From Oscillospiraceae bacterium (GTDB lineage Bacteria; Bacillota; Clostridia; Oscillospirales; Oscillospiraceae), in contig CACXAQ010000013.1 of assembly GCA_902765595.1 (NCBI GenBank), forward strand, positions 1-53,627: 53,627 nt of DNA, given 5' to 3'. The notes beneath the pieces are model-generated. The model did no database searches and was not told where the DNA came from. It saw nothing but the letters and a program-made list of their open reading frames with translations. Of the stretch, positions 1 to 53,627 are shown in pieces. The stretch's first letter is position 1; every line of letters begins with the position of its first letter. A program made the translations under genes and the position numbers.

Positions 1-26
1 TAGTCCCCTCTTCACGTTCAATCTAT

Positions 27-123
27 GCAAAACGGGGAACTTTTTCGGAAGTTCCCCGTTTTGCGCCTCAAGCTGTCGACACTTTGTCGACAGCTTGAGA
101 AGCAGCCTCACAGAGGCTGCTTC
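27..123. repeat. Three back-to-back perfect hairpins downstream of rsmG
   Basis: There is no gene in 1-107. Instead three perfect inverted repeats abut: 27-42 with 49-64 (16 bp, 6-nt loop), 67-81 with 85-99 (15 bp, 3-nt loop, containing GTCGAC) and 99-109 with 113-123 (11 bp, 3-nt loop). The third overlaps the rsmG stop codon. They lie just 3' of rsmG and could end its transcript, but no T-tract follows any stem on the minus strand, so they look more like a palindromic repeat cluster than one intrinsic terminator. Confidence 0.7.
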
Positions 124-821
124 TTCATCTGCCCCCATTTGCGGGGGTATTTTTTCGGCGTGTCCGCCACCTTGCGGATGAGCACCGCGTTGTGCCGCAG
201 CTCCGTGCCCGGCACGGCGTATTCCGCAACCCGCTCGATCTCGCCGCCCAGGAGCCGGATGCCCTTCTCGGCCTCCCGCAGCTCCTCGGCCACCTCGGGG
301 CCCTTCATGGCCGCAAAGAGGCCGCCCACCTTCACAAAGGGCAGGCAAAGCTCGCTCAGCAGGTTCAGCCGGGCTACCGCCCGGGAGCAGGCGATGTCAA
401 AGCTCTGCCGCAGCTCCGCGGGGGCCTCCTCCGCCCGGGCGTGGAGGCAGCGTACGTCCGAAAAGCCCAGCTCCCCGCTGAGGGCGGAGAGGAACTTCAC
501 GCGCTTGTCCAGACTGTCCAGCAGGCACAGGTCCATCTCCGGGCAAAGGGTCTTGAGCACCAGGCCCGGAAAGCCCGCGCCGCTGCCCACGTCGATGACC
601 CGCTTTCCGGAAAAGTCCTCCAGCCGCAGCAGGGCCGCGCAATCCAGGAAATGGAGCCGCGCCGTATCCTCCTCGCCGGAGATGGCCGTCAGGTTCATGA
701 CCGCGTTCCACTCCGTCAGGGTCTCGTAATAGCGCCGGAAGCGGGCCTGGGCCGCCTCGTCGGGCCGGATGCCCATCTGGGCCAAGCCCTCTTGCAATAC
801 CTTCTCAAGCATAAAAATCAT
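108..821 (-). CDS. rsmG: 16S rRNA (guanine-527-N7)-methyltransferase RsmG
   Basis: RsmG uses S-adenosylmethionine to methylate G527 in the 530 loop of 16S rRNA in the small ribosomal subunit. The 237-residue protein has the usual family length. It shows NLTAI at 43-47, the SAM-binding loop DVGSGAGFPG at 77-86, SRAVA at 146-150 and MKGP at 172-175, all family hallmarks. The start is uncertain: ATG at 821 sits only 3 nt from a GGAG, while ATG at 812 (residue 4) sits 12 nt from it. The 5' end overlaps the 3' end of the SleB-like gene by 17 bp, so the two are probably co-transcribed. Confidence 0.95.
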   Translation of the reverse strand: MIFMLEKVLQEGLAQMGIRPDEAAQARFRRYYETLTEWNAVMNLTAISGEEDTARLHFLDCAALLRLEDFSGKRVIDVGSGAGFPGLVLKTLCPEMDLCLLDSLDKRVKFLSALSGELGFSDVRCLHARAEEAPAELRQSFDIACSRAVARLNLLSELCLPFVKVGGLFAAMKGPEVAEELREAEKGIRLLGGEIERVAEYAVPGTELRHNAVLIRKVADTPKKYPRKWGQMKKQPL

Positions 822-1722
822 GGTCTCCGATCCGGACCACGAAGGTCCTGTTGGCAGTGACCCAGGACGCGTTGCCGACGACGGGGTTCACGAAATAGAG
901 GCTCTCGCCCACATTGTTGTATCCCTCCAGGACCAGATAGGCCGCGATCAGCGACAGCTCATCGGACACCATGTGGATCTCCCCGCTTTCCACCGGGGAA
1001 AAGGCCGCGCTGCCGTTGTTCTGGAAGACCACTTCCTGAATGGTGTCGGGGAAGGACTCGCTCTTAACCCGGTTCATCACCACGTTGCCCACGCCCAGCT
1101 GTCCTGCCAGCGGCTGATTGCCCGCCTCAGCGGCAATCACGTGGACCAGCCAGTAAAACTCCGTGTCCGGGCAGCAGTCCAGATAGTACAGTCCGCTTCC
1201 GTTCATCAGCGCGGCGCCGGCCGTGGAGAACTCCGCCCGCAGCGGATCTTCGGCGCAGACGATCTCCACGCCGAAAAGCTTGCTCAGCGCGTCCGCCGGG
1301 AGGAAGGCCCGGCCGTCCACCGTGAGCCAGCCGTGGGGCGCGAAAAGGTAGCGCTCCCCGGCGAGAAAATAGCCCGTCCCGGCGTCGCCGGTCACGGTCA
1401 AATCGCCGATAATCACCCTGAACCGGTCTTCATCGGCGCTGTTTTCCAGGGGCAGGCCCAGCTCCCCACTCAGCAGCGCCGGGTCCAGATACACCGTCTC
1501 ATTCCGGTAATAGCCCCGGTCCGTCAGCAGGCCGTCACAGTAGACGCGCACGCTCAGGTCCTCCGGCCGTTCCGGCAAAGGCTCCAGCGTGGGCGGCGGG
1601 GCGGTGGGCTCCGGCGTGGTTTCCACCAAGCGGATGCTGCCCCCCTCTCCGCAGGCGCACAGGCTCAGCAGCGCAAGGGCCAGCAGAACAGCAAGAGACC
1701 GCGCCGTCTTCCTGCGCAGCAT
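805..1722 (-). CDS. SleB/CwlJ-type cell wall hydrolase, predicted lipoprotein
   Basis: This is a predicted exported peptidoglycan hydrolase of the SleB/CwlJ (Hydrolase_2) family, whose members cleave spore cortex muropeptides. The N-terminus has a hydrophobic signal ending in LSLCAC, a plausible lipobox, then a Pro/Glu/Thr-rich linker. The middle (about 60-160) resembles the copper-amine-oxidase N-terminal-like domain often fused to wall enzymes. The C-terminal third carries the hydrolase core, including AEAGNQPLAGQLGVGNVVMN and the terminal HDFYA. I chose ATG 1722 because GGAG lies 9 nt upstream; a GTG two codons earlier overlaps the stop of the TSCPD gene. A role in germination or mother-cell lysis is inference; a vegetative role is also possible. 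Confidence 0.85.
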   Translation of the reverse strand: MLRRKTARSLAVLLALALLSLCACGEGGSIRLVETTPEPTAPPPTLEPLPERPEDLSVRVYCDGLLTDRGYYRNETVYLDPALLSGELGLPLENSADEDRFRVIIGDLTVTGDAGTGYFLAGERYLFAPHGWLTVDGRAFLPADALSKLFGVEIVCAEDPLRAEFSTAGAALMNGSGLYYLDCCPDTEFYWLVHVIAAEAGNQPLAGQLGVGNVVMNRVKSESFPDTIQEVVFQNNGSAAFSPVESGEIHMVSDELSLIAAYLVLEGYNNVGESLYFVNPVVGNASWVTANRTFVVRIGDHDFYA

Positions 1723-1724
1723 GG

Positions 1725-1976
1725 TCACACTCCGTCCCGGCAGGCCTTCAGCGCCCGGGCAAGCTGGTCCGGGCAGGAGGTGGGCTTCCCGCCGCAGCGG
1801 ATGCCCTCCATCCGGCGAATGGCCTCGTCCACGTCCATGCCGACCACCAGGCGGGAAATGCCCTGGAGGTTGCCGTCACAGCCGCCGAGCACCTCTACCC
1901 GAAGGATCTTGCCGTCTTCCACTTCCACTTCCATGCGCTGGGAGCAAACGCCCTGGGGGCGATAGGTATAAGTCAT
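1725..1976 (-). CDS. TSCPD domain protein (TIGR03905 type)
   Basis: An 83-residue protein of the small TSCPD family, named for the conserved motif visible here as PTSCPDQLARAL near the C-terminus. Conserved cysteines are in GVCSQ, GGCDGN, IRCGGK and TSCPD. The family is common in Clostridia and related to the C-terminal part of class II ribonucleotide reductases, but its own function is not established. The start at 1976 is set by AAGGAGATGA about 7 nt upstream; a longer reading to 2030 would include an unlikely leader. It is followed directly by the SleB-like gene (stop and start nearly overlap) and then rsmG, so the three likely form an operon. Confidence 0.85.
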   Translation of the reverse strand: MTYTYRPQGVCSQRMEVEVEDGKILRVEVLGGCDGNLQGISRLVVGMDVDEAIRRMEGIRCGGKPTSCPDQLARALKACRDGV

Positions 1977-2037
1977 GGAAAAATCATCTCCTTTTTCGAT
2001 GAATATACCATGTTTGGGCGGTATTTGCAAGTCGGGG

Positions 2038-2066
2038 AACTATCCGCCCGCCGCCGCGCATACAAT
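2038..2066 (+). promoter_or_regulatory. Candidate sigma-E promoter of spoIIP
   Basis: CATACAAT at 2059-2066 equals the sigma-E -10 consensus of Bacillus (CATACAnT). A weak -35 candidate, ACTATCC at 2039-2045, lies 13 nt upstream. spoIIP is a mother-cell sigma-E gene in B. subtilis. The GC-rich spacer makes a chance match less likely, but the -35 is poor. Confidence 0.45.
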
Positions 2067-2099
2067 AGCTTCCGAAATACCAACGAGGAGGCGTGCGTC

Positions 2100-3182
2100 A
2101 TGCGAATGTCCGGAAGATTGGCCCTTTTGGGCCTGTTCGCGCTCACCAGCTGTCTGCTGTCGGCGGCGGGGGTCTATGATCGGGCCGAAGAGCTCTCCCG
2201 CGCCCGGCTGGAGGCGGGACGGATGAAAAACGTGGTGATCCTGGAGGGGGCTGTCCGGGAGGAGCAGGTCCCGGGTGAGACCGCAGCGGCGGAGCCGGCC
2301 TCCGCGCCCCTGGAGACGCCCCCGGGCGAGGCGCTCTCGGAGCAGGAAACGCTGGAGGCGGCGCCGGAGATCCTCTCCTCCGTGATGGAGTCCAGCCCCG
2401 ACGCGGACATTCGGGAGACCACCATTCCCGGCGGGCTCTTTCTCAAAAACGCCACTGGCTACCCGGTGGATGTGGAGCAGATGCTGCGGGACGGGCCCAT
2501 GGTCCGGCTCCCGGCGGAGGGGCCCCAGATCCTGATCATCCACACCCACGGGAGCGAAGCCTATACCCCCGCGGGTCTGGACCGCTACGAATCCAACGAC
2601 GCCAGCCGCACCGAGGACCTGCGCTGCAACGTGATCCGGGTGGGCGACGAGCTGGCGGAGCTGCTGGAGGGCCAGGGCCTGAACGTGCTGCATGACCGGG
2701 AGATCTACGACTACCCCAGCTACACCGGCTCCTACTCCCGCTCCGGCGAGGCGGTGCAGCGTTATCTTGACGCCTATCCGGACATCGCCGTGGTCATCGA
2801 CCTGCATCGGGACGCCCTGGGTGCCGACGGCGTGGTGTACAAAACCATGGCCGAGGAGGAGGGCACCGTGGCCAGCCAGATCATGCTCCTGGTGGGCACC
2901 GACGACAGCGGGCTGGAGCATCCCAACTGGCGCTCCAACCTGTCTCTGGCCCTGTACCTGCAAAACGCCATCGACCAGGCCCACCCCACGCTCATGCGCC
3001 CGGTGTCCCTGGTGCGGGAGCGCTACAACCAGCATCTGACCGGCGGCTCCCTGATCCTGGAGGTGGGCAGCAGCGGCAACACCCTGCAGGAGGCGCTGGC
3101 GGCCATCCGCCTGTTTGCGGACGCGGCGGGCCCGGCTTTGCGGGAGCTGGTGCAGATCCCGGAGCCTGTGACGGAACCGTGA
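2100..3182 (+). CDS. spoIIP: Stage II sporulation protein P (SpoIIP)
   Basis: SpoIIP is a peptidoglycan amidase and endopeptidase that works with SpoIID and SpoIIM to thin septal peptidoglycan and drive engulfment of the forespore by the mother cell. The 360-residue product has an N-terminal hydrophobic anchor (about 5-25), an acidic low-complexity linker (about 50-115) and the catalytic domain with HTHGSEAYTP at 148-157, DLHRDA at 234-239 and LEVGSSGNTLQEA near the end; these contain the expected zinc ligands. ATG 2100 is chosen because GAGGAGG lies just upstream. It is monocistronic, diverging from the TSCPD operon. Its presence intact supports a spore-forming host. Confidence 0.93.
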   Translation: MRMSGRLALLGLFALTSCLLSAAGVYDRAEELSRARLEAGRMKNVVILEGAVREEQVPGETAAAEPASAPLETPPGEALSEQETLEAAPEILSSVMESSPDADIRETTIPGGLFLKNATGYPVDVEQMLRDGPMVRLPAEGPQILIIHTHGSEAYTPAGLDRYESNDASRTEDLRCNVIRVGDELAELLEGQGLNVLHDREIYDYPSYTGSYSRSGEAVQRYLDAYPDIAVVIDLHRDALGADGVVYKTMAEEEGTVASQIMLLVGTDDSGLEHPNWRSNLSLALYLQNAIDQAHPTLMRPVSLVRERYNQHLTGGSLILEVGSSGNTLQEALAAIRLFADAAGPALRELVQIPEPVTEP

Positions 3183-3198
3183 ATTTTTCCGAAAGCAC

Positions 3199-3227
3199 TT
3201 TACAACAGACCCGCTTTCTGATACATT
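3199..3227 (+). promoter_or_regulatory. SigA-type promoter for rubrerythrin
   Basis: TTTACA at 3199-3204 and TACATT at 3222-3227 are separated by 17 nt, with an extended TGA before the -10. It lies about 50 nt upstream of the rubrerythrin start. Confidence 0.6.
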
Positions 3228-3277
3228 GATGACAAGCAGAGACACATTTTTATCATCAAAACAGGAGGATTTTTACT

Positions 3278-3847
3278 ATGAAGAAATGGGTTTGCCCTGT
3301 CTGCGGATACGTCCATGAGGGCGATACGCCCCCCGAGAAGTGCCCCATCTGCAAGGTCCCCGGTGAGCGTTTCACGCTCCAGGCCGAGGAGCTGAGCTGG
3401 GCCGCCGAGCACGTGCTGGGCGTGGGCAAGGTCTTCGGGGCGGATGTTCCCGAGGAAGTGAAGGAAGAGATCGTCAAGGGTCTGCGCTCCAACTTTGAGG
3501 GCGAGTGCAGCGAGGTCGGCATGTACCTGGCCATGGCCCGGGTCGCCGAGCGCGAGGGCTATCCTGAGATCGGTGAGTACTGGAAGAAGGCAGGCCTCGA
3601 AGAAGCCGAGCACGCCGCCAAGTTCGCCGAGCTTCTGGGCGAGGTGCTGACCGACAGCACCAAAAAGAATCTGGCCATGCGCGTGGACGCGGAGAACGGC
3701 GCCACCGCCGGCAAGTTCGAGCTGGCGAAGCTGGCCAAGAAGTATAACCTGGACGCCATCCACGACACCGTCCATGAGATGGCCCGGGACGAGGCCCGCC
3801 ACGGCAAGGCCTTCAAGGGTCTGCTGGACCGCTACTTCGGCAAGTAA
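3278..3847 (+). CDS. Reverse rubrerythrin (N-terminal rubredoxin domain)
   Basis: Cytoplasmic non-haem iron peroxidase that reduces hydrogen peroxide (and probably oxygen) in anaerobes. The domain order is reversed relative to classical rubrerythrin: a rubredoxin-like Fe(Cys)4 site comes first (C6, C9, C22, C25), followed by a ferritin-like di-iron four-helix domain with [19 protein letters not shown] and [13 protein letters not shown] supplying Glu and His ligands. Length (189) is normal for reverse rubrerythrins. AGGAGG sits 9 nt before the ATG. The next gene is a rubredoxin, the likely electron donor, so the two probably form one oxidative-stress unit. Confidence 0.93.
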
Positions 3848-3913
3848 ATCACCGCGGCCACGCTCCCGTACATTCCGAAAACAAATCACCCATTTTAACA
3901 GGAGGTACCAAAG

Positions 3914-4048
3914 ATGAAGTATGTTTGCACCGTGTGCGGCTGGGTCTATGACGAAGACGAGGCCGGCGTGAAGTGGGAAGATCTGCCCGAAGACTTCGCC
4001 TGCGAGCTCTGCGGCGTGGGCAAGGACATGTTCGAGCCCGAAGCGTAA
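3914..4048 (+). CDS. Short rubredoxin (44 residues)
   Basis: A small electron carrier with one iron bound by four cysteines in two knuckles, CTVCGW (C5, C8) and CELCGV (C30, C33). AGGAGG at 3900-3905 precedes the ATG. Most rubredoxins have about 52-54 residues; here the loop between the two cysteine pairs is shortened by some eight residues ([16 protein letters not shown]), as in the 45-residue rubredoxin of Desulfovibrio desulfuricans. It sits 66 nt behind reverse rubrerythrin and ahead of a strong terminator, so it probably passes electrons to that enzyme. Confidence 0.92.
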
Positions 4049-4065
4049 TCGAAGATCCAATCCGG

Positions 4066-4104
4066 AAACCGGGAAGAGGCGGCCGCCTCTTCCCGGTTTC
4101 TTTG
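4066..4104 (+). terminator. Intrinsic terminator of the rubrerythrin-rubredoxin unit
   Basis: A perfect palindromic stem, AAACCGGGAAGAGGCGG and its complement (4066-4099), is followed by CTTTGTCT. Confidence 0.8.
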
Positions 4105-4175
4105 TCTCAAAAGGTCTCCGGAAAAGGACGCCCTGTGCCCGCTGGAAATAATCCGTCCATACTCTTTGGAAAGTA

Positions 4176-4204
4176 TTGCGAATTGGTCTTCAGCGTGCTA
4201 TCTT
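4176..4204 (+). promoter_or_regulatory. SigA-type promoter of the secreted protein gene
   Basis: TTGCGA at 4176-4181 and TATCTT at 4199-4204 with a 17-nt spacer. The leader of about 85 nt contains a 7-bp hairpin (4244-4250 with 4262-4268) just upstream of the ribosome site. Confidence 0.5.
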
Positions 4205-4294
4205 GATAAATAGAATGCGGGGTTTCTTGCGTTCCCGGAACCCAGGCGCATCCCACCCGGCTGCGCCTGACAACATTGAGAAGGAGGACATGTT

Positions 4295-7006
4295 ATGCGT
4301 ATGAAACGATTCCTGGCGTCTCTGCTGGCTCTGCTGATGCTCTTTTCGCTGATGCAGGTCTTCGCCCTGGCGGAAGGGGAAGAAGACGCGGGCCAGATCT
4401 CCCTGGTTGGGGAAGAGGAAACCGAACCCGGCGACGTTCCGGAGCCTGATGCTGAAATTGTGCCCGAGGCCGACGAGCCGACTGCGGATGAGGATGCGCC
4501 TGCCGGGCTTTGGGTCGGCGGCGTTGAAGTCACAGAGGAAAATGCTTCCAACATTCTGGGCGACGGCAAGGTGAGCTTCGATTCTGAGACAAACACCCTT
4601 ACCTTTGCCGCGAAGGCCTCCAAACTGTCCGGCGTCTACAGCGATTCCGTGATCTACGCAAACATCGGCGATTTGACCATCCAAGCCCCCAACGGGCTGT
4701 CATTCAGCTCCACGACGGCGAAGTACGGCGTCAAGGTCGTCGGCGGCGCGCTGACCGTCAACGGCAATCTGAACCTCACGCTCGGCTCCTCCGATTCGGA
4801 AGCCTGCATCTGGGTTCAGAACGGGCTTACTGCAAACGGATATGTGACTTTGGACAGCTACAGCGGGGAAGACAGCTACGGCGTCTTCAGCAGCGGCGGC
4901 CCTGTCGCCATCAACGGCGCGGTTGATTTTATGTGCGGTCATACCGGCATTTACTGCGGCAGCGGCGACATCAGCGTATCCGGCGCCATTGTCTCTATCT
5001 CCGTTGACTCTTCTGCGACCCTCGGTTTCAGCCCCTCCGCCTGCTACTACGCGGCCAACGGCGGCGTTACCATCGACGCCAACCTTGACTTTTCTTTCGG
5101 CAAAACGCCCTACGTGGTTTATGCCAACGGTCCGGTCACCGTGACCGGATCCGTGAATATCGAAAACAACTCTGCCGGCGGAAACGGGATCGTGAGCAAA
5201 GCCGGCGGGATCGTCTGCGGATCGAATGTGGTAATTGAGGTTAGCAGGATCGGTCTGAGCTCCAGCGGCGAAGACGCTGGCATTTCCATCGACGGCAACG
5301 CGACTCTTGCAAACCAATCCAATGAGATGGCCTCCGGCCTCATCGAGGCACCCGACGGTCCGATCTCTGTGACCGGAAACCTGAAGGTCAACGGATGGAG
5401 CGCGTGCCTCGTCTCCGCCGGGGACGACATTACCGTCGGCGGCTATGCCGACATTTCAGTCAATACCTTTGACGTCAACAGCCAGACCAACAAAGCCGTC
5501 CGCTCCGAAAACGGCTCTATCCGTGTGACGGGTTATCTCAAGGCCAGCACCTTTTCGAACTCCGGCGTTTATGCTTACAAGGACATCAGCGTCGGCGGCA
5601 GCGTCACCGTGGGCGGCAGCCTGCAGAACGTGTTTGAATACGGCCTCAAGGCGGAGACCGGCGCGCTGACCGTGGGCGGCGATCTCACCAGCACCCGGGT
5701 CGCAGAAAACATCGTCTACGCCCAGACCGGCATCACGGTCAACGGCAACGTGAACATCGCCGATACCTTTACCGATACCCTGGATCCCACCGGCTGCTAT
5801 GCCATGCAGGCCCCTGAAGGCTCCGTTACCGTGGGCGGCACCCTGACCATCGCGCCCAAGGCGCAGTACGGCTACTCCGGCGAGGTCACCGGTCCGGAGT
5901 TCGGCGTCTATGCCGGCGACGAGATCAGCATCTCCAAGGACTGGGACGTGACGGCTTCCGCCGCTGCGCTGCGCGCGGTGAACGGCATCACGATGCCCGA
6001 TGACTATGGCGTGACCCTGCCCAGAAGCGGCCTGGTGACCCTTCTGGATGGCTGCTACACCGTCACCAAGTATGACGGCGCTACCGAGGCCGCCCATGCG
6101 ATCATCTCGGTCGCAGCAGCGGAAGAGCCCGTCATCGTAGTGGGCAAAAGCCTGTCCCTGGAGGGCAAGATCGCGCTGAACTTCTATCTGGATCTGCCGG
6201 AGTACGTGCTTACGGATCCGGACGCCTACGTTGAGATCGGCGGCGAGAAGCTCCCGATCAGCGAAGCGGAGTACCTCCCGGTCAGAGGCGAGTCCGGCTA
6301 TCGCTTCACCGTCAAGGTGAAGTTTGCCCAGCTCACCGAAGACAGGACCCTGCGGGTCTTCGACGGCAATGGCGATCCCTTCAAGCTGGTGGATCTGGAG
6401 AACAACGATCTCACAAGGACCGGCCTTGTCTACCGTGCCCAGGACTACATTGAATACGTCCGCGAGAACACCGAGGACAAGGGTCTGCTGAAGGTTGTGG
6501 ACACCCTGTCCGACGTGGGCAGCCTGGCTCAGGCCCAGTTCAAATACAACGAGGATCTCCGCGTGCCCGTGGTGGGCGATCTGGCTGCCGTCACCGCGGC
6601 TGATGTGGAAGGCTTCAAGCCGACCCTGAAGACCGCGGAAGATTCCCAGGTCAAGTACTACGGCTCCAGCCTGCTGCTGCAGGATGTGACCACCCTCCGC
6701 CATTACTTCAAGGCCGACGCCGCTTCCATTGAAAACTGCGTCTTCACCGTGGACGGGAATGAGGTCACCCCGGAGCAGAAGGGCGGTTACTACTACATCG
6801 ATATCCACGGGATCGTGGCCAAGGATCTGGACAAGAGCTTCCACGTGGAGGTCACCTGTGACGGTACCACACTGATCGAGCTGGATTACAGCGCGCTGAG
6901 CTACTCCTACGGTCAGATCAACACCGGCAAGACCACCGTTCTGACGGATCTGGCGAAGGCCGTGTACCTGTACGGCACCGCCGCCGACGAGTACTTCACC
7001 GACTGA
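4295..7006 (+). CDS. Large secreted protein with beta-helix-like repeats
   Basis: A 903-residue exported protein of unknown function. Residues 1-26 form a signal peptide (RFLASLLALLMLFSLMQVFA), followed by an acidic linker to about 68. A module beginning LWVGGVEVTEENASNIL is common in gut Firmicute surface proteins. From about 120 to 590 there are many short repeats of the form GxLTVNGNLNL or GDISVSGAI, spaced about 25 residues, suggesting a right-handed beta-helix. From about 620 to the end runs a separate module (SLSLEGKIALNFYLD, VKYYGSSLLLQ, DYSALSYSYG, AKAVYLYGTAADEYF) that I recognise from many Oscillospiraceae secreted proteins. No LPXTG-like tail, S-layer or choline-binding repeat is visible, so how it stays on the cell is unclear. 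It is monocistronic with its own promoter and terminator. Confidence 0.8.
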   Translation: MRMKRFLASLLALLMLFSLMQVFALAEGEEDAGQISLVGEEETEPGDVPEPDAEIVPEADEPTADEDAPAGLWVGGVEVTEENASNILGDGKVSFDSETNTLTFAAKASKLSGVYSDSVIYANIGDLTIQAPNGLSFSSTTAKYGVKVVGGALTVNGNLNLTLGSSDSEACIWVQNGLTANGYVTLDSYSGEDSYGVFSSGGPVAINGAVDFMCGHTGIYCGSGDISVSGAIVSISVDSSATLGFSPSACYYAANGGVTIDANLDFSFGKTPYVVYANGPVTVTGSVNIENNSAGGNGIVSKAGGIVCGSNVVIEVSRIGLSSSGEDAGISIDGNATLANQSNEMASGLIEAPDGPISVTGNLKVNGWSACLVSAGDDITVGGYADISVNTFDVNSQTNKAVRSENGSIRVTGYLKASTFSNSGVYAYKDISVGGSVTVGGSLQNVFEYGLKAETGALTVGGDLTSTRVAENIVYAQTGITVNGNVNIADTFTDTLDPTGCYAMQAPEGSVTVGGTLTIAPKAQYGYSGEVTGPEFGVYAGDEISISKDWDVTASAAALRAVNGITMPDDYGVTLPRSGLVTLLDGCYTVTKYDGATEAAHAIISVAAAEEPVIVVGKSLSLEGKIALNFYLDLPEYVLTDPDAYVEIGGEKLPISEAEYLPVRGESGYRFTVKVKFAQLTEDRTLRVFDGNGDPFKLVDLENNDLTRTGLVYRAQDYIEYVRENTEDKGLLKVVDTLSDVGSLAQAQFKYNEDLRVPVVGDLAAVTAADVEGFKPTLKTAEDSQVKYYGSSLLLQDVTTLRHYFKADAASIENCVFTVDGNEVTPEQKGGYYYIDIHGIVAKDLDKSFHVEVTCDGTTLIELDYSALSYSYGQINTGKTTVLTDLAKAVYLYGTAADEYFTD

Positions 7007-7040
7007 TCCGACAGGCGAAAAGCCAAACTATAACAGCAAG

Positions 7041-7070
7041 AAAAAACGACCGGTTCTCCGGTCGTTTTTT
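7041..7070 (+). terminator. Intrinsic terminator of the secreted protein gene
   Basis: AAAAAACGACCGG at 7041-7053, a 4-nt loop and CCGGTCGTTTTTT at 7058-7070 form a perfect stem ending in T6. Confidence 0.9.
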
Positions 7071-7071
7071 C

Positions 7072-7101
7072 TTGACAGAAACAGGGAATCTCGGGTATCC
7101 T
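7072..7101 (+). promoter_or_regulatory. SigA-type promoter upstream of mgtE
   Basis: TTGACA at 7072-7077 with TATCCT at 7096-7101 (18-nt spacer), directly after the preceding terminator. It would give a leader of about 185 nt ahead of mgtE. Confidence 0.5.
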
Positions 7102-7138
7102 TGATCTGGGATTCACGAATATGAAAGGAGGAAACGTC

Positions 7139-7225
7139 ATGGACGAAGGAAGCAGTACCGGCGCCTGCGCAGGCCGAAGCAGGCGGACAGAAGCCGCCCC
7201 GTCCGGGCGTTTCTGTCTGGGATAA
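7139..7225 (+). CDS. Small leader ORF or gene remnant before mgtE
   Basis: A 28-codon open frame beginning ATG GAC GAA GGA with an excellent ribosome site (AAAGGAGG, 8 nt upstream) and ending TAA at 7225, 68 nt before mgtE. The peptide (MDEGSSTGACAGRSRRTEAA...) matches nothing I know. The +1 frame over the same bases stays open and reads like a genuine protein tail (GVSVWDKLRFGLPAGLTDLI), so this may be the start of a decayed gene with a frameshift near 7140. The alternatives are a regulatory leader peptide for mgtE or a true small protein. Only the ORF and its ribosome site are seen; the rest is inference. Confidence 0.35.
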   Translation: MDEGSSTGACAGRSRRTEAAPSGRFCLG

Positions 7226-7293
7226 ACTGCGCTTCGGTCTGCCGGCCGGTCTCACGGATCTGATCCCAAACCAATCAGAAGGAGGAGAGACCG

Positions 7294-8664
7294 ATGGCAG
7301 AACGCAATGCCACCCTGGGAAGCACCATCCAGGTGCTCCTGGAAGAGAAAAAGTATTCCACCCTGAAGGACATCCTCGTGACCATGGAGCCGGCGGACGT
7401 GGCCGGGATCCTGGAGGAGATCGGGGACGCCCGGATCCCCAGGCTGTTCCGGCTGCTGCCCAAGGAGCAGGCGGCGGAGACCTTCGCGGAGCTGGAGCCG
7501 GAGGAGCAGGAGCTGCTGATCCGGGGCTTCTCCGACGCGGAGCTGCGGGACGTGATCGCGGAGCTCTATGTGGACGACGCGGTGGACCTGGTGGAGGAGA
7601 TGCCGGCCAACGTGGTCAAGCGGATCCTGGCCCAGGCCGATCCGGAAATGCGCCGGGAGATCAACGACCTGCTGCGCTACCCGGAAAACTCCGCCGGCTC
7701 CATCATGACCACCGAGTACGTCTCCCTGCGCCCCGCCATGACCGTGCGCGACGCCATCCAGCGCATCCGCAGCACCGGCGTGGACAAGGAGACCATCTAC
7801 ACCTGCTACGTCACCGAAAGCCGCAAGCTCCTGGGCCTTGTGACGGTCAAGGACATGCTGCTCTGTCCGGACGAGACCACCCCCGTCTCCCAAATCATGG
7901 ACGAGAACGTCATCTCCGTGAGCACCCTGACCGATCAGGAGGAAGTGGCCCGGATGCTCTCGAAGTACAACTTCCTGGCCCTGCCCGTCATCGACACCGA
8001 CGGGCACATGGTCGGTATCATCACCTTCGACGACGCCATGGACGTCATGGTGGAGGAGACCACGGAAGACATTGAGAAGATGGCCGCTATCCTCCCCTCG
8101 GACAAGACCTATCTGCGCTCCAACGCCTGGGACCTGTTCAAGCACCGGATCCCCTGGCTGGCGCTGCTGATGGTCTCGGCCACCTTTACCGGCATGATCA
8201 TCACCGGCTTCGAGGACGCACTGGCCGCCGTGGTGGTGCTCACCGCCTTCATCCCCATGCTGATGGACACCGGCGGCAACTCCGGCTCCCAGGCCTCGGT
8301 CTCCATCATCCGCGCCCTGTCCCTGGGCGAGCTGGAATTTGCCGACCTGCCCAAGGTGGTCTGGAAGGAGATCCAGACGGCGGTGCTCTGCGGCTGCGCC
8401 CTGGCGGTGCTGTGCTTCGGCAAGATCATGCTGGTGGACCGGCTCATCATGGGGGCGGACGTGAACCTGCTCACCGCCGCGGTGGTCTGCGTCACCATGG
8501 CCCTCACGGTGCTGATCGCCAAGGTCGTGGGCTGCACCCTGCCCATGGGCGCTCAAAAGCTTGGCCTGGACCCGGCGGTGATGGCAAGCCCCTTTATCAC
8601 CACCATCGTGGACGCCCTGTCCCTGCTGGTGTATTTCGGCATCGCGCGCACGCTTCTGTTTTGA
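7294..8664 (+). CDS. mgtE: Magnesium transporter MgtE
   Basis: MgtE is a homodimeric Mg2+ channel of the cytoplasmic membrane gated by intracellular Mg2+. The 456 residues follow the family order: an N domain of helical repeats (about 20-130), a CBS pair (about 135-260) that senses Mg2+ and a C-terminal pore domain of five helices (about 285-456). Pore hallmarks are MLMDTGGNSGSQAS and MGAQKLGLDPAVMASPF. GGAGGAG precedes the ATG. No M-box (ykoK) riboswitch is visible in the leader, although mgtE is often controlled by one in Firmicutes. Confidence 0.95.
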   Translation: MAERNATLGSTIQVLLEEKKYSTLKDILVTMEPADVAGILEEIGDARIPRLFRLLPKEQAAETFAELEPEEQELLIRGFSDAELRDVIAELYVDDAVDLVEEMPANVVKRILAQADPEMRREINDLLRYPENSAGSIMTTEYVSLRPAMTVRDAIQRIRSTGVDKETIYTCYVTESRKLLGLVTVKDMLLCPDETTPVSQIMDENVISVSTLTDQEEVARMLSKYNFLALPVIDTDGHMVGIITFDDAMDVMVEETTEDIEKMAAILPSDKTYLRSNAWDLFKHRIPWLALLMVSATFTGMIITGFEDALAAVVVLTAFIPMLMDTGGNSGSQASVSIIRALSLGELEFADLPKVVWKEIQTAVLCGCALAVLCFGKIMLVDRLIMGADVNLLTAAVVCVTMALTVLIAKVVGCTLPMGAQKLGLDPAVMASPFITTIVDALSLLVYFGIARTLLF

Positions 8665-8678
8665 CAGATCGTACATAC

Positions 8679-8713
8679 AAAAAAGGAAGAGGTCTGTGAC
8701 CTCTTCCTTTTTT
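8679..8713. terminator. Bidirectional terminator between mgtE and nitroreductase
   Basis: AAAAAAGGAAGAGGTC at 8679-8694, a 3-nt loop and its exact complement at 8698-8713 give a 16-bp stem with A6 and T6 flanks, serving both converging genes. Confidence 0.9.
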
Positions 8714-8716
8714 GTC

Positions 8717-9244
8717 TTACTCCACCCAGAAGACCCGGCCTTCCGCCCGGGGCTTGGGCTCCGGCGCGGGACCGTCGGGATAGCCCACGATGCAGTGGCC
8801 AACGCCCTCGTATTCGCCCTCGATGCCCAACTCCCGGAGCAGGGCCTTGCCCTCCTCGGTGTCGAAGGCCTCCTTCGCCCGGTTGATCCAGCAGCTGCCC
8901 AGCCCCAGGGCGTGGGCGGCCAGCATCATATTGCCCATGCTCAGGCTGCCGTCGGCCACGGTGAAGGGGGTGTTTTTCTTCGCCAGCACCAGCAGCACCG
9001 CCGGTGCGCCGTAGAAGGGGTCGAAGCCCTCGGCCCAGCCGCCGATCTTCCGGTTCATCTCCATGAGCCGGTCCCGCAGGGCCCGGTCCGTGACGGCGAC
9101 GATGATGGAGGACTGGCCGCCCTTGCCGCTGGCGGCGTAGAGCCCCGCCCGGATGATCTGCTCCAGATCCTCCTTCTTCGGCATCTCGGGGGTATACTTC
9201 CGGATGCTGCGGCGGGTGAGGATGTTGTTCATGGTCTCGTTCAT
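8717..9244 (-). CDS. Nitroreductase family protein
   Basis: A 175-residue FMN-dependent oxidoreductase of the nitroreductase fold. The family uses NAD(P)H to reduce nitro compounds, quinones or flavins; the substrate cannot be told here. Visible motifs are TRRSIRKYTP (FMN phosphate contact), AGLYAASGKGGQSS, and the C-terminal GLGSCWINRA and GHCIVGYP. The start at 9244 is set by AAAGGAG; in-frame codons further upstream run through the promoter. It is monocistronic, with its own promoter and a terminator shared with mgtE. Confidence 0.9.
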   Translation of the reverse strand: MNETMNNILTRRSIRKYTPEMPKKEDLEQIIRAGLYAASGKGGQSSIIVAVTDRALRDRLMEMNRKIGGWAEGFDPFYGAPAVLLVLAKKNTPFTVADGSLSMGNMMLAAHALGLGSCWINRAKEAFDTEEGKALLRELGIEGEYEGVGHCIVGYPDGPAPEPKPRAEGRVFWVE

Positions 9245-9277
9245 GCTGCGCGCTCCTTTCCGTTTGATTTCGTTTTC

Positions 9278-9306
9278 AGTATACCCGCCCCTTGTAAACT
9301 CCGCAA
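9278..9306 (-). promoter_or_regulatory. SigA-type promoter of the nitroreductase gene
   Basis: On the minus strand TTGCGG (9306-9301), a 17-nt spacer and TATACT (9283-9278), about 35 nt before the start codon. Confidence 0.55.
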
Positions 9307-9307
9307 G

Positions 9308-9337
9308 AAAAAATCGGCCGTATCCGGCCGATTTTTT
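9308..9337 (-). terminator. Terminator of the coaX operon
   Basis: AAAAAATCGGCCG at 9308-9320 pairs perfectly with 9325-9337; on the minus strand it ends in T6, just after coaX. Confidence 0.9.
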
Positions 9338-9347
9338 CATCATGGCA

Positions 9348-10115
9348 TTATTTTTTGTTCTTCTGCCACAGGACCCACAGGCCCTTGAGCAGCAGGTCGT
9401 CGTCGCAGACGATCTGGCGCTTGCAGTAGGGCGTGATGTAGGAGGCGAGGCCCCCCGTGGCCACCAGGTTGCAGGGATAGCCCAGCTCCGCTTCCATCCG
9501 CTCGATCATGCCGTCCAGGATGGCGGCGGTACCGAAGACCGCGCCGGAGCGCATGCAGTCCACCGTGTTGGTGGCGACGGCCTTTTTGGGCGGGGTGATG
9601 GAGATCTCCGGCAGCAGGCTGGTGCCCGCGGCCAGAGCCCGGTAGCCCAGCTTCACGCCCGGGAGGATCGCGCCGCCGCGGAAGCAGCCGTCCTTGTCCA
9701 CCACCGTGATGGTGGTGGCGGTGCCCAGATCCATCACGATGGCCGGCGCGCCGTAGCAGCTCAGCGCCGCAACGCCGCCCACCAGCAGGTCTCCGGCCAG
9801 GGTGCCTGGATCGTCGATGCGCAGGTTCAGCCCGGTCTTCATCCCGGGGCCGACTACCATGCAGTCCAGGCCCGTGACCTTCTTTACCGCATGGGTCAGC
9901 GGGACCGTCACCGGCGGGACCACGGAGGACAGGATCACTCCCTCGAAGCCCTTGGGGTCAAGGTTGGAAATGGACAGCAGCTGCATGAGCTTGATGGCGT
10001 ACTCCGCGTCGGTCTCTCCCACGCGGGTCTGGATCCGGACGATGTCGCGGATCTCGCCCTCCTCCAGGCAGCCCAGGACGATGTTGGTATTGCCGACGTC
10101 AATGGCCAGGATCAT
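9348..10115 (-). CDS. coaX: Type III pantothenate kinase
   Basis: CoaX phosphorylates pantothenate, the first committed step of coenzyme A synthesis, and unlike CoaA is not feedback-inhibited by CoA. The 255-residue protein has the acetate-kinase fold hallmarks: DVGNTNIVLG at 5-14 (phosphate loop), GPGMKTGLNLR, the DLGTATTITVVDKDG segment and GGAILPG. It starts 4 nt after the ECF S-component gene, strongly suggesting one uptake-and-activation operon for vitamin B5. Confidence 0.95.
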   Translation of the reverse strand: MILAIDVGNTNIVLGCLEEGEIRDIVRIQTRVGETDAEYAIKLMQLLSISNLDPKGFEGVILSSVVPPVTVPLTHAVKKVTGLDCMVVGPGMKTGLNLRIDDPGTLAGDLLVGGVAALSCYGAPAIVMDLGTATTITVVDKDGCFRGGAILPGVKLGYRALAAGTSLLPEISITPPKKAVATNTVDCMRSGAVFGTAAILDGMIERMEAELGYPCNLVATGGLASYITPYCKRQIVCDDDLLLKGLWVLWQKNKK

Positions 10116-10119
10116 AGGA

Positions 10120-10698
10120 TCACCTGTTCTCTTTCTTTCCGATTTTGATCAGCCGCAGGATCACCGGGCTGAGGACCACGTTGATGGCCAGCTCCACGAG
10201 GAAGTTGGCGCCGATCATGCCGTAGATCAGGAAGTTGCCGGCGCTGGGGAAGCCCGCAGCCTCCGCCCAGCCGCTGATGGTGGGCATAAAGAACAGCTCA
10301 CAGCCCAGAACGAAGAGCCCCGTGTTCACCACCGGGCAGACGATGGCGGCGACAATGACTGCCAGCCACTCGTTGACCTTGGCCAGAGCCTTGTAGACCA
10401 GACCCGCACAGGCGCCGGCGGCGATGCCCTTGACCAGGACCACCAGGACGGTCGCCGGGGCGTTGACGGCCAGGAATGCGGCGGAGTCGTTGAGCAGGAC
10501 GACGAAGCTGAACACAAAGCCCAGCCAGGCGCCCGCGCCCCAGCCGTACAGGGCGGCGCCCACCACGATGGGGACCAGCACCAGGGAGATGGAGAAGGGG
10601 CCGAAGTGGATGAAGCTCCCCAGGATCTGGAGAACCACAACAATGGCCGTGAAAAGGGCCAGTCCGGTCAGCGTGCGGGTGTTCATGTGTTTTTCCAT
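10120..10698 (-). CDS. ECF transporter S component, probably for pantothenate
   Basis: A 192-residue, very hydrophobic protein with about six membrane helices. It is a substrate-binding S component of an energy-coupling-factor transporter; the ATPase (EcfA) and EcfT subunits are not in this window and would be shared. The N-terminal TGLALFTAIVVVLQ and GALYGWGAGAWLGF segments are typical of the family. Placement 4 nt upstream of coaX makes pantothenate the likely ligand, as for PanT; this is inference from context. The start at 10698 is set by AAAGGAA; the longer reading would enter the leader. Confidence 0.8.
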   Translation of the reverse strand: MEKHMNTRTLTGLALFTAIVVVLQILGSFIHFGPFSISLVLVPIVVGAALYGWGAGAWLGFVFSFVVLLNDSAAFLAVNAPATVLVVLVKGIAAGACAGLVYKALAKVNEWLAVIVAAIVCPVVNTGLFVLGCELFFMPTISGWAEAAGFPSAGNFLIYGMIGANFLVELAINVVLSPVILRLIKIGKKENR

Positions 10699-10751
10699 AT
10701 TTAATTCCTTTCTGCTGTCGCCTCCTTCGAGAGGAGTGCGGCGCAAGTTGA

Positions 10752-10780
10752 ATTTTAGCCCCGGCAGGGAGGATTGTCAA
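10752..10780 (-). promoter_or_regulatory. SigA promoter of the S component-coaX operon
   Basis: On the minus strand a consensus TTGACA (10780-10775), 17 nt and TAAAAT (10757-10752). The leader of about 45 nt contains a small hairpin with AGGAG in one arm. Confidence 0.8.
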
Positions 10781-10841
10781 TGCCTTTCTCGCCGCAGCCG
10801 ATGGATTAGACGACCGTTTTGGGTTTTTGTTTCCAAAAACA

Positions 10842-10867
10842 TCTCCGGCGGCCAGGGCCGCCGGAGA
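10842..10867 (-). terminator. Terminator of the polysaccharide deacetylase gene
   Basis: TCTCCGGCGGCC at 10842-10853 and its complement at 10856-10867, followed on the minus strand by TGTTTTTGG. Confidence 0.8.
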
Positions 10868-10880
10868 AGCACAGATTCCT

Positions 10881-12488
10881 TCAGTTGTTGACCGGGTGAT
10901 GGGCCGGAGGGCTGGTCAGGTCCAGGGCCCGGAAGGTGTAGCCGTTGCGCAGGCCCCAGAGGATGATCTGCTCCACGGCGGCCACGCTGTAGTCCTTGAC
11001 GTCATGCTGCAGGACGATGGTGGATTTCCGGCCGGTGCAGCCGTCGATCACGTTTTCCACCACGCCGGCGGTGGTCTTGGTCCCGCCCATATCGCCGCTG
11101 TCCACGTCCCAGTCGAAATACTGGTAGCCCAGATTCCGCACGGACACGGTGAGCCGGCTCATGATGCCGGGATTGAAGCGGCTGACGGTGTTGGAGCTGC
11201 CCCCGGGGAAGCGGCAGAGCCGGGAATACTCTCCCGTCTGCCGGTAGATGATGGCCTGCGTGGCGTAGAAATCGTCATAGAAATCCTGCTCGCTGGCGTA
11301 GATCGCATAGTAATCGTGGAGCACGCTGTGGATGCCGACGCTGTGGCCCGCCGCGAACTCCTTGGCGATCATGTCCTCATAGTCCGGATACTGGCCGGTG
11401 ATGAAGAAGGTCGCCTTCACATTGTAGGCTGCCAGCACGCTCAGAAGCCGGTCGGTGTAGGGGCCGGGGCCGTCGTCAAAGGTCAGGTAGATGGTACGCT
11501 CGTCGGGCTGGACCGTCGCCGGGACCTCCCGGGGGGTGATGGTCACGGTGCGGGTCACGCTCACGGTCTCCCCCGCCTGGTTCTCGATGGTATAAACTAG
11601 CTCATACTCGCCCGCAAGATAGGGGACGACCTCGCCCTCCACCTTGACATACTCGGAAAGGTCCTCACCGCTGCCGCTGAGGGCCGTAAAGCCCGGATCC
11701 TCAAAATCCACGCTGGCCTCCACGGACAGCTCTTCCCCTCCGATCAGGGTCAGCTCCGGCGGGGCGACGGCGGGGATCTCCCGCACCACGACGGCGGCGT
11801 TGCCGGCGGCGTCCTTGACCCGGTACTCGATCTGTCCGCCCAGGTCCTCCCGCTCCACCTGCTCCGTCAGGTCTCCGTCCACCTGGTCCCAGGCCTCGAA
11901 GCCCTCCTCCTCATAGCCGGTGAACCAGTCCGGTTCATAGTCTTCCTTGCTTTTCAAGGTGATCACCGGGGGATCCATGTCCACCACGTGGACCACGCGC
12001 CTGCAGACGTAGTTTCGCAGCAGGAAGTGGGCGGTATAGTCCAGCTCATAGGTCCCGATGGTCTCGGTGTCCACGCTGCCCCGGACCTGCACCGGCAGCT
12101 GGTACTTGCCCACGCCGAACAGCCGCCCCACGGTGACGGCGCTGCAGCCCGGCTCGGTATAGGTTCCCCCATAGGGGATCGTCATCTCGCTGCTGTCCAC
12201 CATGCGGAACTGCACCTGGCGCCCGTCCAGGGTCAGCACCACCGCCGAAGCCGCCAGCACCAGCGCCAGAAACACCAGCAGGGCAATCTTCCAGCCGCGG
12301 GAGCGGCGCGCCTTCTTTTGGGGGTCGGCTGCCTTTGGCTTCTTCTCCCGCTTCTGCCCTGTCTGTTCCGCGCCGGTCTCCTCCGGGGCCGCCTCCGCCC
12401 GAAGCTCAGGCGTGTCCGCGGCGGGGGCCTCCGTCCGGCTGTTTTCCTCTTCCGGACGCGTCAATTCTTTTTCTGTTTCTGCTTCCAT
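10881..12488 (-). CDS. Membrane-anchored polysaccharide deacetylase with Ig-like domains
   Basis: A 535-residue envelope enzyme predicted to remove N-acetyl groups from peptidoglycan or another wall glycan. A charged cytoplasmic tail (1-65) precedes one membrane helix (about 67-87). Three DUF5011/Ig-like segments follow (about 97-170, 172-240, 244-318). The NodB catalytic domain runs from 333: TFDDGPG at 336-342 (catalytic and metal Asp), HSVGIHS at 382-388 (metal His), RFPGG at 426-430, DWDVDSGD at 459-466 and IVLQHD near the end. All NodB motifs are intact. Such enzymes often give lysozyme resistance. It is monocistronic and diverges from glyS. Confidence 0.9.
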   Translation of the reverse strand: MEAETEKELTRPEEENSRTEAPAADTPELRAEAAPEETGAEQTGQKREKKPKAADPQKKARRSRGWKIALLVFLALVLAASAVVLTLDGRQVQFRMVDSSEMTIPYGGTYTEPGCSAVTVGRLFGVGKYQLPVQVRGSVDTETIGTYELDYTAHFLLRNYVCRRVVHVVDMDPPVITLKSKEDYEPDWFTGYEEEGFEAWDQVDGDLTEQVEREDLGGQIEYRVKDAAGNAAVVVREIPAVAPPELTLIGGEELSVEASVDFEDPGFTALSGSGEDLSEYVKVEGEVVPYLAGEYELVYTIENQAGETVSVTRTVTITPREVPATVQPDERTIYLTFDDGPGPYTDRLLSVLAAYNVKATFFITGQYPDYEDMIAKEFAAGHSVGIHSVLHDYYAIYASEQDFYDDFYATQAIIYRQTGEYSRLCRFPGGSSNTVSRFNPGIMSRLTVSVRNLGYQYFDWDVDSGDMGGTKTTAGVVENVIDGCTGRKSTIVLQHDVKDYSVAAVEQIILWGLRNGYTFRALDLTSPPAHHPVNN

Positions 12489-12631
12489 CTTTTTGCCTCG
12501 ATCTCTGCAGTTTTCCTGTTACGGTACACCATTATACACGTTTCGACCCAGGATGGAAGAGTTTTTTTGATTTTTAAGAAATCCGCCCTCTCGATTTGGG
12601 CCATTTTTCCCGGTCTTTTCTGTATCTTTTC

Positions 12632-12660
12632 TTGCGGCGGGGCAAATTATGTGCTATATT
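12632..12660 (+). promoter_or_regulatory. SigA-type promoter of glyS
   Basis: TTGCGG at 12632-12637, a 17-nt spacer and TATATT at 12655-12660. The leader of about 70 nt has two small hairpins (12669-12687 and 12703-12721), the second touching the ribosome site. It is far too short for a T-box. Confidence 0.6.
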
Positions 12661-12736
12661 GAATCGTTGTGATAAGAAGACTATCACCCCTCAACATCAT
12701 CTCTGCGGCAGCCAGCCGCAGGAAAGGACGGACAAC

Positions 12737-14041
12737 ATGAACAACACCGAAAAAACCATGGACAAAATCATTGCCCTGTGCAAGAACCGCGGCTTCATCT
12801 TTGCCGGCTCCGAGATCTACGGCGGCCTTGCCAACACCTGGGACTACGGCCCTCTGGGGACGCGCCTCAAGAACAACGTGAAGGACGCCTGGCGCAAGCG
12901 CTTCATCCAGGAGCGCCGCAACAGCTACGAGGTGGACGCCGACATCCTGATGAACCCCCGGGTCTGGGAGGCCAGCGGCCATGTGCAGAGCTTTTCCGAT
13001 CCCCTGCTGGACTGCAAGGAGTGCAAAATGCGCTTCCGCGCGGACAACCTGATCGACGACTTCGATCCCGAGGCCCACGCCGACGGCATGACCAAGACCG
13101 AGATGTTCGACTACATCAAGGCCCACCACATCCCCTGCCCCAACTGCGGCAAGCATAACTTCACCGACATCCGGGAATTCAACCTGATGTTCCAGACCTA
13201 CCGGGGCGTCACCAACGATGCCAAATCCGTCATCTACCTGCGGCCGGAGAACGCCCAGGGCGAGTATGTGAACTACCCCAACGTCCTGCGCTCCATGCGC
13301 GCCAAGCTGCCCTTCTCCATCGGCCAGATCGGCAAGGCCTTCCGCAACGAGATCACCCCGGGCAACTTCACCTTCCGCACCATCGAGTTTGAGCAGATGG
13401 AGTTCCAGACCTTCTGCAAGCCCGGCGACGACCTGGATCTGTATGATTATTTCAAGGACTTCGGCAAGCAGTTTTTCATGGACCTGGGCCTGTTCCCGTC
13501 CCTGGGCTGGGGCGAGATCAACGGCACCCACGACCGCACCGACTTCGACCTGAGCCGCCACCAGGAGTACAGCGGCCAGAAGCTGGAGTATATCGACCCC
13601 TTCACCAACGAGCGCTACGTGCCCTACATCGTGGAGAGCACCTACGGGCTGGACCGCACGGTGCTGGCCCTGCTGTGCCAGGCCTACGATGAAGAGGTGG
13701 TGGACGCGGAGAAAAACGACGTGCGCGTGGTGCTGCACCTGAACCCCGCCATGGCCCCCATCAAGGCGGCCATCCTGCCCCTCTCCAAGAAGCTGGGGGA
13801 CAAGGCCATGGAGATCCGGGACGAGCTGTCCAAGTCCTTCATGGTGGAGTACGACGAGACCGGCTCCATCGGCAAGCGCTACCGCCGGGCCGACGAGGTG
13901 GGCACCCCCTTCTGCGTCACCTACGACTTTGATTCCGAGACCGACGGCTACGTCACCATCCGCGAGCGGGACAGCATGGAGCAGGTGCGCGTTCCCATCG
14001 CAGAGGTGGAGGACTACATCGCTTCCCGGGTGCAGTTCTGA
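12737..14041 (+). CDS. glyS: Glycine-tRNA ligase, single-chain type
   Basis: Class II aminoacyl-tRNA synthetase that charges tRNA-Gly with glycine in the cytoplasm. The 434-residue product is the homodimeric, eukaryote-like form rather than the alpha2-beta2 form. Visible landmarks are FIFAGSEIYGGLANTWDYGP near the N-terminus, motif 2 around IGQIGKAFRNEITP, the GINGTHDRTDFDL-like segment (GEINGTHDRTDFDL) and the ESTYGLDRTVLALL motif 3, then the anticodon-binding domain. The start at 12737 is preceded by GGAAAGGA; upstream codons in frame lie within the promoter and leader. A paired repeat element begins 8 nt after the stop. Confidence 0.96.
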   Translation: MNNTEKTMDKIIALCKNRGFIFAGSEIYGGLANTWDYGPLGTRLKNNVKDAWRKRFIQERRNSYEVDADILMNPRVWEASGHVQSFSDPLLDCKECKMRFRADNLIDDFDPEAHADGMTKTEMFDYIKAHHIPCPNCGKHNFTDIREFNLMFQTYRGVTNDAKSVIYLRPENAQGEYVNYPNVLRSMRAKLPFSIGQIGKAFRNEITPGNFTFRTIEFEQMEFQTFCKPGDDLDLYDYFKDFGKQFFMDLGLFPSLGWGEINGTHDRTDFDLSRHQEYSGQKLEYIDPFTNERYVPYIVESTYGLDRTVLALLCQAYDEEVVDAEKNDVRVVLHLNPAMAPIKAAILPLSKKLGDKAMEIRDELSKSFMVEYDETGSIGKRYRRADEVGTPFCVTYDFDSETDGYVTIRERDSMEQVRVPIAEVEDYIASRVQF

Positions 14042-14048
14042 TTGCCGC

Positions 14049-14149
14049 GTCATTGCGAAACCAGTCCGAGGACTGGTTGTGGCAATCCGCTCTTTTGTTC
14101 AGATAAGGGACGGATTGCCACGCCAGCGTGAGCACCGGCTCGCAATGAC
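14049..14149. repeat. Cloverleaf-like paired REP element, copy A
   Basis: The outer stem is GTCATTGCGA (14049-14058) and its complement (14140-14149). Inside are a hairpin AACCAGTCC/GGACTGGTT, an 11-bp stem GTGGCAATCCG/CGGATTGCCAC and a second small hairpin that pairs fully, using wobble pairs, only when read on the minus strand. The same layout recurs at 29884 and 46927. Confidence 0.85.
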
Positions 14150-14165
14150 AGCTTAAGAAAAGTAC

Positions 14166-14211
14166 CCCTCAGCCAGCCTGACGGCTGACAGCTCCCCTTA
14201 GGCAGGGGAGC
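14166..14211. repeat. Second palindromic repeat between glyS and nadE
   Basis: CCTCAGCCAGCCTGACGGCT followed by GACA and the hairpin GCTCCCCT (14191-14198)/AGGGGAGC (14204-14211). It resembles a repeat type widespread in Faecalibacterium-like genomes (from memory; not checked). Only one copy occurs here. Confidence 0.5.
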
Positions 14212-14232
14212 CAAAAATGAAGGAGATTGGAT

Positions 14233-16119
14233 ATGAGAGACGGATTTGTAAAAGTTGCGGCGGCTTCCCCCGTCATCAAGGTGGCCGACTGCGATTATAA
14301 CGCGGAACGGGTCATCGAGTGCATCCGCAGGGCGGACGAACAGGGCGTCAAGGTCCTGGTATTCCCCGAGCTCACCCTCACCGGCGTAAGCTGCTGGGAT
14401 CTGTTCAAGCACCGGGTGATCCTGGACGGGGCGGAAAAGGCTATGCTGCAGGTGGTGGACGCCACCGAGGGCATCGACATGCTGGTATTCGTGGGCCTGC
14501 CCATGGCAGTGGGTACCCGGCTGTTCAGCGTCGCCGCCGCCATCTGCAACGGCGAGCTGCTGGGCCTGGTCCCCAAGCAGTACTGCCGGGATCTGCGCTT
14601 TGACGTGCCGGAGGACGGCATGGTCTATGAGGTGGCGCTGAACGATTACGGCGTGGTGACCCTGGCGGCAGAAAGCCTCTTCGTGAGTGGGCTGCTCCCG
14701 GAGCTGGCGGTGGCCGTTGAGCTTGGAGAGGACGCCGAGGCCGTCATTTCTCCCGCCGCGCTGCATGCGGGCTCCGGCGCCACGCTGATCGCCCGGATGG
14801 CGGCCTTTCCCGCCACCGTGACCAGCACGGCGGACGCGGAACTGACCGCCCGCTATGAGTCCCGGCACTGGAGCGCGGGCATGATCCTGGCCGCTCCCGG
14901 CAAGGGCGAGAGCACCACGGACCGGGCCTACTCGGGCCTTTGCATGGTTGCCGAAAACGGGACGATCCTGGCGGAGGCGGAGGGCGCAGACGCCCTGGCC
15001 GTCAGCGAGATCGACGTGGAGCTGTTGACCAACCTGCGTCGGGAATCCGGCGATTTCGACTGGGACAGCGATTATGAGCAGATCACCTGGGGCGAGGAGC
15101 CGGCGGACACCGCCCTGACCCGGCATTACAACAAGCACCCCCATCTGCCCGAGGATCCCAAGGACCTGCCCGCAACCTGCGAGCGGATGATCGACCTGCA
15201 GGTCTCGGGTCTGGTCAAGCGCATGGAATACGCCCATCTGGACCACTGCGTGGTGGGCATCTCCGGCGGCGTGGACTCCACCCTGGCCGTGATGATCTCC
15301 GCCATGGCGGTCAAGCGCATGGGGCTGCCCGCGACCAACGTCATCGCCTGCACCATGCCCTGCTTCGGCACCTCCTCCCGCACCAAATCCAACGCCATCG
15401 TGGTGGCGGAGCAGTGGGGCTGCGAGGTGCGGGTCATCGACATCGGCAAGGCCGTCTACCAGCACTTTGACGACATCGGCCACGCCCACGACGACTACTC
15501 CGTGGCCTTCGAGAACGCCCAGGCCAGAGAGCGCACCCAGGTGCTCATGGACATCGCCAATAAGGTGAACGGCCTGGATGTGGGCACGGAAGACCTGAGC
15601 GAGTTCATCGACGGCTGGTGCACCTACAACGGCGACCACACCAGCATGTACGACGTGAACCTGGGCCTGACCAAGACCCAGGTGCGCGCGGCGGTGAGCC
15701 ACATCGCCCAGACCACCGGGGACCGGGTGCTGAAGGCCGCCCTCTACGACGTGCTGGACTGCCCGGTGACCCCGGAGCTGCTGCCCATCCACGACGATCT
15801 CATCGAGCAGAAGAGCGAGGACGCCGTCGGCTCCTACGCCCTGCAGGACTTCTTCACCTACCACATCCTCCAGGACGGCTTCACTCCCTCCAAGACCTTC
15901 CGCCTGGCCAAGGCCGCCTACGGGGACGAGTTCACCGACGAGGAGCTGAAGCGCTGGCTTACCAGTTGGTGCAAACGTCTCTTCAGCCAGCAATTCAAGC
16001 GCAGCTGCCTCATGGACGGCCCGGCGGTGATGAGCTTCACCGTCTCGCCCCGCTCCGGCTGGCTGATCCCCTCCGACGCCGAGGCGGCCCTGTTCCTCAA
16101 GGACCTGGAAAAGCTCTGA
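14233..16119 (+). CDS. nadE: NAD(+) synthase, glutamine type, with degenerate glutaminase site
   Basis: The 628-residue protein has the two-domain layout of glutamine-dependent NAD synthetase, which amidates nicotinate adenine dinucleotide. The C-terminal domain keeps the ATP loop SGGVDS at 344-349 and the terminal SPRSGWLIPSDA. The N-terminal nitrilase-like domain keeps E46 and K115 but the catalytic cysteine is lost: the family motif VEICEDLW aligns to VELGED at 162-167, giving Gly165, and the following NLSAS becomes RMAAF. The usual GTGDLSE loop reads GTEDLSE (451-457). So it probably cannot hydrolyse glutamine and may use free ammonia, or be a paralogue with another role. ATG 14233 has AGGAGA 7 nt upstream. 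Confidence 0.88.
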   Translation: MRDGFVKVAAASPVIKVADCDYNAERVIECIRRADEQGVKVLVFPELTLTGVSCWDLFKHRVILDGAEKAMLQVVDATEGIDMLVFVGLPMAVGTRLFSVAAAICNGELLGLVPKQYCRDLRFDVPEDGMVYEVALNDYGVVTLAAESLFVSGLLPELAVAVELGEDAEAVISPAALHAGSGATLIARMAAFPATVTSTADAELTARYESRHWSAGMILAAPGKGESTTDRAYSGLCMVAENGTILAEAEGADALAVSEIDVELLTNLRRESGDFDWDSDYEQITWGEEPADTALTRHYNKHPHLPEDPKDLPATCERMIDLQVSGLVKRMEYAHLDHCVVGISGGVDSTLAVMISAMAVKRMGLPATNVIACTMPCFGTSSRTKSNAIVVAEQWGCEVRVIDIGKAVYQHFDDIGHAHDDYSVAFENAQARERTQVLMDIANKVNGLDVGTEDLSEFIDGWCTYNGDHTSMYDVNLGLTKTQVRAAVSHIAQTTGDRVLKAALYDVLDCPVTPELLPIHDDLIEQKSEDAVGSYALQDFFTYHILQDGFTPSKTFRLAKAAYGDEFTDEELKRWLTSWCKRLFSQQFKRSCLMDGPAVMSFTVSPRSGWLIPSDAEAALFLKDLEKL

Positions 16120-16138
16120 CGCCCCTGTACCGAAGCTG

Positions 16139-16175
16139 AAAGACGCAGTCGAGAGACTGCGTCTTTTCCTTTTTT
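16139..16175 (+). terminator. Terminator of nadE
   Basis: AAAGACGCAGTC (16139-16150), GAGA loop and its complement (16155-16166), followed by a T-rich tract. Confidence 0.9.
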
Positions 16176-16178
16176 CCC

Positions 16179-16206
16179 TTGACTTTTCCCCCTTTCCTGT
16201 TAAAAT
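16179..16206 (+). promoter_or_regulatory. SigA-type promoter of the marR-ABC operon
   Basis: TTGACT at 16179-16184 and TAAAAT at 16201-16206 with a 16-nt spacer, immediately after the nadE terminator. Confidence 0.65.
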
Positions 16207-16224
16207 AGGTCGCACACGACATAT
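16205..16224. promoter_or_regulatory. Candidate MarR operator
   Basis: An interrupted palindrome, ATA-n-GTCG-CACA-CGAC-n-TAT, overlaps the end of the -10 element and the likely transcription start. This is the usual place for a self-repressing MarR site; binding is inferred. Confidence 0.5.
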
Positions 16225-16236
16225 TGAGGTGATCCA

Positions 16237-16707
16237 ATGGAAGAACAACTGCCCATCGGGCTGCGTTTCTCCCTGCTGCATCGGGCTTTTCGCCGGAAAA
16301 TGGACGCCCTGCTCTCGGAAAAGGAGCTGACGGGGGTCCAGTTCGGGGTGCTGATGGCCCTGATGCGCATGGAAAAAGAGGGCCCGGAGGAGATCAGCCA
16401 GCGGGCGCTGGAGGAGCGGACCCGGGTAAGCCACGCCACCATGACCGAGATCCTGAAGCGGCTGGAGAAGAAGGGTTTTCTCCGCATGGAGCAGAGCAGG
16501 CGCGACCGGCGCTTCAAGTGCATCCAGGCCGCCCAGAAGGCCTACCGGCTCAAGGACGAGCTGGCCGAAACGGAAAATGAGACTTTTTCCTGGCTCTGCC
16601 GGGGACTGAGCGGCCGGCAGGTGGAAGACCTGCTGGGCTGCATCGACCGCATGCTGGAAAACGCATGGGAAGACAAGCAAAAAGGAGGCGAGAGCGGCTG
16701 TGATTAA
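16237..16707 (+). CDS. MarR family transcriptional regulator
   Basis: A 156-residue dimeric winged-helix regulator. The HTH and wing region is visible as ISQRALEERTRVSHATMTEILKRLEKKGFL followed by RDRRFKCIQ (wing with DxR-like charged turn). GAGGTG lies just before the ATG. It overlaps the first ABC exporter gene by 8 bp and probably represses the whole operon through the palindrome at 16205-16224, being released by a small ligand exported by the pump; the ligand is unknown. Confidence 0.92.
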   Translation: MEEQLPIGLRFSLLHRAFRRKMDALLSEKELTGVQFGVLMALMRMEKEGPEEISQRALEERTRVSHATMTEILKRLEKKGFLRMEQSRRDRRFKCIQAAQKAYRLKDELAETENETFSWLCRGLSGRQVEDLLGCIDRMLENAWEDKQKGGESGCD

Positions 16708-18442
16708 GACCTTTGTCAAATGCATCCGCGAATACAAGACCCCCACGATCCTGACCCTGTTCCTGATCGTGCTGGAGGTCTTTCTGGAGGTGCTGATCCC
16801 CACCCGTACGGCGGATCTGGTAAACGCCATCAAGGCGGGCCAGCCCATGGGCCAGGTGGTTCAGATGGGTCTGATCCTGGTGGGCATGGCGCTGCTGAGC
16901 CTGACCTGCGGCGGCGGGGCCGGCTTCATGGGGGCCAAGGCCTCCGCGGGCTTTGCGAAAAACGTCCGGGGCGACGTGTTCCGGCGCATCCAGCGCTTCT
17001 CCTTTGAGAACATCGACAAGTTCTCCACCGCCTCCCTGGTGACCCGTCTCACCACGGACATCACCAACGTTCAGATGGCCTTCATGATGACCATCCGGGC
17101 CGCGGTCCGGGCCCCGCTGATGTTCGTCTTCTCCATCCTGATGGCCTGGCGCATGGGCGGGAGTCTGGCCGCCACCTTCCTGGTGATCGTGCCGGTGCTG
17201 CTCATCGGGCTGATCGCCGTGGCCCGCAAGGCCATGCCCGCCTTCCGCTCCGTGTTCCGCAAGTATGACCGGATGAACGAGTCGGTGGAGGAGAACGTGC
17301 GGGCCATGCGCGTGGTCAAGGGCTTTGCCCGGGAGGGCTACGAGAAGGAGAAATTCGCCGCCGCCTCCGGCAGCATCGCCAAGGACTTCACCAAGGCCGA
17401 GCGGATCGTGGCGCTGAACAACCCCCTCATGACCCTGTGCATGAACTTCAACATGGTCTTTGTGCTGCTGGTGGGCGCCAAGCTCATCGTCACCAACCGG
17501 GGCGCCACCATCGACGTGGGCCAGATCTCCGCCATGCTCACCTACGGCATGCAGATCCTCATGAGCCTGATGATGATCTCCATGATCTACGTGATGATGA
17601 CCATCTCCTGGGAGTCCATGAAGCGCATCACCGAGGTGCTGCAGGAGGAGCCCAGCCTGAAGAACCCGGAGCATCCGGTCACCGAAGTCCGGGACGGCTC
17701 CATCGACTTTGAAAACGTCTCCTTCAAATACAGCGCCGAGGCCGAGAAAAACGCCCTGGAGGATATCGACCTGCATATCCGCCCCGGTATGACGGTGGGT
17801 ATCCTGGGCGGCACCGGCTCCGGCAAGACCACCCTGATCCAACTGATCCCCCGGCTCTACGACGTGACCGAGGGCAGCGTCAAGGTGGGCGGCGTGGACG
17901 TGCGGGACTACGACCTGGACACCCTGCGCGGCGCGGTCTCGGTGGTGCTGCAGAAAAACCAGCTTTTCTCCGGCACCGTCAAGGACAACCTGCGCTGGGG
18001 CAACCCCGACGCCACGGACGAGGAGATCCGGGAGGTCTGCCGTCTGGCCCAGGCCGACGAATTCGTCCTGGCCCACAAGGACGGCTACGACCGCTGGATC
18101 GAGCAGGGCGGCACCAACGTGTCCGGCGGGCAGAAGCAGCGGCTCTGCATCGCCCGCGCCCTGCTGAAGCAGCCCAAGATCCTGATCCTGGACGACTCCA
18201 CCAGCGCCGTGGATACCCGCACCGACGCCAAGATCCGGGCGGGCTTCCGCTCTTACATCCCGGAGACCACCAAAATCATCATCGCCCAGCGGGTGGCTTC
18301 CGTGGAGGACGCAGACCTGATCCTGGTGCTGGACAACGGCCGCATCGCGGACCGGGGCACCCACGCAGAGCTGATGGAAAAAAGCGCCATCTACCGGGAG
18401 ATCTACGAACAGCAGACCAAGGGAGGTGAGGAAGATGCATAA
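16700..18442 (+). CDS. ABC exporter half-transporter A, non-canonical ATP site
   Basis: A 580-residue half-transporter with six membrane helices (about 15-320) and a C-terminal ATPase. The P-loop is GGTGSGKTT, the signature VSGGQKQR and Walker B ILILDDSTSAVD. The catalytic glutamate after the Walker B aspartate is Asp499 here, the mark of the degenerate ATP site in heterodimeric exporters such as TM287/288. The GTG start lies inside marR, with AAAGGAGG about 12 nt upstream. Partner B (next gene) carries the canonical glutamate, so the two should form one asymmetric multidrug-type exporter. Confidence 0.92.
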   Translation: MIKTFVKCIREYKTPTILTLFLIVLEVFLEVLIPTRTADLVNAIKAGQPMGQVVQMGLILVGMALLSLTCGGGAGFMGAKASAGFAKNVRGDVFRRIQRFSFENIDKFSTASLVTRLTTDITNVQMAFMMTIRAAVRAPLMFVFSILMAWRMGGSLAATFLVIVPVLLIGLIAVARKAMPAFRSVFRKYDRMNESVEENVRAMRVVKGFAREGYEKEKFAAASGSIAKDFTKAERIVALNNPLMTLCMNFNMVFVLLVGAKLIVTNRGATIDVGQISAMLTYGMQILMSLMMISMIYVMMTISWESMKRITEVLQEEPSLKNPEHPVTEVRDGSIDFENVSFKYSAEAEKNALEDIDLHIRPGMTVGILGGTGSGKTTLIQLIPRLYDVTEGSVKVGGVDVRDYDLDTLRGAVSVVLQKNQLFSGTVKDNLRWGNPDATDEEIREVCRLAQADEFVLAHKDGYDRWIEQGGTNVSGGQKQRLCIARALLKQPKILILDDSTSAVDTRTDAKIRAGFRSYIPETTKIIIAQRVASVEDADLILVLDNGRIADRGTHAELMEKSAIYREIYEQQTKGGEEDA

Positions 18443-20345
18443 ATCCCGCGGCGAAATGCTCAAGGAAAACTTCGGCGCCATCAAATGGACGCTGAAAAAG
18501 TTCTTCGGCTACTACCCCGTGCTGGGGCCTCTGGCCATGCTGTGCATCCTCTTCTCCGCCATCGTGGCCTCCATTCCCGCCATCTTCATCCAGAAGATCC
18601 TGGCCGTGATCCAGACCTGGGTGGAATCCGGCGACTGGGCCGCCGCCAAGGCGGATCTGATGCCCTATATCTGGAAGCTGATCGGTCTTTATGCCCTCTC
18701 CCTGGCCTCCCTGACCCTGGAGACCCAGCTCATGGCCGTGATGACCCAGGGCTTCCTGGACAAGATGCGCCGGGAGATGTTCAACGGTATGCAGGGCCTG
18801 CCCATCCGCTACTTTGACAGCCACAAGCACGGCGACATCATGAGCTTCTACACCAACGACATCGACACCATGCGGCAGCTGGTGAGCGGCTCGCTGCCGG
18901 CGCTGATCCGCTCGGTGGCCATCGTGCTGGCGGTATTCTTCATCATGCTCTGGTACAGCCTCTGGATGACCCTGGTACTGCTGCTGGGCGTGGTGGCCAT
19001 GTTCTACGTCACCAAGACCGTGGGCGGCGGCTCCGCCAAGTACTTCATGCGTCAGCAGAAGGCCGTGGGCGCCATGGAGGGCTTTGCCCAGGAGATGATG
19101 AACGGGCAAAAGGTGGTCAAGGTCTTCTGCCACGAGGAGCAGAGCATCCGGGACTTCGACAAGGTAAACGGCGAGCTCTTTGACGTGAGCTACCGGGCCA
19201 ACGCCTTTGCCAGCACCCTGGGACCCATCATCTCCAACATCGGCAACATCCTCTACGTGGGCCTGGCCCTGGCGGGCGGCGTGTTCATCCTCACGGGCGT
19301 GCCCAGCGTGAGTCTCTCCGGCATGGTGTTCGACATCACCGTGCTGGTGCCCTTCCTGAACATGTCCCGGCAGTTCACCGGCAACGTGAACCAGCTGAGC
19401 CAGCAGATCAACTCCATCGTCATGGCCGGCGCGGGCGCCCAGCGCGTCCTGAGTCTGGTCAACGAGAAGCCGGAGGAGGACGAGGGCTACGTGACCCTGG
19501 TGAACGCCAGGATCGAGCCCGACGGCAGCGTCACCGAGACCGAGGAGCACACCGGCCACTGGGCCTGGCGGCATCCCCATTCCGCCGACGGCACCGTCAC
19601 CTACACCCCCCTGCGGGGCGACGTGCGGATGGTGGACGTGGACTTTGCCTATGAAGAGGGCAAGGACGTGCTCCACGACATCTCCGTCTACGCTGAGCCC
19701 GGGCAGAAGGTGGCCTTTGTGGGCGCCACCGGAGCCGGCAAGACCACCATCACCAACCTCATCAACCGCTTCTATGACATCGCCGACGGCAAGATCCGCT
19801 ACGACGGCATCAACGTCAACAAGATCAAGAAGGCGGACCTGCGCCGCTCCCTGGGCATCGTCCTGCAGGAGACCAACCTCTTCACCGGCACCGTCATGGA
19901 GAATATCCGCTACGGCAACCTGGACGCCGACGACGAGGCCTGCATCCGGGCGGCAAAGCTGGCCGGCGCGGACGATTTCATCACCCGCCTGCCCCACGGC
20001 TACGACACCGAGCTGCAGAATAACGGCGCCAACCTCTCCCAGGGCCAGCGCCAGCTTCTGGCCATCGCCCGGGCCGCCGTGGCCGATCCCCCGGTGATGA
20101 TCCTGGACGAGGCCACCTCCTCCATCGACACCCGCACCGAGGCCATCGTGCAGCGGGGCATGGATAAGCTGATGGAGGGCCGCACCGTCTTCGTCATCGC
20201 CCACCGGCTCTCCACGGTCATGAACGCCGATGTGATCATGGTCCTGGACCACGGCCGCATCATCGAGCGCGGCAGCCACGAAAAGCTGCTGGCCGAGAAG
20301 GGCACCTATTATCAGCTCTACACCGGCGCCTTCGAGCTGGAGTAA
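18435..20345 (+). CDS. ABC exporter half-transporter B, canonical ATP site
   Basis: A 636-residue half-transporter. Membrane helices span about 25-330, then an insertion of about 60 residues (about 355-400, acidic and tryptophan-containing) precedes the ATPase domain with P-loop GATGAGKTT, signature LSQGQRQLL and Walker B MILDEATSSID with Glu559 present. It overlaps gene A by 8 bp (ATGCATAA) and has GGGAGGTGAG upstream, so the pair is translationally coupled. Together with MarR this is a typical drug or lipid export operon; the substrate cannot be inferred. Confidence 0.92.
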   Translation: MHKSRGEMLKENFGAIKWTLKKFFGYYPVLGPLAMLCILFSAIVASIPAIFIQKILAVIQTWVESGDWAAAKADLMPYIWKLIGLYALSLASLTLETQLMAVMTQGFLDKMRREMFNGMQGLPIRYFDSHKHGDIMSFYTNDIDTMRQLVSGSLPALIRSVAIVLAVFFIMLWYSLWMTLVLLLGVVAMFYVTKTVGGGSAKYFMRQQKAVGAMEGFAQEMMNGQKVVKVFCHEEQSIRDFDKVNGELFDVSYRANAFASTLGPIISNIGNILYVGLALAGGVFILTGVPSVSLSGMVFDITVLVPFLNMSRQFTGNVNQLSQQINSIVMAGAGAQRVLSLVNEKPEEDEGYVTLVNARIEPDGSVTETEEHTGHWAWRHPHSADGTVTYTPLRGDVRMVDVDFAYEEGKDVLHDISVYAEPGQKVAFVGATGAGKTTITNLINRFYDIADGKIRYDGINVNKIKKADLRRSLGIVLQETNLFTGTVMENIRYGNLDADDEACIRAAKLAGADDFITRLPHGYDTELQNNGANLSQGQRQLLAIARAAVADPPVMILDEATSSIDTRTEAIVQRGMDKLMEGRTVFVIAHRLSTVMNADVIMVLDHGRIIERGSHEKLLAEKGTYYQLYTGAFELE

Positions 20346-20379
20346 ACCACCACAAAGCAAACAAATAGGACGGTCTGAG

Positions 20380-20410
20380 GGAGGCGCTTCGTAAGGAAGC
20401 GCCTCCTTTT
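20380..20410 (+). terminator. Terminator of the marR-ABC operon
   Basis: GGAGGCGCTTC (20380-20390), 5-nt loop, complement (20396-20406) and T4. Confidence 0.85.
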
Positions 20411-20434
20411 GGCTTTTGGAGATCAAGCAAAAAG

Positions 20435-20463
20435 ATGACAATACCAAACGGCGATGGTATAAT
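20435..20463 (+). promoter_or_regulatory. Strong extended -10 promoter of the methyltransferase gene
   Basis: ATGACA at 20435-20440, 17 nt, then a perfect TATAAT at 20458-20463 preceded by TG. It sets the real gene start downstream at 20497. Confidence 0.85.
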
Positions 20464-20496
20464 CATTTCAACAAATCGGAAAGCGTGGGGCACATC

Positions 20497-21279
20497 ATGA
20501 GTTATCTTGAGGACTACTATAACAGCAGAGATGAAGAAAGTCGGCTTCTGTCCCAGCATGGACAGGTTGAATATCTGACTACGATGAAATACATTCATGA
20601 ATATGCTTCCCTGTTTTCATCTCCGAAAATACTGGAGATCGGCGCGGGGACAGGAAGATACAGTGTAGCGCTCGCGAAGGAAGGATACTCTGTAACCGCA
20701 GTTGAATTGGTGCGGCATAATTTAGATATTCTCAAATCCAAACTGGATGGATCCGAATCGATCACGGCTATACAAGGGAACGCTTTGGATCTCTCGGCAT
20801 TCCCAGACAGATCATTCGATCTGACCATGCTTTTAGGCCCTTTGTATCACCTTTATACCTGGGAAGACAAGATACAGGCCATCTCTGAAGCTGTGCGTGT
20901 TACAAAGCCCGGCGGATACTTACTGGTCGCCTATTGTATGAACGAACCAACCATCATACAGTATGTTTTTTTGGCGGATCATCTGCATGATGTCACGGAA
21001 ACGAACATGCTGACGGACGACTGGCATTGCAAGAGCGAACCGAAAGAAGTATTCGAGCTATACAGAACGGAGGATATTTCTCTTCTAAACTCCGCGTTTC
21101 CGGTGGATAGGATGAAGTTGGTTGCAACAGATGGAGCTGCTCATTACCTGCGCCGCTTTATCGATGAAATGGATCGGGGTACTTTTACAAAATGGCTGGA
21201 CTACCACTTTGCAACGTGCGAGAGGCAGGATTTGATCGGCGCATCAAATCATACGCTTGATATCCTGAAGGTTCGCTGA
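20497..21279 (+). CDS. SAM-dependent methyltransferase, likely acquired
   Basis: A 260-residue class I methyltransferase of the Methyltransf_11/25 type. Motif I is ILEIGAGTGRYSVALAKEGY, the acidic loop VTAVEL follows, and motif II region reads FDLTMLLGPLYHLYTWEDK; post-motif RVTKPGGYLLVAY is also clear. The substrate is unknown. Base composition and codon use are visibly more AT-rich than every neighbour, and the promoter is a near-consensus one, which suggests horizontal acquisition. The start at MSYLEDYYNSRDEE is chosen because the promoter lies inside any longer reading. It stands alone between two terminators. Confidence 0.88.
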   Translation: MSYLEDYYNSRDEESRLLSQHGQVEYLTTMKYIHEYASLFSSPKILEIGAGTGRYSVALAKEGYSVTAVELVRHNLDILKSKLDGSESITAIQGNALDLSAFPDRSFDLTMLLGPLYHLYTWEDKIQAISEAVRVTKPGGYLLVAYCMNEPTIIQYVFLADHLHDVTETNMLTDDWHCKSEPKEVFELYRTEDISLLNSAFPVDRMKLVATDGAAHYLRRFIDEMDRGTFTKWLDYHFATCERQDLIGASNHTLDILKVR

Positions 21280-21416
21280 CAGCTTGCGTTTGTTGAGACC
21301 CTTTGAGAAGCGAATTAGTCCTTCCCCTCAAGGGGCATCCTTTGGCGAATGCAATGCTTTCCAAGGTCCTGACGAGCAGCGGATTTTGCACCCCATAATT
21401 TCGGATCAGACAGACA
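21280..21416. other. Non-coding stretch after the methyltransferase
   Basis: No gene found. It contains short inverted repeats such as CCCCTCAAGGGG (21325-21336) and CCTTTGG (21340-21346) with a near complement at 21358. It may be part of a repeat element brought in with the methyltransferase, but no second copy is present in the window. Confidence 0.4.
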
Positions 21417-21449
21417 AAACAGGCGTGACCAAAATGGTCACGCCTGTTT
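21417..21449. terminator. Strong symmetric terminator hairpin
   Basis: AAACAGGCGTGACCA (21417-21431), AAA loop and exact complement (21435-21449): a 15-bp stem able to end both the methyltransferase and the converging lipoprotein transcript. Confidence 0.8.
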
Positions 21450-21558
21450 CATATCCTTTGGAGCGGGAATTGCCGCCTCCATGCGCCTTCCTCGCAGTGG
21501 GCGCCCGATGGAACGTCTTTTTATTCTGTTCAGATTCAATGCGAGTGGGGAGGGGTCT

Positions 21559-22104
21559 TTATCCCTCCCGGCAAGCGGCGACCGCGCCGTCATACAGGCA
21601 GGTGAAACTCTCCAGAGCTTCTTCGCTTTCTCTGAGGGCTTCCATGTCCTCTTTCACGCCGGCGTCCTCAAAGAGGCCGCTGTAATCCTCCCAGGTCGCG
21701 GCGGCGTTTGCGATGAGGCCCTGCACGGCTAATATTTTTTCTTCAAAGGCGGCCTGCTCGTCAGCAGAGAGGCTTGCCCAGGCCTCCGCCAGATTCCCGC
21801 GGAGCTCCTCGGGATCGGCGGAGCGGATCGCGCAGCTGTCCGCAAAGCGGAGGACGCCGCAGGCGACCTGCGCCATTTTGAGGGTAGAGCCGGCGGTTCC
21901 GGTGGGGATCTCCGCAACGGGCTTGAAGAAGTTTTCGACCAGCTCCGAAGCGGCGGGCGCGGCGGCTGCGGGAGTGGCCGCTTCGTTCTCTGCGGGCTCA
22001 GCCTCCACCGGTTTCGTCTCCGCAGGCGTGGGGCTTGCGCCGCAGGCGGCAAGCAGGCTCACGCACAGCAGGAGTGCAAGGATCATTGTGATCGTCTTTT
22101 TCAT
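21559..22104 (-). CDS. Hypothetical lipoprotein
   Basis: A 181-residue exported protein I do not recognise. It begins MKKTITMILALLLCVSLLAA followed by Cys, a textbook lipobox (LAAC). Residues about 24-55 are an Ala/Pro/Glu linker. The rest (ELVENFFKPVAEIPTGTAGS to the end) looks like a compact helical domain with two or three cysteines. GGGGGA precedes the start. It lies downstream of the XRE/DUF2975 pair on the same strand, about 100 nt away, so it might be read through from that promoter. Confidence 0.75.
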   Translation of the reverse strand: MKKTITMILALLLCVSLLAACGASPTPAETKPVEAEPAENEAATPAAAAPAASELVENFFKPVAEIPTGTAGSTLKMAQVACGVLRFADSCAIRSADPEELRGNLAEAWASLSADEQAAFEEKILAVQGLIANAAATWEDYSGLFEDAGVKEDMEALRESEEALESFTCLYDGAVAACREG

Positions 22105-22182
22105 TTAGTTATTCCCCCAATGTCATTTTGCTTTCTGTTCCATGCTCCGGAAAAGTGCCCCGGCAAAAGCCCCAGGCTCCTG

Positions 22183-22214
22183 CAATTCCGCACTCCGCAT
22201 TCCTCATTCCGCAT
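22183..22214. repeat. Short TTCCGCA-type direct repeats
   Basis: ATTCCGCACTCCGCATTCC and a following ATTCCGCATT form three imperfect 10-mers. They overlap the last codons of the XRE gene, so the final residues KNAE derive from the repeat. Confidence 0.5.
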
Positions 22215-22422
22215 TTTTCCGGTATTCCAGCAGGTCCCCGGGCTGACAGTCCAGGGCCTGACAGAGCTTCTGCAGGGTGCTGATCTTCACCGCCCGGGCC
22301 TTTCCGTTTTTCAGGACGGACATATTGGCCAGGGTGATGCCCACCCGCTCGGCCAGCTCCGTGACGCTCATCTTGCGCCTGGCCAGCATCACGTCGATGT
22401 TGAATACGATCTCGCCTTCCAT
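22204..22422 (-). CDS. XRE family HTH regulator (YozG type)
   Basis: A 72-residue DNA-binding protein consisting of one Cro/CI-type HTH: IDVMLARRKMSVTELAERVG and LANMSVLKNGKARAVKISTL are helices 1-4, and LCQALDCQPGDLLEY closes the domain. The partner DUF2975 gene lies 9 nt upstream. Small regulators of this type are regularly encoded next to DUF2975 membrane proteins. It probably regulates its own operon through the palindrome at 22976-22996. Confidence 0.92.
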   Translation of the reverse strand: MEGEIVFNIDVMLARRKMSVTELAERVGITLANMSVLKNGKARAVKISTLQKLCQALDCQPGDLLEYRKNAE

Positions 22423-22431
22423 AGCCGTCCC

Positions 22432-22914
22432 CTATATGGTCAGCTCTTCCTGCTCCTGGAGCAGGGCAGCCTTCATCACCAGGTGGGAAGCGGCAGCCGC
22501 CGCCACCGAGATGGCCACGCCCAGAAACACCACCAGCAGGCTGAACAGGGTGACCCCCGGATGGCTCCAGCCCAGGAACAGATAGATGATGTTCCCCAGG
22601 AAGAAGAAGGCCGCGTCCCCGGCGGCAAGGCCGGAGATCCACTTGAGCAGTCTGGCGTTCTCCACGCAGAAGGAGCGGTCCTTCCCGATGTTCACCGCAA
22701 TGATCCAGCCGAAGGCCAGCGCCGCGTAGCAGGGCAGCGCCGTCACCCAGATCAGCACCAGCCAGGGCCAGAAGAGATGGTCAAACATCCCGTCCTCCGC
22801 CACGGCCACCGTCTGCCCCAGCATGGGCACCACCAGGAGATAGACCACCAGCCCGCAGACGCCCACGCCCGCGATGATGAATTTCAGCCATCTGGAAAGT
22901 GTTTTCTGCCGCAT
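22432..22914 (-). CDS. DUF2975 membrane protein
   Basis: A 160-residue protein with four predicted membrane helices (about 10-30, 50-75, 95-120, 125-150). The middle segment FGWIIAVNIGKDRSFCVENARLLKWIS is the conserved DUF2975 region. The function of the family is unknown; its fixed pairing with a small XRE regulator suggests it senses something at the membrane or modulates that regulator. The start at 22914 is set by AAGGAGGG. First gene of the two-gene operon. Confidence 0.9.
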   Translation of the reverse strand: MRQKTLSRWLKFIIAGVGVCGLVVYLLVVPMLGQTVAVAEDGMFDHLFWPWLVLIWVTALPCYAALAFGWIIAVNIGKDRSFCVENARLLKWISGLAAGDAAFFFLGNIIYLFLGWSHPGVTLFSLLVVFLGVAISVAAAAASHLVMKAALLQEQEELTI

Positions 22915-22941
22915 AAGAGCATCCCTCCTTTTTCTGCCCAC

Positions 22942-22970
22942 AGCATAGCACCGGGTTTCCCGTAAGTCAA
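22942..22970 (-). promoter_or_regulatory. SigA promoter of the DUF2975-XRE operon
   Basis: On the minus strand TTGACT (22970-22965), a 17-nt spacer and TATGCT (22947-22942). Confidence 0.8.
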
Positions 22971-22975
22971 GTATT

Positions 22976-22996
22976 ATTTATCGTTTTACGATAAAT
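22976..22996. promoter_or_regulatory. Perfect palindromic operator for the XRE regulator
   Basis: ATTTATCGT-TTT-ACGATAAAT, a 21-bp perfect dyad 5 nt upstream of the -35 element. Its position allows either activation or repression. Confidence 0.75.
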
Positions 22997-23149
22997 TAAG
23001 AAAGTTTAAGAAAAGAAATTTGCATTCCGCCCTCTTCGTGATATACTAAGGATATGACTATTATTCCGGCAGTGCTCTGCCGCGGCGGGAAGGCTTTGAC
23101 GCCGCAGCGCGGATCCCATCGCCGGCGGGCCACGGAAAATGGCCCTTGA

Positions 23150-23178
23150 TTGACATCCTTCGGGATGGCTGTTATATT
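23150..23178 (+). promoter_or_regulatory. SigA promoter of the phosphodiester glycosidase gene
   Basis: TTGACA at 23150-23155, 17 nt and TATATT at 23173-23178. A second possible promoter (TTGCAT, 16 nt, TATACT) lies near 23028-23050. Confidence 0.8.
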
Positions 23179-23206
23179 GGATGAAAAATGTTTGATTGGT
23201 GATAAC

Positions 23207-24280
23207 ATGGCTAATGTTCGTAAAACACGATCCGACGGCGTCGGCGCCCTGCTTCTGAAAGGGCTGTGCGTGCTGCTGGTGACGGTGCTGGTGTTGGTGG
23301 TCTTCCTCTATTTCGTGATGCTGGATCTCTGCTGGGGCCACACCGAGATCTCCCGGAATCTCTTTGTGCGCACGGTGGACGAGACCAGCGCCGTGAAATT
23401 CCTGGCTCGGATCTATCTGAGTCCGGAGGAGATCGAGGCCATCCTCCATCCCCCGGTCCCGGAGGCTCCCTCTTTTGTGGAGACCGACACCTCCCTGGTG
23501 GAGATCAATATCCCTGCCCAGGGCAGCGAGGCCTATGTGGACCCCCTGGGCTATGTGGACGAGGATGGGGACGGCATCATTCTGGTCCCCCTGCGGGGCG
23601 GCAACTACATCGGCTATATGATGATCGTGCTGGACCCCTCCCGGGTCATCATGGGCTGTATCCCCGAGTCTCTGGGCGGCCGCGGCTACAAGGTGGAGGA
23701 ATATGTGGCAGCCTTTGACGCCGTCGCGGGCATCAACGGCGGCGGCTTCTACGATCCGGGCGGCGGCGGCGACGGCTCCCTGCCGGACACTCTTCTGGTC
23801 CGGGACGGCAAATACTACTGTGAAGACCTGGGCGTGGGTCAGGGCTTCGTGGGGATCGACGACAAGTACATCCTGCACGTGGGCTTCCGCTCGGTGCAGG
23901 ATGCAAAGGACGCCAACATCCAGGAGGGCTGCGGCTTCAAGCCGGGGCCGATCCTGGTGCAGAACGGGGAGATCGCCCCGGAGGAGACCCTGGCCAGCGG
24001 CCGCAATCCCCGGACCGCCATCGGGCAGCGAGGCGCGGACGGCGCGATCCTGCTGCTGGTGATCGAGGGGCGGCAGCCCTCCCGGCTGGGCGCCACCTAT
24101 CTGGAGGAGGCGGAGGTCATGCTGCGCTTCGGCGCGGTGAACGCCTGCAACCTGGACGGCGGCTCCTCCAGCATGATGTGGTACAACGGCGAGTATATCA
24201 ACAACACCGCCTCCATCATCGGCATCCGTCCCCTGCCCTCGAGCTTCATCGTGCTGAAGGAAGGGAGGGCCGACTCATGA
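23207..24280 (+). CDS. Membrane-anchored phosphodiester glycosidase family protein
   Basis: A 357-residue protein with an N-terminal membrane helix (about 13-40) and an extracytoplasmic NAGPA domain, the fold of the mammalian uncovering enzyme that hydrolyses N-acetylglucosamine phosphodiesters. Bacterial members act on wall or exopolysaccharide phosphodiesters or are linked to polymer assembly; the substrate here is unknown. Motifs visible: VAGINGGGFYDPGG, GPILVQNGEI, RNPRTAIGQ and NACNLDGGSSSMMWYNG. The start at 23207 follows a good promoter; the ribosome site is weak. It overlaps the next gene by ATGA, so both are probably made together. Confidence 0.88.
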   Translation: MANVRKTRSDGVGALLLKGLCVLLVTVLVLVVFLYFVMLDLCWGHTEISRNLFVRTVDETSAVKFLARIYLSPEEIEAILHPPVPEAPSFVETDTSLVEINIPAQGSEAYVDPLGYVDEDGDGIILVPLRGGNYIGYMMIVLDPSRVIMGCIPESLGGRGYKVEEYVAAFDAVAGINGGGFYDPGGGGDGSLPDTLLVRDGKYYCEDLGVGQGFVGIDDKYILHVGFRSVQDAKDANIQEGCGFKPGPILVQNGEIAPEETLASGRNPRTAIGQRGADGAILLLVIEGRQPSRLGATYLEEAEVMLRFGAVNACNLDGGSSSMMWYNGEYINNTASIIGIRPLPSSFIVLKEGRADS

Positions 24281-25365
24281 CGAAGCCCGTACGGAGGAAA
24301 GACCGCTTCACCCTGGGTCTGCTGGGCTACGCCCTGGTCCTGATGCTGATCTGCGGCCTGCTGCTCATTCTGTTCCACAGCTATATGAACGCCTACGAGG
24401 CGGCCCAGCCCGAGGCCTGCATCGCCGCCTACAGTCAAAGTCTGAAGGGTCCCCTCTCTCCCGCGGGGGAGGAGGCGCTGTCGAAGCTGCAGTTCGACAC
24501 CGAGGATGCGGACGAGAACACCCGCTGGGCGGAAGACCTGGTGCACGGCGCGACCCTGGTGAAGGACTACGTCAACTCCACGGATGAGCGGATGCTCTAT
24601 CGCCTGCGGGCAGCCGACGGCCACTCCATCGGCACGGTGACCTTTGCCGTCACCGGTACAGGCCGCTACCGCCTGCCGGTCTGGGAGAAGGTGGAGGAGC
24701 AGCTGGATTTCACCGCCTACACCCAAAGCCTGAGCGTGACCGTCCCCTCCGACTACGCCGTGTATCTGGGGGATCGGCAGCTGGGCTCCGAGTGTATCGC
24801 GGAGCGGGATATCCCCTTTGCCGCGCTGGAGGAGTGCTACCTGCACTATGAGGGGCTGCCCACCATGGTGCGCTATGAGAGTCACCCCTTCCTGGGCGAA
24901 ATGAGCCTGCGGGTCGTCGACACACAGGGGAACGAGCTGGAGCCGGAGGAGCTGACCGAAGAGCGTTTTCTGGACAGCGCCGCCCCCGCGCTGCGGGAAG
25001 AGGCGGAGGCCTTTCTCTCCAAAATGATCCCGGCCTATGTGCTTTTCTCCGCGGACATCCAGGGCCACGCCAAGGACTACTTCAATCCCCTTATGGCCTA
25101 CGTGATTCCGGACAGTCAGCTCCACACGGTGCTGCTCCAGGCGCTGGAAAACGCCGGCTGGGGCAAGACGCGGACCCTGAAGGTGACCTCCATCCAGGTA
25201 AACTTTGTCACGGACCTGGGAGGCGGCCGCTATCTTGCGGATGTGACCTATGATTCGGATCTGACCACCGTCTGGGGCGGCTCGGCGCACATGACGGATA
25301 ACGCCCGCGTGGTCATCTTTGACCGGGACGGCACACTGAAGGCCGACGCTGTATACCATTACTGA
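24277..25365 (+). CDS. Hypothetical single-pass membrane protein, partner of the glycosidase
   Basis: A 362-residue protein I do not recognise. One membrane helix (about 14-38, LLGYALVLMLICGLLLILF) is preceded by a positively charged tail, placing the remaining 320 residues outside the cell. That part contains NTF2-like stretches (for example AAYSQSL near 55 and a C-terminal segment SIQVNFVTDLGGGRYLADVT, typical of a cone-shaped ligand fold), but this is a weak impression. The ATGA overlap with the phosphodiester glycosidase and the shared topology suggest a common job at the envelope. Confidence 0.75.
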   Translation: MTKPVRRKDRFTLGLLGYALVLMLICGLLLILFHSYMNAYEAAQPEACIAAYSQSLKGPLSPAGEEALSKLQFDTEDADENTRWAEDLVHGATLVKDYVNSTDERMLYRLRAADGHSIGTVTFAVTGTGRYRLPVWEKVEEQLDFTAYTQSLSVTVPSDYAVYLGDRQLGSECIAERDIPFAALEECYLHYEGLPTMVRYESHPFLGEMSLRVVDTQGNELEPEELTEERFLDSAAPALREEAEAFLSKMIPAYVLFSADIQGHAKDYFNPLMAYVIPDSQLHTVLLQALENAGWGKTRTLKVTSIQVNFVTDLGGGRYLADVTYDSDLTTVWGGSAHMTDNARVVIFDRDGTLKADAVYHY

Positions 25366-25374
25366 TGACAGAAC

Positions 25375-25408
25375 AAAAAATGCACGCCCCTCGGGGACGT
25401 GCATTTTT
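25375..25408. terminator. Bidirectional terminator
   Basis: AAAAAATGCACG (25375-25386) pairs with CGTGCATTTTT (25398-25408), with inner CCC/GGG pairing. Serves both converging genes. Confidence 0.85.
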
Positions 25409-25413
25409 ATCGT

Positions 25414-26775
25414 TTATTCCTTGTTTTCTCCGCCGGTCTTGGGCTTGCTGCGGGGACGGTGGCGGCGATTGCCGCCCCGGTGCTGTCCTTCCTTTTTGGG
25501 GGCCGCCTCTCCCTTGGGGGCAGCTTCTCCCCTGGGGGCGGTCTCAGCCCTGGGCGCGGCTTCAGCCTTGGGGCCATGCTCGCCCTTGCCCTCCGCCTTG
25601 ACAGCCTTCACATGGTTGTGCCGGCGGCCGCCGGACCTGCGGTGTTCCTTGTTCTCCGCCTGTTTTTGTCCGTTTTCCGCCTTGGGCGCGGGCTTCTTTT
25701 CCGGCTTTTTGTCCTGCTCGGGCTTCTTCTCCGGCTTGTCTGCGGCGGGCTGCTCGGTCTTGCCGCCCTTTCCGCCGCGGCCGCCTCTGCGGCGGCGGCT
25801 GCTCTTTTTCTGCTCCTCGGGGCGCTCTGCCGCGGGCTTCTCCGCCGGCTCCTGCTCGGGGAACACCGGGAGGGCCCATTCATCCCGGACCTCTTCCTGC
25901 GCCTCCGGCTCCTCCGGGACATAATGGAGCACATGAGGCGGCTCCTCTCCCTCCTTGGGCCGTCCGCCGGGGACGGCGGCCAGCTCGTTGGCCTTGTAGA
26001 TATGGAGGGAATCGTCCTTGTCCTGGTCCAGCTTGACCTTCACGGTCTGGCGCAGCAGGTTCACCTGGGTGGCGGTGCCGTATCCGTCGATGGTCTCCAC
26101 GAAAGCGCCCTGCTTGGGCACCTTTTTGATCAGGTCCTCATAGGCCTCCTGCTCATAGCGCAGGCAGCACATCAGCCGTCCGCAGCTTCCCGAGATCTTG
26201 GTGGGGTTCAGGGACAGGGCCTGGACCTTGGCCATTTTGGTGGAAACCGGCTGGAAATCGTCCAGGAACTGATTGCAGCAGTAGGGCCGGCCGCAGATGC
26301 CGATGCCGCCGATCATCTTGGCCTCGTCACGCACGCCGATCTGCCGGAGCTCGATCCGGTTGCGGAAGATGCCGGCCAGGTCCTTGACCAGCTCCCGGAA
26401 GTCCACCCGCCCGTCGGCGGTGAAGAAGAACATGGTCTTGTTCCCCTCGAAATTGCACTCCACGTCCACCAGCTTCATCTCCAGACCGTGCTCGGCGATC
26501 TTCTGCTGGCAGATCTGAAAGGCTTCCTTCTCCCGCTTTTTGTTCAGCTCCGCGATCCGCAGATCGTCCGCCGTGGCGACTCTGGCCACCGGGCGCAGGG
26601 GCTGGATCACGGCGGTCTCCTCCACAAAGTGGTTGCCGTGGGTGCAGTCGGCGATCTCCAGGCCCTTGGAGGTCTCCACGATGACCCGGTCGCCGGTCCT
26701 GATTTGCAGGCCGTTGGGGGCAAAGGTGTAGCACTTGCCCCGGTTTTTAAAACGAATACTGACTACTTCGATCAA
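25414..26775 (-). CDS. ricT: PSP1 domain protein RicT (YaaT) with long charged tail
   Basis: RicT is part of the Y-complex with RicA and RicF, which in B. subtilis directs RNase Y processing and affects sporulation and competence; the complex carries Fe-S clusters. The PSP1 core is residues 1-270 with cysteine motifs GICGRPYCC and SGSCGRLMCCLRYE. From about 290 to 453 the protein carries a low-complexity tail rich in Lys, Glu, Pro, Ala and Arg (RRRRGGRGGKGG, then several EAAPKGEAAPK-like repeats), much longer than in Bacillus, perhaps RNA-binding. It overlaps holB by 4 bp, the classic holB-ricT order. Confidence 0.92.
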   Translation of the reverse strand: MIEVVSIRFKNRGKCYTFAPNGLQIRTGDRVIVETSKGLEIADCTHGNHFVEETAVIQPLRPVARVATADDLRIAELNKKREKEAFQICQQKIAEHGLEMKLVDVECNFEGNKTMFFFTADGRVDFRELVKDLAGIFRNRIELRQIGVRDEAKMIGGIGICGRPYCCNQFLDDFQPVSTKMAKVQALSLNPTKISGSCGRLMCCLRYEQEAYEDLIKKVPKQGAFVETIDGYGTATQVNLLRQTVKVKLDQDKDDSLHIYKANELAAVPGGRPKEGEEPPHVLHYVPEEPEAQEEVRDEWALPVFPEQEPAEKPAAERPEEQKKSSRRRRGGRGGKGGKTEQPAADKPEKKPEQDKKPEKKPAPKAENGQKQAENKEHRRSGGRRHNHVKAVKAEGKGEHGPKAEAAPRAETAPRGEAAPKGEAAPKKEGQHRGGNRRHRPRSKPKTGGENKE

Positions 26776-27602
26776 TGCTGTACTCCTCTGTTCTCATCCT
26801 CGGCGATGGCGTCCACCGCCAGAAGTCCAAATAAATGCTTGACGCCTGTGTTCACCTGCAGCATGGCGGCGCAGCGGTCCAGCAGCTCGCTGAGGCGCAG
26901 CAGCTGCTCCCGCCCCATTCCTCCGGCAGGCTCTCTGCCGGTGATGCGCCTGGCCGCACAGTCGGCGGCACAGTCCACAAAGGCGGCGGCGCCGCGGTTA
27001 TCCATGCCTTCGTTTGCCGCGCACCAGCGGAACAGGCCCGCCCGGTCTCCCCTGGCGACAAGGCCCAGGAATTCCTGCGCCAGCTTTCTCTGCGCCGGGT
27101 CCTGCTCCTCTTCGCCGCCGATACAGCTCCACTCGGCGCAGCGGGAGCGCACCGTGGGCAGGAGCTTGGCGGGGTTGGTGACGCAGAGCAGAAAGTATAC
27201 GCCCGCGGGCGGCTCCTCCAGCAGCTTCAGCGCCGCGTTCTGGGCGGAGACGTTCATGCTGTCCGCGTCCTCGATCAGATAGACCTTCCGCTCGCTCTCG
27301 TTGGGCAGGACGACCGCGTCCATCGCCATCTGGCGGATCTGGTCCACCTGGATCTCCTTCTTGGGGCGGCCCTTGTCGTCCTCCGGGCGTTTCACGCGGA
27401 TCACGTCCGGGTGGATGCCGGCCATGGCCTTCCGGCAGGCGGGGCAGACGCCGCAGGGCAGGGGGCCGGCGGAGCGGCAGACCACGGCGGCGGCCAGCCG
27501 CCCGGCACAGCGCAGGCTCTCCTCCCGGCTGGCGGCGGCCACGACGGTCGCGTGCGCCAGACGCCGGATATCCTCGATCTGCAGCTCGGCCACAGGCTCC
27601 AC
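26772..27602 (-). CDS. holB: DNA polymerase III delta' subunit
   Basis: Clamp-loader subunit that works with delta and tau/gamma to load the beta clamp at replication forks. The 276-residue protein shows the zinc-module cysteines (PCGVCPAC), IQVDQIRQM, the YLIEDADSMNVSAQNALLK-like segment (here AQNAALKLLEEPP) and LPTVRSRC. The N-terminal P-loop is absent (AAASREESL in its place), which is tolerated because delta' need not hydrolyse ATP. The start is uncertain: GTG 27602 directly follows GGAGGGG; GTG 27593 has better spacing. The usual upstream tmk is missing here. Confidence 0.9.
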   Translation of the reverse strand: MEPVAELQIEDIRRLAHATVVAAASREESLRCAGRLAAAVVCRSAGPLPCGVCPACRKAMAGIHPDVIRVKRPEDDKGRPKKEIQVDQIRQMAMDAVVLPNESERKVYLIEDADSMNVSAQNAALKLLEEPPAGVYFLLCVTNPAKLLPTVRSRCAEWSCIGGEEEQDPAQRKLAQEFLGLVARGDRAGLFRWCAANEGMDNRGAAAFVDCAADCAARRITGREPAGGMGREQLLRLSELLDRCAAMLQVNTGVKHLFGLLAVDAIAEDENRGVQH

Positions 27603-27690
27603 CCCTCCATGCTTTTCTAACCGATTTATTTTACCTTTTTATTCGCTTGCAGTCAATCAAAATTATAGGATTTCCAAAATGGCGAAAAAA

Positions 27691-27719
27691 ACGCCTCTCC
27701 GGCATTTCCGGAGAGGCGT
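27691..27719 (-). terminator. Terminator of the CD1247-type gene
   Basis: ACGCCTCTCCGG (27691-27702) pairs with 27708-27719; on the minus strand it is followed by T7. Confidence 0.9.
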
Positions 27720-27738
27720 GCACATTCCGAAAAAGGTC

Positions 27739-28266
27739 TTACTCGTCCTCGCCCAGGTCGAACTCCAGCTCTTCCCCGCAGTTGGGGCAGCGGATGGAGC
27801 CCTTCTCCAGGGTCTCTTCGTCAAAGGTGATCTCCTCGCCGCAGGAGGGGCAGGTCGCGTCATAGAGAACGCCGTCGATCTCGACCTCCTCATCCTCCTG
27901 GTCTTCCTCGTCCTCGTCCTCTTCCTCGTCCTCCTCATCGGCCTCATCGTCTCCGCCGAAGGGCAGGTCGTAGATGTTGTCGGGATCCTCGTCGTCCTCG
28001 TCGTAGTATTCCTCGTCCTCGTCCCAGGAGTGATCGGAAGCATCGAAGGCGTCCGCCATCTCTTCCAGGTACGTCAGATCGTCGCAGACCTCGTCCAGGG
28101 TATCGGCAAAGTCCAGCTGACTGGACTGGAGGTCCTCGATCTCATGCGCCATGTCGGACAGCAGATCCGTCAATGCCCCCCAGAGCTTTCCGTCGCGGGA
28201 ATCCAGCTCGATGCCCAGGCCCGCGGTCAGTCCCTTCAGATATGCGGCTTTTTCAACAATCGTCAT
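27739..28266 (-). CDS. CD1247-type protein with acidic region and zinc ribbon
   Basis: A 175-residue cytoplasmic protein with the N-terminal domain named after C. difficile CD1247 (MTIVEKAAYLKGL, DFADTLDEVCDDL), an extremely acidic linker (about 80-130, almost all Asp and Glu) and a C-terminal zinc ribbon with CPSCGEE and CPNCGEE. Function unknown; the family is specific to Clostridia and sits next to efp, as here. Start at 28266 from AAGGAGG. The acidic stretch is coded by GAG/GAC-rich near-repeats. Confidence 0.85.
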   Translation of the reverse strand: MTIVEKAAYLKGLTAGLGIELDSRDGKLWGALTDLLSDMAHEIEDLQSSQLDFADTLDEVCDDLTYLEEMADAFDASDHSWDEDEEYYDEDDEDPDNIYDLPFGGDDEADEEDEEEDEDEEDQEDEEVEIDGVLYDATCPSCGEEITFDEETLEKGSIRCPNCGEELEFDLGEDE

Positions 28267-28286
28267 GGTGAAAACCTCCTTCAATT

Positions 28287-28437
28287 CAATTGCGAAACTC
28301 GTTTCGCAATTGGTCCTCTCGCGCTCATCGCACTCGGCTTGCGGGGAACAAGCCTCGTTTGGTCGGCGCGAGGCCTCGCTTGGCTCGGCTCAGGGTGTTT
28401 TTGGGGCGGCAAAGCTGCCTCAAAAACGATTTGAATT
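28287..28437. repeat. Multi-hairpin dispersed repeat, copy D
   Basis: A 12-bp perfect hairpin (28287-28298 with 28301-28312) is followed by an outer stem CTCGCGC/GCGCGAG enclosing a hairpin, and by GTTTTTGGGGCGGC-AAA-GCTGCCTCAAAAAC. It matches 45468-45617 in order and structure. It fills most of the efp to CD1247 gap and lies in the 5' leader of the CD1247-type gene. Confidence 0.8.
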
Positions 28438-28524
28438 CCCTGCGGGGATCGGCCAAGCACTTCGAATGGTATGAAAAAGGGGGAATATCCGCAGACTTCC
28501 CCCTTGTTTCCCGTTTCGTTTTCT

Positions 28525-29082
28525 TTACGCTCTGGACAGATACTCGCCGGTGCGGGTGTCGATGCGGATCTTCTCGCCCCGCTCGATGAACAGGGGGACT
28601 TTGATCTCGGCGCCGGTCTCCACGGTGGCGGGCTTGGTGGCGTTGGTGGCGGTGTTGCCGGCAAAGCCCGGATCGGTCTCGGTGACCTCCAGCTCCACGA
28701 AGAAGGGAGGCTCCACGTTGAAGACCTTGCCCTTGTAGGAGTAGATGGTGCACTCCATGTTTTCCTTGACGAACTTGAAGTTGTCGCCCAGGACGCTGCC
28801 GTCCACCGGCTCCTGCTCGTAGGTCTCGGGGTTCATGAAGTAGTAGAGGTTGTCGTCGGCATAGAGATACTCCATGGTCTGACGGTCAACGGTGGCGTTT
28901 TCGAACTTGGCGGTGGGGTTGAAGGAAGTCTCAGTCACAGCGCCGGTGATGACGTTCTTCATCTTGGTGCGCACGAAGGCGGCGCCCTTGCCGGGCTTCA
29001 CGTGCTGGAATTCCACCACCTGCATGACCTGGCCGTCCATCTCAAAGGTAACGCCGTTTCTGAATTCGCCTGCAGTAATCAT
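28525..29082 (-). CDS. efp: Elongation factor P
   Basis: EF-P binds between the P and E sites of the ribosome and relieves stalling at polyproline. The 185 residues form the three beta-barrel domains of the family. The tip lysine that is post-translationally modified in many bacteria is Lys32 in [10 protein letters not shown], the same position as the 5-aminopentanol-modified lysine of B. subtilis. The C-terminus ([16 protein letters not shown]) is canonical. GGGAGG precedes the ATG, and a good promoter lies upstream. Several window proteins with proline-rich tracts would be clients. Confidence 0.97.
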
Positions 29083-29134
29083 ATATGGGTCCTCCCGTAG
29101 TTAGTTTCTGTTTGCATAAAGTATTAGCTGTATT

Positions 29135-29163
29135 ATTTTACAGTATCTTTCCCTGTTTTGCAA
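29135..29163 (-). promoter_or_regulatory. SigA promoter of efp
   Basis: On the minus strand TTGCAA (29163-29158), a 17-nt spacer and TAAAAT (29140-29135). Confidence 0.7.
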
Positions 29164-29236
29164 GCATTTTCTTCTCTGGGTCAAAAGGAGGGGCCGCACC
29201 GCGCGGCGCAGCCCCCTCGTTTGGTTTTTCCCGGGT

Positions 29237-29740
29237 TCAGTCCTCCCCCTGCGGGTACGTCATGTATGGTTCCACGCACAGGCCAAACAGCTCGTCATAC
29301 GGGATCTTCTCGCCGTTGAAATAGATTCCCCCGCCCATCCCCACGTCGAACAGTCTCTCGCCGTCTTGATCGGTTAGCGAATAATATATTTTCGGCAGAA
29401 TATCCCAATAATTTGTAATGTCCTGCACCGGCGGCAGTTCCTGGCCGTCCAACATCTTCAGAAGCGCCAGGAACTGTTCGTTCTCCTTGAGTTCTGTGCC
29501 GGGGACTGTCACGTGATAGAGGAAGAGCCTCTCGCCGAATCTTTGGTCTTCTTCCAAGAAATCGCGCAAGCTATAGGGAACTAAAATACAGACATTTCTT
29601 TTGATATAATGAACGGTGAGCGTACAGTCCTCCAGACGCGCGCCGTTCAGAACCTTGTACTTTGTCCCGCCGCAGGCGGCGAGCAGCAGCGCGGCCAGCA
29701 AAAGGATGCAGATAAGAACGCAGAATGCTCTTTTTTTCAT
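29237..29740 (-). CDS. Hypothetical lipoprotein between pepP and efp
   Basis: A 167-residue exported protein without recognised domains. The signal MKKRAFCVLICILLLAALLL ends in a lipobox LAAC-G. The mature part contains a beta-rich stretch (LEDCTLTVHYIKRNVCILVP) and ends GGGIYFNGEKIPYDELFGLC. Base use is less GC-rich than that of efp or pepP. It interrupts the widely conserved pepP-efp neighbourhood, along with a REP-type element, which suggests insertion. Confidence 0.75.
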   Translation of the reverse strand: MKKRAFCVLICILLLAALLLAACGGTKYKVLNGARLEDCTLTVHYIKRNVCILVPYSLRDFLEEDQRFGERLFLYHVTVPGTELKENEQFLALLKMLDGQELPPVQDITNYWDILPKIYYSLTDQDGERLFDVGMGGGIYFNGEKIPYDELFGLCVEPYMTYPQGED

Positions 29741-29883
29741 TTCTCCGCTCCTTTCATTTTCGCCCGGATCGTTTTCTTCTGCCTGTATAACGTTTACCGG
29801 GACGAAAAGGTTTCAGGGCTTTCAAAAAAGCTCAGAGGACGGGCGCAGTATGCCTGTCTGAAACGCCTGTCCGACCCGCGCGC

Positions 29884-29994
29884 GTCATTGCGAGCCAGTG
29901 CGCACACTGGCGCGGCAATCCGTTCTCCCGGAAATCATGAAGGGATAAGGACGGATTCCCACACCAGTGACCTCCGTCACTGGTTCGGAATGAC
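29884..29994. repeat. Cloverleaf-like paired REP element, copy B
   Basis: Same layout as at 14049: outer GTCATTGCGA/TCGGAATGAC, hairpins GCCAGTG/CACTGGC and ACCAGTGAC/GTCACTGGT, and inner GGCAATCCGT/ACGGATTCCC. The left half is of the G type, the right half of the C type (see findings). Confidence 0.85.
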
Positions 29995-30018
29995 GTTTTC
30001 AGGGGTATCTGAATACGC

Positions 30019-30047
30019 GGAGGACGGGCGCTGCGCGCCCGTCCTCC
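30019..30047 (-). terminator. Hairpin after pepP
   Basis: GGAGGACGGGCGC (30019-30031), TGC loop and complement (30035-30047): 13 bp, but no T-tract. A shorter version (GGACGGGC) occurs after hflX. Confidence 0.55.
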
Positions 30048-30061
30048 CGGTGTCAAAGGGA

Positions 30062-31141
30062 TCAGTTGTTCAGCACGATCAGCTCCATCTTGGGGGCCTT
30101 GGTAATGACCTCGGCGCCCTCGGGACGGATGATCATCACGTCCTCGATGCGCACGCCGAACTTGCCGGGGATGTAGATGCCGGGCTCGGCGGAGCAGAGG
30201 TCGTTGACCTCCATGAGCGTCTCGCCCCGGGGGCCGGCCATGGGCGGCTCGTGGATATCCAGGCCCAGGCTGTGGCCAAAGCCGTGGCCGAAGTAGGGCC
30301 CGTAGCCGGCCTTTTCGATCACGTCCCGGGCGGCCTGGTCGATGTGTTTGCCGGGGATGCCGGAGCGGGCGGCGGCGATGCCGGCCAGCTGGGCCTCCAG
30401 CACGGTGTAGTAGACCTTTTTCATCTCCTCGGTGGCATGGCCCACCGCCACGGTGCGGGTCATGTCGGAGCAGTAGCCGTTCTTCAGGCTGCCGAAGTCC
30501 ATGGTGATAAAGTCGCCGTCCCGGATGACGGTGTCGCCGGGGACGCCGTGGGGCATGGAGGTGTTGGCGCCGGTGACCACGATGGGGTCAAAGGAGTTGC
30601 CCTCGCTGCCGTTGCGCAGCATATGATACACCAGCTCCGCCATGACCTCCTTCTCGGTCATGCCGGGCTTGATGATGTGCAGCACTTCCTCCAGGGCCTT
30701 CTCGCTGATGCGCTGGGCCCGGATCATGCTGTCGATCTCCTCCTGGCTCTTGCTGGCGCGCAGGCCCATCATCAATCCGCCCGCGGGCAGGAGCTGCCGC
30801 TCCAGCGCCTTTTCCAGGGCCGCCCAGCGGGCGTGGCTCAGCTGCTGATCCTCCGCGGCCACACGCGCCGCCCCGGCTTCCTGCAGCGCGGCGCGGATCA
30901 GGTCGTTCAGGCTGTGCTGGCGGTCGAACATCTGCACGGCGCAGCAGCCGCCCGCGATCTTCTCCGCCGCCTCGATATAGCGGGAATCGGTGAGCAGCCA
31001 GGCCTTCTCCCGGCCCACCACCACCATGCCGTCGGTAAAGGCAAAGCCGGTGGCGTAACGCTGGTTCTTCTCATCGGTGATGAGGATGGCGTCCAGATCC
31101 TGCCGGACAAGGGCTTGCTGAATGCGAGTGATGTTGTTCAT
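30062..31141 (-). CDS. M24 family aminopeptidase (Xaa-Pro type)
   Basis: A 359-residue cytoplasmic metallopeptidase of the pita-bread fold, probably removing N-terminal residues before proline. The N-terminal creatinase-like domain (1-130) is followed by the catalytic domain with all five metal ligands: MDFGSLKNGYCSDMTRT (two Asp), GHGFGHSLGLDIHE (His), AEPGIYIPGKFGVRIED (two Glu). The start at 31141 overlaps the histidine kinase stop by ATGA, so it is the last gene of the two-component operon. Confidence 0.93.
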   Translation of the reverse strand: MNNITRIQQALVRQDLDAILITDEKNQRYATGFAFTDGMVVVGREKAWLLTDSRYIEAAEKIAGGCCAVQMFDRQHSLNDLIRAALQEAGAARVAAEDQQLSHARWAALEKALERQLLPAGGLMMGLRASKSQEEIDSMIRAQRISEKALEEVLHIIKPGMTEKEVMAELVYHMLRNGSEGNSFDPIVVTGANTSMPHGVPGDTVIRDGDFITMDFGSLKNGYCSDMTRTVAVGHATEEMKKVYYTVLEAQLAGIAAARSGIPGKHIDQAARDVIEKAGYGPYFGHGFGHSLGLDIHEPPMAGPRGETLMEVNDLCSAEPGIYIPGKFGVRIEDVMIIRPEGAEVITKAPKMELIVLNN

Positions 31142-32535
31142 GTTGCTGTTTCCTCCGTTGTTGGCCGCGGGAAGGTCACGCAAAAGACCGAACCCTGCGG
31201 ATGATTTTGACCGACCGTGATGCTGCCGCCGTGGGCGAGCACCGCGTCGTGTACAATACTGAGTCCCAGGCCGCTGCCCCCCGCCTCCCGGGAGCGCGCC
31301 TTGTCCACCCGGTAGAACCGGGAAAAGATGTTCTGCCGGTCTTCCTCCGGGATGCCGATGCCCGTGTCGGAGACCGTGAGGCTCACGTTCCGTTCGTCTC
31401 CCTGCAGCCGGATCCCCACGCTGCCCTGGGGGACGTTGTATTTGACGGCGTTTTCCACCAGGTTGAAGACGACATGGAACAAATCGTCCTCCGTGGCCAG
31501 TACCACGCAGCCGTCCTCCAGCTCCGTCTCCAGCGCCACGCCCTTTTCCTGTGCCAGGGGGCGCAGCGGCGTCAGGCTGTCCAGCACCACCTTTTTCAGG
31601 TCCACCGGCTCCGCCGGAGCGGAGACCTTGTCGTCCAGACGGGACAGGTCCAGCAGCTTCTCCGTGGTGCGCTGCAGGCGCATGGCCTCGTTGCCGATGT
31701 CGGTGACAAACTCCCGCATGGTGCCCGCGTCGATATTGTCGTTGTGGACGATGCTGTCTGCCAGCAGACGGATGGAGGCCAGGGGGGTCTTCAGCTCGTG
31801 GGAGGCGTCGGACACGAAGCGGCGGCGCTGCTCCTCGGTGGTCTGCAGCCGCTCGGTGAGCTGGTTGAACTCCTCCCCCAGCTCCGTGATCTCGTCCCGG
31901 CCCCGGTTCTTGTGCCGATAGCTGTAATCGCCGTCGGCCACCACATGCATGGAGCGCACCAGAGCCTGGATCCGCTGCAGCAGGAAGAACACGAAGAGGA
32001 AGGCCAGCACCAGGGCCAGCGCCCCGATGCCCAGGGAGGCCGCCCGGATCCGATGCTGGAAGCCCAGGATGATCTCCGCCCGCTCCGCGTCGTGCTCGGA
32101 GAGGTAGACCGCCCCCGTCAGCGCGCCGTTGGCGCTGAGGGGCATGGCCACGCTGCTGTTGAAGGCGTCCTCCGAAAAGGAGGAGCGGAACACCGTCTTC
32201 CCCTCCAGGCTGGTGAGCAGGTCCTCCAGCTCCGTAGGCTCGCCGGCGGCGCCGGCGGTGTCATACAGCACCTTGCCTCCCAGGTCCGTGACCACCACCC
32301 GGGAATAGGCGCTCACGTCCAGATAACGCAGGACCTCCGCAATGTTCTCCGGGCTCAGCCGTTCCAGGCTGGAGAGGGTGGAGGACACGGTGGCGGCCTG
32401 ACCGGTCATGGAGCTGCGCTTTTCCTCAAAGACCGCGTCCCGGGAAGAGATCAGGGGATAGGTGTTCAGCAGCAGAAGCAGCACCAGCAGCAGGGCCGTG
32501 ATGAAGGAGATAAATTGTGATCGGATACTGTGCAT
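31138..32535 (-). CDS. Sensor histidine kinase
   Basis: A 465-residue membrane sensor of the OmpR-partner class. Helices at about 8-28 and 166-188 bracket an extracytoplasmic sensor domain (about 30-160, PAS/CACHE-like by length). HAMP follows (about 189-240), then the dimerisation helix with the phospho-acceptor His246 in SDASHELKTPLASI and the ATPase domain with NLVENAVKYN (N box), DTGIGIPEED (G1) and GGSGLGLSI (G2). It lies 49 nt after its response regulator. The signal is unknown; the layout recalls envelope-stress kinases. Confidence 0.93.
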   Translation of the reverse strand: MHSIRSQFISFITALLLVLLLLLNTYPLISSRDAVFEEKRSSMTGQAATVSSTLSSLERLSPENIAEVLRYLDVSAYSRVVVTDLGGKVLYDTAGAAGEPTELEDLLTSLEGKTVFRSSFSEDAFNSSVAMPLSANGALTGAVYLSEHDAERAEIILGFQHRIRAASLGIGALALVLAFLFVFFLLQRIQALVRSMHVVADGDYSYRHKNRGRDEITELGEEFNQLTERLQTTEEQRRRFVSDASHELKTPLASIRLLADSIVHNDNIDAGTMREFVTDIGNEAMRLQRTTEKLLDLSRLDDKVSAPAEPVDLKKVVLDSLTPLRPLAQEKGVALETELEDGCVVLATEDDLFHVVFNLVENAVKYNVPQGSVGIRLQGDERNVSLTVSDTGIGIPEEDRQNIFSRFYRVDKARSREAGGSGLGLSIVHDAVLAHGGSITVGQNHPQGSVFCVTFPRPTTEETAT

Positions 32536-32584
32536 GGCAAATTGCTCCGTCCGGATCTGTCACAGGCGGCGGGCCGCCCGCGGA

Positions 32585-33274
32585 TCATTTCTCGCTGAAA
32601 TAGTAGCCCACGCCCCACTTGGTGGCGATGTAATCGGGATGGGCCGGGTCCAGCTCCAGCTTTTCCCGCAGCCGGCGGATGTGCACGTCCACCGTGCGGG
32701 TATCGCCCTGATACTCATAGCCCCACACCAGGTCCAGCAGAGCCTCCCGGCTGTAGACCCGGCCGGGATTCTTCATGAGGAACAGGATCAGGTCGAACTC
32801 CTTCATGGTCAGCTCCACCGGCTCGCCGTTTTTCCAGGCGGTGCGGCGCTGTTCATCCACGCTGATGTGCCCCCGCTGCAGCGCCGCAGGGAAGCCCTGC
32901 CCCGCAGGCGCGGTCAGGGACGAGCGGCGCAGCAGCGCACGGACCCGCGCCTTGAGCACCATGATGTCAAAGGGCTTGGTCACGTAGTCGTCGGCGCCGG
33001 ATTCAAAGCCCATGAGCATGTCCGCCTTCTCGCTGCGGGCCGTGAGCATGATGATGGGCACGGTGGAAAAGCCCCGGATCTCCTGACAGGCCTCCAGCCC
33101 GTCCTTCTGGGGCATCATCAGGTCCAGAATGATCAGGTCATAATTGCCCGTGCGGGCCATGGAGACGGCCATTTCGCCGTCATAGCCCACATCCACGGTG
33201 TAGCCCTCGTTCTCCAGGTTGAATTTAATGCCCTTTACCAGCAGCTTTTCATCATCGACCACCAGAATTTTCAT
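32585..33274 (-). CDS. OmpR-family response regulator
   Basis: A 229-residue transcription factor: receiver domain with DD at 7-8, phospho-acceptor Asp51 (LIILDLMMPQKDG), T in IIMLTAR and K in YVTKPFD, followed by a winged-helix domain (LTMKEFDLILFLMKNPGRVY, DTRTVDVHIRRLREKLE, YIATKWGVGYYF). AAGGAG precedes the ATG. Partner of the adjacent kinase; its promoter lies in the 110-nt divergent space shared with the carboxypeptidase gene, a plausible target. Confidence 0.95.
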   Translation of the reverse strand: MKILVVDDEKLLVKGIKFNLENEGYTVDVGYDGEMAVSMARTGNYDLIILDLMMPQKDGLEACQEIRGFSTVPIIMLTARSEKADMLMGFESGADDYVTKPFDIMVLKARVRALLRRSSLTAPAGQGFPAALQRGHISVDEQRRTAWKNGEPVELTMKEFDLILFLMKNPGRVYSREALLDLVWGYEYQGDTRTVDVHIRRLREKLELDPAHPDYIATKWGVGYYFSEK

Positions 33275-33306
33275 AGTCCGCTCCTTGCCCGTGGGGAATT
33301 TTTGAG

Positions 33307-33335
33307 TTGCAATTCCTGTGCTTCCTCTTTATAAT
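33307..33335 (+). promoter_or_regulatory. SigA promoter of the carboxypeptidase-hflX unit
   Basis: TTGCAA at 33307-33312, 17 nt and a perfect TATAAT at 33330-33335. Confidence 0.85.
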
Positions 33336-33384
33336 GTACTTGTTGTTTTATCATACCACATTCCGTGGAAAACGGGAGTACAAA

Positions 33385-34806
33385 ATGAAAAAATTTAGAA
33401 TTTTCCCCTTGATCCTTTTGCTCTGTCTGCTGTTTGCCCTGTCTGCGCCCGCCGCCCAGGCTTTGGACGCGCCGGAGCTGAGCGCCCAGGCCGTCATTCT
33501 GGTGGACCTGGACAGCGATCTGATCCTCTATGAAAAGAACAGTATGCAGCAGCGTTCCCCCGCCAGCCTCACCAAGGTGATGACCGTTCTGCTGACCCTG
33601 GAGGCCGTGGAGCGGGGCGAAGTGACCCTGGACGACGTGGTGACCGCCGGCCCGGACTGCCAGAACGGCATGGACGACGACAGCAGCAGCGTGTACATCG
33701 TGATCGGGGAGCAGCTCACCCTGCGGGATCTGCTCTATTGCGCCATGGTCTCCTCCGGCAACGACGCCTGCAACGTGATCGCCTCCTATCTGGGCGGCGG
33801 CAGCATCTCCGCCTTTGTGGAGCGGATGAACAGTCGGGCCGCGGAGCTGGGCTGCACCATGACCCGCTTCGTGGACCCCAACGGCCTGTCCAACAACGAC
33901 CTCACCTCGGCCTATGAGCTGTATCTGATCACCCGGGCCGCCCTGCGCTTCCCGGAGTTCATGAACATCGCCAACACCATCTCCTACACCGTCCCGGCCA
34001 CCAATGCCAACGCCGCCCGGGAGCTGAAGAACTCCAACGCCCTCATTTCCACCGAGGGCATTTACGGCAGCGGCTATCTCTATGAATACGCCGCCGGCAT
34101 CAAAACCGGCTACACCCGCGCGGCAGGCTACTGCCTGATCTCCACCGCGGAAAAGGACGGGATGCACCTGCTGGGCATCGTAATGGGCTGCGACGGCCCC
34201 TACCTTTCCGAGACGGACATCCGCAACAACTTCTCCGATTCCTCCAAGCTCTATGACTGGGCCTTTGAGAATTTCACCCGCCGCACCATCCTTTCCCCGG
34301 ATCAGGTGGTGGACTTTGCGGAAGTGGCCCTGGCCCAGGGCGACGGGAAGGTTGGCCTCCGGCCTCAGCGGGAATGCGCCCTGCTGCTGCCCAACGACGC
34401 TCCTCCGGGGGAGGAGGACGTTCGGGTCAATCTGTACGACGAGAACCTGACCGCGCCCATCGAGGCCGGCACCGCCCTGGGCGAAGCCGAGGTCTATTAC
34501 AACGGCGTCCGGTTTGCCTCGGTCAAGCTGGTAGCCTCCGGCAATGTGGAGTTGGCCCGCTGGGAATACTTTAAACAGCGGATCCAGTCCTTTCTATCCC
34601 GCCCCGCTGTGGTGGCGGTGCTCATACTCATTGCGGTGCTGGCCATCGCCTATACTACCCTGGTACTCCGCTATCGTGCTCTGCGCCGCCAGCATCTCAA
34701 GCAGCGGCGTATGGCTGAACAGCGCCGGCGGGAGCTTGCCCGCCAGCGGGAAATAGAAGCCGCCCAGGCCCAGGAGGCCACGCCCTTTGAACAGGATCTG
34801 TTCTGA
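33385..34806 (+). CDS. D-alanyl-D-alanine carboxypeptidase (S11, DacF-like)
   Basis: A 473-residue penicillin-binding protein that trims the terminal D-Ala from peptidoglycan stems. A signal sequence (about 1-27) is followed by the S11 catalytic domain with SxxK (Ser61-Lys64), SGN (124-126) and KTG (240-242), then the beta-rich domain (about 300-390). A C-terminal membrane helix (about 410-435) and a basic cytoplasmic-type tail (RRQHLKQRRMAEQRRRELAR) anchor it. GGGAG precedes the chosen ATG; a longer reading would run through the promoter. hflX begins 6 nt after the stop. Confidence 0.93.
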   Translation: MKKFRIFPLILLLCLLFALSAPAAQALDAPELSAQAVILVDLDSDLILYEKNSMQQRSPASLTKVMTVLLTLEAVERGEVTLDDVVTAGPDCQNGMDDDSSSVYIVIGEQLTLRDLLYCAMVSSGNDACNVIASYLGGGSISAFVERMNSRAAELGCTMTRFVDPNGLSNNDLTSAYELYLITRAALRFPEFMNIANTISYTVPATNANAARELKNSNALISTEGIYGSGYLYEYAAGIKTGYTRAAGYCLISTAEKDGMHLLGIVMGCDGPYLSETDIRNNFSDSSKLYDWAFENFTRRTILSPDQVVDFAEVALAQGDGKVGLRPQRECALLLPNDAPPGEEDVRVNLYDENLTAPIEAGTALGEAEVYYNGVRFASVKLVASGNVELARWEYFKQRIQSFLSRPAVVAVLILIAVLAIAYTTLVLRYRALRRQHLKQRRMAEQRRRELARQREIEAAQAQEATPFEQDLF

Positions 34807-34812
34807 CTTTGT

Positions 34813-36111
34813 ATGGAAGAAAACAAGACCAAAAAGGAACGGGCCGTGCTGGCCGGGCTCTCCGCCGCCAGCATGGACGAGCATGAGCGCTCCACCGACA
34901 TTTCCATGGAGGAGCTGGCCGCCCTGGTGGAGACCGCCGGGGGCGAAGCCGTGGCCATGCTGATCCAGAGCCGCCCCACCCCGGAGCCCCGCAGCTTCCT
35001 GGGCGACGGCAAGGTTCGGGAAATGAAGGAGCTCATCGAGGCCAACGACTGCGACCTGGCCGTGTTTGACAATGAACTCTCTCCCTCCCAGATGCGGGTG
35101 CTCTCGGAGGATCTGGGCGTCAAGGTGCTGGACCGCTCGGGCCTGATCCTGGACATTTTTGCCCAGCGGGCCCAGACCCGGGAGGGTCAGCTCCAGGTGG
35201 AGCTGGCCCAGTACAAGTACCTGCTGCCCCGGCTCACCGGCATGTGGACCCACCTGGTGCGGCAGACCGCCTCCGGCGGCTCCTCGCCCATCGGCACCCG
35301 CGGCCCCGGCGAGACCCAGCTGGAGACCGACCGGCGGCATATCCGCCGCAAGATCCAGAAGCTGGAGGAAGAGCTGGCCGCCGTGCGCAAGGTGCGCTCC
35401 ACCCAGCGCCGCCGTCGGGAGAAGAACGCCATGCCCGTGGTAGCCCTGGTGGGCTACACCAACGCGGGCAAGTCCACCCTGTTAAACTGCCTCACCGGGT
35501 CCGACATTCCCGCAAACGACCGGCTGTTTGACACCCTGGACACCACCACCCGCCGTCTCCGCATCGACGAGAGCACCGAGGTGCTGCTCTCCGACACCGT
35601 GGGCTTTATCCGCAAGCTCCCCACCCACCTGATCGAAGCCTTCAAGGCCACGCTGGAGGAGCTGAGCTATGCCGACGTGCTGCTGCACGTGATCGATATT
35701 TCCAACCCCGAGTGGGAGGAGCAGGCCCGGGTCGTGGACGAGCTGATCCGTCAGCTGGGCGCGGAGGGCACCCCCTGCCTGCGTGTATTCAACAAGTGCG
35801 ATCGATATTTCGGCATCCTGCCCCACGGGGAGGACCTGGTCTGTCTCTCCGCCAAAAGCGGCGAGGGGGCGGACGTGCTGGTCCGGAAGCTTTCGGACAT
35901 GCTGGACCGGGGCAAGCGCCATGTGACGCTGCTGCTGCCCTACAACGCAGCCGGCCTGCTGGACAGCCTGAACCGGGAGGCCAAGGTGCTGCGCACGGAC
36001 TATACCGATACCGGCATCGAGGTGGAGGCCGTGGTCCAGCCGGACCTGTACGGCAAGGTCAAGGCCTATATCCCCGGTTACCGGGAACCGAAAGAGGATT
36101 GGGAAAGCTGA
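34813..36111 (+). CDS. hflX: GTPase HflX
   Basis: HflX is a ribosome-splitting GTPase that rescues stalled 70S particles after stress. The 432-residue protein has the glycine-rich N domain (PRSFLGDGKVREMKELIE, QLQVELAQY), the linker SPIGTRGPGETQLETDRR, and the G domain with GYTNAGKSTLLN (G1), DTTTRR (G2), DTVGFIRKLPTHLIEAF (G3) and FNKCD (G4). No clear ribosome site is seen; translation is probably coupled to the carboxypeptidase gene. Confidence 0.96.
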   Translation: MEENKTKKERAVLAGLSAASMDEHERSTDISMEELAALVETAGGEAVAMLIQSRPTPEPRSFLGDGKVREMKELIEANDCDLAVFDNELSPSQMRVLSEDLGVKVLDRSGLILDIFAQRAQTREGQLQVELAQYKYLLPRLTGMWTHLVRQTASGGSSPIGTRGPGETQLETDRRHIRRKIQKLEEELAAVRKVRSTQRRRREKNAMPVVALVGYTNAGKSTLLNCLTGSDIPANDRLFDTLDTTTRRLRIDESTEVLLSDTVGFIRKLPTHLIEAFKATLEELSYADVLLHVIDISNPEWEEQARVVDELIRQLGAEGTPCLRVFNKCDRYFGILPHGEDLVCLSAKSGEGADVLVRKLSDMLDRGKRHVTLLLPYNAAGLLDSLNREAKVLRTDYTDTGIEVEAVVQPDLYGKVKAYIPGYREPKEDWES

Positions 36112-36130
36112 GGACGGGCGATGCCCGTCC
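36112..36130 (+). terminator. Small hairpin after hflX
   Basis: GGACGGGC-GAT-GCCCGTCC, 8 bp with no T-tract; it shares its arm with the hairpin at 30019. Confidence 0.4.
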
Positions 36131-36152
36131 TTGCGAATATATGGGAGGGACT

Positions 36153-36674
36153 ATGGCGATCATCGAGACCCAACGGCTGATCCTCCGCCCCTGGCGGGAG
36201 GACGACGCTGCGGATCTGTACCGCTATGCCGGCGATCCGGAAGTGGGTCCCGCGGCAGGCTGGGCGCCCCACAAAAGCGTGGAGGACAGCCTCGGTGTGC
36301 TGCGCAGCATCCTCATGAAGCCGGACACCTGGGCCGTGACCCTTCGGGGCAGCGACGAGCCGGTGGGGAGCGTTGGGATCTTTCCCGGCGCCTGTTCGGA
36401 GGCGAAGGGACAGCCGGAGATCGGCTACTGGATCGCCCGCCCCCTCTGGGGGAACGGATATATCCCCGAGGCCGTCCGGGCCCTGATCGCCCTCTGCTTT
36501 GACCGGGGCGCGGAGGCGGTCTGGTGCGCCCATGCGGATTTCAACAGCAAATCACGCCGGGTCATCGAAAAATGCGGCTTCACCTATCGCTGCAGCGAGA
36601 ACTGGACCTCCTCCCTGGGCGATGTGCGCAACTGTCTGTACTACTCCATCCGCCGGGAGGACTGGCAGGCATGA
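36153..36674 (+). CDS. GNAT family N-acetyltransferase (RimJ/RimL-like)
   Basis: A 173-residue acetyl-CoA-dependent acetyltransferase. It begins IIETQRLILRPWREDDAADL, the typical RimJ/RimL opening, and has VGSVGIFPGACSEAKGQPEIGYWI, then the acetyl-CoA loop region PLWGNGYIPEAVRALIALCF and NSKSRRVIEKCGF. GGGAGGG lies 3-9 nt before the ATG, which fixes the start against longer readings. The acceptor is unknown. It overlaps the following broken gene by ATGA. Confidence 0.92.
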   Translation: MAIIETQRLILRPWREDDAADLYRYAGDPEVGPAAGWAPHKSVEDSLGVLRSILMKPDTWAVTLRGSDEPVGSVGIFPGACSEAKGQPEIGYWIARPLWGNGYIPEAVRALIALCFDRGAEAVWCAHADFNSKSRRVIEKCGFTYRCSENWTSSLGDVRNCLYYSIRREDWQA

Positions 36675-36855
36675 AAGATTTTCCCTTCAGCAGCCGCTTT
36701 GATTCCATCCCCGGCGAAAAGGGGATGCGCCCGGAGGATCATCGAGGCCGCCGGGGGGGCTCCTGGAGATCTGCCCGATCCCCCGGGACTATTTCGCCTG
36801 GTACGAGGGGATCGAGGACCACCGGATCTATGAGCTGGATCTGGGAGAGGACTGA
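36671..36855 (+). pseudogene. Small gene broken by two frameshifts
   Basis: The start frame reads MKDFPFSSRFDSIPGEKG, the middle continues sensibly only in a second frame (ARRIIEAAGG), and the end only in a third (LLEICPIPRDYFAWYEGIED, stop at 36853-36855). The joints fall at G-runs (GGGG near 36719-36723 and G7 near 36753-36759), classic slippage or assembly-error sites. Joined, the parts would give a protein of about 60 residues of unknown function. The uncorrected first frame instead runs to 36862, overlapping the YigZ start by ATGA, which could be chance. Confidence 0.6.
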
Positions 36856-36858
36856 ACC

Positions 36859-37482
36859 ATGACCGAATATTTCGTCCCCGCCGGCGCGGGGGAAAGCGAA
36901 TATGTGGAAAAGCGTTCCCGCTTCCTGGGCCATGTGCGGCCTGTGGAATCGGAGGACGAGGCCCGTGCTTTCATCGCCGAGATGAAAAAGAAATACTACG
37001 ACGCCCGGCACAACTGCTGGTGCTACCTGCTGAAGGACGGGCCCGAGCGCTACTCCGACGACGGCGAGCCCCAGGGCACCGCCGGCATCCCCATGCTGGA
37101 GGTCTTCCGCCGGGAGGGCGTGACCGACCTGGTCTGCGTGGTGACCCGCTATTTCGGCGGGGTGCTGCTGGGGGCCGGCGGACTGTTCCGCGCCTACACC
37201 AAAAGCGCCAAGGACGCGCTGGACGCCGCGGGCCGCTCGGTGGTGCGGCGCTGGATCGCCCTGGAGATCCCCTGCTCTTACGCCGCGCTGGAGCGCTGCA
37301 AGCTGGAGATCGCCGCCTATGGCGGGGCGGTGGACGGCATGGACTACGGGGCGGAGGTCAGCATCCGGGCGCTGCTGCCCGAAGAAAAGGCGGAGGCCTT
37401 CCGGGCCCGCATTTTCGATCTGAGCGGGGGCAGTGTCACCGCCCGGGTCACCGGCGAGAGCTGCCAGGCCGTTCCCGTATAA
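36859..37482 (+). CDS. YigZ/IMPACT family protein
   Basis: A 207-residue protein of the IMPACT (UPF0029) family. Residues about 1-115 carry the conserved core SRFLGHVRPVESEDEARAFI, HNCWCYLL and SDDGEPQGTAGIPML, followed by VVTRYFGGVLLGAGGLFRAY; the C-terminal DUF1949 domain follows. The eukaryotic relative inhibits Gcn2; the bacterial role is not established. A strong terminator follows the stop. Confidence 0.93.
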   Translation: MTEYFVPAGAGESEYVEKRSRFLGHVRPVESEDEARAFIAEMKKKYYDARHNCWCYLLKDGPERYSDDGEPQGTAGIPMLEVFRREGVTDLVCVVTRYFGGVLLGAGGLFRAYTKSAKDALDAAGRSVVRRWIALEIPCSYAALERCKLEIAAYGGAVDGMDYGAEVSIRALLPEEKAEAFRARIFDLSGGSVTARVTGESCQAVPV

Positions 37483-37486
37483 AATG

Positions 37487-37544
37487 GAACAGATAAGAAC
37501 ACGGCGCACGGAATTTTCTCCGTGCGCCGTGTTCTTATCTGTTC
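37487..37544. terminator. Long bidirectional terminator
   Basis: A perfect 26-bp stem, 37487-37512 with 37519-37544, and a 6-nt loop, between the converging YigZ and surface-protein genes. Confidence 0.85.
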
Positions 37545-37553
37545 TTATGGCAA

Positions 37554-40211
37554 TCAAGTCTCTTCGCGCCGCTTCTTCCACAGCAGGCTGCCGGTGGCGG
37601 CAAGACCGAAGGCGCTGACGCTCAGCAGCGCCGCGTAAACGCCGGCTCCCTCATCGCCGGTCTTGGGCTTCCCGTTGCCGCCGTTGGCGCCGCGGGTCCA
37701 GACCGCGTACAGGGTCACGTTTCCGCCGGTGATCTCCACCTTGTCCCCGGCATGGAAGCTGGCCGCGCTCCTGCGGGTGACGCCCCAGCCCTGGAAGGTG
37801 TAGCCGTTCCGGGTGGGCACCTCGGAGGTGATCTCCGCCTGGCCGGAGTAGATCGCATTCCCCCGGGAGTCGGTCTTGGTCTTGGTCATGCTCTCCAGGA
37901 CCGTGGGCTCGGGGGCGTCGGTACCGCCGTTGGCGTCGTAGATGATCTTATAATTCTCCTGCCACACGGCGTAAAGGGTGGTGTCCTTGGTCACGGGGAT
38001 GTCCCGGCGGCTGGCCTTGTCCGCGTCAAACTTATAAAGCTTGTCGGTTTTGGCGGCGTCCGGCTTTTCTCCCCAGCCCAGGAAGGTGTAATACTCCCGG
38101 GTGGGCTCCTGCTCGGGAATGTCCACCCCCAGCTCGCCGCTGTCGACAGAGCCCACCACGTGGATGATGGGATCGGGGGCACCCTCGCCGCCATTGGCGT
38201 CAAAGCTCAGGGTGGCCAGGATCTGCTGCACGTCGGGAACGCCGTCCTCATTGGTATCCAGGCTGTAGACCGCGTATACCGTAGTGGTTTCATTTTCTTT
38301 GACCTGCACCGTCTCCACCGTCTGGGGCCTCTGTTCCCCGGCCTGATAGATGTGGGTGTCGATCTCCAGGCTCCAGCCCACAAAGACCACGGCCACCCCT
38401 CCCCAGGGTGCGTGCTCGGGCGCCGGATCGGTGGCAAGGAGGTAGTCCGGAGATACGGGGACTTCCTTCTCGGTCTTCGGGCCGCTGCCCTCGATGCCGC
38501 CGTTCACGTCGTAGGCGACGGTCCCCTTGGCGTCGGACAGCATCTCGGTCTTGGCGGGCTTCTCTGTACTGTCGTACGGTCCCAGAGTGTTTCCGGTGGT
38601 GAGGATCGAAATGCTCACCTTGCCGCTGGACTCCAGGTACTCGGCCTGGGCCTCGGTGCCGGGCGTAAAGTCGTCCTTACTGAGGAGGGTCTCGCAGGTA
38701 AAGGACGTGTTCTTGGTCAGGTCATCCAGGTGGGAGGCCCAGTCCTCCTTCAGTTGGAAGCTGGCGGTCAGCACACGGCTGCTCTCGTCAAAGCCGGGCT
38801 CACCGGACAGCTCGAAAATATCGCTCTCCAGCCTGCACTTGCTCAGGTCCGGCGTGAGCCGGGGATCCAGGGTGATGGTCACGGTCCCCTCGCTGCCGGT
38901 GATCCCGCTCTGCATCGCCTTGACCAGATCCCTGGCCTTGTCGTTCAGGGCAAAAGACATGGTGTAATCCACGGGACATTCTGTTCGCCCTTCAAAATCC
39001 CCGCTGGTGATGCTCTCGGTCCCCGTAAAGACGAAGTTGACCAGGCGCGGATCGTCGGTGGGTTTGATCGCATTGGGGGCGGCGCCGGGCTCCTCGGCCG
39101 GGGCCGCCTGCCGCTCGATCAGCACGGCGCCCTCTTCCATTTCGATCACGGCGCTCTCGGCTGCCAGGATGGCGCCGCGGATATTGTCCACGGTCATGGT
39201 GTCCCGGATCGCGCTGCCCGCCCGGAGCGTCAGCGTGCTCTTATCGCCCAGGCGCACGGCGGAAAGGCCGCCGAAGTTCCGCAGCTCCGCCGTCGCCTCC
39301 AGGATCAGGCGACCGCCGTCTCCCACGGAGACGATGGCCTCCTGGACCCGATCGCTACGGTCCGCAGGGGCCGCCGGCGTGGGCTGATCTGTCTCAGGCA
39401 CGGGTTCCACCGCAGGCTGTTCCCCCGGCTCCGCCACGGGCTGCGGCTCAGCCTCCGCTGCCGGCTCTTCCGCTGGCTGCGGCTCGGTCTGCTGTGCAGG
39501 CTGCTCGAAAACACTGCCCTCATGGAGTCCCCCGTCGTCCAGGATCACACCGATGAGGCTCAGGGTCCCGGCAGGAAGCTCCGTCCCCTCGGGGGCACGC
39601 AGTTCGATCATGGCGGGATTATAGAGCGCCCCGTCCGCGTCCTTGACCGGCTTGAAGCCCTCGCCGCGGGTAACGGTGACAAGGCCCTCCGCCGCGCGGA
39701 TGCTCAGCTCCCGTCCGGTAAACTGAGCCGCTTCCAGCGCCTTCAGATCCGTCAGCAGGATGATTTCCGCCTTGCCGTCAGGCGCCGCGTTTGCCGCGGC
39801 CGCGGCCTTTGCGAGAGAGGCATAGGGCGCGGCCTCAGAGCCGTCTCCCTTCTCATCGCTGCCGTCCTGGGAGACAAAGATCTTCAGGATCTGCTGCGCG
39901 GGCTGCTCTGCCGGCTCCTCTTTGGGTTCCGGCTCCGTCGGTTCCTCCTTGGGTTCCGGTTCCGTCGGTTCCGGCTCGGTGGGTTCCGGCTCGGTGGGCT
40001 CCGGTTCGGTGGGCTCCTCCGGTGTGGTCTCCGGGTTCGGCTCCGGCTCCGACCCAGGCGTCTCTCCGCCCGGTGTGGGCTGCTCCGGCTCCTCTGCGGG
40101 GGGAGTATCCGGGGCGTCTCCCGGCTCCTCCGCCAGCGCCGGCACCGCCAGCGTCAGCATCAAGATCAGGGCAAACAGCAGCGCCAGGCCGCGCTTCCAA
40201 ATATGTCTCAT
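37554..40211 (-). CDS. Cell-surface protein with InlB-type repeats and sorting tail
   Basis: An 885-residue exported protein. Signal peptide (about 4-27, LALLFALILMLTLAVPALA), then a Pro/Glu/Thr stretch with tandem EPTEPEP units (about 30-100), a beta-helix-like region with DUF1565 features (IFVSQDGSDEKGDGS, about 105-350), a second Ala/Pro/Gln linker inside it (about 230-280), and two to three InlB B-repeat domains (for example LSFDANGGEGAPDP, YTFLGWGEKPD, YKIIYDANGGTDAP, YTFQGWG). The tail is PKTGD, hydrophobic helix, KKRREE: a variant sortase signal. Adhesion is the usual role of such proteins. Start at 40211 from AGGAGG. Confidence 0.85.
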   Translation of the reverse strand: MRHIWKRGLALLFALILMLTLAVPALAEEPGDAPDTPPAEEPEQPTPGGETPGSEPEPNPETTPEEPTEPEPTEPEPTEPEPTEPEPKEEPTEPEPKEEPAEQPAQQILKIFVSQDGSDEKGDGSEAAPYASLAKAAAAANAAPDGKAEIILLTDLKALEAAQFTGRELSIRAAEGLVTVTRGEGFKPVKDADGALYNPAMIELRAPEGTELPAGTLSLIGVILDDGGLHEGSVFEQPAQQTEPQPAEEPAAEAEPQPVAEPGEQPAVEPVPETDQPTPAAPADRSDRVQEAIVSVGDGGRLILEATAELRNFGGLSAVRLGDKSTLTLRAGSAIRDTMTVDNIRGAILAAESAVIEMEEGAVLIERQAAPAEEPGAAPNAIKPTDDPRLVNFVFTGTESITSGDFEGRTECPVDYTMSFALNDKARDLVKAMQSGITGSEGTVTITLDPRLTPDLSKCRLESDIFELSGEPGFDESSRVLTASFQLKEDWASHLDDLTKNTSFTCETLLSKDDFTPGTEAQAEYLESSGKVSISILTTGNTLGPYDSTEKPAKTEMLSDAKGTVAYDVNGGIEGSGPKTEKEVPVSPDYLLATDPAPEHAPWGGVAVVFVGWSLEIDTHIYQAGEQRPQTVETVQVKENETTTVYAVYSLDTNEDGVPDVQQILATLSFDANGGEGAPDPIIHVVGSVDSGELGVDIPEQEPTREYYTFLGWGEKPDAAKTDKLYKFDADKASRRDIPVTKDTTLYAVWQENYKIIYDANGGTDAPEPTVLESMTKTKTDSRGNAIYSGQAEITSEVPTRNGYTFQGWGVTRRSAASFHAGDKVEITGGNVTLYAVWTRGANGGNGKPKTGDEGAGVYAALLSVSAFGLAATGSLLWKKRREET

Positions 40212-40276
40212 AAAACATTTCCTCCTGAGGGTGCGCATGTGTTTTGCTTTTGAAAACTTTTTGACTCTAAAATGTA

Positions 40277-40305
40277 ACTATATCAGGCCTTTTCCTGTTT
40301 TCCAA
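40277..40305 (-). promoter_or_regulatory. SigA-type promoter of the surface protein gene
   Basis: On the minus strand TTGGAA (40305-40300), 17 nt and TATAGT (40282-40277). Confidence 0.65.
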
Positions 40306-40382
40306 ATACATATTAGGTATTATATCACATTTTCGGAAGAAGGGAATAAAAAATTTTTGGGAAATAGAAAAGGGAAATACTC

Positions 40383-40414
40383 TTTTTCGTCGTATAAGAG
40401 TAATAGACGAAAAA
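40383..40414 (+). promoter_or_regulatory. Inverted repeat at the ribosome site of the dNTPase gene
   Basis: TTTTTCGTC (40383-40391) and GACGAAAAA (40406-40414) flank a 14-nt loop and end right at AAAGGAGGTGG. It could hide the ribosome site or serve as an operator; I see no clear promoter between 40306 and 40383. Confidence 0.4.
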
Positions 40415-40428
40415 AGGAGGTGGCGTCC

Positions 40429-41433
40429 ATGGCTCTGCCGCGCGTAGAGCGGGAACAGTTGGAGCATTTGCTGATCGGACCCTACGGGGTGCTGTCCGAG
40501 AATACCCGGGGCCGCCTGCATCCGGAGGCAGAGTGTGACATTCGCCCCTGCTTCCAGCGGGACATCGACCGGATCACCCATTCCAAGTCCTTCCGCCGCC
40601 TCAAGCACAAGACCCAGGTCTTCCTTCAGCCGGAGGGAGATCATTACCGCACCCGGCTGACCCACACCCTGGAGGTCACCCGCCTGGCGCGGACCGTGGC
40701 CCGTGCGCTGCGGCTCAACGAGGATCTGGCCGAGGCCATCGCCCTGGGACATGATCTGGGGCACACCCCCTTCGGCCACGCCGGGGAACGGGCCCTGAAC
40801 AAGATCTATGAGGGCGGCTTCAAGCATTATGAGCAGAGCCTGCGGGTGGTGGACCTGCTGGAGCGGGACGGCCGGGGGCTGAACCTGTGCTGGGAGACCC
40901 GCATGGGCATCCTCAACCACACCCACGGCGCCCCGGACGACACCCGGGAGGCCACCGCGGTCCGTCTCTGCGACCGGATCGCCTACATCAACCACGACCT
41001 GGACGACTCCATCCGGGCCGGTCTTCTGACCGCCGAGCAGGTGCCCGCCCGGATCCGGGAGGCCTGCGGCGACCGGAACAGCACCCGCATCAACACCTTC
41101 CTCACCGACCTCATTGCCAACAGCAGGGACGGGGAGCTGAAAATGTCCCCCCGGATGCAGGAGGTCTTTTCCTTCTTCCACAGCTTCATGTACTCGGATA
41201 TTTACACCAATCCCGTGGCGAAAAGCGAGGAAAGCAAGGTGGAGGGGATCCTGAGCCGCCTGTACGACTATTACACCGCCCACCCCGAGGCCCTGCCGGA
41301 GGATCTCCAGCCCATCGTGGAGCGGGAGGGACGGGGCCGGGCCGCCTGCGACTATATCTCCGGCATGACCGACGGCTATGCCATGGAAAAATACGGGGAG
41401 CTGTTCATCCCCTTCGCCTGGTCTGTGAAGTAG
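40429..41433 (+). CDS. dGTPase-like HD domain triphosphohydrolase
   Basis: A 334-residue HD-domain enzyme of the dGTPase-like family, which converts dNTPs to nucleosides plus triphosphate. H and HD motifs are visible in RRLKHKTQVF, THTLEVTRLARTVAR, ALGHDLGHTPFGHAGE and DRIAYINHDLDD. The length fits the shorter Gram-positive type rather than E. coli Dgt. It lies directly upstream of dnaG and rpoD, the arrangement found in many Clostridia, so it is part of a replication and transcription operon. ATG 40429 has AGGAGGTGG upstream. Confidence 0.92.
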   Translation: MALPRVEREQLEHLLIGPYGVLSENTRGRLHPEAECDIRPCFQRDIDRITHSKSFRRLKHKTQVFLQPEGDHYRTRLTHTLEVTRLARTVARALRLNEDLAEAIALGHDLGHTPFGHAGERALNKIYEGGFKHYEQSLRVVDLLERDGRGLNLCWETRMGILNHTHGAPDDTREATAVRLCDRIAYINHDLDDSIRAGLLTAEQVPARIREACGDRNSTRINTFLTDLIANSRDGELKMSPRMQEVFSFFHSFMYSDIYTNPVAKSEESKVEGILSRLYDYYTAHPEALPEDLQPIVEREGRGRAACDYISGMTDGYAMEKYGELFIPFAWSVK

Positions 41434-41550
41434 GGGCGGCTATCAGCCGCCCGCCGATAATCCGCTCCCGGAAACGGACGGCTGACAGCGCCGCGGCGTC
41501 AGCCCTTTCCATCCGTCCGGGCCATCCGATTTACAAGGAGGTGAACTCCC

Positions 41551-43294
41551 GTGGCCTTTTCCGAAAAATTTCTGGACGAGCTGGTGGACCGCAACGACAT
41601 TGTGGACGTGGTCTCCGGCTATGTGCGCCTGTCCAAGCGCAGCGGGGCAAACCAATTCGGTCTCTGCCCCTTCCACAGCGAAAAAACGCCTTCCTTCTCC
41701 GTGAACGCCGAAAAGCAGATCTACCACTGTTTCGGCTGCGGCAAGGGCGGGGGCGTCATCAACTTCATCATGGATATCGAGAACCTGGGCTACCGGGACG
41801 CGGTGGCCTTCCTGGCCCGGCGGGCCGGGATGACCATGCCGGAGGAGCAGAGCGACGGGGAGAGCAAAAAGCGCGCCCGGATGCTCTCGCTGAACAAGGA
41901 CGCCGCCCGTTTCTTTTACGAGCAGCTCTCCACCTCTGAGGGCAGGCGGGCCGGGGAGTATATGGCAAAGCGCCGCATCTCCCCCGCCACCGCCAAGAAC
42001 TTCGGCCTGGGCTACGCCCCGGACACCTGGGACAGTCTGGAGAAGGCCATGCGGGCCAAGGGCTACTCGGATTTTGAGCTGCTGGACGCGGGGCTGGTCC
42101 GCCGGGGGAAAAGCGGCGGCTTCTACGATACCTTCCGCAACCGGCTCATGTTCCCGGTGATCGACGTGCGGGGGAACGTCATCGGCTTCTCCGGCCGCAT
42201 TCTGGGAGACGGGGAGCCTAAGTACATGAACAGCCCGGAAACTCTGGTGTTTAACAAAAGCCGGAACCTTTTCGCGCTGAATCTGGCAAAAAAATCAAAA
42301 AGCGGATATATCATCCTCTCTGAGGGCAATATAGACGTGGTATCCCTCCATCAGGCGGGTTTCGACTCGGCGGTGGCCTCTCTGGGCACCTCCCTGACCC
42401 CGGAGCAGGCCCGGCTCCTCTCCCGCTACACCAATCAGGTCATCATCGCCTACGACAACGACGGGGCGGGGCTGAAGGCCTCCCAGCGGGCCATCGGGAT
42501 TCTGGAGAAGCTGGACGTAAAAGTCAAGGTCCTGCGCATGACTGGGGCCAAGGACCCGGACGAGTTCATCAAGGCCAAGGGCCCGGACGCCTTCCGCATG
42601 CTGCTGGAGGGCTCCGAGGACCAGGTGGACTACAGGCTTCGCACCGTGACGGAGAAGTACGACCTCTCCATCGATGAACAGAAGGTGGAATTCCTCAAGG
42701 AGGCCACGGAGTTGGTGGCTCATCTTCCCGGCGCGGTGGAGCGGCAGGTCTATGCCATGCGGGTGGCGGCCCTGGCCGGCCTGGGCGCTGACGTGGTGAC
42801 CCAGGAGGTGGAGCGCCGGCACAAGCGCCTGGTGCGCCGCGCCTACCGGGAGGAAGAGCGGCAGCAGTCCCGGCCAGAGCGGCAGGCACAGCCGGTAGAA
42901 AAGGAGCTGCGCTACGACGACCCGGTCTCCGCCACGGCGGAGGAGGGCGTGATCCGGCTGCTGTACCTGGACCCGGAGCTGGCCCGGCGCTGCTCCCTGC
43001 CGGCGGCGGAGGATTTCACCGCGCCTGCGCTGCAGCACATCTATTCCGCCCTGCGGGGCAGGCTGGACCGGGGAGAGGCCGTCAGCACCGCAGGCCTGGG
43101 CGAGGCGCTGAGCGGTCCGGAGATGTCCCTTCTGGTCGGCATCCTGCAAAAGCCGGAGCAGCTTTCCCGGAGTGAGGGGACGCTGCAGGACTACATAAAG
43201 ATCATACAGGAACAAAAAGAACTGCGCGAGCAGAAAAACGCGCCGCCTGATTTTCAGGCGATCATCAAGCTGCAAAGAGAAAAAGGAAAGAGGT

Positions 43295-43311
<17 letters not shown>
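41551..43311 (+). CDS. dnaG: DNA primase
   Basis: DnaG makes RNA primers at the replication fork. The 586-residue protein has the N-terminal CHC2 zinc finger ([21 protein letters not shown]), the TOPRIM catalytic core ([45 protein letters not shown]) and a C-terminal helicase-interaction region (about 440-586). The GTG start is set by AAGGAGGTGA. A small hairpin (41434-41452) lies in the gap to the upstream gene. Its stop overlaps the rpoD start by 17 bp. Confidence 0.97.
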
Positions 43312-44575
<1,264 letters not shown>

Positions 44576-44586
44576 ATCGAAGGCAT

Positions 44587-44619
44587 CAAGCCCCGTGTTC
44601 TATGTGACCGCGGGGCTTG
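44587..44619 (+). terminator. Weak hairpin after rpoD
   Basis: CAAGCCCCG (44587-44595) pairs with CGGGGCTTG (44611-44619) across a 15-nt loop; no T-tract, so termination may be partial. Confidence 0.45.
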
Positions 44620-44653
44620 TCCTGCGCAATCATGAGAAAGGAGGCATTTGAAG

Positions 44654-45463
44654 ATGCCATCGACCGGCAAATGTGCCTATTGCGGGTCCACTCTCCGCTC
44701 GGACCAGCAGATCTGCCCCAATTGCGGCGCCGCCAACGAAAACTATGTTGCGGAGACGCCAAAGACGGTGTTCCTGCCCAAGACCATTGAAGAACTCAAG
44801 GAATACTGCGCCGAGCGGGGCATGCCCCTGCTGCGCATGCGCTTTTTCATCGGGGAGGACTACCGGGAGCCCCGGGCCTTCGGCATCTACCGGGACGGCG
44901 AGAACGTGGTGGTCTACAAAAACAAGTCCGACGGCAGCCGGGCCATCCGTTACCGGGGCCGGGACGAGGCCCACGCGGTGAACGAGCTTTTCCAGAAGCT
45001 GCTGGAGGAGTGCCACAACCGGGGGATCTACCCCGACGGGGAACCCACCACCCGTTCCGGCAGCGGCTCCGGGCGCAAGGCCCGCAGGAGCAACAGCAAG
45101 AGCATCCTGCTCTTCGTCCTGATCTGGGCCCTGATCCTGGGCATTTCTACCGCGGTTCAGAGCTGTGTCCACCGCCATGACGGCTACTTCAGCACCGGCA
45201 ACGGCACCGTCTATTACCACTACGGCGACGACTGGTACTATACTTACGATGACAACTATTCCGGCTACTGGTATGAGGCCAGTGACTTCCCCGAGAGCAA
45301 TTACCAGGATTACAGTCTGGGCGACACCTGGGACTCCGACTGGGGCGTCAGCGATTTCAAGGGCTCCAGCACCTGGGACAGCATTCAGGAAAGCCATTCC
45401 TCCAGCTCCTCGGACTACGATTCCTGGGACAGCAGCGACACCGACTGGGATTCCGACTGGTAA
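44654..45463 (+). CDS. Zinc-ribbon membrane protein with aromatic-acidic tail
   Basis: A 269-residue protein of unknown function. An N-terminal zinc ribbon (CAYCG, CPNCG; residues 7-24) leads to a cytoplasmic alpha/beta domain (about 40-125, including EYCAERGMPLLRMRFFIGED), a basic linker, one membrane helix (about 148-168, SILLFVLIWALILGISTAV) and an extracytoplasmic tail of about 100 residues made almost only of Asp, Ser, Tyr, Trp and Gly (DDWYYTYDDNYSGYWYEA, DSWDSSDTDWDSDW). The start at 44654 has AAAGGAGG 9 nt upstream. The tail looks disordered and might bind carbohydrate or calcium; this is a guess. Confidence 0.8.
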   Translation: MPSTGKCAYCGSTLRSDQQICPNCGAANENYVAETPKTVFLPKTIEELKEYCAERGMPLLRMRFFIGEDYREPRAFGIYRDGENVVVYKNKSDGSRAIRYRGRDEAHAVNELFQKLLEECHNRGIYPDGEPTTRSGSGSGRKARRSNSKSILLFVLIWALILGISTAVQSCVHRHDGYFSTGNGTVYYHYGDDWYYTYDDNYSGYWYEASDFPESNYQDYSLGDTWDSDWGVSDFKGSSTWDSIQESHSSSSSDYDSWDSSDTDWDSDW

Positions 45464-45467
45464 AGGA

Positions 45468-45617
45468 TTCCATGCGAAACTCTGTTTCGCATGGAAAGTA
45501 CTCGCGCTTATCGCACGCGGCTTGCGTAGAACGCCGCGTTTGGTCGGCGCGAGGGCTCGCACAGCTCGCCTTAAGGTGTTTTTGCCGTGGCAGAGCTACG
45601 TCAAAAACGACAGAAAT
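45468..45617. repeat. Multi-hairpin dispersed repeat, copy E
   Basis: Begins 5 nt after the preceding stop with a 13-bp hairpin (45468-45480 with 45484-45496), then CTCGCGC...GCGCGAG around ACGCGGC/GCCGCGT, and GTTTTTGCCGTGGC-AGA-GCTACGTCAAAAAC. Same order as 28287-28437. Confidence 0.8.
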
Positions 45618-45696
45618 CCTTTGGAAGGCTATCTTGTTTTCTCTTCGCTGTTGTTCGGCTTGTGCATTTGACATCAAGTAACGAGGTACATACACC

Positions 45697-46890
45697 ATGA
45701 CATACGATTTTACCACCGTGCTGGACCGGCAGGGCCATGACATCATCGCCACCGATGTGATCCCCTTCCCGGACGTCACCGTGGACGAGGGTTTTTCCGC
45801 CATCCCCATGTGGATCGCCGACATGAGCTTCCCCACCGCCCCCTGTATCCTGGATGCTCTGGAGGAGCGGCTGCGCTTCCCCAACTTCGGCTACTTTCTC
45901 ACGCCCGACGCCTATTATGACGCCATCATCCGCTGGCACCGGGAGCGCAAGGGCGTGACCGACCTGGAAAAGGAGGACATCCGCTATGAAAACGGCGTCC
46001 TGGGCGGCGTCAGCAGCGCCATTCGGATGCTGACGGCTCCCGGAGACAAGATCCTGCTCCACGCCCCCACCTATGTGGGCTTCACCCACGTGCTGGAGAA
46101 TACCGGCCGCAGCGCCGTCCACAGCGATCTCAAGCGGGACGGGCAGGGGGTCTGGCGCATGGATTACGAGGACATGGACCGGAAGCTGAAGGAGGACCAG
46201 ATCCATCTGGCCATCTTCTGCTCTCCCCACAATCCCACCGGCCGGGTCTGGGAGCGCTGGGAGATCGAAAAGGCCATGGAGGTCTATGCCGCCAACGACT
46301 GTCTGGTGATCTCCGACGAGATCTGGTCAGATATCCTGATGCCCGGCGTCCGGCACATTCCCACCCAGTCCGTCTCCGCCGACGCCAAAGCCCGCACCAT
46401 CGCCTTCTATGCTCCCAGCAAGACCTTCTCTCTGGCAGGGCTCATCGGCTCCTACCATGTGGTCTATGACCGGCGGCTGCGGGACCGGCTCCGGCGGGAG
46501 AGCGAGCTGACCCACTACAACAGTCAGAACGTGCTGTCCATGGCGGCTCTGATCGGCGCATACACCAAAGGCGGGGCCTGGGTGGATGAGATGTGCTCTG
46601 TCATCGACGGGAACCTGCGCTACGCCTGCGACTATATCGAGGAGCACTTCCCCGGCGTCCGGGTGATGCGGCCCCAGGGGACCTACATGCTGTTTCTGGA
46701 CTGCGGCGACTGGTGCAGGGCTCACGGCGTCTCCATTCAGGAGCTGCTGGCCCGGGGCATCCGCGCGGGGGTGATCTGGCAGAACGGGGAGTCCTTCTTC
46801 TGGCCGGACTCCATCCGCATGAATCTGGCCCTGCCCCGCTCGCTGCTGGAAGAGGCTATGGACCGGCTGCGGGAACACGCCTTTCTCTGA
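45697..46890 (+). CDS. MalY/PatB-type aminotransferase (C-S lyase)
   Basis: A 397-residue PLP enzyme of fold type I. MalY/PatB members act as cystathionine beta-lyases, releasing pyruvate, ammonia and a thiol from cystathionine or cysteine. Visible: the opening MWIADMSFPTAP, GVLGGVSSAIRML, CSPHNPTGRVW, ISDEIWSDILMPG (PLP aspartate) and YAPSKTFSLAGL with the Schiff-base lysine, then the C-terminal RMNLALPRSLLEEAMDRL. GAGGT precedes the ATG. It stands alone, between a repeat and an interrupted terminator. A role in methionine synthesis is likely but not proven. Confidence 0.93.
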   Translation: MTYDFTTVLDRQGHDIIATDVIPFPDVTVDEGFSAIPMWIADMSFPTAPCILDALEERLRFPNFGYFLTPDAYYDAIIRWHRERKGVTDLEKEDIRYENGVLGGVSSAIRMLTAPGDKILLHAPTYVGFTHVLENTGRSAVHSDLKRDGQGVWRMDYEDMDRKLKEDQIHLAIFCSPHNPTGRVWERWEIEKAMEVYAANDCLVISDEIWSDILMPGVRHIPTQSVSADAKARTIAFYAPSKTFSLAGLIGSYHVVYDRRLRDRLRRESELTHYNSQNVLSMAALIGAYTKGGAWVDEMCSVIDGNLRYACDYIEEHFPGVRVMRPQGTYMLFLDCGDWCRAHGVSIQELLARGIRAGVIWQNGESFFWPDSIRMNLALPRSLLEEAMDRLREHAFL

Positions 46891-46895
46891 ACAGG

Positions 46896-47057
46896 AAAAC
46901 AGACGCGCTGCAAAATGCGAAGCCCCGTCATTCCGAACCAGTGACCGACGTCACTGGTGTGGGAATCCGTACTATTCTTGTATCGAATACGGATTGCCAC
47001 GACCAGTTTACGAACTGGTCTCGCAATGACAGACGCATTTTGCAGCGCGTCTGTTTT
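46896..47057. terminator. Terminator stem split by a REP element
   Basis: A perfect 24-bp inverted repeat, 46896-46919 with 47034-47057, ends in T6 on the plus strand as an intrinsic terminator should, but its loop is 114 nt long and holds the paired REP element at 46927-47030. Confidence 0.75.
46927..47030. repeat. Cloverleaf-like paired REP element, copy C
   Basis: Outer GTCATTCCGA/TCGCAATGAC, hairpins ACCAGTGAC/GTCACTGGT and GACCAGTT/AACTGGTC, and inner TGTGGGAATCCGTA/TACGGATTGCCACG. Here the left half is of the C type and the right half of the G type. Confidence 0.85.
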
Positions 47058-47062
47058 TTGGA

Positions 47063-47761
47063 TCATTGGAAGATGATCTCCGCCTCCTGGGTGAAGAACA
47101 TGCCGGTGTATTCCTCGAAGGTGATCTCCAGGGTGTAGATCTGCTCGGCGGCGCTCAGCCCCACATAGCGGTAGTGGGCCGCGTCCGCGCTCCGGCCGGT
47201 GATCGCCTCGGCGCCCTGGGGATAGCGAAGGATAAAGCCGTAGCGCCAGCCGTTTTCCTTCATCCAAGTCTGGGCAGCGGCGCCCTGGACATCTATCGCC
47301 AGGCCCAGCTCATGCTCGCTGGTCCCCGGGGTGCCCACCCGCTGCTCAGCAATGGTATAGGCGGTGTCCGCGCTGCGTCCGGCCAGCATTTGCCGGTTCA
47401 CCTCGTTGTTGAAGAGCATCAGCTGCTCCTCCCGGCCGCGGTAGGCCGCCGTGATCGTGATGGAGCAGCCGCTCTCCCGGCAGTCCGCCAGCAGTCGGCT
47501 CAGCTCTCCGGCGCAGCTTTGATCCACCTGCACCCCGTCCACCGTTTTGAGCTTGGGGACGAAGCCGCTTTTATCCACGTCGTTCCAGGGGTTAACCAGC
47601 ACCATCACCCGGGCCTCGTCCCGCTGCTCCATCCAGGCGTGGAGACGGAAGCCCGCCGCCGTCAGCAGCAGGAGCACAAGCACCGCCGCGATGATTTTGA
47701 CGGAGGGCCTCAGCTGCCGTTTTTGCGTGGCCCGCTCCCCCTCTGATTCTTTAAAATGCAT
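47063..47761 (-). CDS. VanY-type M15 family peptidase, altered active site
   Basis: A 232-residue membrane-anchored protein of the D,D-carboxypeptidase VanY family. An N-terminal helix (about 21-40) is followed by the M15B domain. Zinc ligands His150 and Asp157 (SEHELGLAID) and His196 (HYRYVG) are present. The catalytic glutamate of the ExxH motif (EPWH in the neighbour) is Asp193 here (DAAH), so activity may be reduced or changed. Start at 47761 is supported by GAGGCGAT. It is a diverged paralogue of the gene at 48265, separated by a repeat array. Confidence 0.87.
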   Translation of the reverse strand: MHFKESEGERATQKRQLRPSVKIIAAVLVLLLLTAAGFRLHAWMEQRDEARVMVLVNPWNDVDKSGFVPKLKTVDGVQVDQSCAGELSRLLADCRESGCSITITAAYRGREEQLMLFNNEVNRQMLAGRSADTAYTIAEQRVGTPGTSEHELGLAIDVQGAAAQTWMKENGWRYGFILRYPQGAEAITGRSADAAHYRYVGLSAAEQIYTLEITFEEYTGMFFTQEAEIIFQ

Positions 47762-47858
47762 CTGATCGCCTCTTTTCCTGGCTCTCTCAACAGGGCCATG
47801 ATACCATATCAAGGCCCCAAAATACAGTCATTCCCAGCCGAATTCAGAATATTTAAGA

Positions 47859-48201
47859 ATTGCGGGCCGCCGCTGCCTGTGGCAGATAAAGGCGGCCCGC
47901 AATTTCCGCAGCGGTCGAAAAACCGGAGGGAAAGCGTAAGCCCGAACGGTTTTTCGGGTACCGCAAGGCGTTTGAAGGCTTGCGCCGCCAGTGGTGGATG
48001 AAGCGAGCCTTCAATTTCCGCAGCGGTCGAAAAATGCGAGGAATTGCGGCCTTGCGCTGCCGGTGGCAGAAAAAGCAAGGGCGCAATTTCCGCAGCCGCG
48101 CCGTTGGCGGGCCGTTGCGAAGCAGGCCCGGGAACGGCAACTGCGGCAAGGCGGCTCGGCGTAAGCCCGAACGGTTTTTCGGGCACCGCAAGGCGTTTGA
48201 A
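47859..48201. repeat. Array of covarying hairpin units and 43-bp direct repeats
   Basis: Three units share a core GCYGCCnGTGGYRGAnrAA, itself a hairpin, held in a variable outer stem: 47859-47903, 47972-48014 and 48043-48087. Units 1 and 2 are followed by an identical 22-mer starting AATTTCCGCAGCGG (47901-47922, 48013-48034); unit 3 keeps its first 12 bases. A 43-bp segment (47934-47976 and 48159-48201) differs at one base. No credible gene lies in 47762-48264. Confidence 0.85.
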
Positions 48202-48239
48202 AAGGATCCGTCTTCTATAGAAGACGGATCCTTTTCAAA
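48196..48239. repeat. Perfect 44-bp palindrome
   Basis: TTTGAAAAGGATCCGTCTTC, TATA and the exact complement, without any unpaired base. It ends the repeat array and lies 25 nt after the stop of the second VanY-type gene, where it could stop its transcript. Confidence 0.8.
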
Positions 48240-48264
48240 TATGTTCCCGGAAAATCCTTCTTTT

Positions 48265-49113
48265 TCAGCGGCCCTGGCGCAGGGTCAGATACTCCTCCAG
48301 CGTCAGCCCCATGCGGTGGATCTCCTGGGCGTAGGGCTGGCCCACATAGCGGTAATGCCAGGGCTCGTAGATGATGCCCGTGAACTCTGTGGTGCCGTTG
48401 GGGTAACGGAGGATAAAGCCATAGTCCCAGCAGTGCTCCATCAGCCAGATCTGGGAGCGGGTGTTCTCCTGCTCCTCGTCCAGATAGGGGTGCTCCCAAT
48501 CGATGATGTCCACCGCCAGGCCCAGCTGATGCTCGCTGGTGCCGGGCACGGCCACCGTCTGGGCGGCCACCGCGGGCGCGTTCTCCCAGTCGTAATGCTC
48601 CTCCCAGACCAGCTTGCGGATCTTCTCGTTGAAGAGCTGCTCCTGCTTTTCCCAGGTCCGGTGGGCCGAGCATAAATAGGGCTGGGCGCCGGAAGCCCGG
48701 CAGTCGTTCATCATCAGCTTGAAGTCCGCCACGCAGCGGGTATCCAGCCAATAATCCCGGCCCTGCAGACGGTACACGAACTCGATCTCCGGCTCATAGC
48801 CCTCCGGCAGCGGGTTCCAGGGGTTGACCAGCATCAGCAGCTCGGGATTCCCTTCCTGGGGCGCATTCCGCCGCTCCGCCGGCAGCGCTGCCAGCCGCGG
48901 CTCCGCCTCTGCCCACTGGGCCGCGCGGAGGGAAAGCTCGCTCTCCGCCGCCGTGCGGGCCTGCCCGCCCAGCTCCTCCAGCAGGAGCATGGCGTCCTGG
49001 GTCTCCTGCCGGTAGCGGAAGTAGCCCAGCGCGCCCTGGATCAGCAGACCCAGCAGCACGGCCGCCAGCACCAGCAGGATATATCCGGTTTTCCGTTTCT
49101 TTTTAACCTTCAT
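48265..49113 (-). CDS. VanY-type D-alanyl-D-alanine carboxypeptidase
   Basis: A 282-residue protein with an N-terminal membrane helix (about 10-30), a helical linker (about 35-80) and an M15B domain with an intact active site: SEHQLGLAVD (His195, Asp202), YEPWHYRYVG (Glu250, His253). Such enzymes remove the last D-Ala of peptidoglycan stems and are widespread in Clostridia without any link to vancomycin resistance; no vanHAX genes are in the window. It begins 4 nt after mntP and is probably co-transcribed with it. Confidence 0.9.
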   Translation of the reverse strand: MKVKKKRKTGYILLVLAAVLLGLLIQGALGYFRYRQETQDAMLLLEELGGQARTAAESELSLRAAQWAEAEPRLAALPAERRNAPQEGNPELLMLVNPWNPLPEGYEPEIEFVYRLQGRDYWLDTRCVADFKLMMNDCRASGAQPYLCSAHRTWEKQEQLFNEKIRKLVWEEHYDWENAPAVAAQTVAVPGTSEHQLGLAVDIIDWEHPYLDEEQENTRSQIWLMEHCWDYGFILRYPNGTTEFTGIIYEPWHYRYVGQPYAQEIHRMGLTLEEYLTLRQGR

Positions 49114-49117
49114 CTCA

Positions 49118-49678
49118 TCATCCCAATATTCCCAGGTGTTCCAGCAAAATCTTCACGCCGATCAGGATCAGGATCACGCCGCCCAGCCGTTCCGCCCCGG
49201 CCTTGAAGCGGGCGCCGAAGACCTGGCCGATCCAGACGCCTGCCATAGAGAGCAGGAAGGTGGTCACGCCGATGAGCCCCGCCGCCGGCAGGATCCTCAC
49301 CGACAGGAACGCGAAGGTGATGCCCACCGCCAGGGCGTCGATGCTGGTGGCCACAGCCAGCAGCAGCATGGTCTTCACGCCGAAGTCGTCGTTCATTTCC
49401 TCCTCCGGGGAGAAGGATTCCTTGATCATGTTGCCGCCGATGAGACTCAGCAGCCCGAAGGCGACCCAGTGATCCACGCTGACGATCAGCGTCTCAAAGC
49501 GGCTGCCCAGCAGCCAGCCGATCACCGGCATGAGGGCCTGAAAGCCGCCGAAATACAGCCCCGCCAGCAGCAGGTGCCGCGGGCGCAGCTTCCGCACACT
49601 CAGACCCTTGCACACGGACACCGCAAAGGCGTCCATGCTCAGGCCCACGGCAATGAAAAACAGTTCCCCAACGTGCAT
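49118..49678 (-). CDS. mntP: Manganese efflux pump MntP
   Basis: MntP exports excess Mn2+. The 186-residue protein has six membrane helices with the paired conserved acidic motifs, GLSMDAFAVSVCKG (helix 1) and TSIDALAVGITFAF (helix 4). The start at 49678 has GAGGTG upstream; a longer reading would overlap the promoter. The leader is only about 20 nt, so the yybP-ykoY manganese riboswitch that often controls mntP is absent. Confidence 0.94.
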   Translation of the reverse strand: MHVGELFFIAVGLSMDAFAVSVCKGLSVRKLRPRHLLLAGLYFGGFQALMPVIGWLLGSRFETLIVSVDHWVAFGLLSLIGGNMIKESFSPEEEMNDDFGVKTMLLLAVATSIDALAVGITFAFLSVRILPAAGLIGVTTFLLSMAGVWIGQVFGARFKAGAERLGGVILILIGVKILLEHLGILG

Positions 49679-49700
49679 GGGTTTTTCACCTCGAGAGTCT

Positions 49701-49729
49701 ACTGTACAGGAACAGCGGTCAAAAGTCAA
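49701..49729 (-). promoter_or_regulatory. SigA promoter of mntP
   Basis: On the minus strand TTGACT (49729-49724), 17 nt, TACAGT (49706-49701). Confidence 0.75.
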
Positions 49730-49733
49730 GAAA

Positions 49734-49763
49734 AGAGGACGCGAGGGATGTCCCGCGTCCTCT
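49734..49763 (-). terminator. Terminator of the DUF512-NUDIX-der-plsY operon
   Basis: AGAGGACGC and GGGA arms pair with TCCC and GCGTCCTCT; the stem overlaps the plsY stop codon and is followed by TTTTCTTGACTTTT on the minus strand. Confidence 0.7.
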
Positions 49764-50410
49764 CAGAATTTCTCGTCGAACTTGTAGCTGATGTCCTCTT
49801 TCAGACTCAGCTTTTCCTCCTGATGCCGGAGGATCCGGCGGAGAGAGGGGATGTGCCGCACCAGGACCAGGGCCGCAATCAGCGCAGCGAGGATCAGGAT
49901 CAACTGCGCGTCCAGCACCATCACGGCCACGGCCGCCATGGCCGCAGCGCCGGCCACGGCGCCCCAGCTCAGGCTCTTGCCGAACCAGATGCCCGCGATC
50001 ACGCCCAGGGCAGCGGTGATGCCCACGGAGGGCTCGATGAACAGCGCCGCCACGATCAGCGCCATGCAGCCGTGGCCGCCCCGATAGCGGTTGAACACCG
50101 GCCAGAGACGCCCCATCATCAGGCAGAAGCCCGCGAAGGCCCGGCCGATGTCCGCCCGGCCCCGAATGCCGATCAGCAGCGCCCCGATCAGGATGGGCAG
50201 GGCGTCCTTCACGATCTCCACCAGGCCCAGCTTTACAAAGCCCATGGGGCCGTAGAGCCGGCGGAAGTTGGAGAGCCACACGTTCCCCTTGCCCAGCTTC
50301 TGCAGGTTCCGGCGGAACACGTACTGCGAGGCCACCCGCTGGGTGCTGACGCTGCCCAGGGTGTAGGCGATGAAGGCTGTCAGAAGCAGCAAAAACCAGT
50401 TGAGGATCAT
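49763..50410 (-). CDS. plsY: Divergent PlsY-family glycerol-3-phosphate acyltransferase
   Basis: A 215-residue membrane protein with the length, six or so helices and genomic place (after der) of PlsY, which moves an acyl group from acyl-phosphate to glycerol 3-phosphate in phospholipid synthesis. The three signature motifs are altered: GSGNxGATN reads GKGNVWLSN (40-48) and GHxFPVFxxFKGGKG reads GRLWPVFNRYRGGHG (100-114), so the conserved His and the Lys after GG are replaced. It may be a paralogue with another substrate or an inactive protein. Start overlaps der by ATGA. Confidence 0.75.
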   Translation of the reverse strand: MILNWFLLLLTAFIAYTLGSVSTQRVASQYVFRRNLQKLGKGNVWLSNFRRLYGPMGFVKLGLVEIVKDALPILIGALLIGIRGRADIGRAFAGFCLMMGRLWPVFNRYRGGHGCMALIVAALFIEPSVGITAALGVIAGIWFGKSLSWGAVAGAAAMAAVAVMVLDAQLILILAALIAALVLVRHIPSLRRILRHQEEKLSLKEDISYKFDEKF

Positions 50411-51732
50411 TCGCTGTCTCCTTTCTGCCGGATCACGATGCGCACCGGCGTACCCTCCAGCCCGAATACGGCCCGGATCTGGTTTTCCAGATACCGCTGA
50501 TAGGAGAAGTGGAACAGCTCCCGGCTGTTGCAGAAGATGACGAAGTTGGGGGGCTTGATGCCCGTCTGGGTCATGTAGTAGATCTTCAGACGGCGGCCCT
50601 TGTCCGTGGGCGGCTGGACCCGCGCCTGGGCGTCGGCCAGGACGTTATTGAGCATGCCAGTGGAGATGCGCATATTGCTCTGGTCGTTGACGAAGTTGAT
50701 GAGCTCGAAGATGCGGTTGGTGCGCTGGCCGGTGAGGGCGGAGATGAACAGGATGGGGGCGTAGCTCATGAAGCTCAGATCCCGCATGATGTCCTTGCGC
50801 ATCTTCTCCATGGTGCCGGTCTCTTTTTCCACCAGGTCCCACTTGTTGACCACCACGATGCTGGCCTTGCCCGCCTCGTGGGCCAGACCCGCGATCTTGG
50901 TGTCCTGATCGGTGACCCCGTCCCGGGCGTCGATCATGATGAGGCACACGTCCGCCCGCTCGATGGCAAGCTGCGCCCGCATGACGGAGAACTTCTCCAC
51001 CCGCTCGTCCACCTTGGATTTGCGGCGGATGCCGGCGGTGTCGATGAACATGTAGCGGCCCAGCTCGTTTTCATAGACGGTGTCCACCGCGTCCCGGGTG
51101 GTGCCGGCCACGTCGCTGACGATGACCCGCTTCTCCCCCAGGATGTGGTTGACCAGGGAGCTCTTGCCCACGTTGGGCTTGCCGATGATGGCCACCTTGA
51201 TGAGATCCTCGTCCTCTTCCTCTTCCTCCACGGGCGGGAAGTATTTGAGACACTCGTCCAGCAGATCGCCGGTGCCGTGGCCGTGGACGGCGGAGGTGGG
51301 GATGGGGTCGCCCAGGCCCAGGGAGTAGAACTCATACACGCCCAGGTCGGTTGCGCCGGTGGAGTCGGCCTTGTTCACCGCCAGCACCACGGGCTTTTTG
51401 GAGCGCAGCAGCATGTTGGCCACATCCTGGTCCGCCGCGGTGACGCCGGTGCGCAGGTCGGTCACGAAAATGATGACCGTGGCCGCGTCGATGGCGATCT
51501 GGGCCTGCTCCCGCATGAAGAGCAGGATCTCGCTGTCGGTGGTGGGCTCGATGCCGCCGGTGTCCACCATATCGAATTTCCGCCCGCACCACTCGCACTC
51601 GGCATAGAGCCGGTCCCGGGTGACGCCGGGGGTGTCCTCCACGATGGAGAGGCGCTGTCCCACCAGGCGGTTAAACAGCATGGACTTGCCCACGTTGGGC
51701 CGGCCCACGATAGCAACAAGCGGTCTTGCCAT
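50407..51732 (-). CDS. der: Ribosome biogenesis GTPase Der (EngA)
   Basis: Der has two tandem GTPase domains and matures the 50S subunit. Domain 1 shows GRPNVGKSMLFNRL, DTGG and NKAD; domain 2 shows GKPNVGKSSLVNHI, DTAGIRR and NKWD; a KH-like C-terminal domain follows (about 345-441). The length of 441 is normal. AAAGGGGG lies about 10 nt before the ATG. It is the third gene of the DUF512-NUDIX-der-plsY operon (gaps of 11 and 25 nt, then a 4-bp overlap). Confidence 0.97.
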   Translation of the reverse strand: MARPLVAIVGRPNVGKSMLFNRLVGQRLSIVEDTPGVTRDRLYAECEWCGRKFDMVDTGGIEPTTDSEILLFMREQAQIAIDAATVIIFVTDLRTGVTAADQDVANMLLRSKKPVVLAVNKADSTGATDLGVYEFYSLGLGDPIPTSAVHGHGTGDLLDECLKYFPPVEEEEEDEDLIKVAIIGKPNVGKSSLVNHILGEKRVIVSDVAGTTRDAVDTVYENELGRYMFIDTAGIRRKSKVDERVEKFSVMRAQLAIERADVCLIMIDARDGVTDQDTKIAGLAHEAGKASIVVVNKWDLVEKETGTMEKMRKDIMRDLSFMSYAPILFISALTGQRTNRIFELINFVNDQSNMRISTGMLNNVLADAQARVQPPTDKGRRLKIYYMTQTGIKPPNFVIFCNSRELFHFSYQRYLENQIRAVFGLEGTPVRIVIRQKGDSE

Positions 51733-51757
51733 GGGGCAATCCCCCTTTCTCTCAAAA

Positions 51758-52243
51758 TCAGTCTGCCCGCTCGTCCGTCAGGATATGCCGGGCGCCGGTG
51801 CAGGGTTTGTCCAACTCCGTCCGGAAAAAGAAGGGGTAAATGGTCTTCTTTGTGTCCGGCGAGACCCATTCCAGGTACTCTCCCCGGCCCTCCGCTTCAA
51901 GGCTCTCCCGGCGCGGCTCGAAGCCCTCCGGGACCTTCATGTAGAAATAGAACCCGATCTCGTAGATCAGCTTTCCCGTTTTATCGCCCATGGTGCCCCA
52001 GAAGAAATCCTCGTGGATGAAGCCCAGCCGGTCGATCTCCAGGGCGACGCCGGTCTCCTCCAGCACCTCCCGGCGCACCGCGTCCTCGGCGCTCTCGCCG
52101 ATTTGGATCCTGCCGCCCACGGAGTAGAAGTGGTCCACATCGCCGTTTCCGACCATGAGGATTTTCCCGTCCTTTTGGATGATAGCACCCACGCGGACGT
52201 TCACATAGCCCTTGCCCACGGGCAGGCAGATGTCCTGTGCCAT
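51758..52243 (-). CDS. NUDIX hydrolase
   Basis: A 161-residue protein with a complete NUDIX box, GGRIQIGESAEDAVRREVLE followed by ETGV, which binds Mg2+ and cleaves a nucleoside diphosphate linked to another group. The substrate is unknown; the C-terminal part (FYFYMKVPEGFEP, EYLEWVSPD) is like the 8-oxo-dGTP/ADP-ribose group. Start at 52243 is set by AGAGGA. It lies 11 nt after the DUF512 gene and before der. Confidence 0.92.
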   Translation of the reverse strand: MAQDICLPVGKGYVNVRVGAIIQKDGKILMVGNGDVDHFYSVGGRIQIGESAEDAVRREVLEETGVALEIDRLGFIHEDFFWGTMGDKTGKLIYEIGFYFYMKVPEGFEPRRESLEAEGRGEYLEWVSPDTKKTIYPFFFRTELDKPCTGARHILTDERAD

Positions 52244-52254
52244 TTCCGGTCCTC

Positions 52255-53625
52255 TCAATTCTGATTATACTGATAATACTCGGTTTTTTCCAGGCCCTCC
52301 CGCCGGGGGATCTTCACCTCCGGCAGCGCATCGCCGGAGATGGCGTCCCAGAGGGCGAAGCCGTCCGCCTCGGTGGGGTAGATGGGCAGCCCCAGGGCCG
52401 CCGCGGCCTCCTCCAGCTTCACGTCGTCCAGGAAGTCCAGTTCCTCCCGGCGCAGCATGTTCTGGGAGACGAAGAGCCGCCTGCCCAGGTCCTTCCCCTT
52501 GAGCTGCCGGATCAGATCCTGTCCGGTGACGAGGCCCGCCACGGTGATGCTGTGGCCGAAAAAGTCGTTCTCGATGGCGTAGACACGGCCGTCCAGCTCC
52601 GGCCACTTTTCTTTGGCCAGCTTCAGCAGCCCCTCGAAGAAGGGCGCCGCCGCCGTGCCGGTGGCGATGGAAAAGGGGACCCCGTCTGGCCTTTCGGAGA
52701 GCCGCAGGGCGGAGCGGAACTCCGTCTCCATCAACCGCAGCATGCCCACGCCGTTTTCCAGCTGGGTATGCTCCTCATAAAACTCGTCCGGGGGCAGCTC
52801 CCGGCCCGCCTCCAGGTACAGCTCGTCCCCGCACCAGAAGATCCGGGTGCCGTACTTTTCCACGCAGCGGTCGCCGAAGGCGGTGATCTGGTCGATGGTC
52901 TCGCCGGCGTGCTCCGGGGTAAAGGGGGTGAGCTTCTCCAGCCCGTCCCGGTATTTGGTCAGGCCCACCGGGACCACGGACACGCTGTGGACCCCCGGAT
53001 ACATCTCCGCCAGGTCCTCCATGGTCCGCTGCAGGGCCGCCCCGTCGTTCCAGCCGGGGCAGCAGACGATCTGACAGTTCATGGTGATGCCGGCCCGGGC
53101 AAAGCGGCGCATGACCTCAATGGTCTCGCCCGCCCGGGGATTTTTCAGCATCCGGCAGCGCAGCTCCGGGTCGGTGGTGTGCACCGACACGTTCACCGGG
53201 CTCACGTGCAGGTCGATGATCCGCTGGATCTCCCGCTTGGAGAGATTGGTCAGGGTGATGTAGTTGCCCAGCAGGAAGCTGAGGCGGGCGTCGTCGTCCT
53301 TGAAGTACATGGTGGAGCGCATGCCGCCGGGGAGCTGGTCGATGAAGCAGAAGACGCAGTTGTTGGCGCAGGAGCGGGGCTTGTCCATGAGATAGCTCTC
53401 AAAGTCCAGTCCCAAGTCGCCGCCTTCCCGCTTGTGGACAGGCACGTGGTACTCCGTGCCGTCCGGCCGGCGCAGCAGCACGTCCAGGCGGGTGTCGTAG
53501 GCGTAGAACTTATAGTCCAGCACGTCCACCACCCGCTTGCCGTTGATGGAGATCAAATTGTCCCCCACCTTCACATGATGCCGCAGAGGGCTGGTGGGGT
53601 CGATGGATTTGATGATGTTGTCCAT
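52255..53625 (-). CDS. DUF512 family radical-SAM-type protein
   Basis: A 456-residue protein with an N-terminal PDZ-like domain (about 1-65, GDNLISINGKRVVDVLDYKF), a radical-SAM-like core with the Fe-S motif CANNCVFC (C86, C90, C93) and the C-terminal DUF512 domain (from about 270, including SIATGTAAAPFFEGLL). The family is conserved in Clostridia and Cyanobacteria and neighbours der in many genomes; the reaction is unknown. The ATG at 53625 looks like the true start but only two bases of upstream sequence are in the window, so its ribosome site and promoter cannot be seen. Confidence 0.9.
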   Translation of the reverse strand: MDNIIKSIDPTSPLRHHVKVGDNLISINGKRVVDVLDYKFYAYDTRLDVLLRRPDGTEYHVPVHKREGGDLGLDFESYLMDKPRSCANNCVFCFIDQLPGGMRSTMYFKDDDARLSFLLGNYITLTNLSKREIQRIIDLHVSPVNVSVHTTDPELRCRMLKNPRAGETIEVMRRFARAGITMNCQIVCCPGWNDGAALQRTMEDLAEMYPGVHSVSVVPVGLTKYRDGLEKLTPFTPEHAGETIDQITAFGDRCVEKYGTRIFWCGDELYLEAGRELPPDEFYEEHTQLENGVGMLRLMETEFRSALRLSERPDGVPFSIATGTAAAPFFEGLLKLAKEKWPELDGRVYAIENDFFGHSITVAGLVTGQDLIRQLKGKDLGRRLFVSQNMLRREELDFLDDVKLEEAAAALGLPIYPTEADGFALWDAISGDALPEVKIPRREGLEKTEYYQYNQN

Positions 53626-53627
53626 AG

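What the first reader, a model, noticed from the sequence alone, without database searches (positions are those of the whole stretch)
47859..48239. Local array of covarying hairpin units between two VanY paralogues
Three units share a nearly constant inner hairpin (CTGCC-nGT-GGCAG, or CCGCC-AGT-GGTGG) inside outer stems whose sequences differ entirely but still pair: 13/13 at 47859-47903, 12/12 with one G-T wobble at 47972-48014, and 12/13 at 48043-48087. The inner stem also shows a T-A to C-G exchange. Units 1 and 2 share a following 22-mer; a 43-bp segment recurs with one difference (47934-47976, 48159-48201) and a 44-bp perfect palindrome closes the array. Structure is kept while sequence changes, which points to a selected RNA or DNA fold. 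I know no named family with this core.
Basis: partly seen in the sequence, partly recalled or inferred. Interest (0 to 1): 0.72.

Follow-up and report, generated by a model that had tools for sequence, protein, structure and literature searches.

The report
Mobile folded repeat inserting at GG
The three hairpins are copies of a previously unnamed, roughly 115-base mobile repeat of gut bacteria that jumps into GG sites and keeps one elaborate fold while much of its sequence changes; no enzyme that moves it was found.

Summary
The three "units" are copies of a ~115 bp interspersed element with two modules: hairpin 1 (15-bp outer stem of nearly free sequence, inner CNGCC-NGN-GGNNG, G/ANNAA internal loop), then CCGC-A, then a second module in two forms (A, B) ending CAAGGYG(G/T). 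In the window, copy 3 (form B) sits inside the loop of copy 2 (form A). A covariance model finds 23 hits in the window's own genome, hits in 73 of 101 same-genus genomes, and hits in 15 of 106 sampled genera of the family. Covariation is strong in both forms (0 of 500 shuffles reach it; sliding partners destroys it), and mismatch types point to the plus strand as the folding one. Empty sites show insertion at GG with GG on both sides (132 of 175 junctions), including a tRNA-Phe D-loop. No Rfam family matches. No gene was seen inside the copies examined; TnpB, reverse transcriptase and Y1 transposase do not track copy number. Best reading: a non-autonomous mobile element whose single-strand fold is needed for mobilisation by an unidentified enzyme. 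The junction resembles IS607, the size REP/MITE elements; it fits neither definition. RNA versus single-stranded DNA is unresolved.

The parts
47857..47970 (+). Element copy 1 (form A), whole; junctions TTTAAG | ... | GTTTGAA (AG/GT class)
   Evidence: CM R2 match 47855-47971, E 3.9e-24 (this copy is in the model's own alignment); ungapped alignment A2
47857..47905 (+). Hairpin 1 of copy 1: outer stem 47857-47871/47891-47905, inner stem 47873-47877/47881-47885, internal loop G47872 against 47886-47890
47906..47971 (+). Second module of copy 1 (form A): CCGC 47906-47909 faces 47968-47971 (the outermost pair, C with T, is not formed here); P2 47911-47915/47960-47964; P3 47916-47925/47947-47956; GTAA loop 47936-47939
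   Evidence: fold, pair counts
47972..48195 (+). Element copy 2 (form A), interrupted by copy 3: 5' part 47972-48041, 3' part about 48155-48195
   Evidence: uninterrupted homologues align across the junction (query L001_B against L018 and L025)
48041..48154 (+). Element copy 3 (form B), nested in the loop of copy 2's second module at a GG
   Evidence: CM R2 match 48039-48154, E 1.1e-11; alignment A3; same nesting at 5 other loci
48196..48239 (.). 44-bp perfect palindrome in the right flank; not part of the element
   Evidence: not seen with other own-genome copies
47063..47812 (-). Flanking VanY-family D-Ala-D-Ala carboxypeptidase gene
   Evidence: Pfam PF02557, 3e-21
48265..49113 (-). Flanking VanY-family gene
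   Evidence: Pfam PF02557, 6e-35

Best explanation
A small non-autonomous mobile element. Shown: about 115 bp, no gene seen inside, dispersed copies, insertion at GG (often GGG) leaving GG on both sides in most cases, and a fold kept through many compensatory changes, with mismatch types pointing to one strand. Inferred: an enzyme acting in trans recognises the folded single strand (as RNA or as displaced single-stranded DNA) rather than a fixed sequence, so only copies that fold spread; the nearly free outer stem is a spacer or handle, while the inner hairpin with its ANNAA loop, the CCGCAGC linker and the CAAGGYG end are the parts that are read. Whether RNA or DNA, and which enzyme, is not shown.
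For: Copies: model R1 gives 23 hits in the own genome and hits in 73 of 101 same-genus genomes, up to 29 in one; 36 of 400 family genomes, 15 of 106 genera. Structure: 12 of 20 pairs changed on both sides in 19 own-genome units; 21 of 43 pairs in 40 form-A and 24 of 42 in 40 form-B copies; none of 500 shuffles reaches any measure, and slid partners pair in at most 53% of cells. Strand: in 174 copies, hairpin 1 holds 69 G-T against 21 A-C, 63 G-G against 1 C-C, 54 G-A/A-G against 2 C-T/T-C (related copies are not independent). Mobility: aligned empty sites, e.g. TTTGG-AGTAC filled as TTTGG[..]GGAGTAC; GG/GG at 132 of 175 junctions. No orientation bias: upstream gene same strand 54, opposite 46, none called 8, of 108 intergenic copies; 21 against 21 to local gene-strand majority.
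Against: No mobilising gene found: no ORF-bearing version, no recurrent neighbour that could move it, no serine recombinase by a crude motif scan of 2.2 Mb of held loci, and no association with Y1_Tnp, RT or TnpB. 13 of 175 junctions read AG, TG or CG on the left and GT on the right and do not fit one clean GG rule; another 30 are other departures. Few copies look decayed (5 of 111 below 12 pairs), which could also mean selection in place.
Confidence: 0.6

Rival explanations
1. A resident structured RNA (regulatory or small RNA) that acts where it lies, and was spread passively.
For: Strong covariation; apical loops fitting GNRA in 43 of 65 form-A copies tallied (the regex may misplace some of the rest); 106 of 111 copies still pair; 108 of 114 copies lie outside predicted genes.
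Against: No orientation bias to neighbouring genes; no promoter-like site in 47700-48400 (0 found, 0.3 expected); nested copies and tRNA D-loop insertion look like transposition; 28 of 101 same-genus genomes have no hit (drafts).
Confidence: 0.17
2. The pairing is kept by mutation, not selection: template switching in quasi-palindromes re-copies one arm from the other.
For: Whole outer arms often differ as blocks yet stay complementary (sequences).
Against: Re-copying should correct mismatches on both strands alike; instead G-T, G-G and G-A outnumber A-C, C-C and C-T (69:21, 63:1, 54:2), though G-G and G-A are partly inherited. The asymmetric G/ANNAA loop and the 3-nt bulge of form A persist, and P3 also covaries (7 of 10 pairs changed on both sides).
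Confidence: 0.08
3. An IS607-type serine transposase moves it as double-stranded DNA; the fold is a remnant of some other RNA function.
For: IS607 insertions are at GG with (G)GG preferred, GG at the transposon ends and no further duplication (PMC6188088, passages); the element shows GG on both sides at 132 of 175 junctions.
Against: 104 different left arms in 174 copies leave little fixed sequence near the left end for a DNA-binding transposase; no TnpB match in any of 19 genomes with 10 or more hits; no serine recombinase by motif in the held loci; AG/GT junctions unexplained. TnpA was not searched genome-wide.
Confidence: 0.15
4. A tiny catalytic RNA element (self-cleaving, or splicing and reverse splicing at GG).
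For: Wobble G-U at the left boundary in 67 of 80 aligned copies (34 of 40, 33 of 40); left GG and right GG can both pair with the same CC of the linker; a tRNA-Phe interrupted in its D-loop is the only tRNA-Phe matched by the pattern in G060, its other arms still able to pair.
Against: 115 nt is very small for splicing; G060 is a 93% complete draft, and the intact orthologue was likewise the only pattern match in 2 of the 4 other genomes tested (G012 had a second gene; G000 has another type), so gene loss or a gap is not excluded; RT in only 8 of 19 high-copy genomes.
Confidence: 0.06

Closest known systems
IS607-family transposons (serine TnpA)
   Same: Target (G)GG, GG at both junctions, no larger duplication (PMC6188088 passages)
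   Different: No gene seen in the copies; about 115 bp; strong single-strand fold; left end not conserved in sequence; 43 of 175 junctions depart from GG/GG
REP / GTAG repeats mobilised by RAYT (Y1_Tnp)
   Same: Short intergenic palindromic repeat, non-coding, many copies, thought mobile (PMC3733652, abstract and section list)
   Different: No GTAG or CGTC foot; two unlike modules, about 115 nt instead of 20-40; the RAYT-like genes in this genome lie among other hairpins
MITE-like RNA-folding repeats such as bcr1 of the Bacillus cereus group (search listing; details recalled)
   Same: Small, dispersed, non-coding, predicted to fold as RNA (recalled)
   Different: Other hosts and other target; no comparison of sequences was run
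HEARO / omega RNAs of IscB and TnpB elements (recalled; search listing)
   Same: Structured RNA in a mobile element, often without ORF (recalled)
   Different: No Rfam match; no TnpB match in 19 of 19 high-copy genomes; IscB not searched

Membership tests
IS607 family | Insertion at GG, GG kept at both ends | tested here: met
   132 of 175 junctions GG/GG; empty sites
IS607 family | Carries serine TnpA (usually with TnpB) | tested here: not met
   No ORF between the ends in the copies examined; TnpB not matched in 19 of 19 high-copy genomes; TnpA sought only by motif in held loci
IS607 family | Short direct repeats near both ends as binding sites | tested here: inconclusive
   CCGCA occurs in linker and right end of form A only
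REP / RAYT | GTAG or CGTC tetranucleotide at the hairpin foot | tested here: not met
   Conserved ends are GG and CAAGGYG
REP / RAYT | Copies flank a RAYT gene; RAYT tracks presence | tested here: not met
   About 1.8 kb around each of 3 own-genome Y1_Tnp matches read, element not seen; Y1_Tnp in 12 of 19 high-copy and 15 of 28 zero-hit genomes
IS200/IS605 (HUH) derivative | Orientation bias to the replication fork | tested here: inconclusive
   21:21 to gene-strand majority; 4:12 to GC skew, with gene-strand bias and skew only weakly correlated (0.21)
MITE | Terminal inverted repeats | tested here: not met
   Ends differ: variable arm against CAAGGYG
MITE | No ORF, many copies, short target duplication | tested here: met
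omega RNA / HEARO | Encoded next to IscB or TnpB | tested here: not met
   No TnpB with high copy number; IscB itself not searched
Any of 4227 Rfam families | Gathering score | tested here: not met
   Window and 10 loci (tRNAs and one STnc490 hit at L111 5838-5949, away from the element); permissive search of the array gave 6 hits below gathering, best E 0.00066, mostly on the palindrome
Self-splicing intron | Excision and ligation of flanks in RNA | not testable with these tools
   needs an RNA assay

The most novel reading that the evidence does not exclude
The element moves as a folded RNA (or folded single-stranded DNA) that reads its own target: its linker CC pairs in turn with the left GG of the target and the GG at its own right end, so a 115-nt non-coding strand is both cargo and guide. 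A variant in another genus (L292) reads GC at both junctions with the guide base changed to G, which would restore the right-hand pair; this is a single case and my parse of it.
Probability: 0.12. Interest if true: 0.87.

Novelty: new variant of a known kind. Interest (0 to 1): 0.62.

Why it matters
Small mobile repeats are common, but selection on a fold is rarely this clear: many copies, in one genome and across genera, whose outer stem is almost free in sequence yet stays paired. That makes it a compact system for asking how a transposition machine recognises shape rather than sequence, and it gives an abundant repeat family of gut Oscillospiraceae-type bacteria a boundary, a target rule and a covariance model. 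If RNA-based, it would be a new kind of minimal guide-bearing mobile element.

Tried and rejected
Integron attC sites: rejected on anatomy only (here ends and inner core are fixed and the outer stem is free; attC knowledge recalled, not tested). Autonomous parent: of 172 right-end regex matches in the loci then held, 31 distinct ones lacked the strict linker; 29 of these still show hairpin 1 and 2 (L100, L156) are unrelated repeats; right ends within 130 nt of a locus start were skipped. 14 of 128 units had no right end by the regex and 4 were longer than 118 nt; read by eye they are nested, truncated, N-filled or divergent, none with a gene. Recurrent neighbours: ABC transporter-like, housekeeping and a few phage genes, no candidate mobiliser (names by eye). 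Association by copy bins 0 / 1-4 / 5-9 / 10+: TnpB 7/28, 5/36, 3/18, 0/19; RT 9/28, 11/36, 4/18, 8/19; Y1_Tnp 15/28, 17/36, 11/18, 12/19 (matches at E <= 0.001, of which only 9 of the 15 TnpB genomes pass the curated cut-off; drafts, so absences are soft). A first ORF-based context test was discarded because spurious GC-rich ORFs dominated; a codon-model caller that recovers the window's genes replaced it; with it 6 of 114 copies, and in a later set 9 of 125, fall inside a predicted gene, which I take for over-long predictions without having proved it. Phage and plasmid collections: no match with one form-A copy; one viral contig by pattern. Literature: searches were aimed at a description of such an element, and none of their listed titles is one; the library is open-access only and most listings were not opened.

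Rows dropped: A1 used 19 of 25 own-genome units (identical, tandem-duplicated or truncated ones left out). A2 used 40 of 44 distinct form-A copies of exactly 112 nt (L018, second L019, L111 and L132 left out); A3 used 40 of 45 form-B copies (second L083, second L084, L124, second and third L181 left out). Form-A copies of other lengths were not aligned. One search stopped on an error at L051, so coordinates of L052 and L053 were set by analogy and seen to be right in the alignment. One search timed out and was replaced. Several weak matches were not inspected one by one.

Full report
OBSERVATION. Hairpin 1 of each unit has a fixed geometry: 15-nt arm, G, CNGCC, NGN, GGNNG, ANNAA, 15-nt arm, CCGCAGC. 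The flanking genes are two VanY-family genes. Rfam has no match at gathering score in the window.

EXTENT. Searching the window's own genome with 421 bases gave 25 matches, among them the window itself and the palindrome matching its own other strand. They showed that the unit does not end at the hairpin: it continues into one of two second modules, form A (GGTCGAAAAA ... GNRA-like loop ... GGGCACCGCAAGG) or form B (CGCGCCNTTGGCGGGCC ... GGCCCGGGAANGGC ... TGCGGCAAGG), followed by Y (112 of 114), G (113 of 114) and G or T (94 and 15 of 114). Information falls below 0.3 bit by the fourth base outside on either side, apart from a weak C-rich stretch on the left. Counted from the first G to the final G, most copies are 109-118 bp. 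In the window, copy 1 is form A (47857-47970); copy 2 is form A, cut in two by copy 3, a form B (48041-48154), at a GG in the loop of copy 2. The same nesting is seen at five other loci (6 of 174 copies).

FOLD. Both forms share one plan: P1 (hairpin 1); then CCGC facing the terminal GYGG; inside it a 5-bp P2 (GCGGT/ACCGC in A, GCCGC/GCGGC in B); then P3 and an apical hairpin. Single-sequence folds of the window copy and of L064, L028 and L182 give this shape; the stretches submitted for L011 was off-register and L015's centroid differs from its minimum-energy fold. For 40 form-A copies 97.7% of cells pair, 21 of 43 pairs change on both sides, 202 cells do; for 40 form-B copies 95.3%, 24 of 42, 211. 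No shuffle of 500 reaches any of the five measures, and sliding the partners by 1-3 columns gives 31-47% paired. The CCGC pairs and P2 hardly vary inside each form, so they rest on comparison between forms and with the divergent subfamily; the outermost CCGC pair is unpaired in 5 of 40 and 12 of 40, and the small apical pairs of form B hold in 74% of cells only. The outer stem was tested without circularity: 111 copies were found by a pattern that specifies only the inner hairpin and the linker, and 106 have 12 or more of 15 outer pairs, with 66 different left arms; swapping arms between copies gives a mean of 9.1 pairs, 15% reaching 12 because subfamilies share arms. Among 174 copies hairpin 1 holds 69 G-T against 21 A-C, 63 G-G against 1 C-C and 54 G-A/A-G against 2 C-T/T-C (related copies are not independent). 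This points to the plus strand as drawn as the folding strand.

DISTRIBUTION. A model of hairpin 1 (R1) hits 73 of 101 genomes sampled from the genus (26 of 34 good-quality ones), 23 times in the window's genome and up to 29 in one, and 36 of 400 genomes of the family, 15 of 106 genera (weak ones not all inspected). One copy lies on a viral contig; phage and plasmid records gave nothing with one form-A query. In other genera a divergent subfamily has the same plan but another linker (CGAGGCAGC or CGCAAGGCAGC) and end (GCAACG); the full-length model R2 aligns end to end with all 8 such loci tried (E 9e-5 to 6e-8).

MOBILITY. Joining the flanks in silico and looking for the empty site gave spanning hits for 75 queries, many of them repeats with small differences; clean ones include TTTGG-AGTAC against TTTGG[element]GGAGTAC, CGGGG-AGAGG, and GTTGG-TAGAGC, where the filled site also has T to C next to the junction. 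At 132 of 175 junctions the two bases on each side are GG and GG; the base before is mostly G too. A second class has AG, TG or CG on the left and GT on the right (10, 2 and 1 of 175); copy 1 of the window is one. For L142 of this class the empty site reads GGGAGTACGG, so one G, not two, seems shared; I have no single cutting rule that covers both classes. Orthologues of the window's intergenic stretch share the TTAAG before the insertion but not the right flank, so they do not settle it. Targets are often hairpin-rich repeats: the left flank ends in a hairpin of 4 or more bp at 75 of 174 sites against 21% of nearby GG sites, and of 5 or more at 23 of 174 against 8.6%. One copy interrupts the D-loop of a tRNA-Phe (L182, genome G060), the only tRNA-Phe found there by the pattern; relatives have the intact gene. 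108 of 114 copies lie outside predicted genes, with no orientation bias (54 against 46 for the upstream gene, 45 against 53 for the downstream one; 21 against 21 to the local majority strand).

ENZYME. None found. No gene was seen between the ends of the copies examined. Neighbouring genes suggest no mobiliser. Y1_Tnp, reverse transcriptase and TnpB do not track copy number; TnpB is not matched in any of the 19 genomes with ten or more hits. The own genome's Y1_Tnp genes sit among a different hairpin repeat.

MECHANISM. I infer a non-autonomous element whose folded plus strand is what the enzyme recognises. The alternatives (resident RNA, template-switch correction, IS607-type double-strand transposition with a vestigial fold, catalytic RNA) are set out above with what would separate them. 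The possible dual pairing of the linker CC with the left GG and with the right GG is suggestive only: the CC is invariant in the 80 aligned copies, so it cannot be tested by covariation there; the divergent subfamily also has GG on its left without an obvious CC; and one outlier (L292) has GC at both junctions with G at the guide position.

VERDICT. A real, widespread family that I could not match to a named one; new variant of a known kind (small mobile palindromic repeat), distinguished by its strongly covarying fold and GG rule. None of the titles listed by the searches aimed at it describes it; that library is open-access only.

Noticed in passing
L057 1192-1773 and L058 1111-1692 (own genome C26, C41): Two Y1_Tnp (RAYT-like) reading frames contain GTAG-type hairpin repeats (GTAGGGGCG...CGCCC or its complement), apparently in frame, and lie near more of them.
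   Followed up: no
L182 about 917-1106 (genome G060, contig C79): A tRNA-Phe gene is interrupted in its D-loop by one element copy; no other tRNA-Phe matched the pattern in that 93% complete draft.
   Followed up: partly
L101, L108, L111, L132, L167, L184, L187, L281, L283, L284, L285, L287, L290: Many copies sit in a similar left context, GAGC...GCTCGTTGG after a TTATGAG-like stretch, most with ...ATAACCCGGAGGTC on the right and several close to tRNA genes, as in a duplicated tRNA end.
   Followed up: no
L307-L319, L323-L326 (other genera): A divergent subfamily of the element with another linker and right end, six matches in G286, several set inside a larger inverted repeat GATGAGGGGGCG...CGCCCCCTCATC.
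   Followed up: partly
L292: Outlier copy that reads GC instead of GG at both junctions, with G instead of C at the linker position that would pair with it.
   Followed up: partly
own genome contig C22: 11 of the 25 own-genome matches lie on one 116-kb contig.
   Followed up: no
window 29948-29995 and 46926-46973: Another dispersed repeat in inverted orientation, 48 nt, 94% complementary, with an ACCAGTGAC...GTCACTGGT core.
   Followed up: no
window 28352-28429 and 45533-45610: 78-nt direct repeat, 82% identical; unidentified.
   Followed up: no
window 37487-37544: Perfect inverted repeat, 26-nt arms and 6 nt between them.
   Followed up: no
L181 4238-7101: Three element copies stand beside two homologous predicted genes (282 and 298 aa), as if element and gene had been duplicated together.
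   Followed up: no
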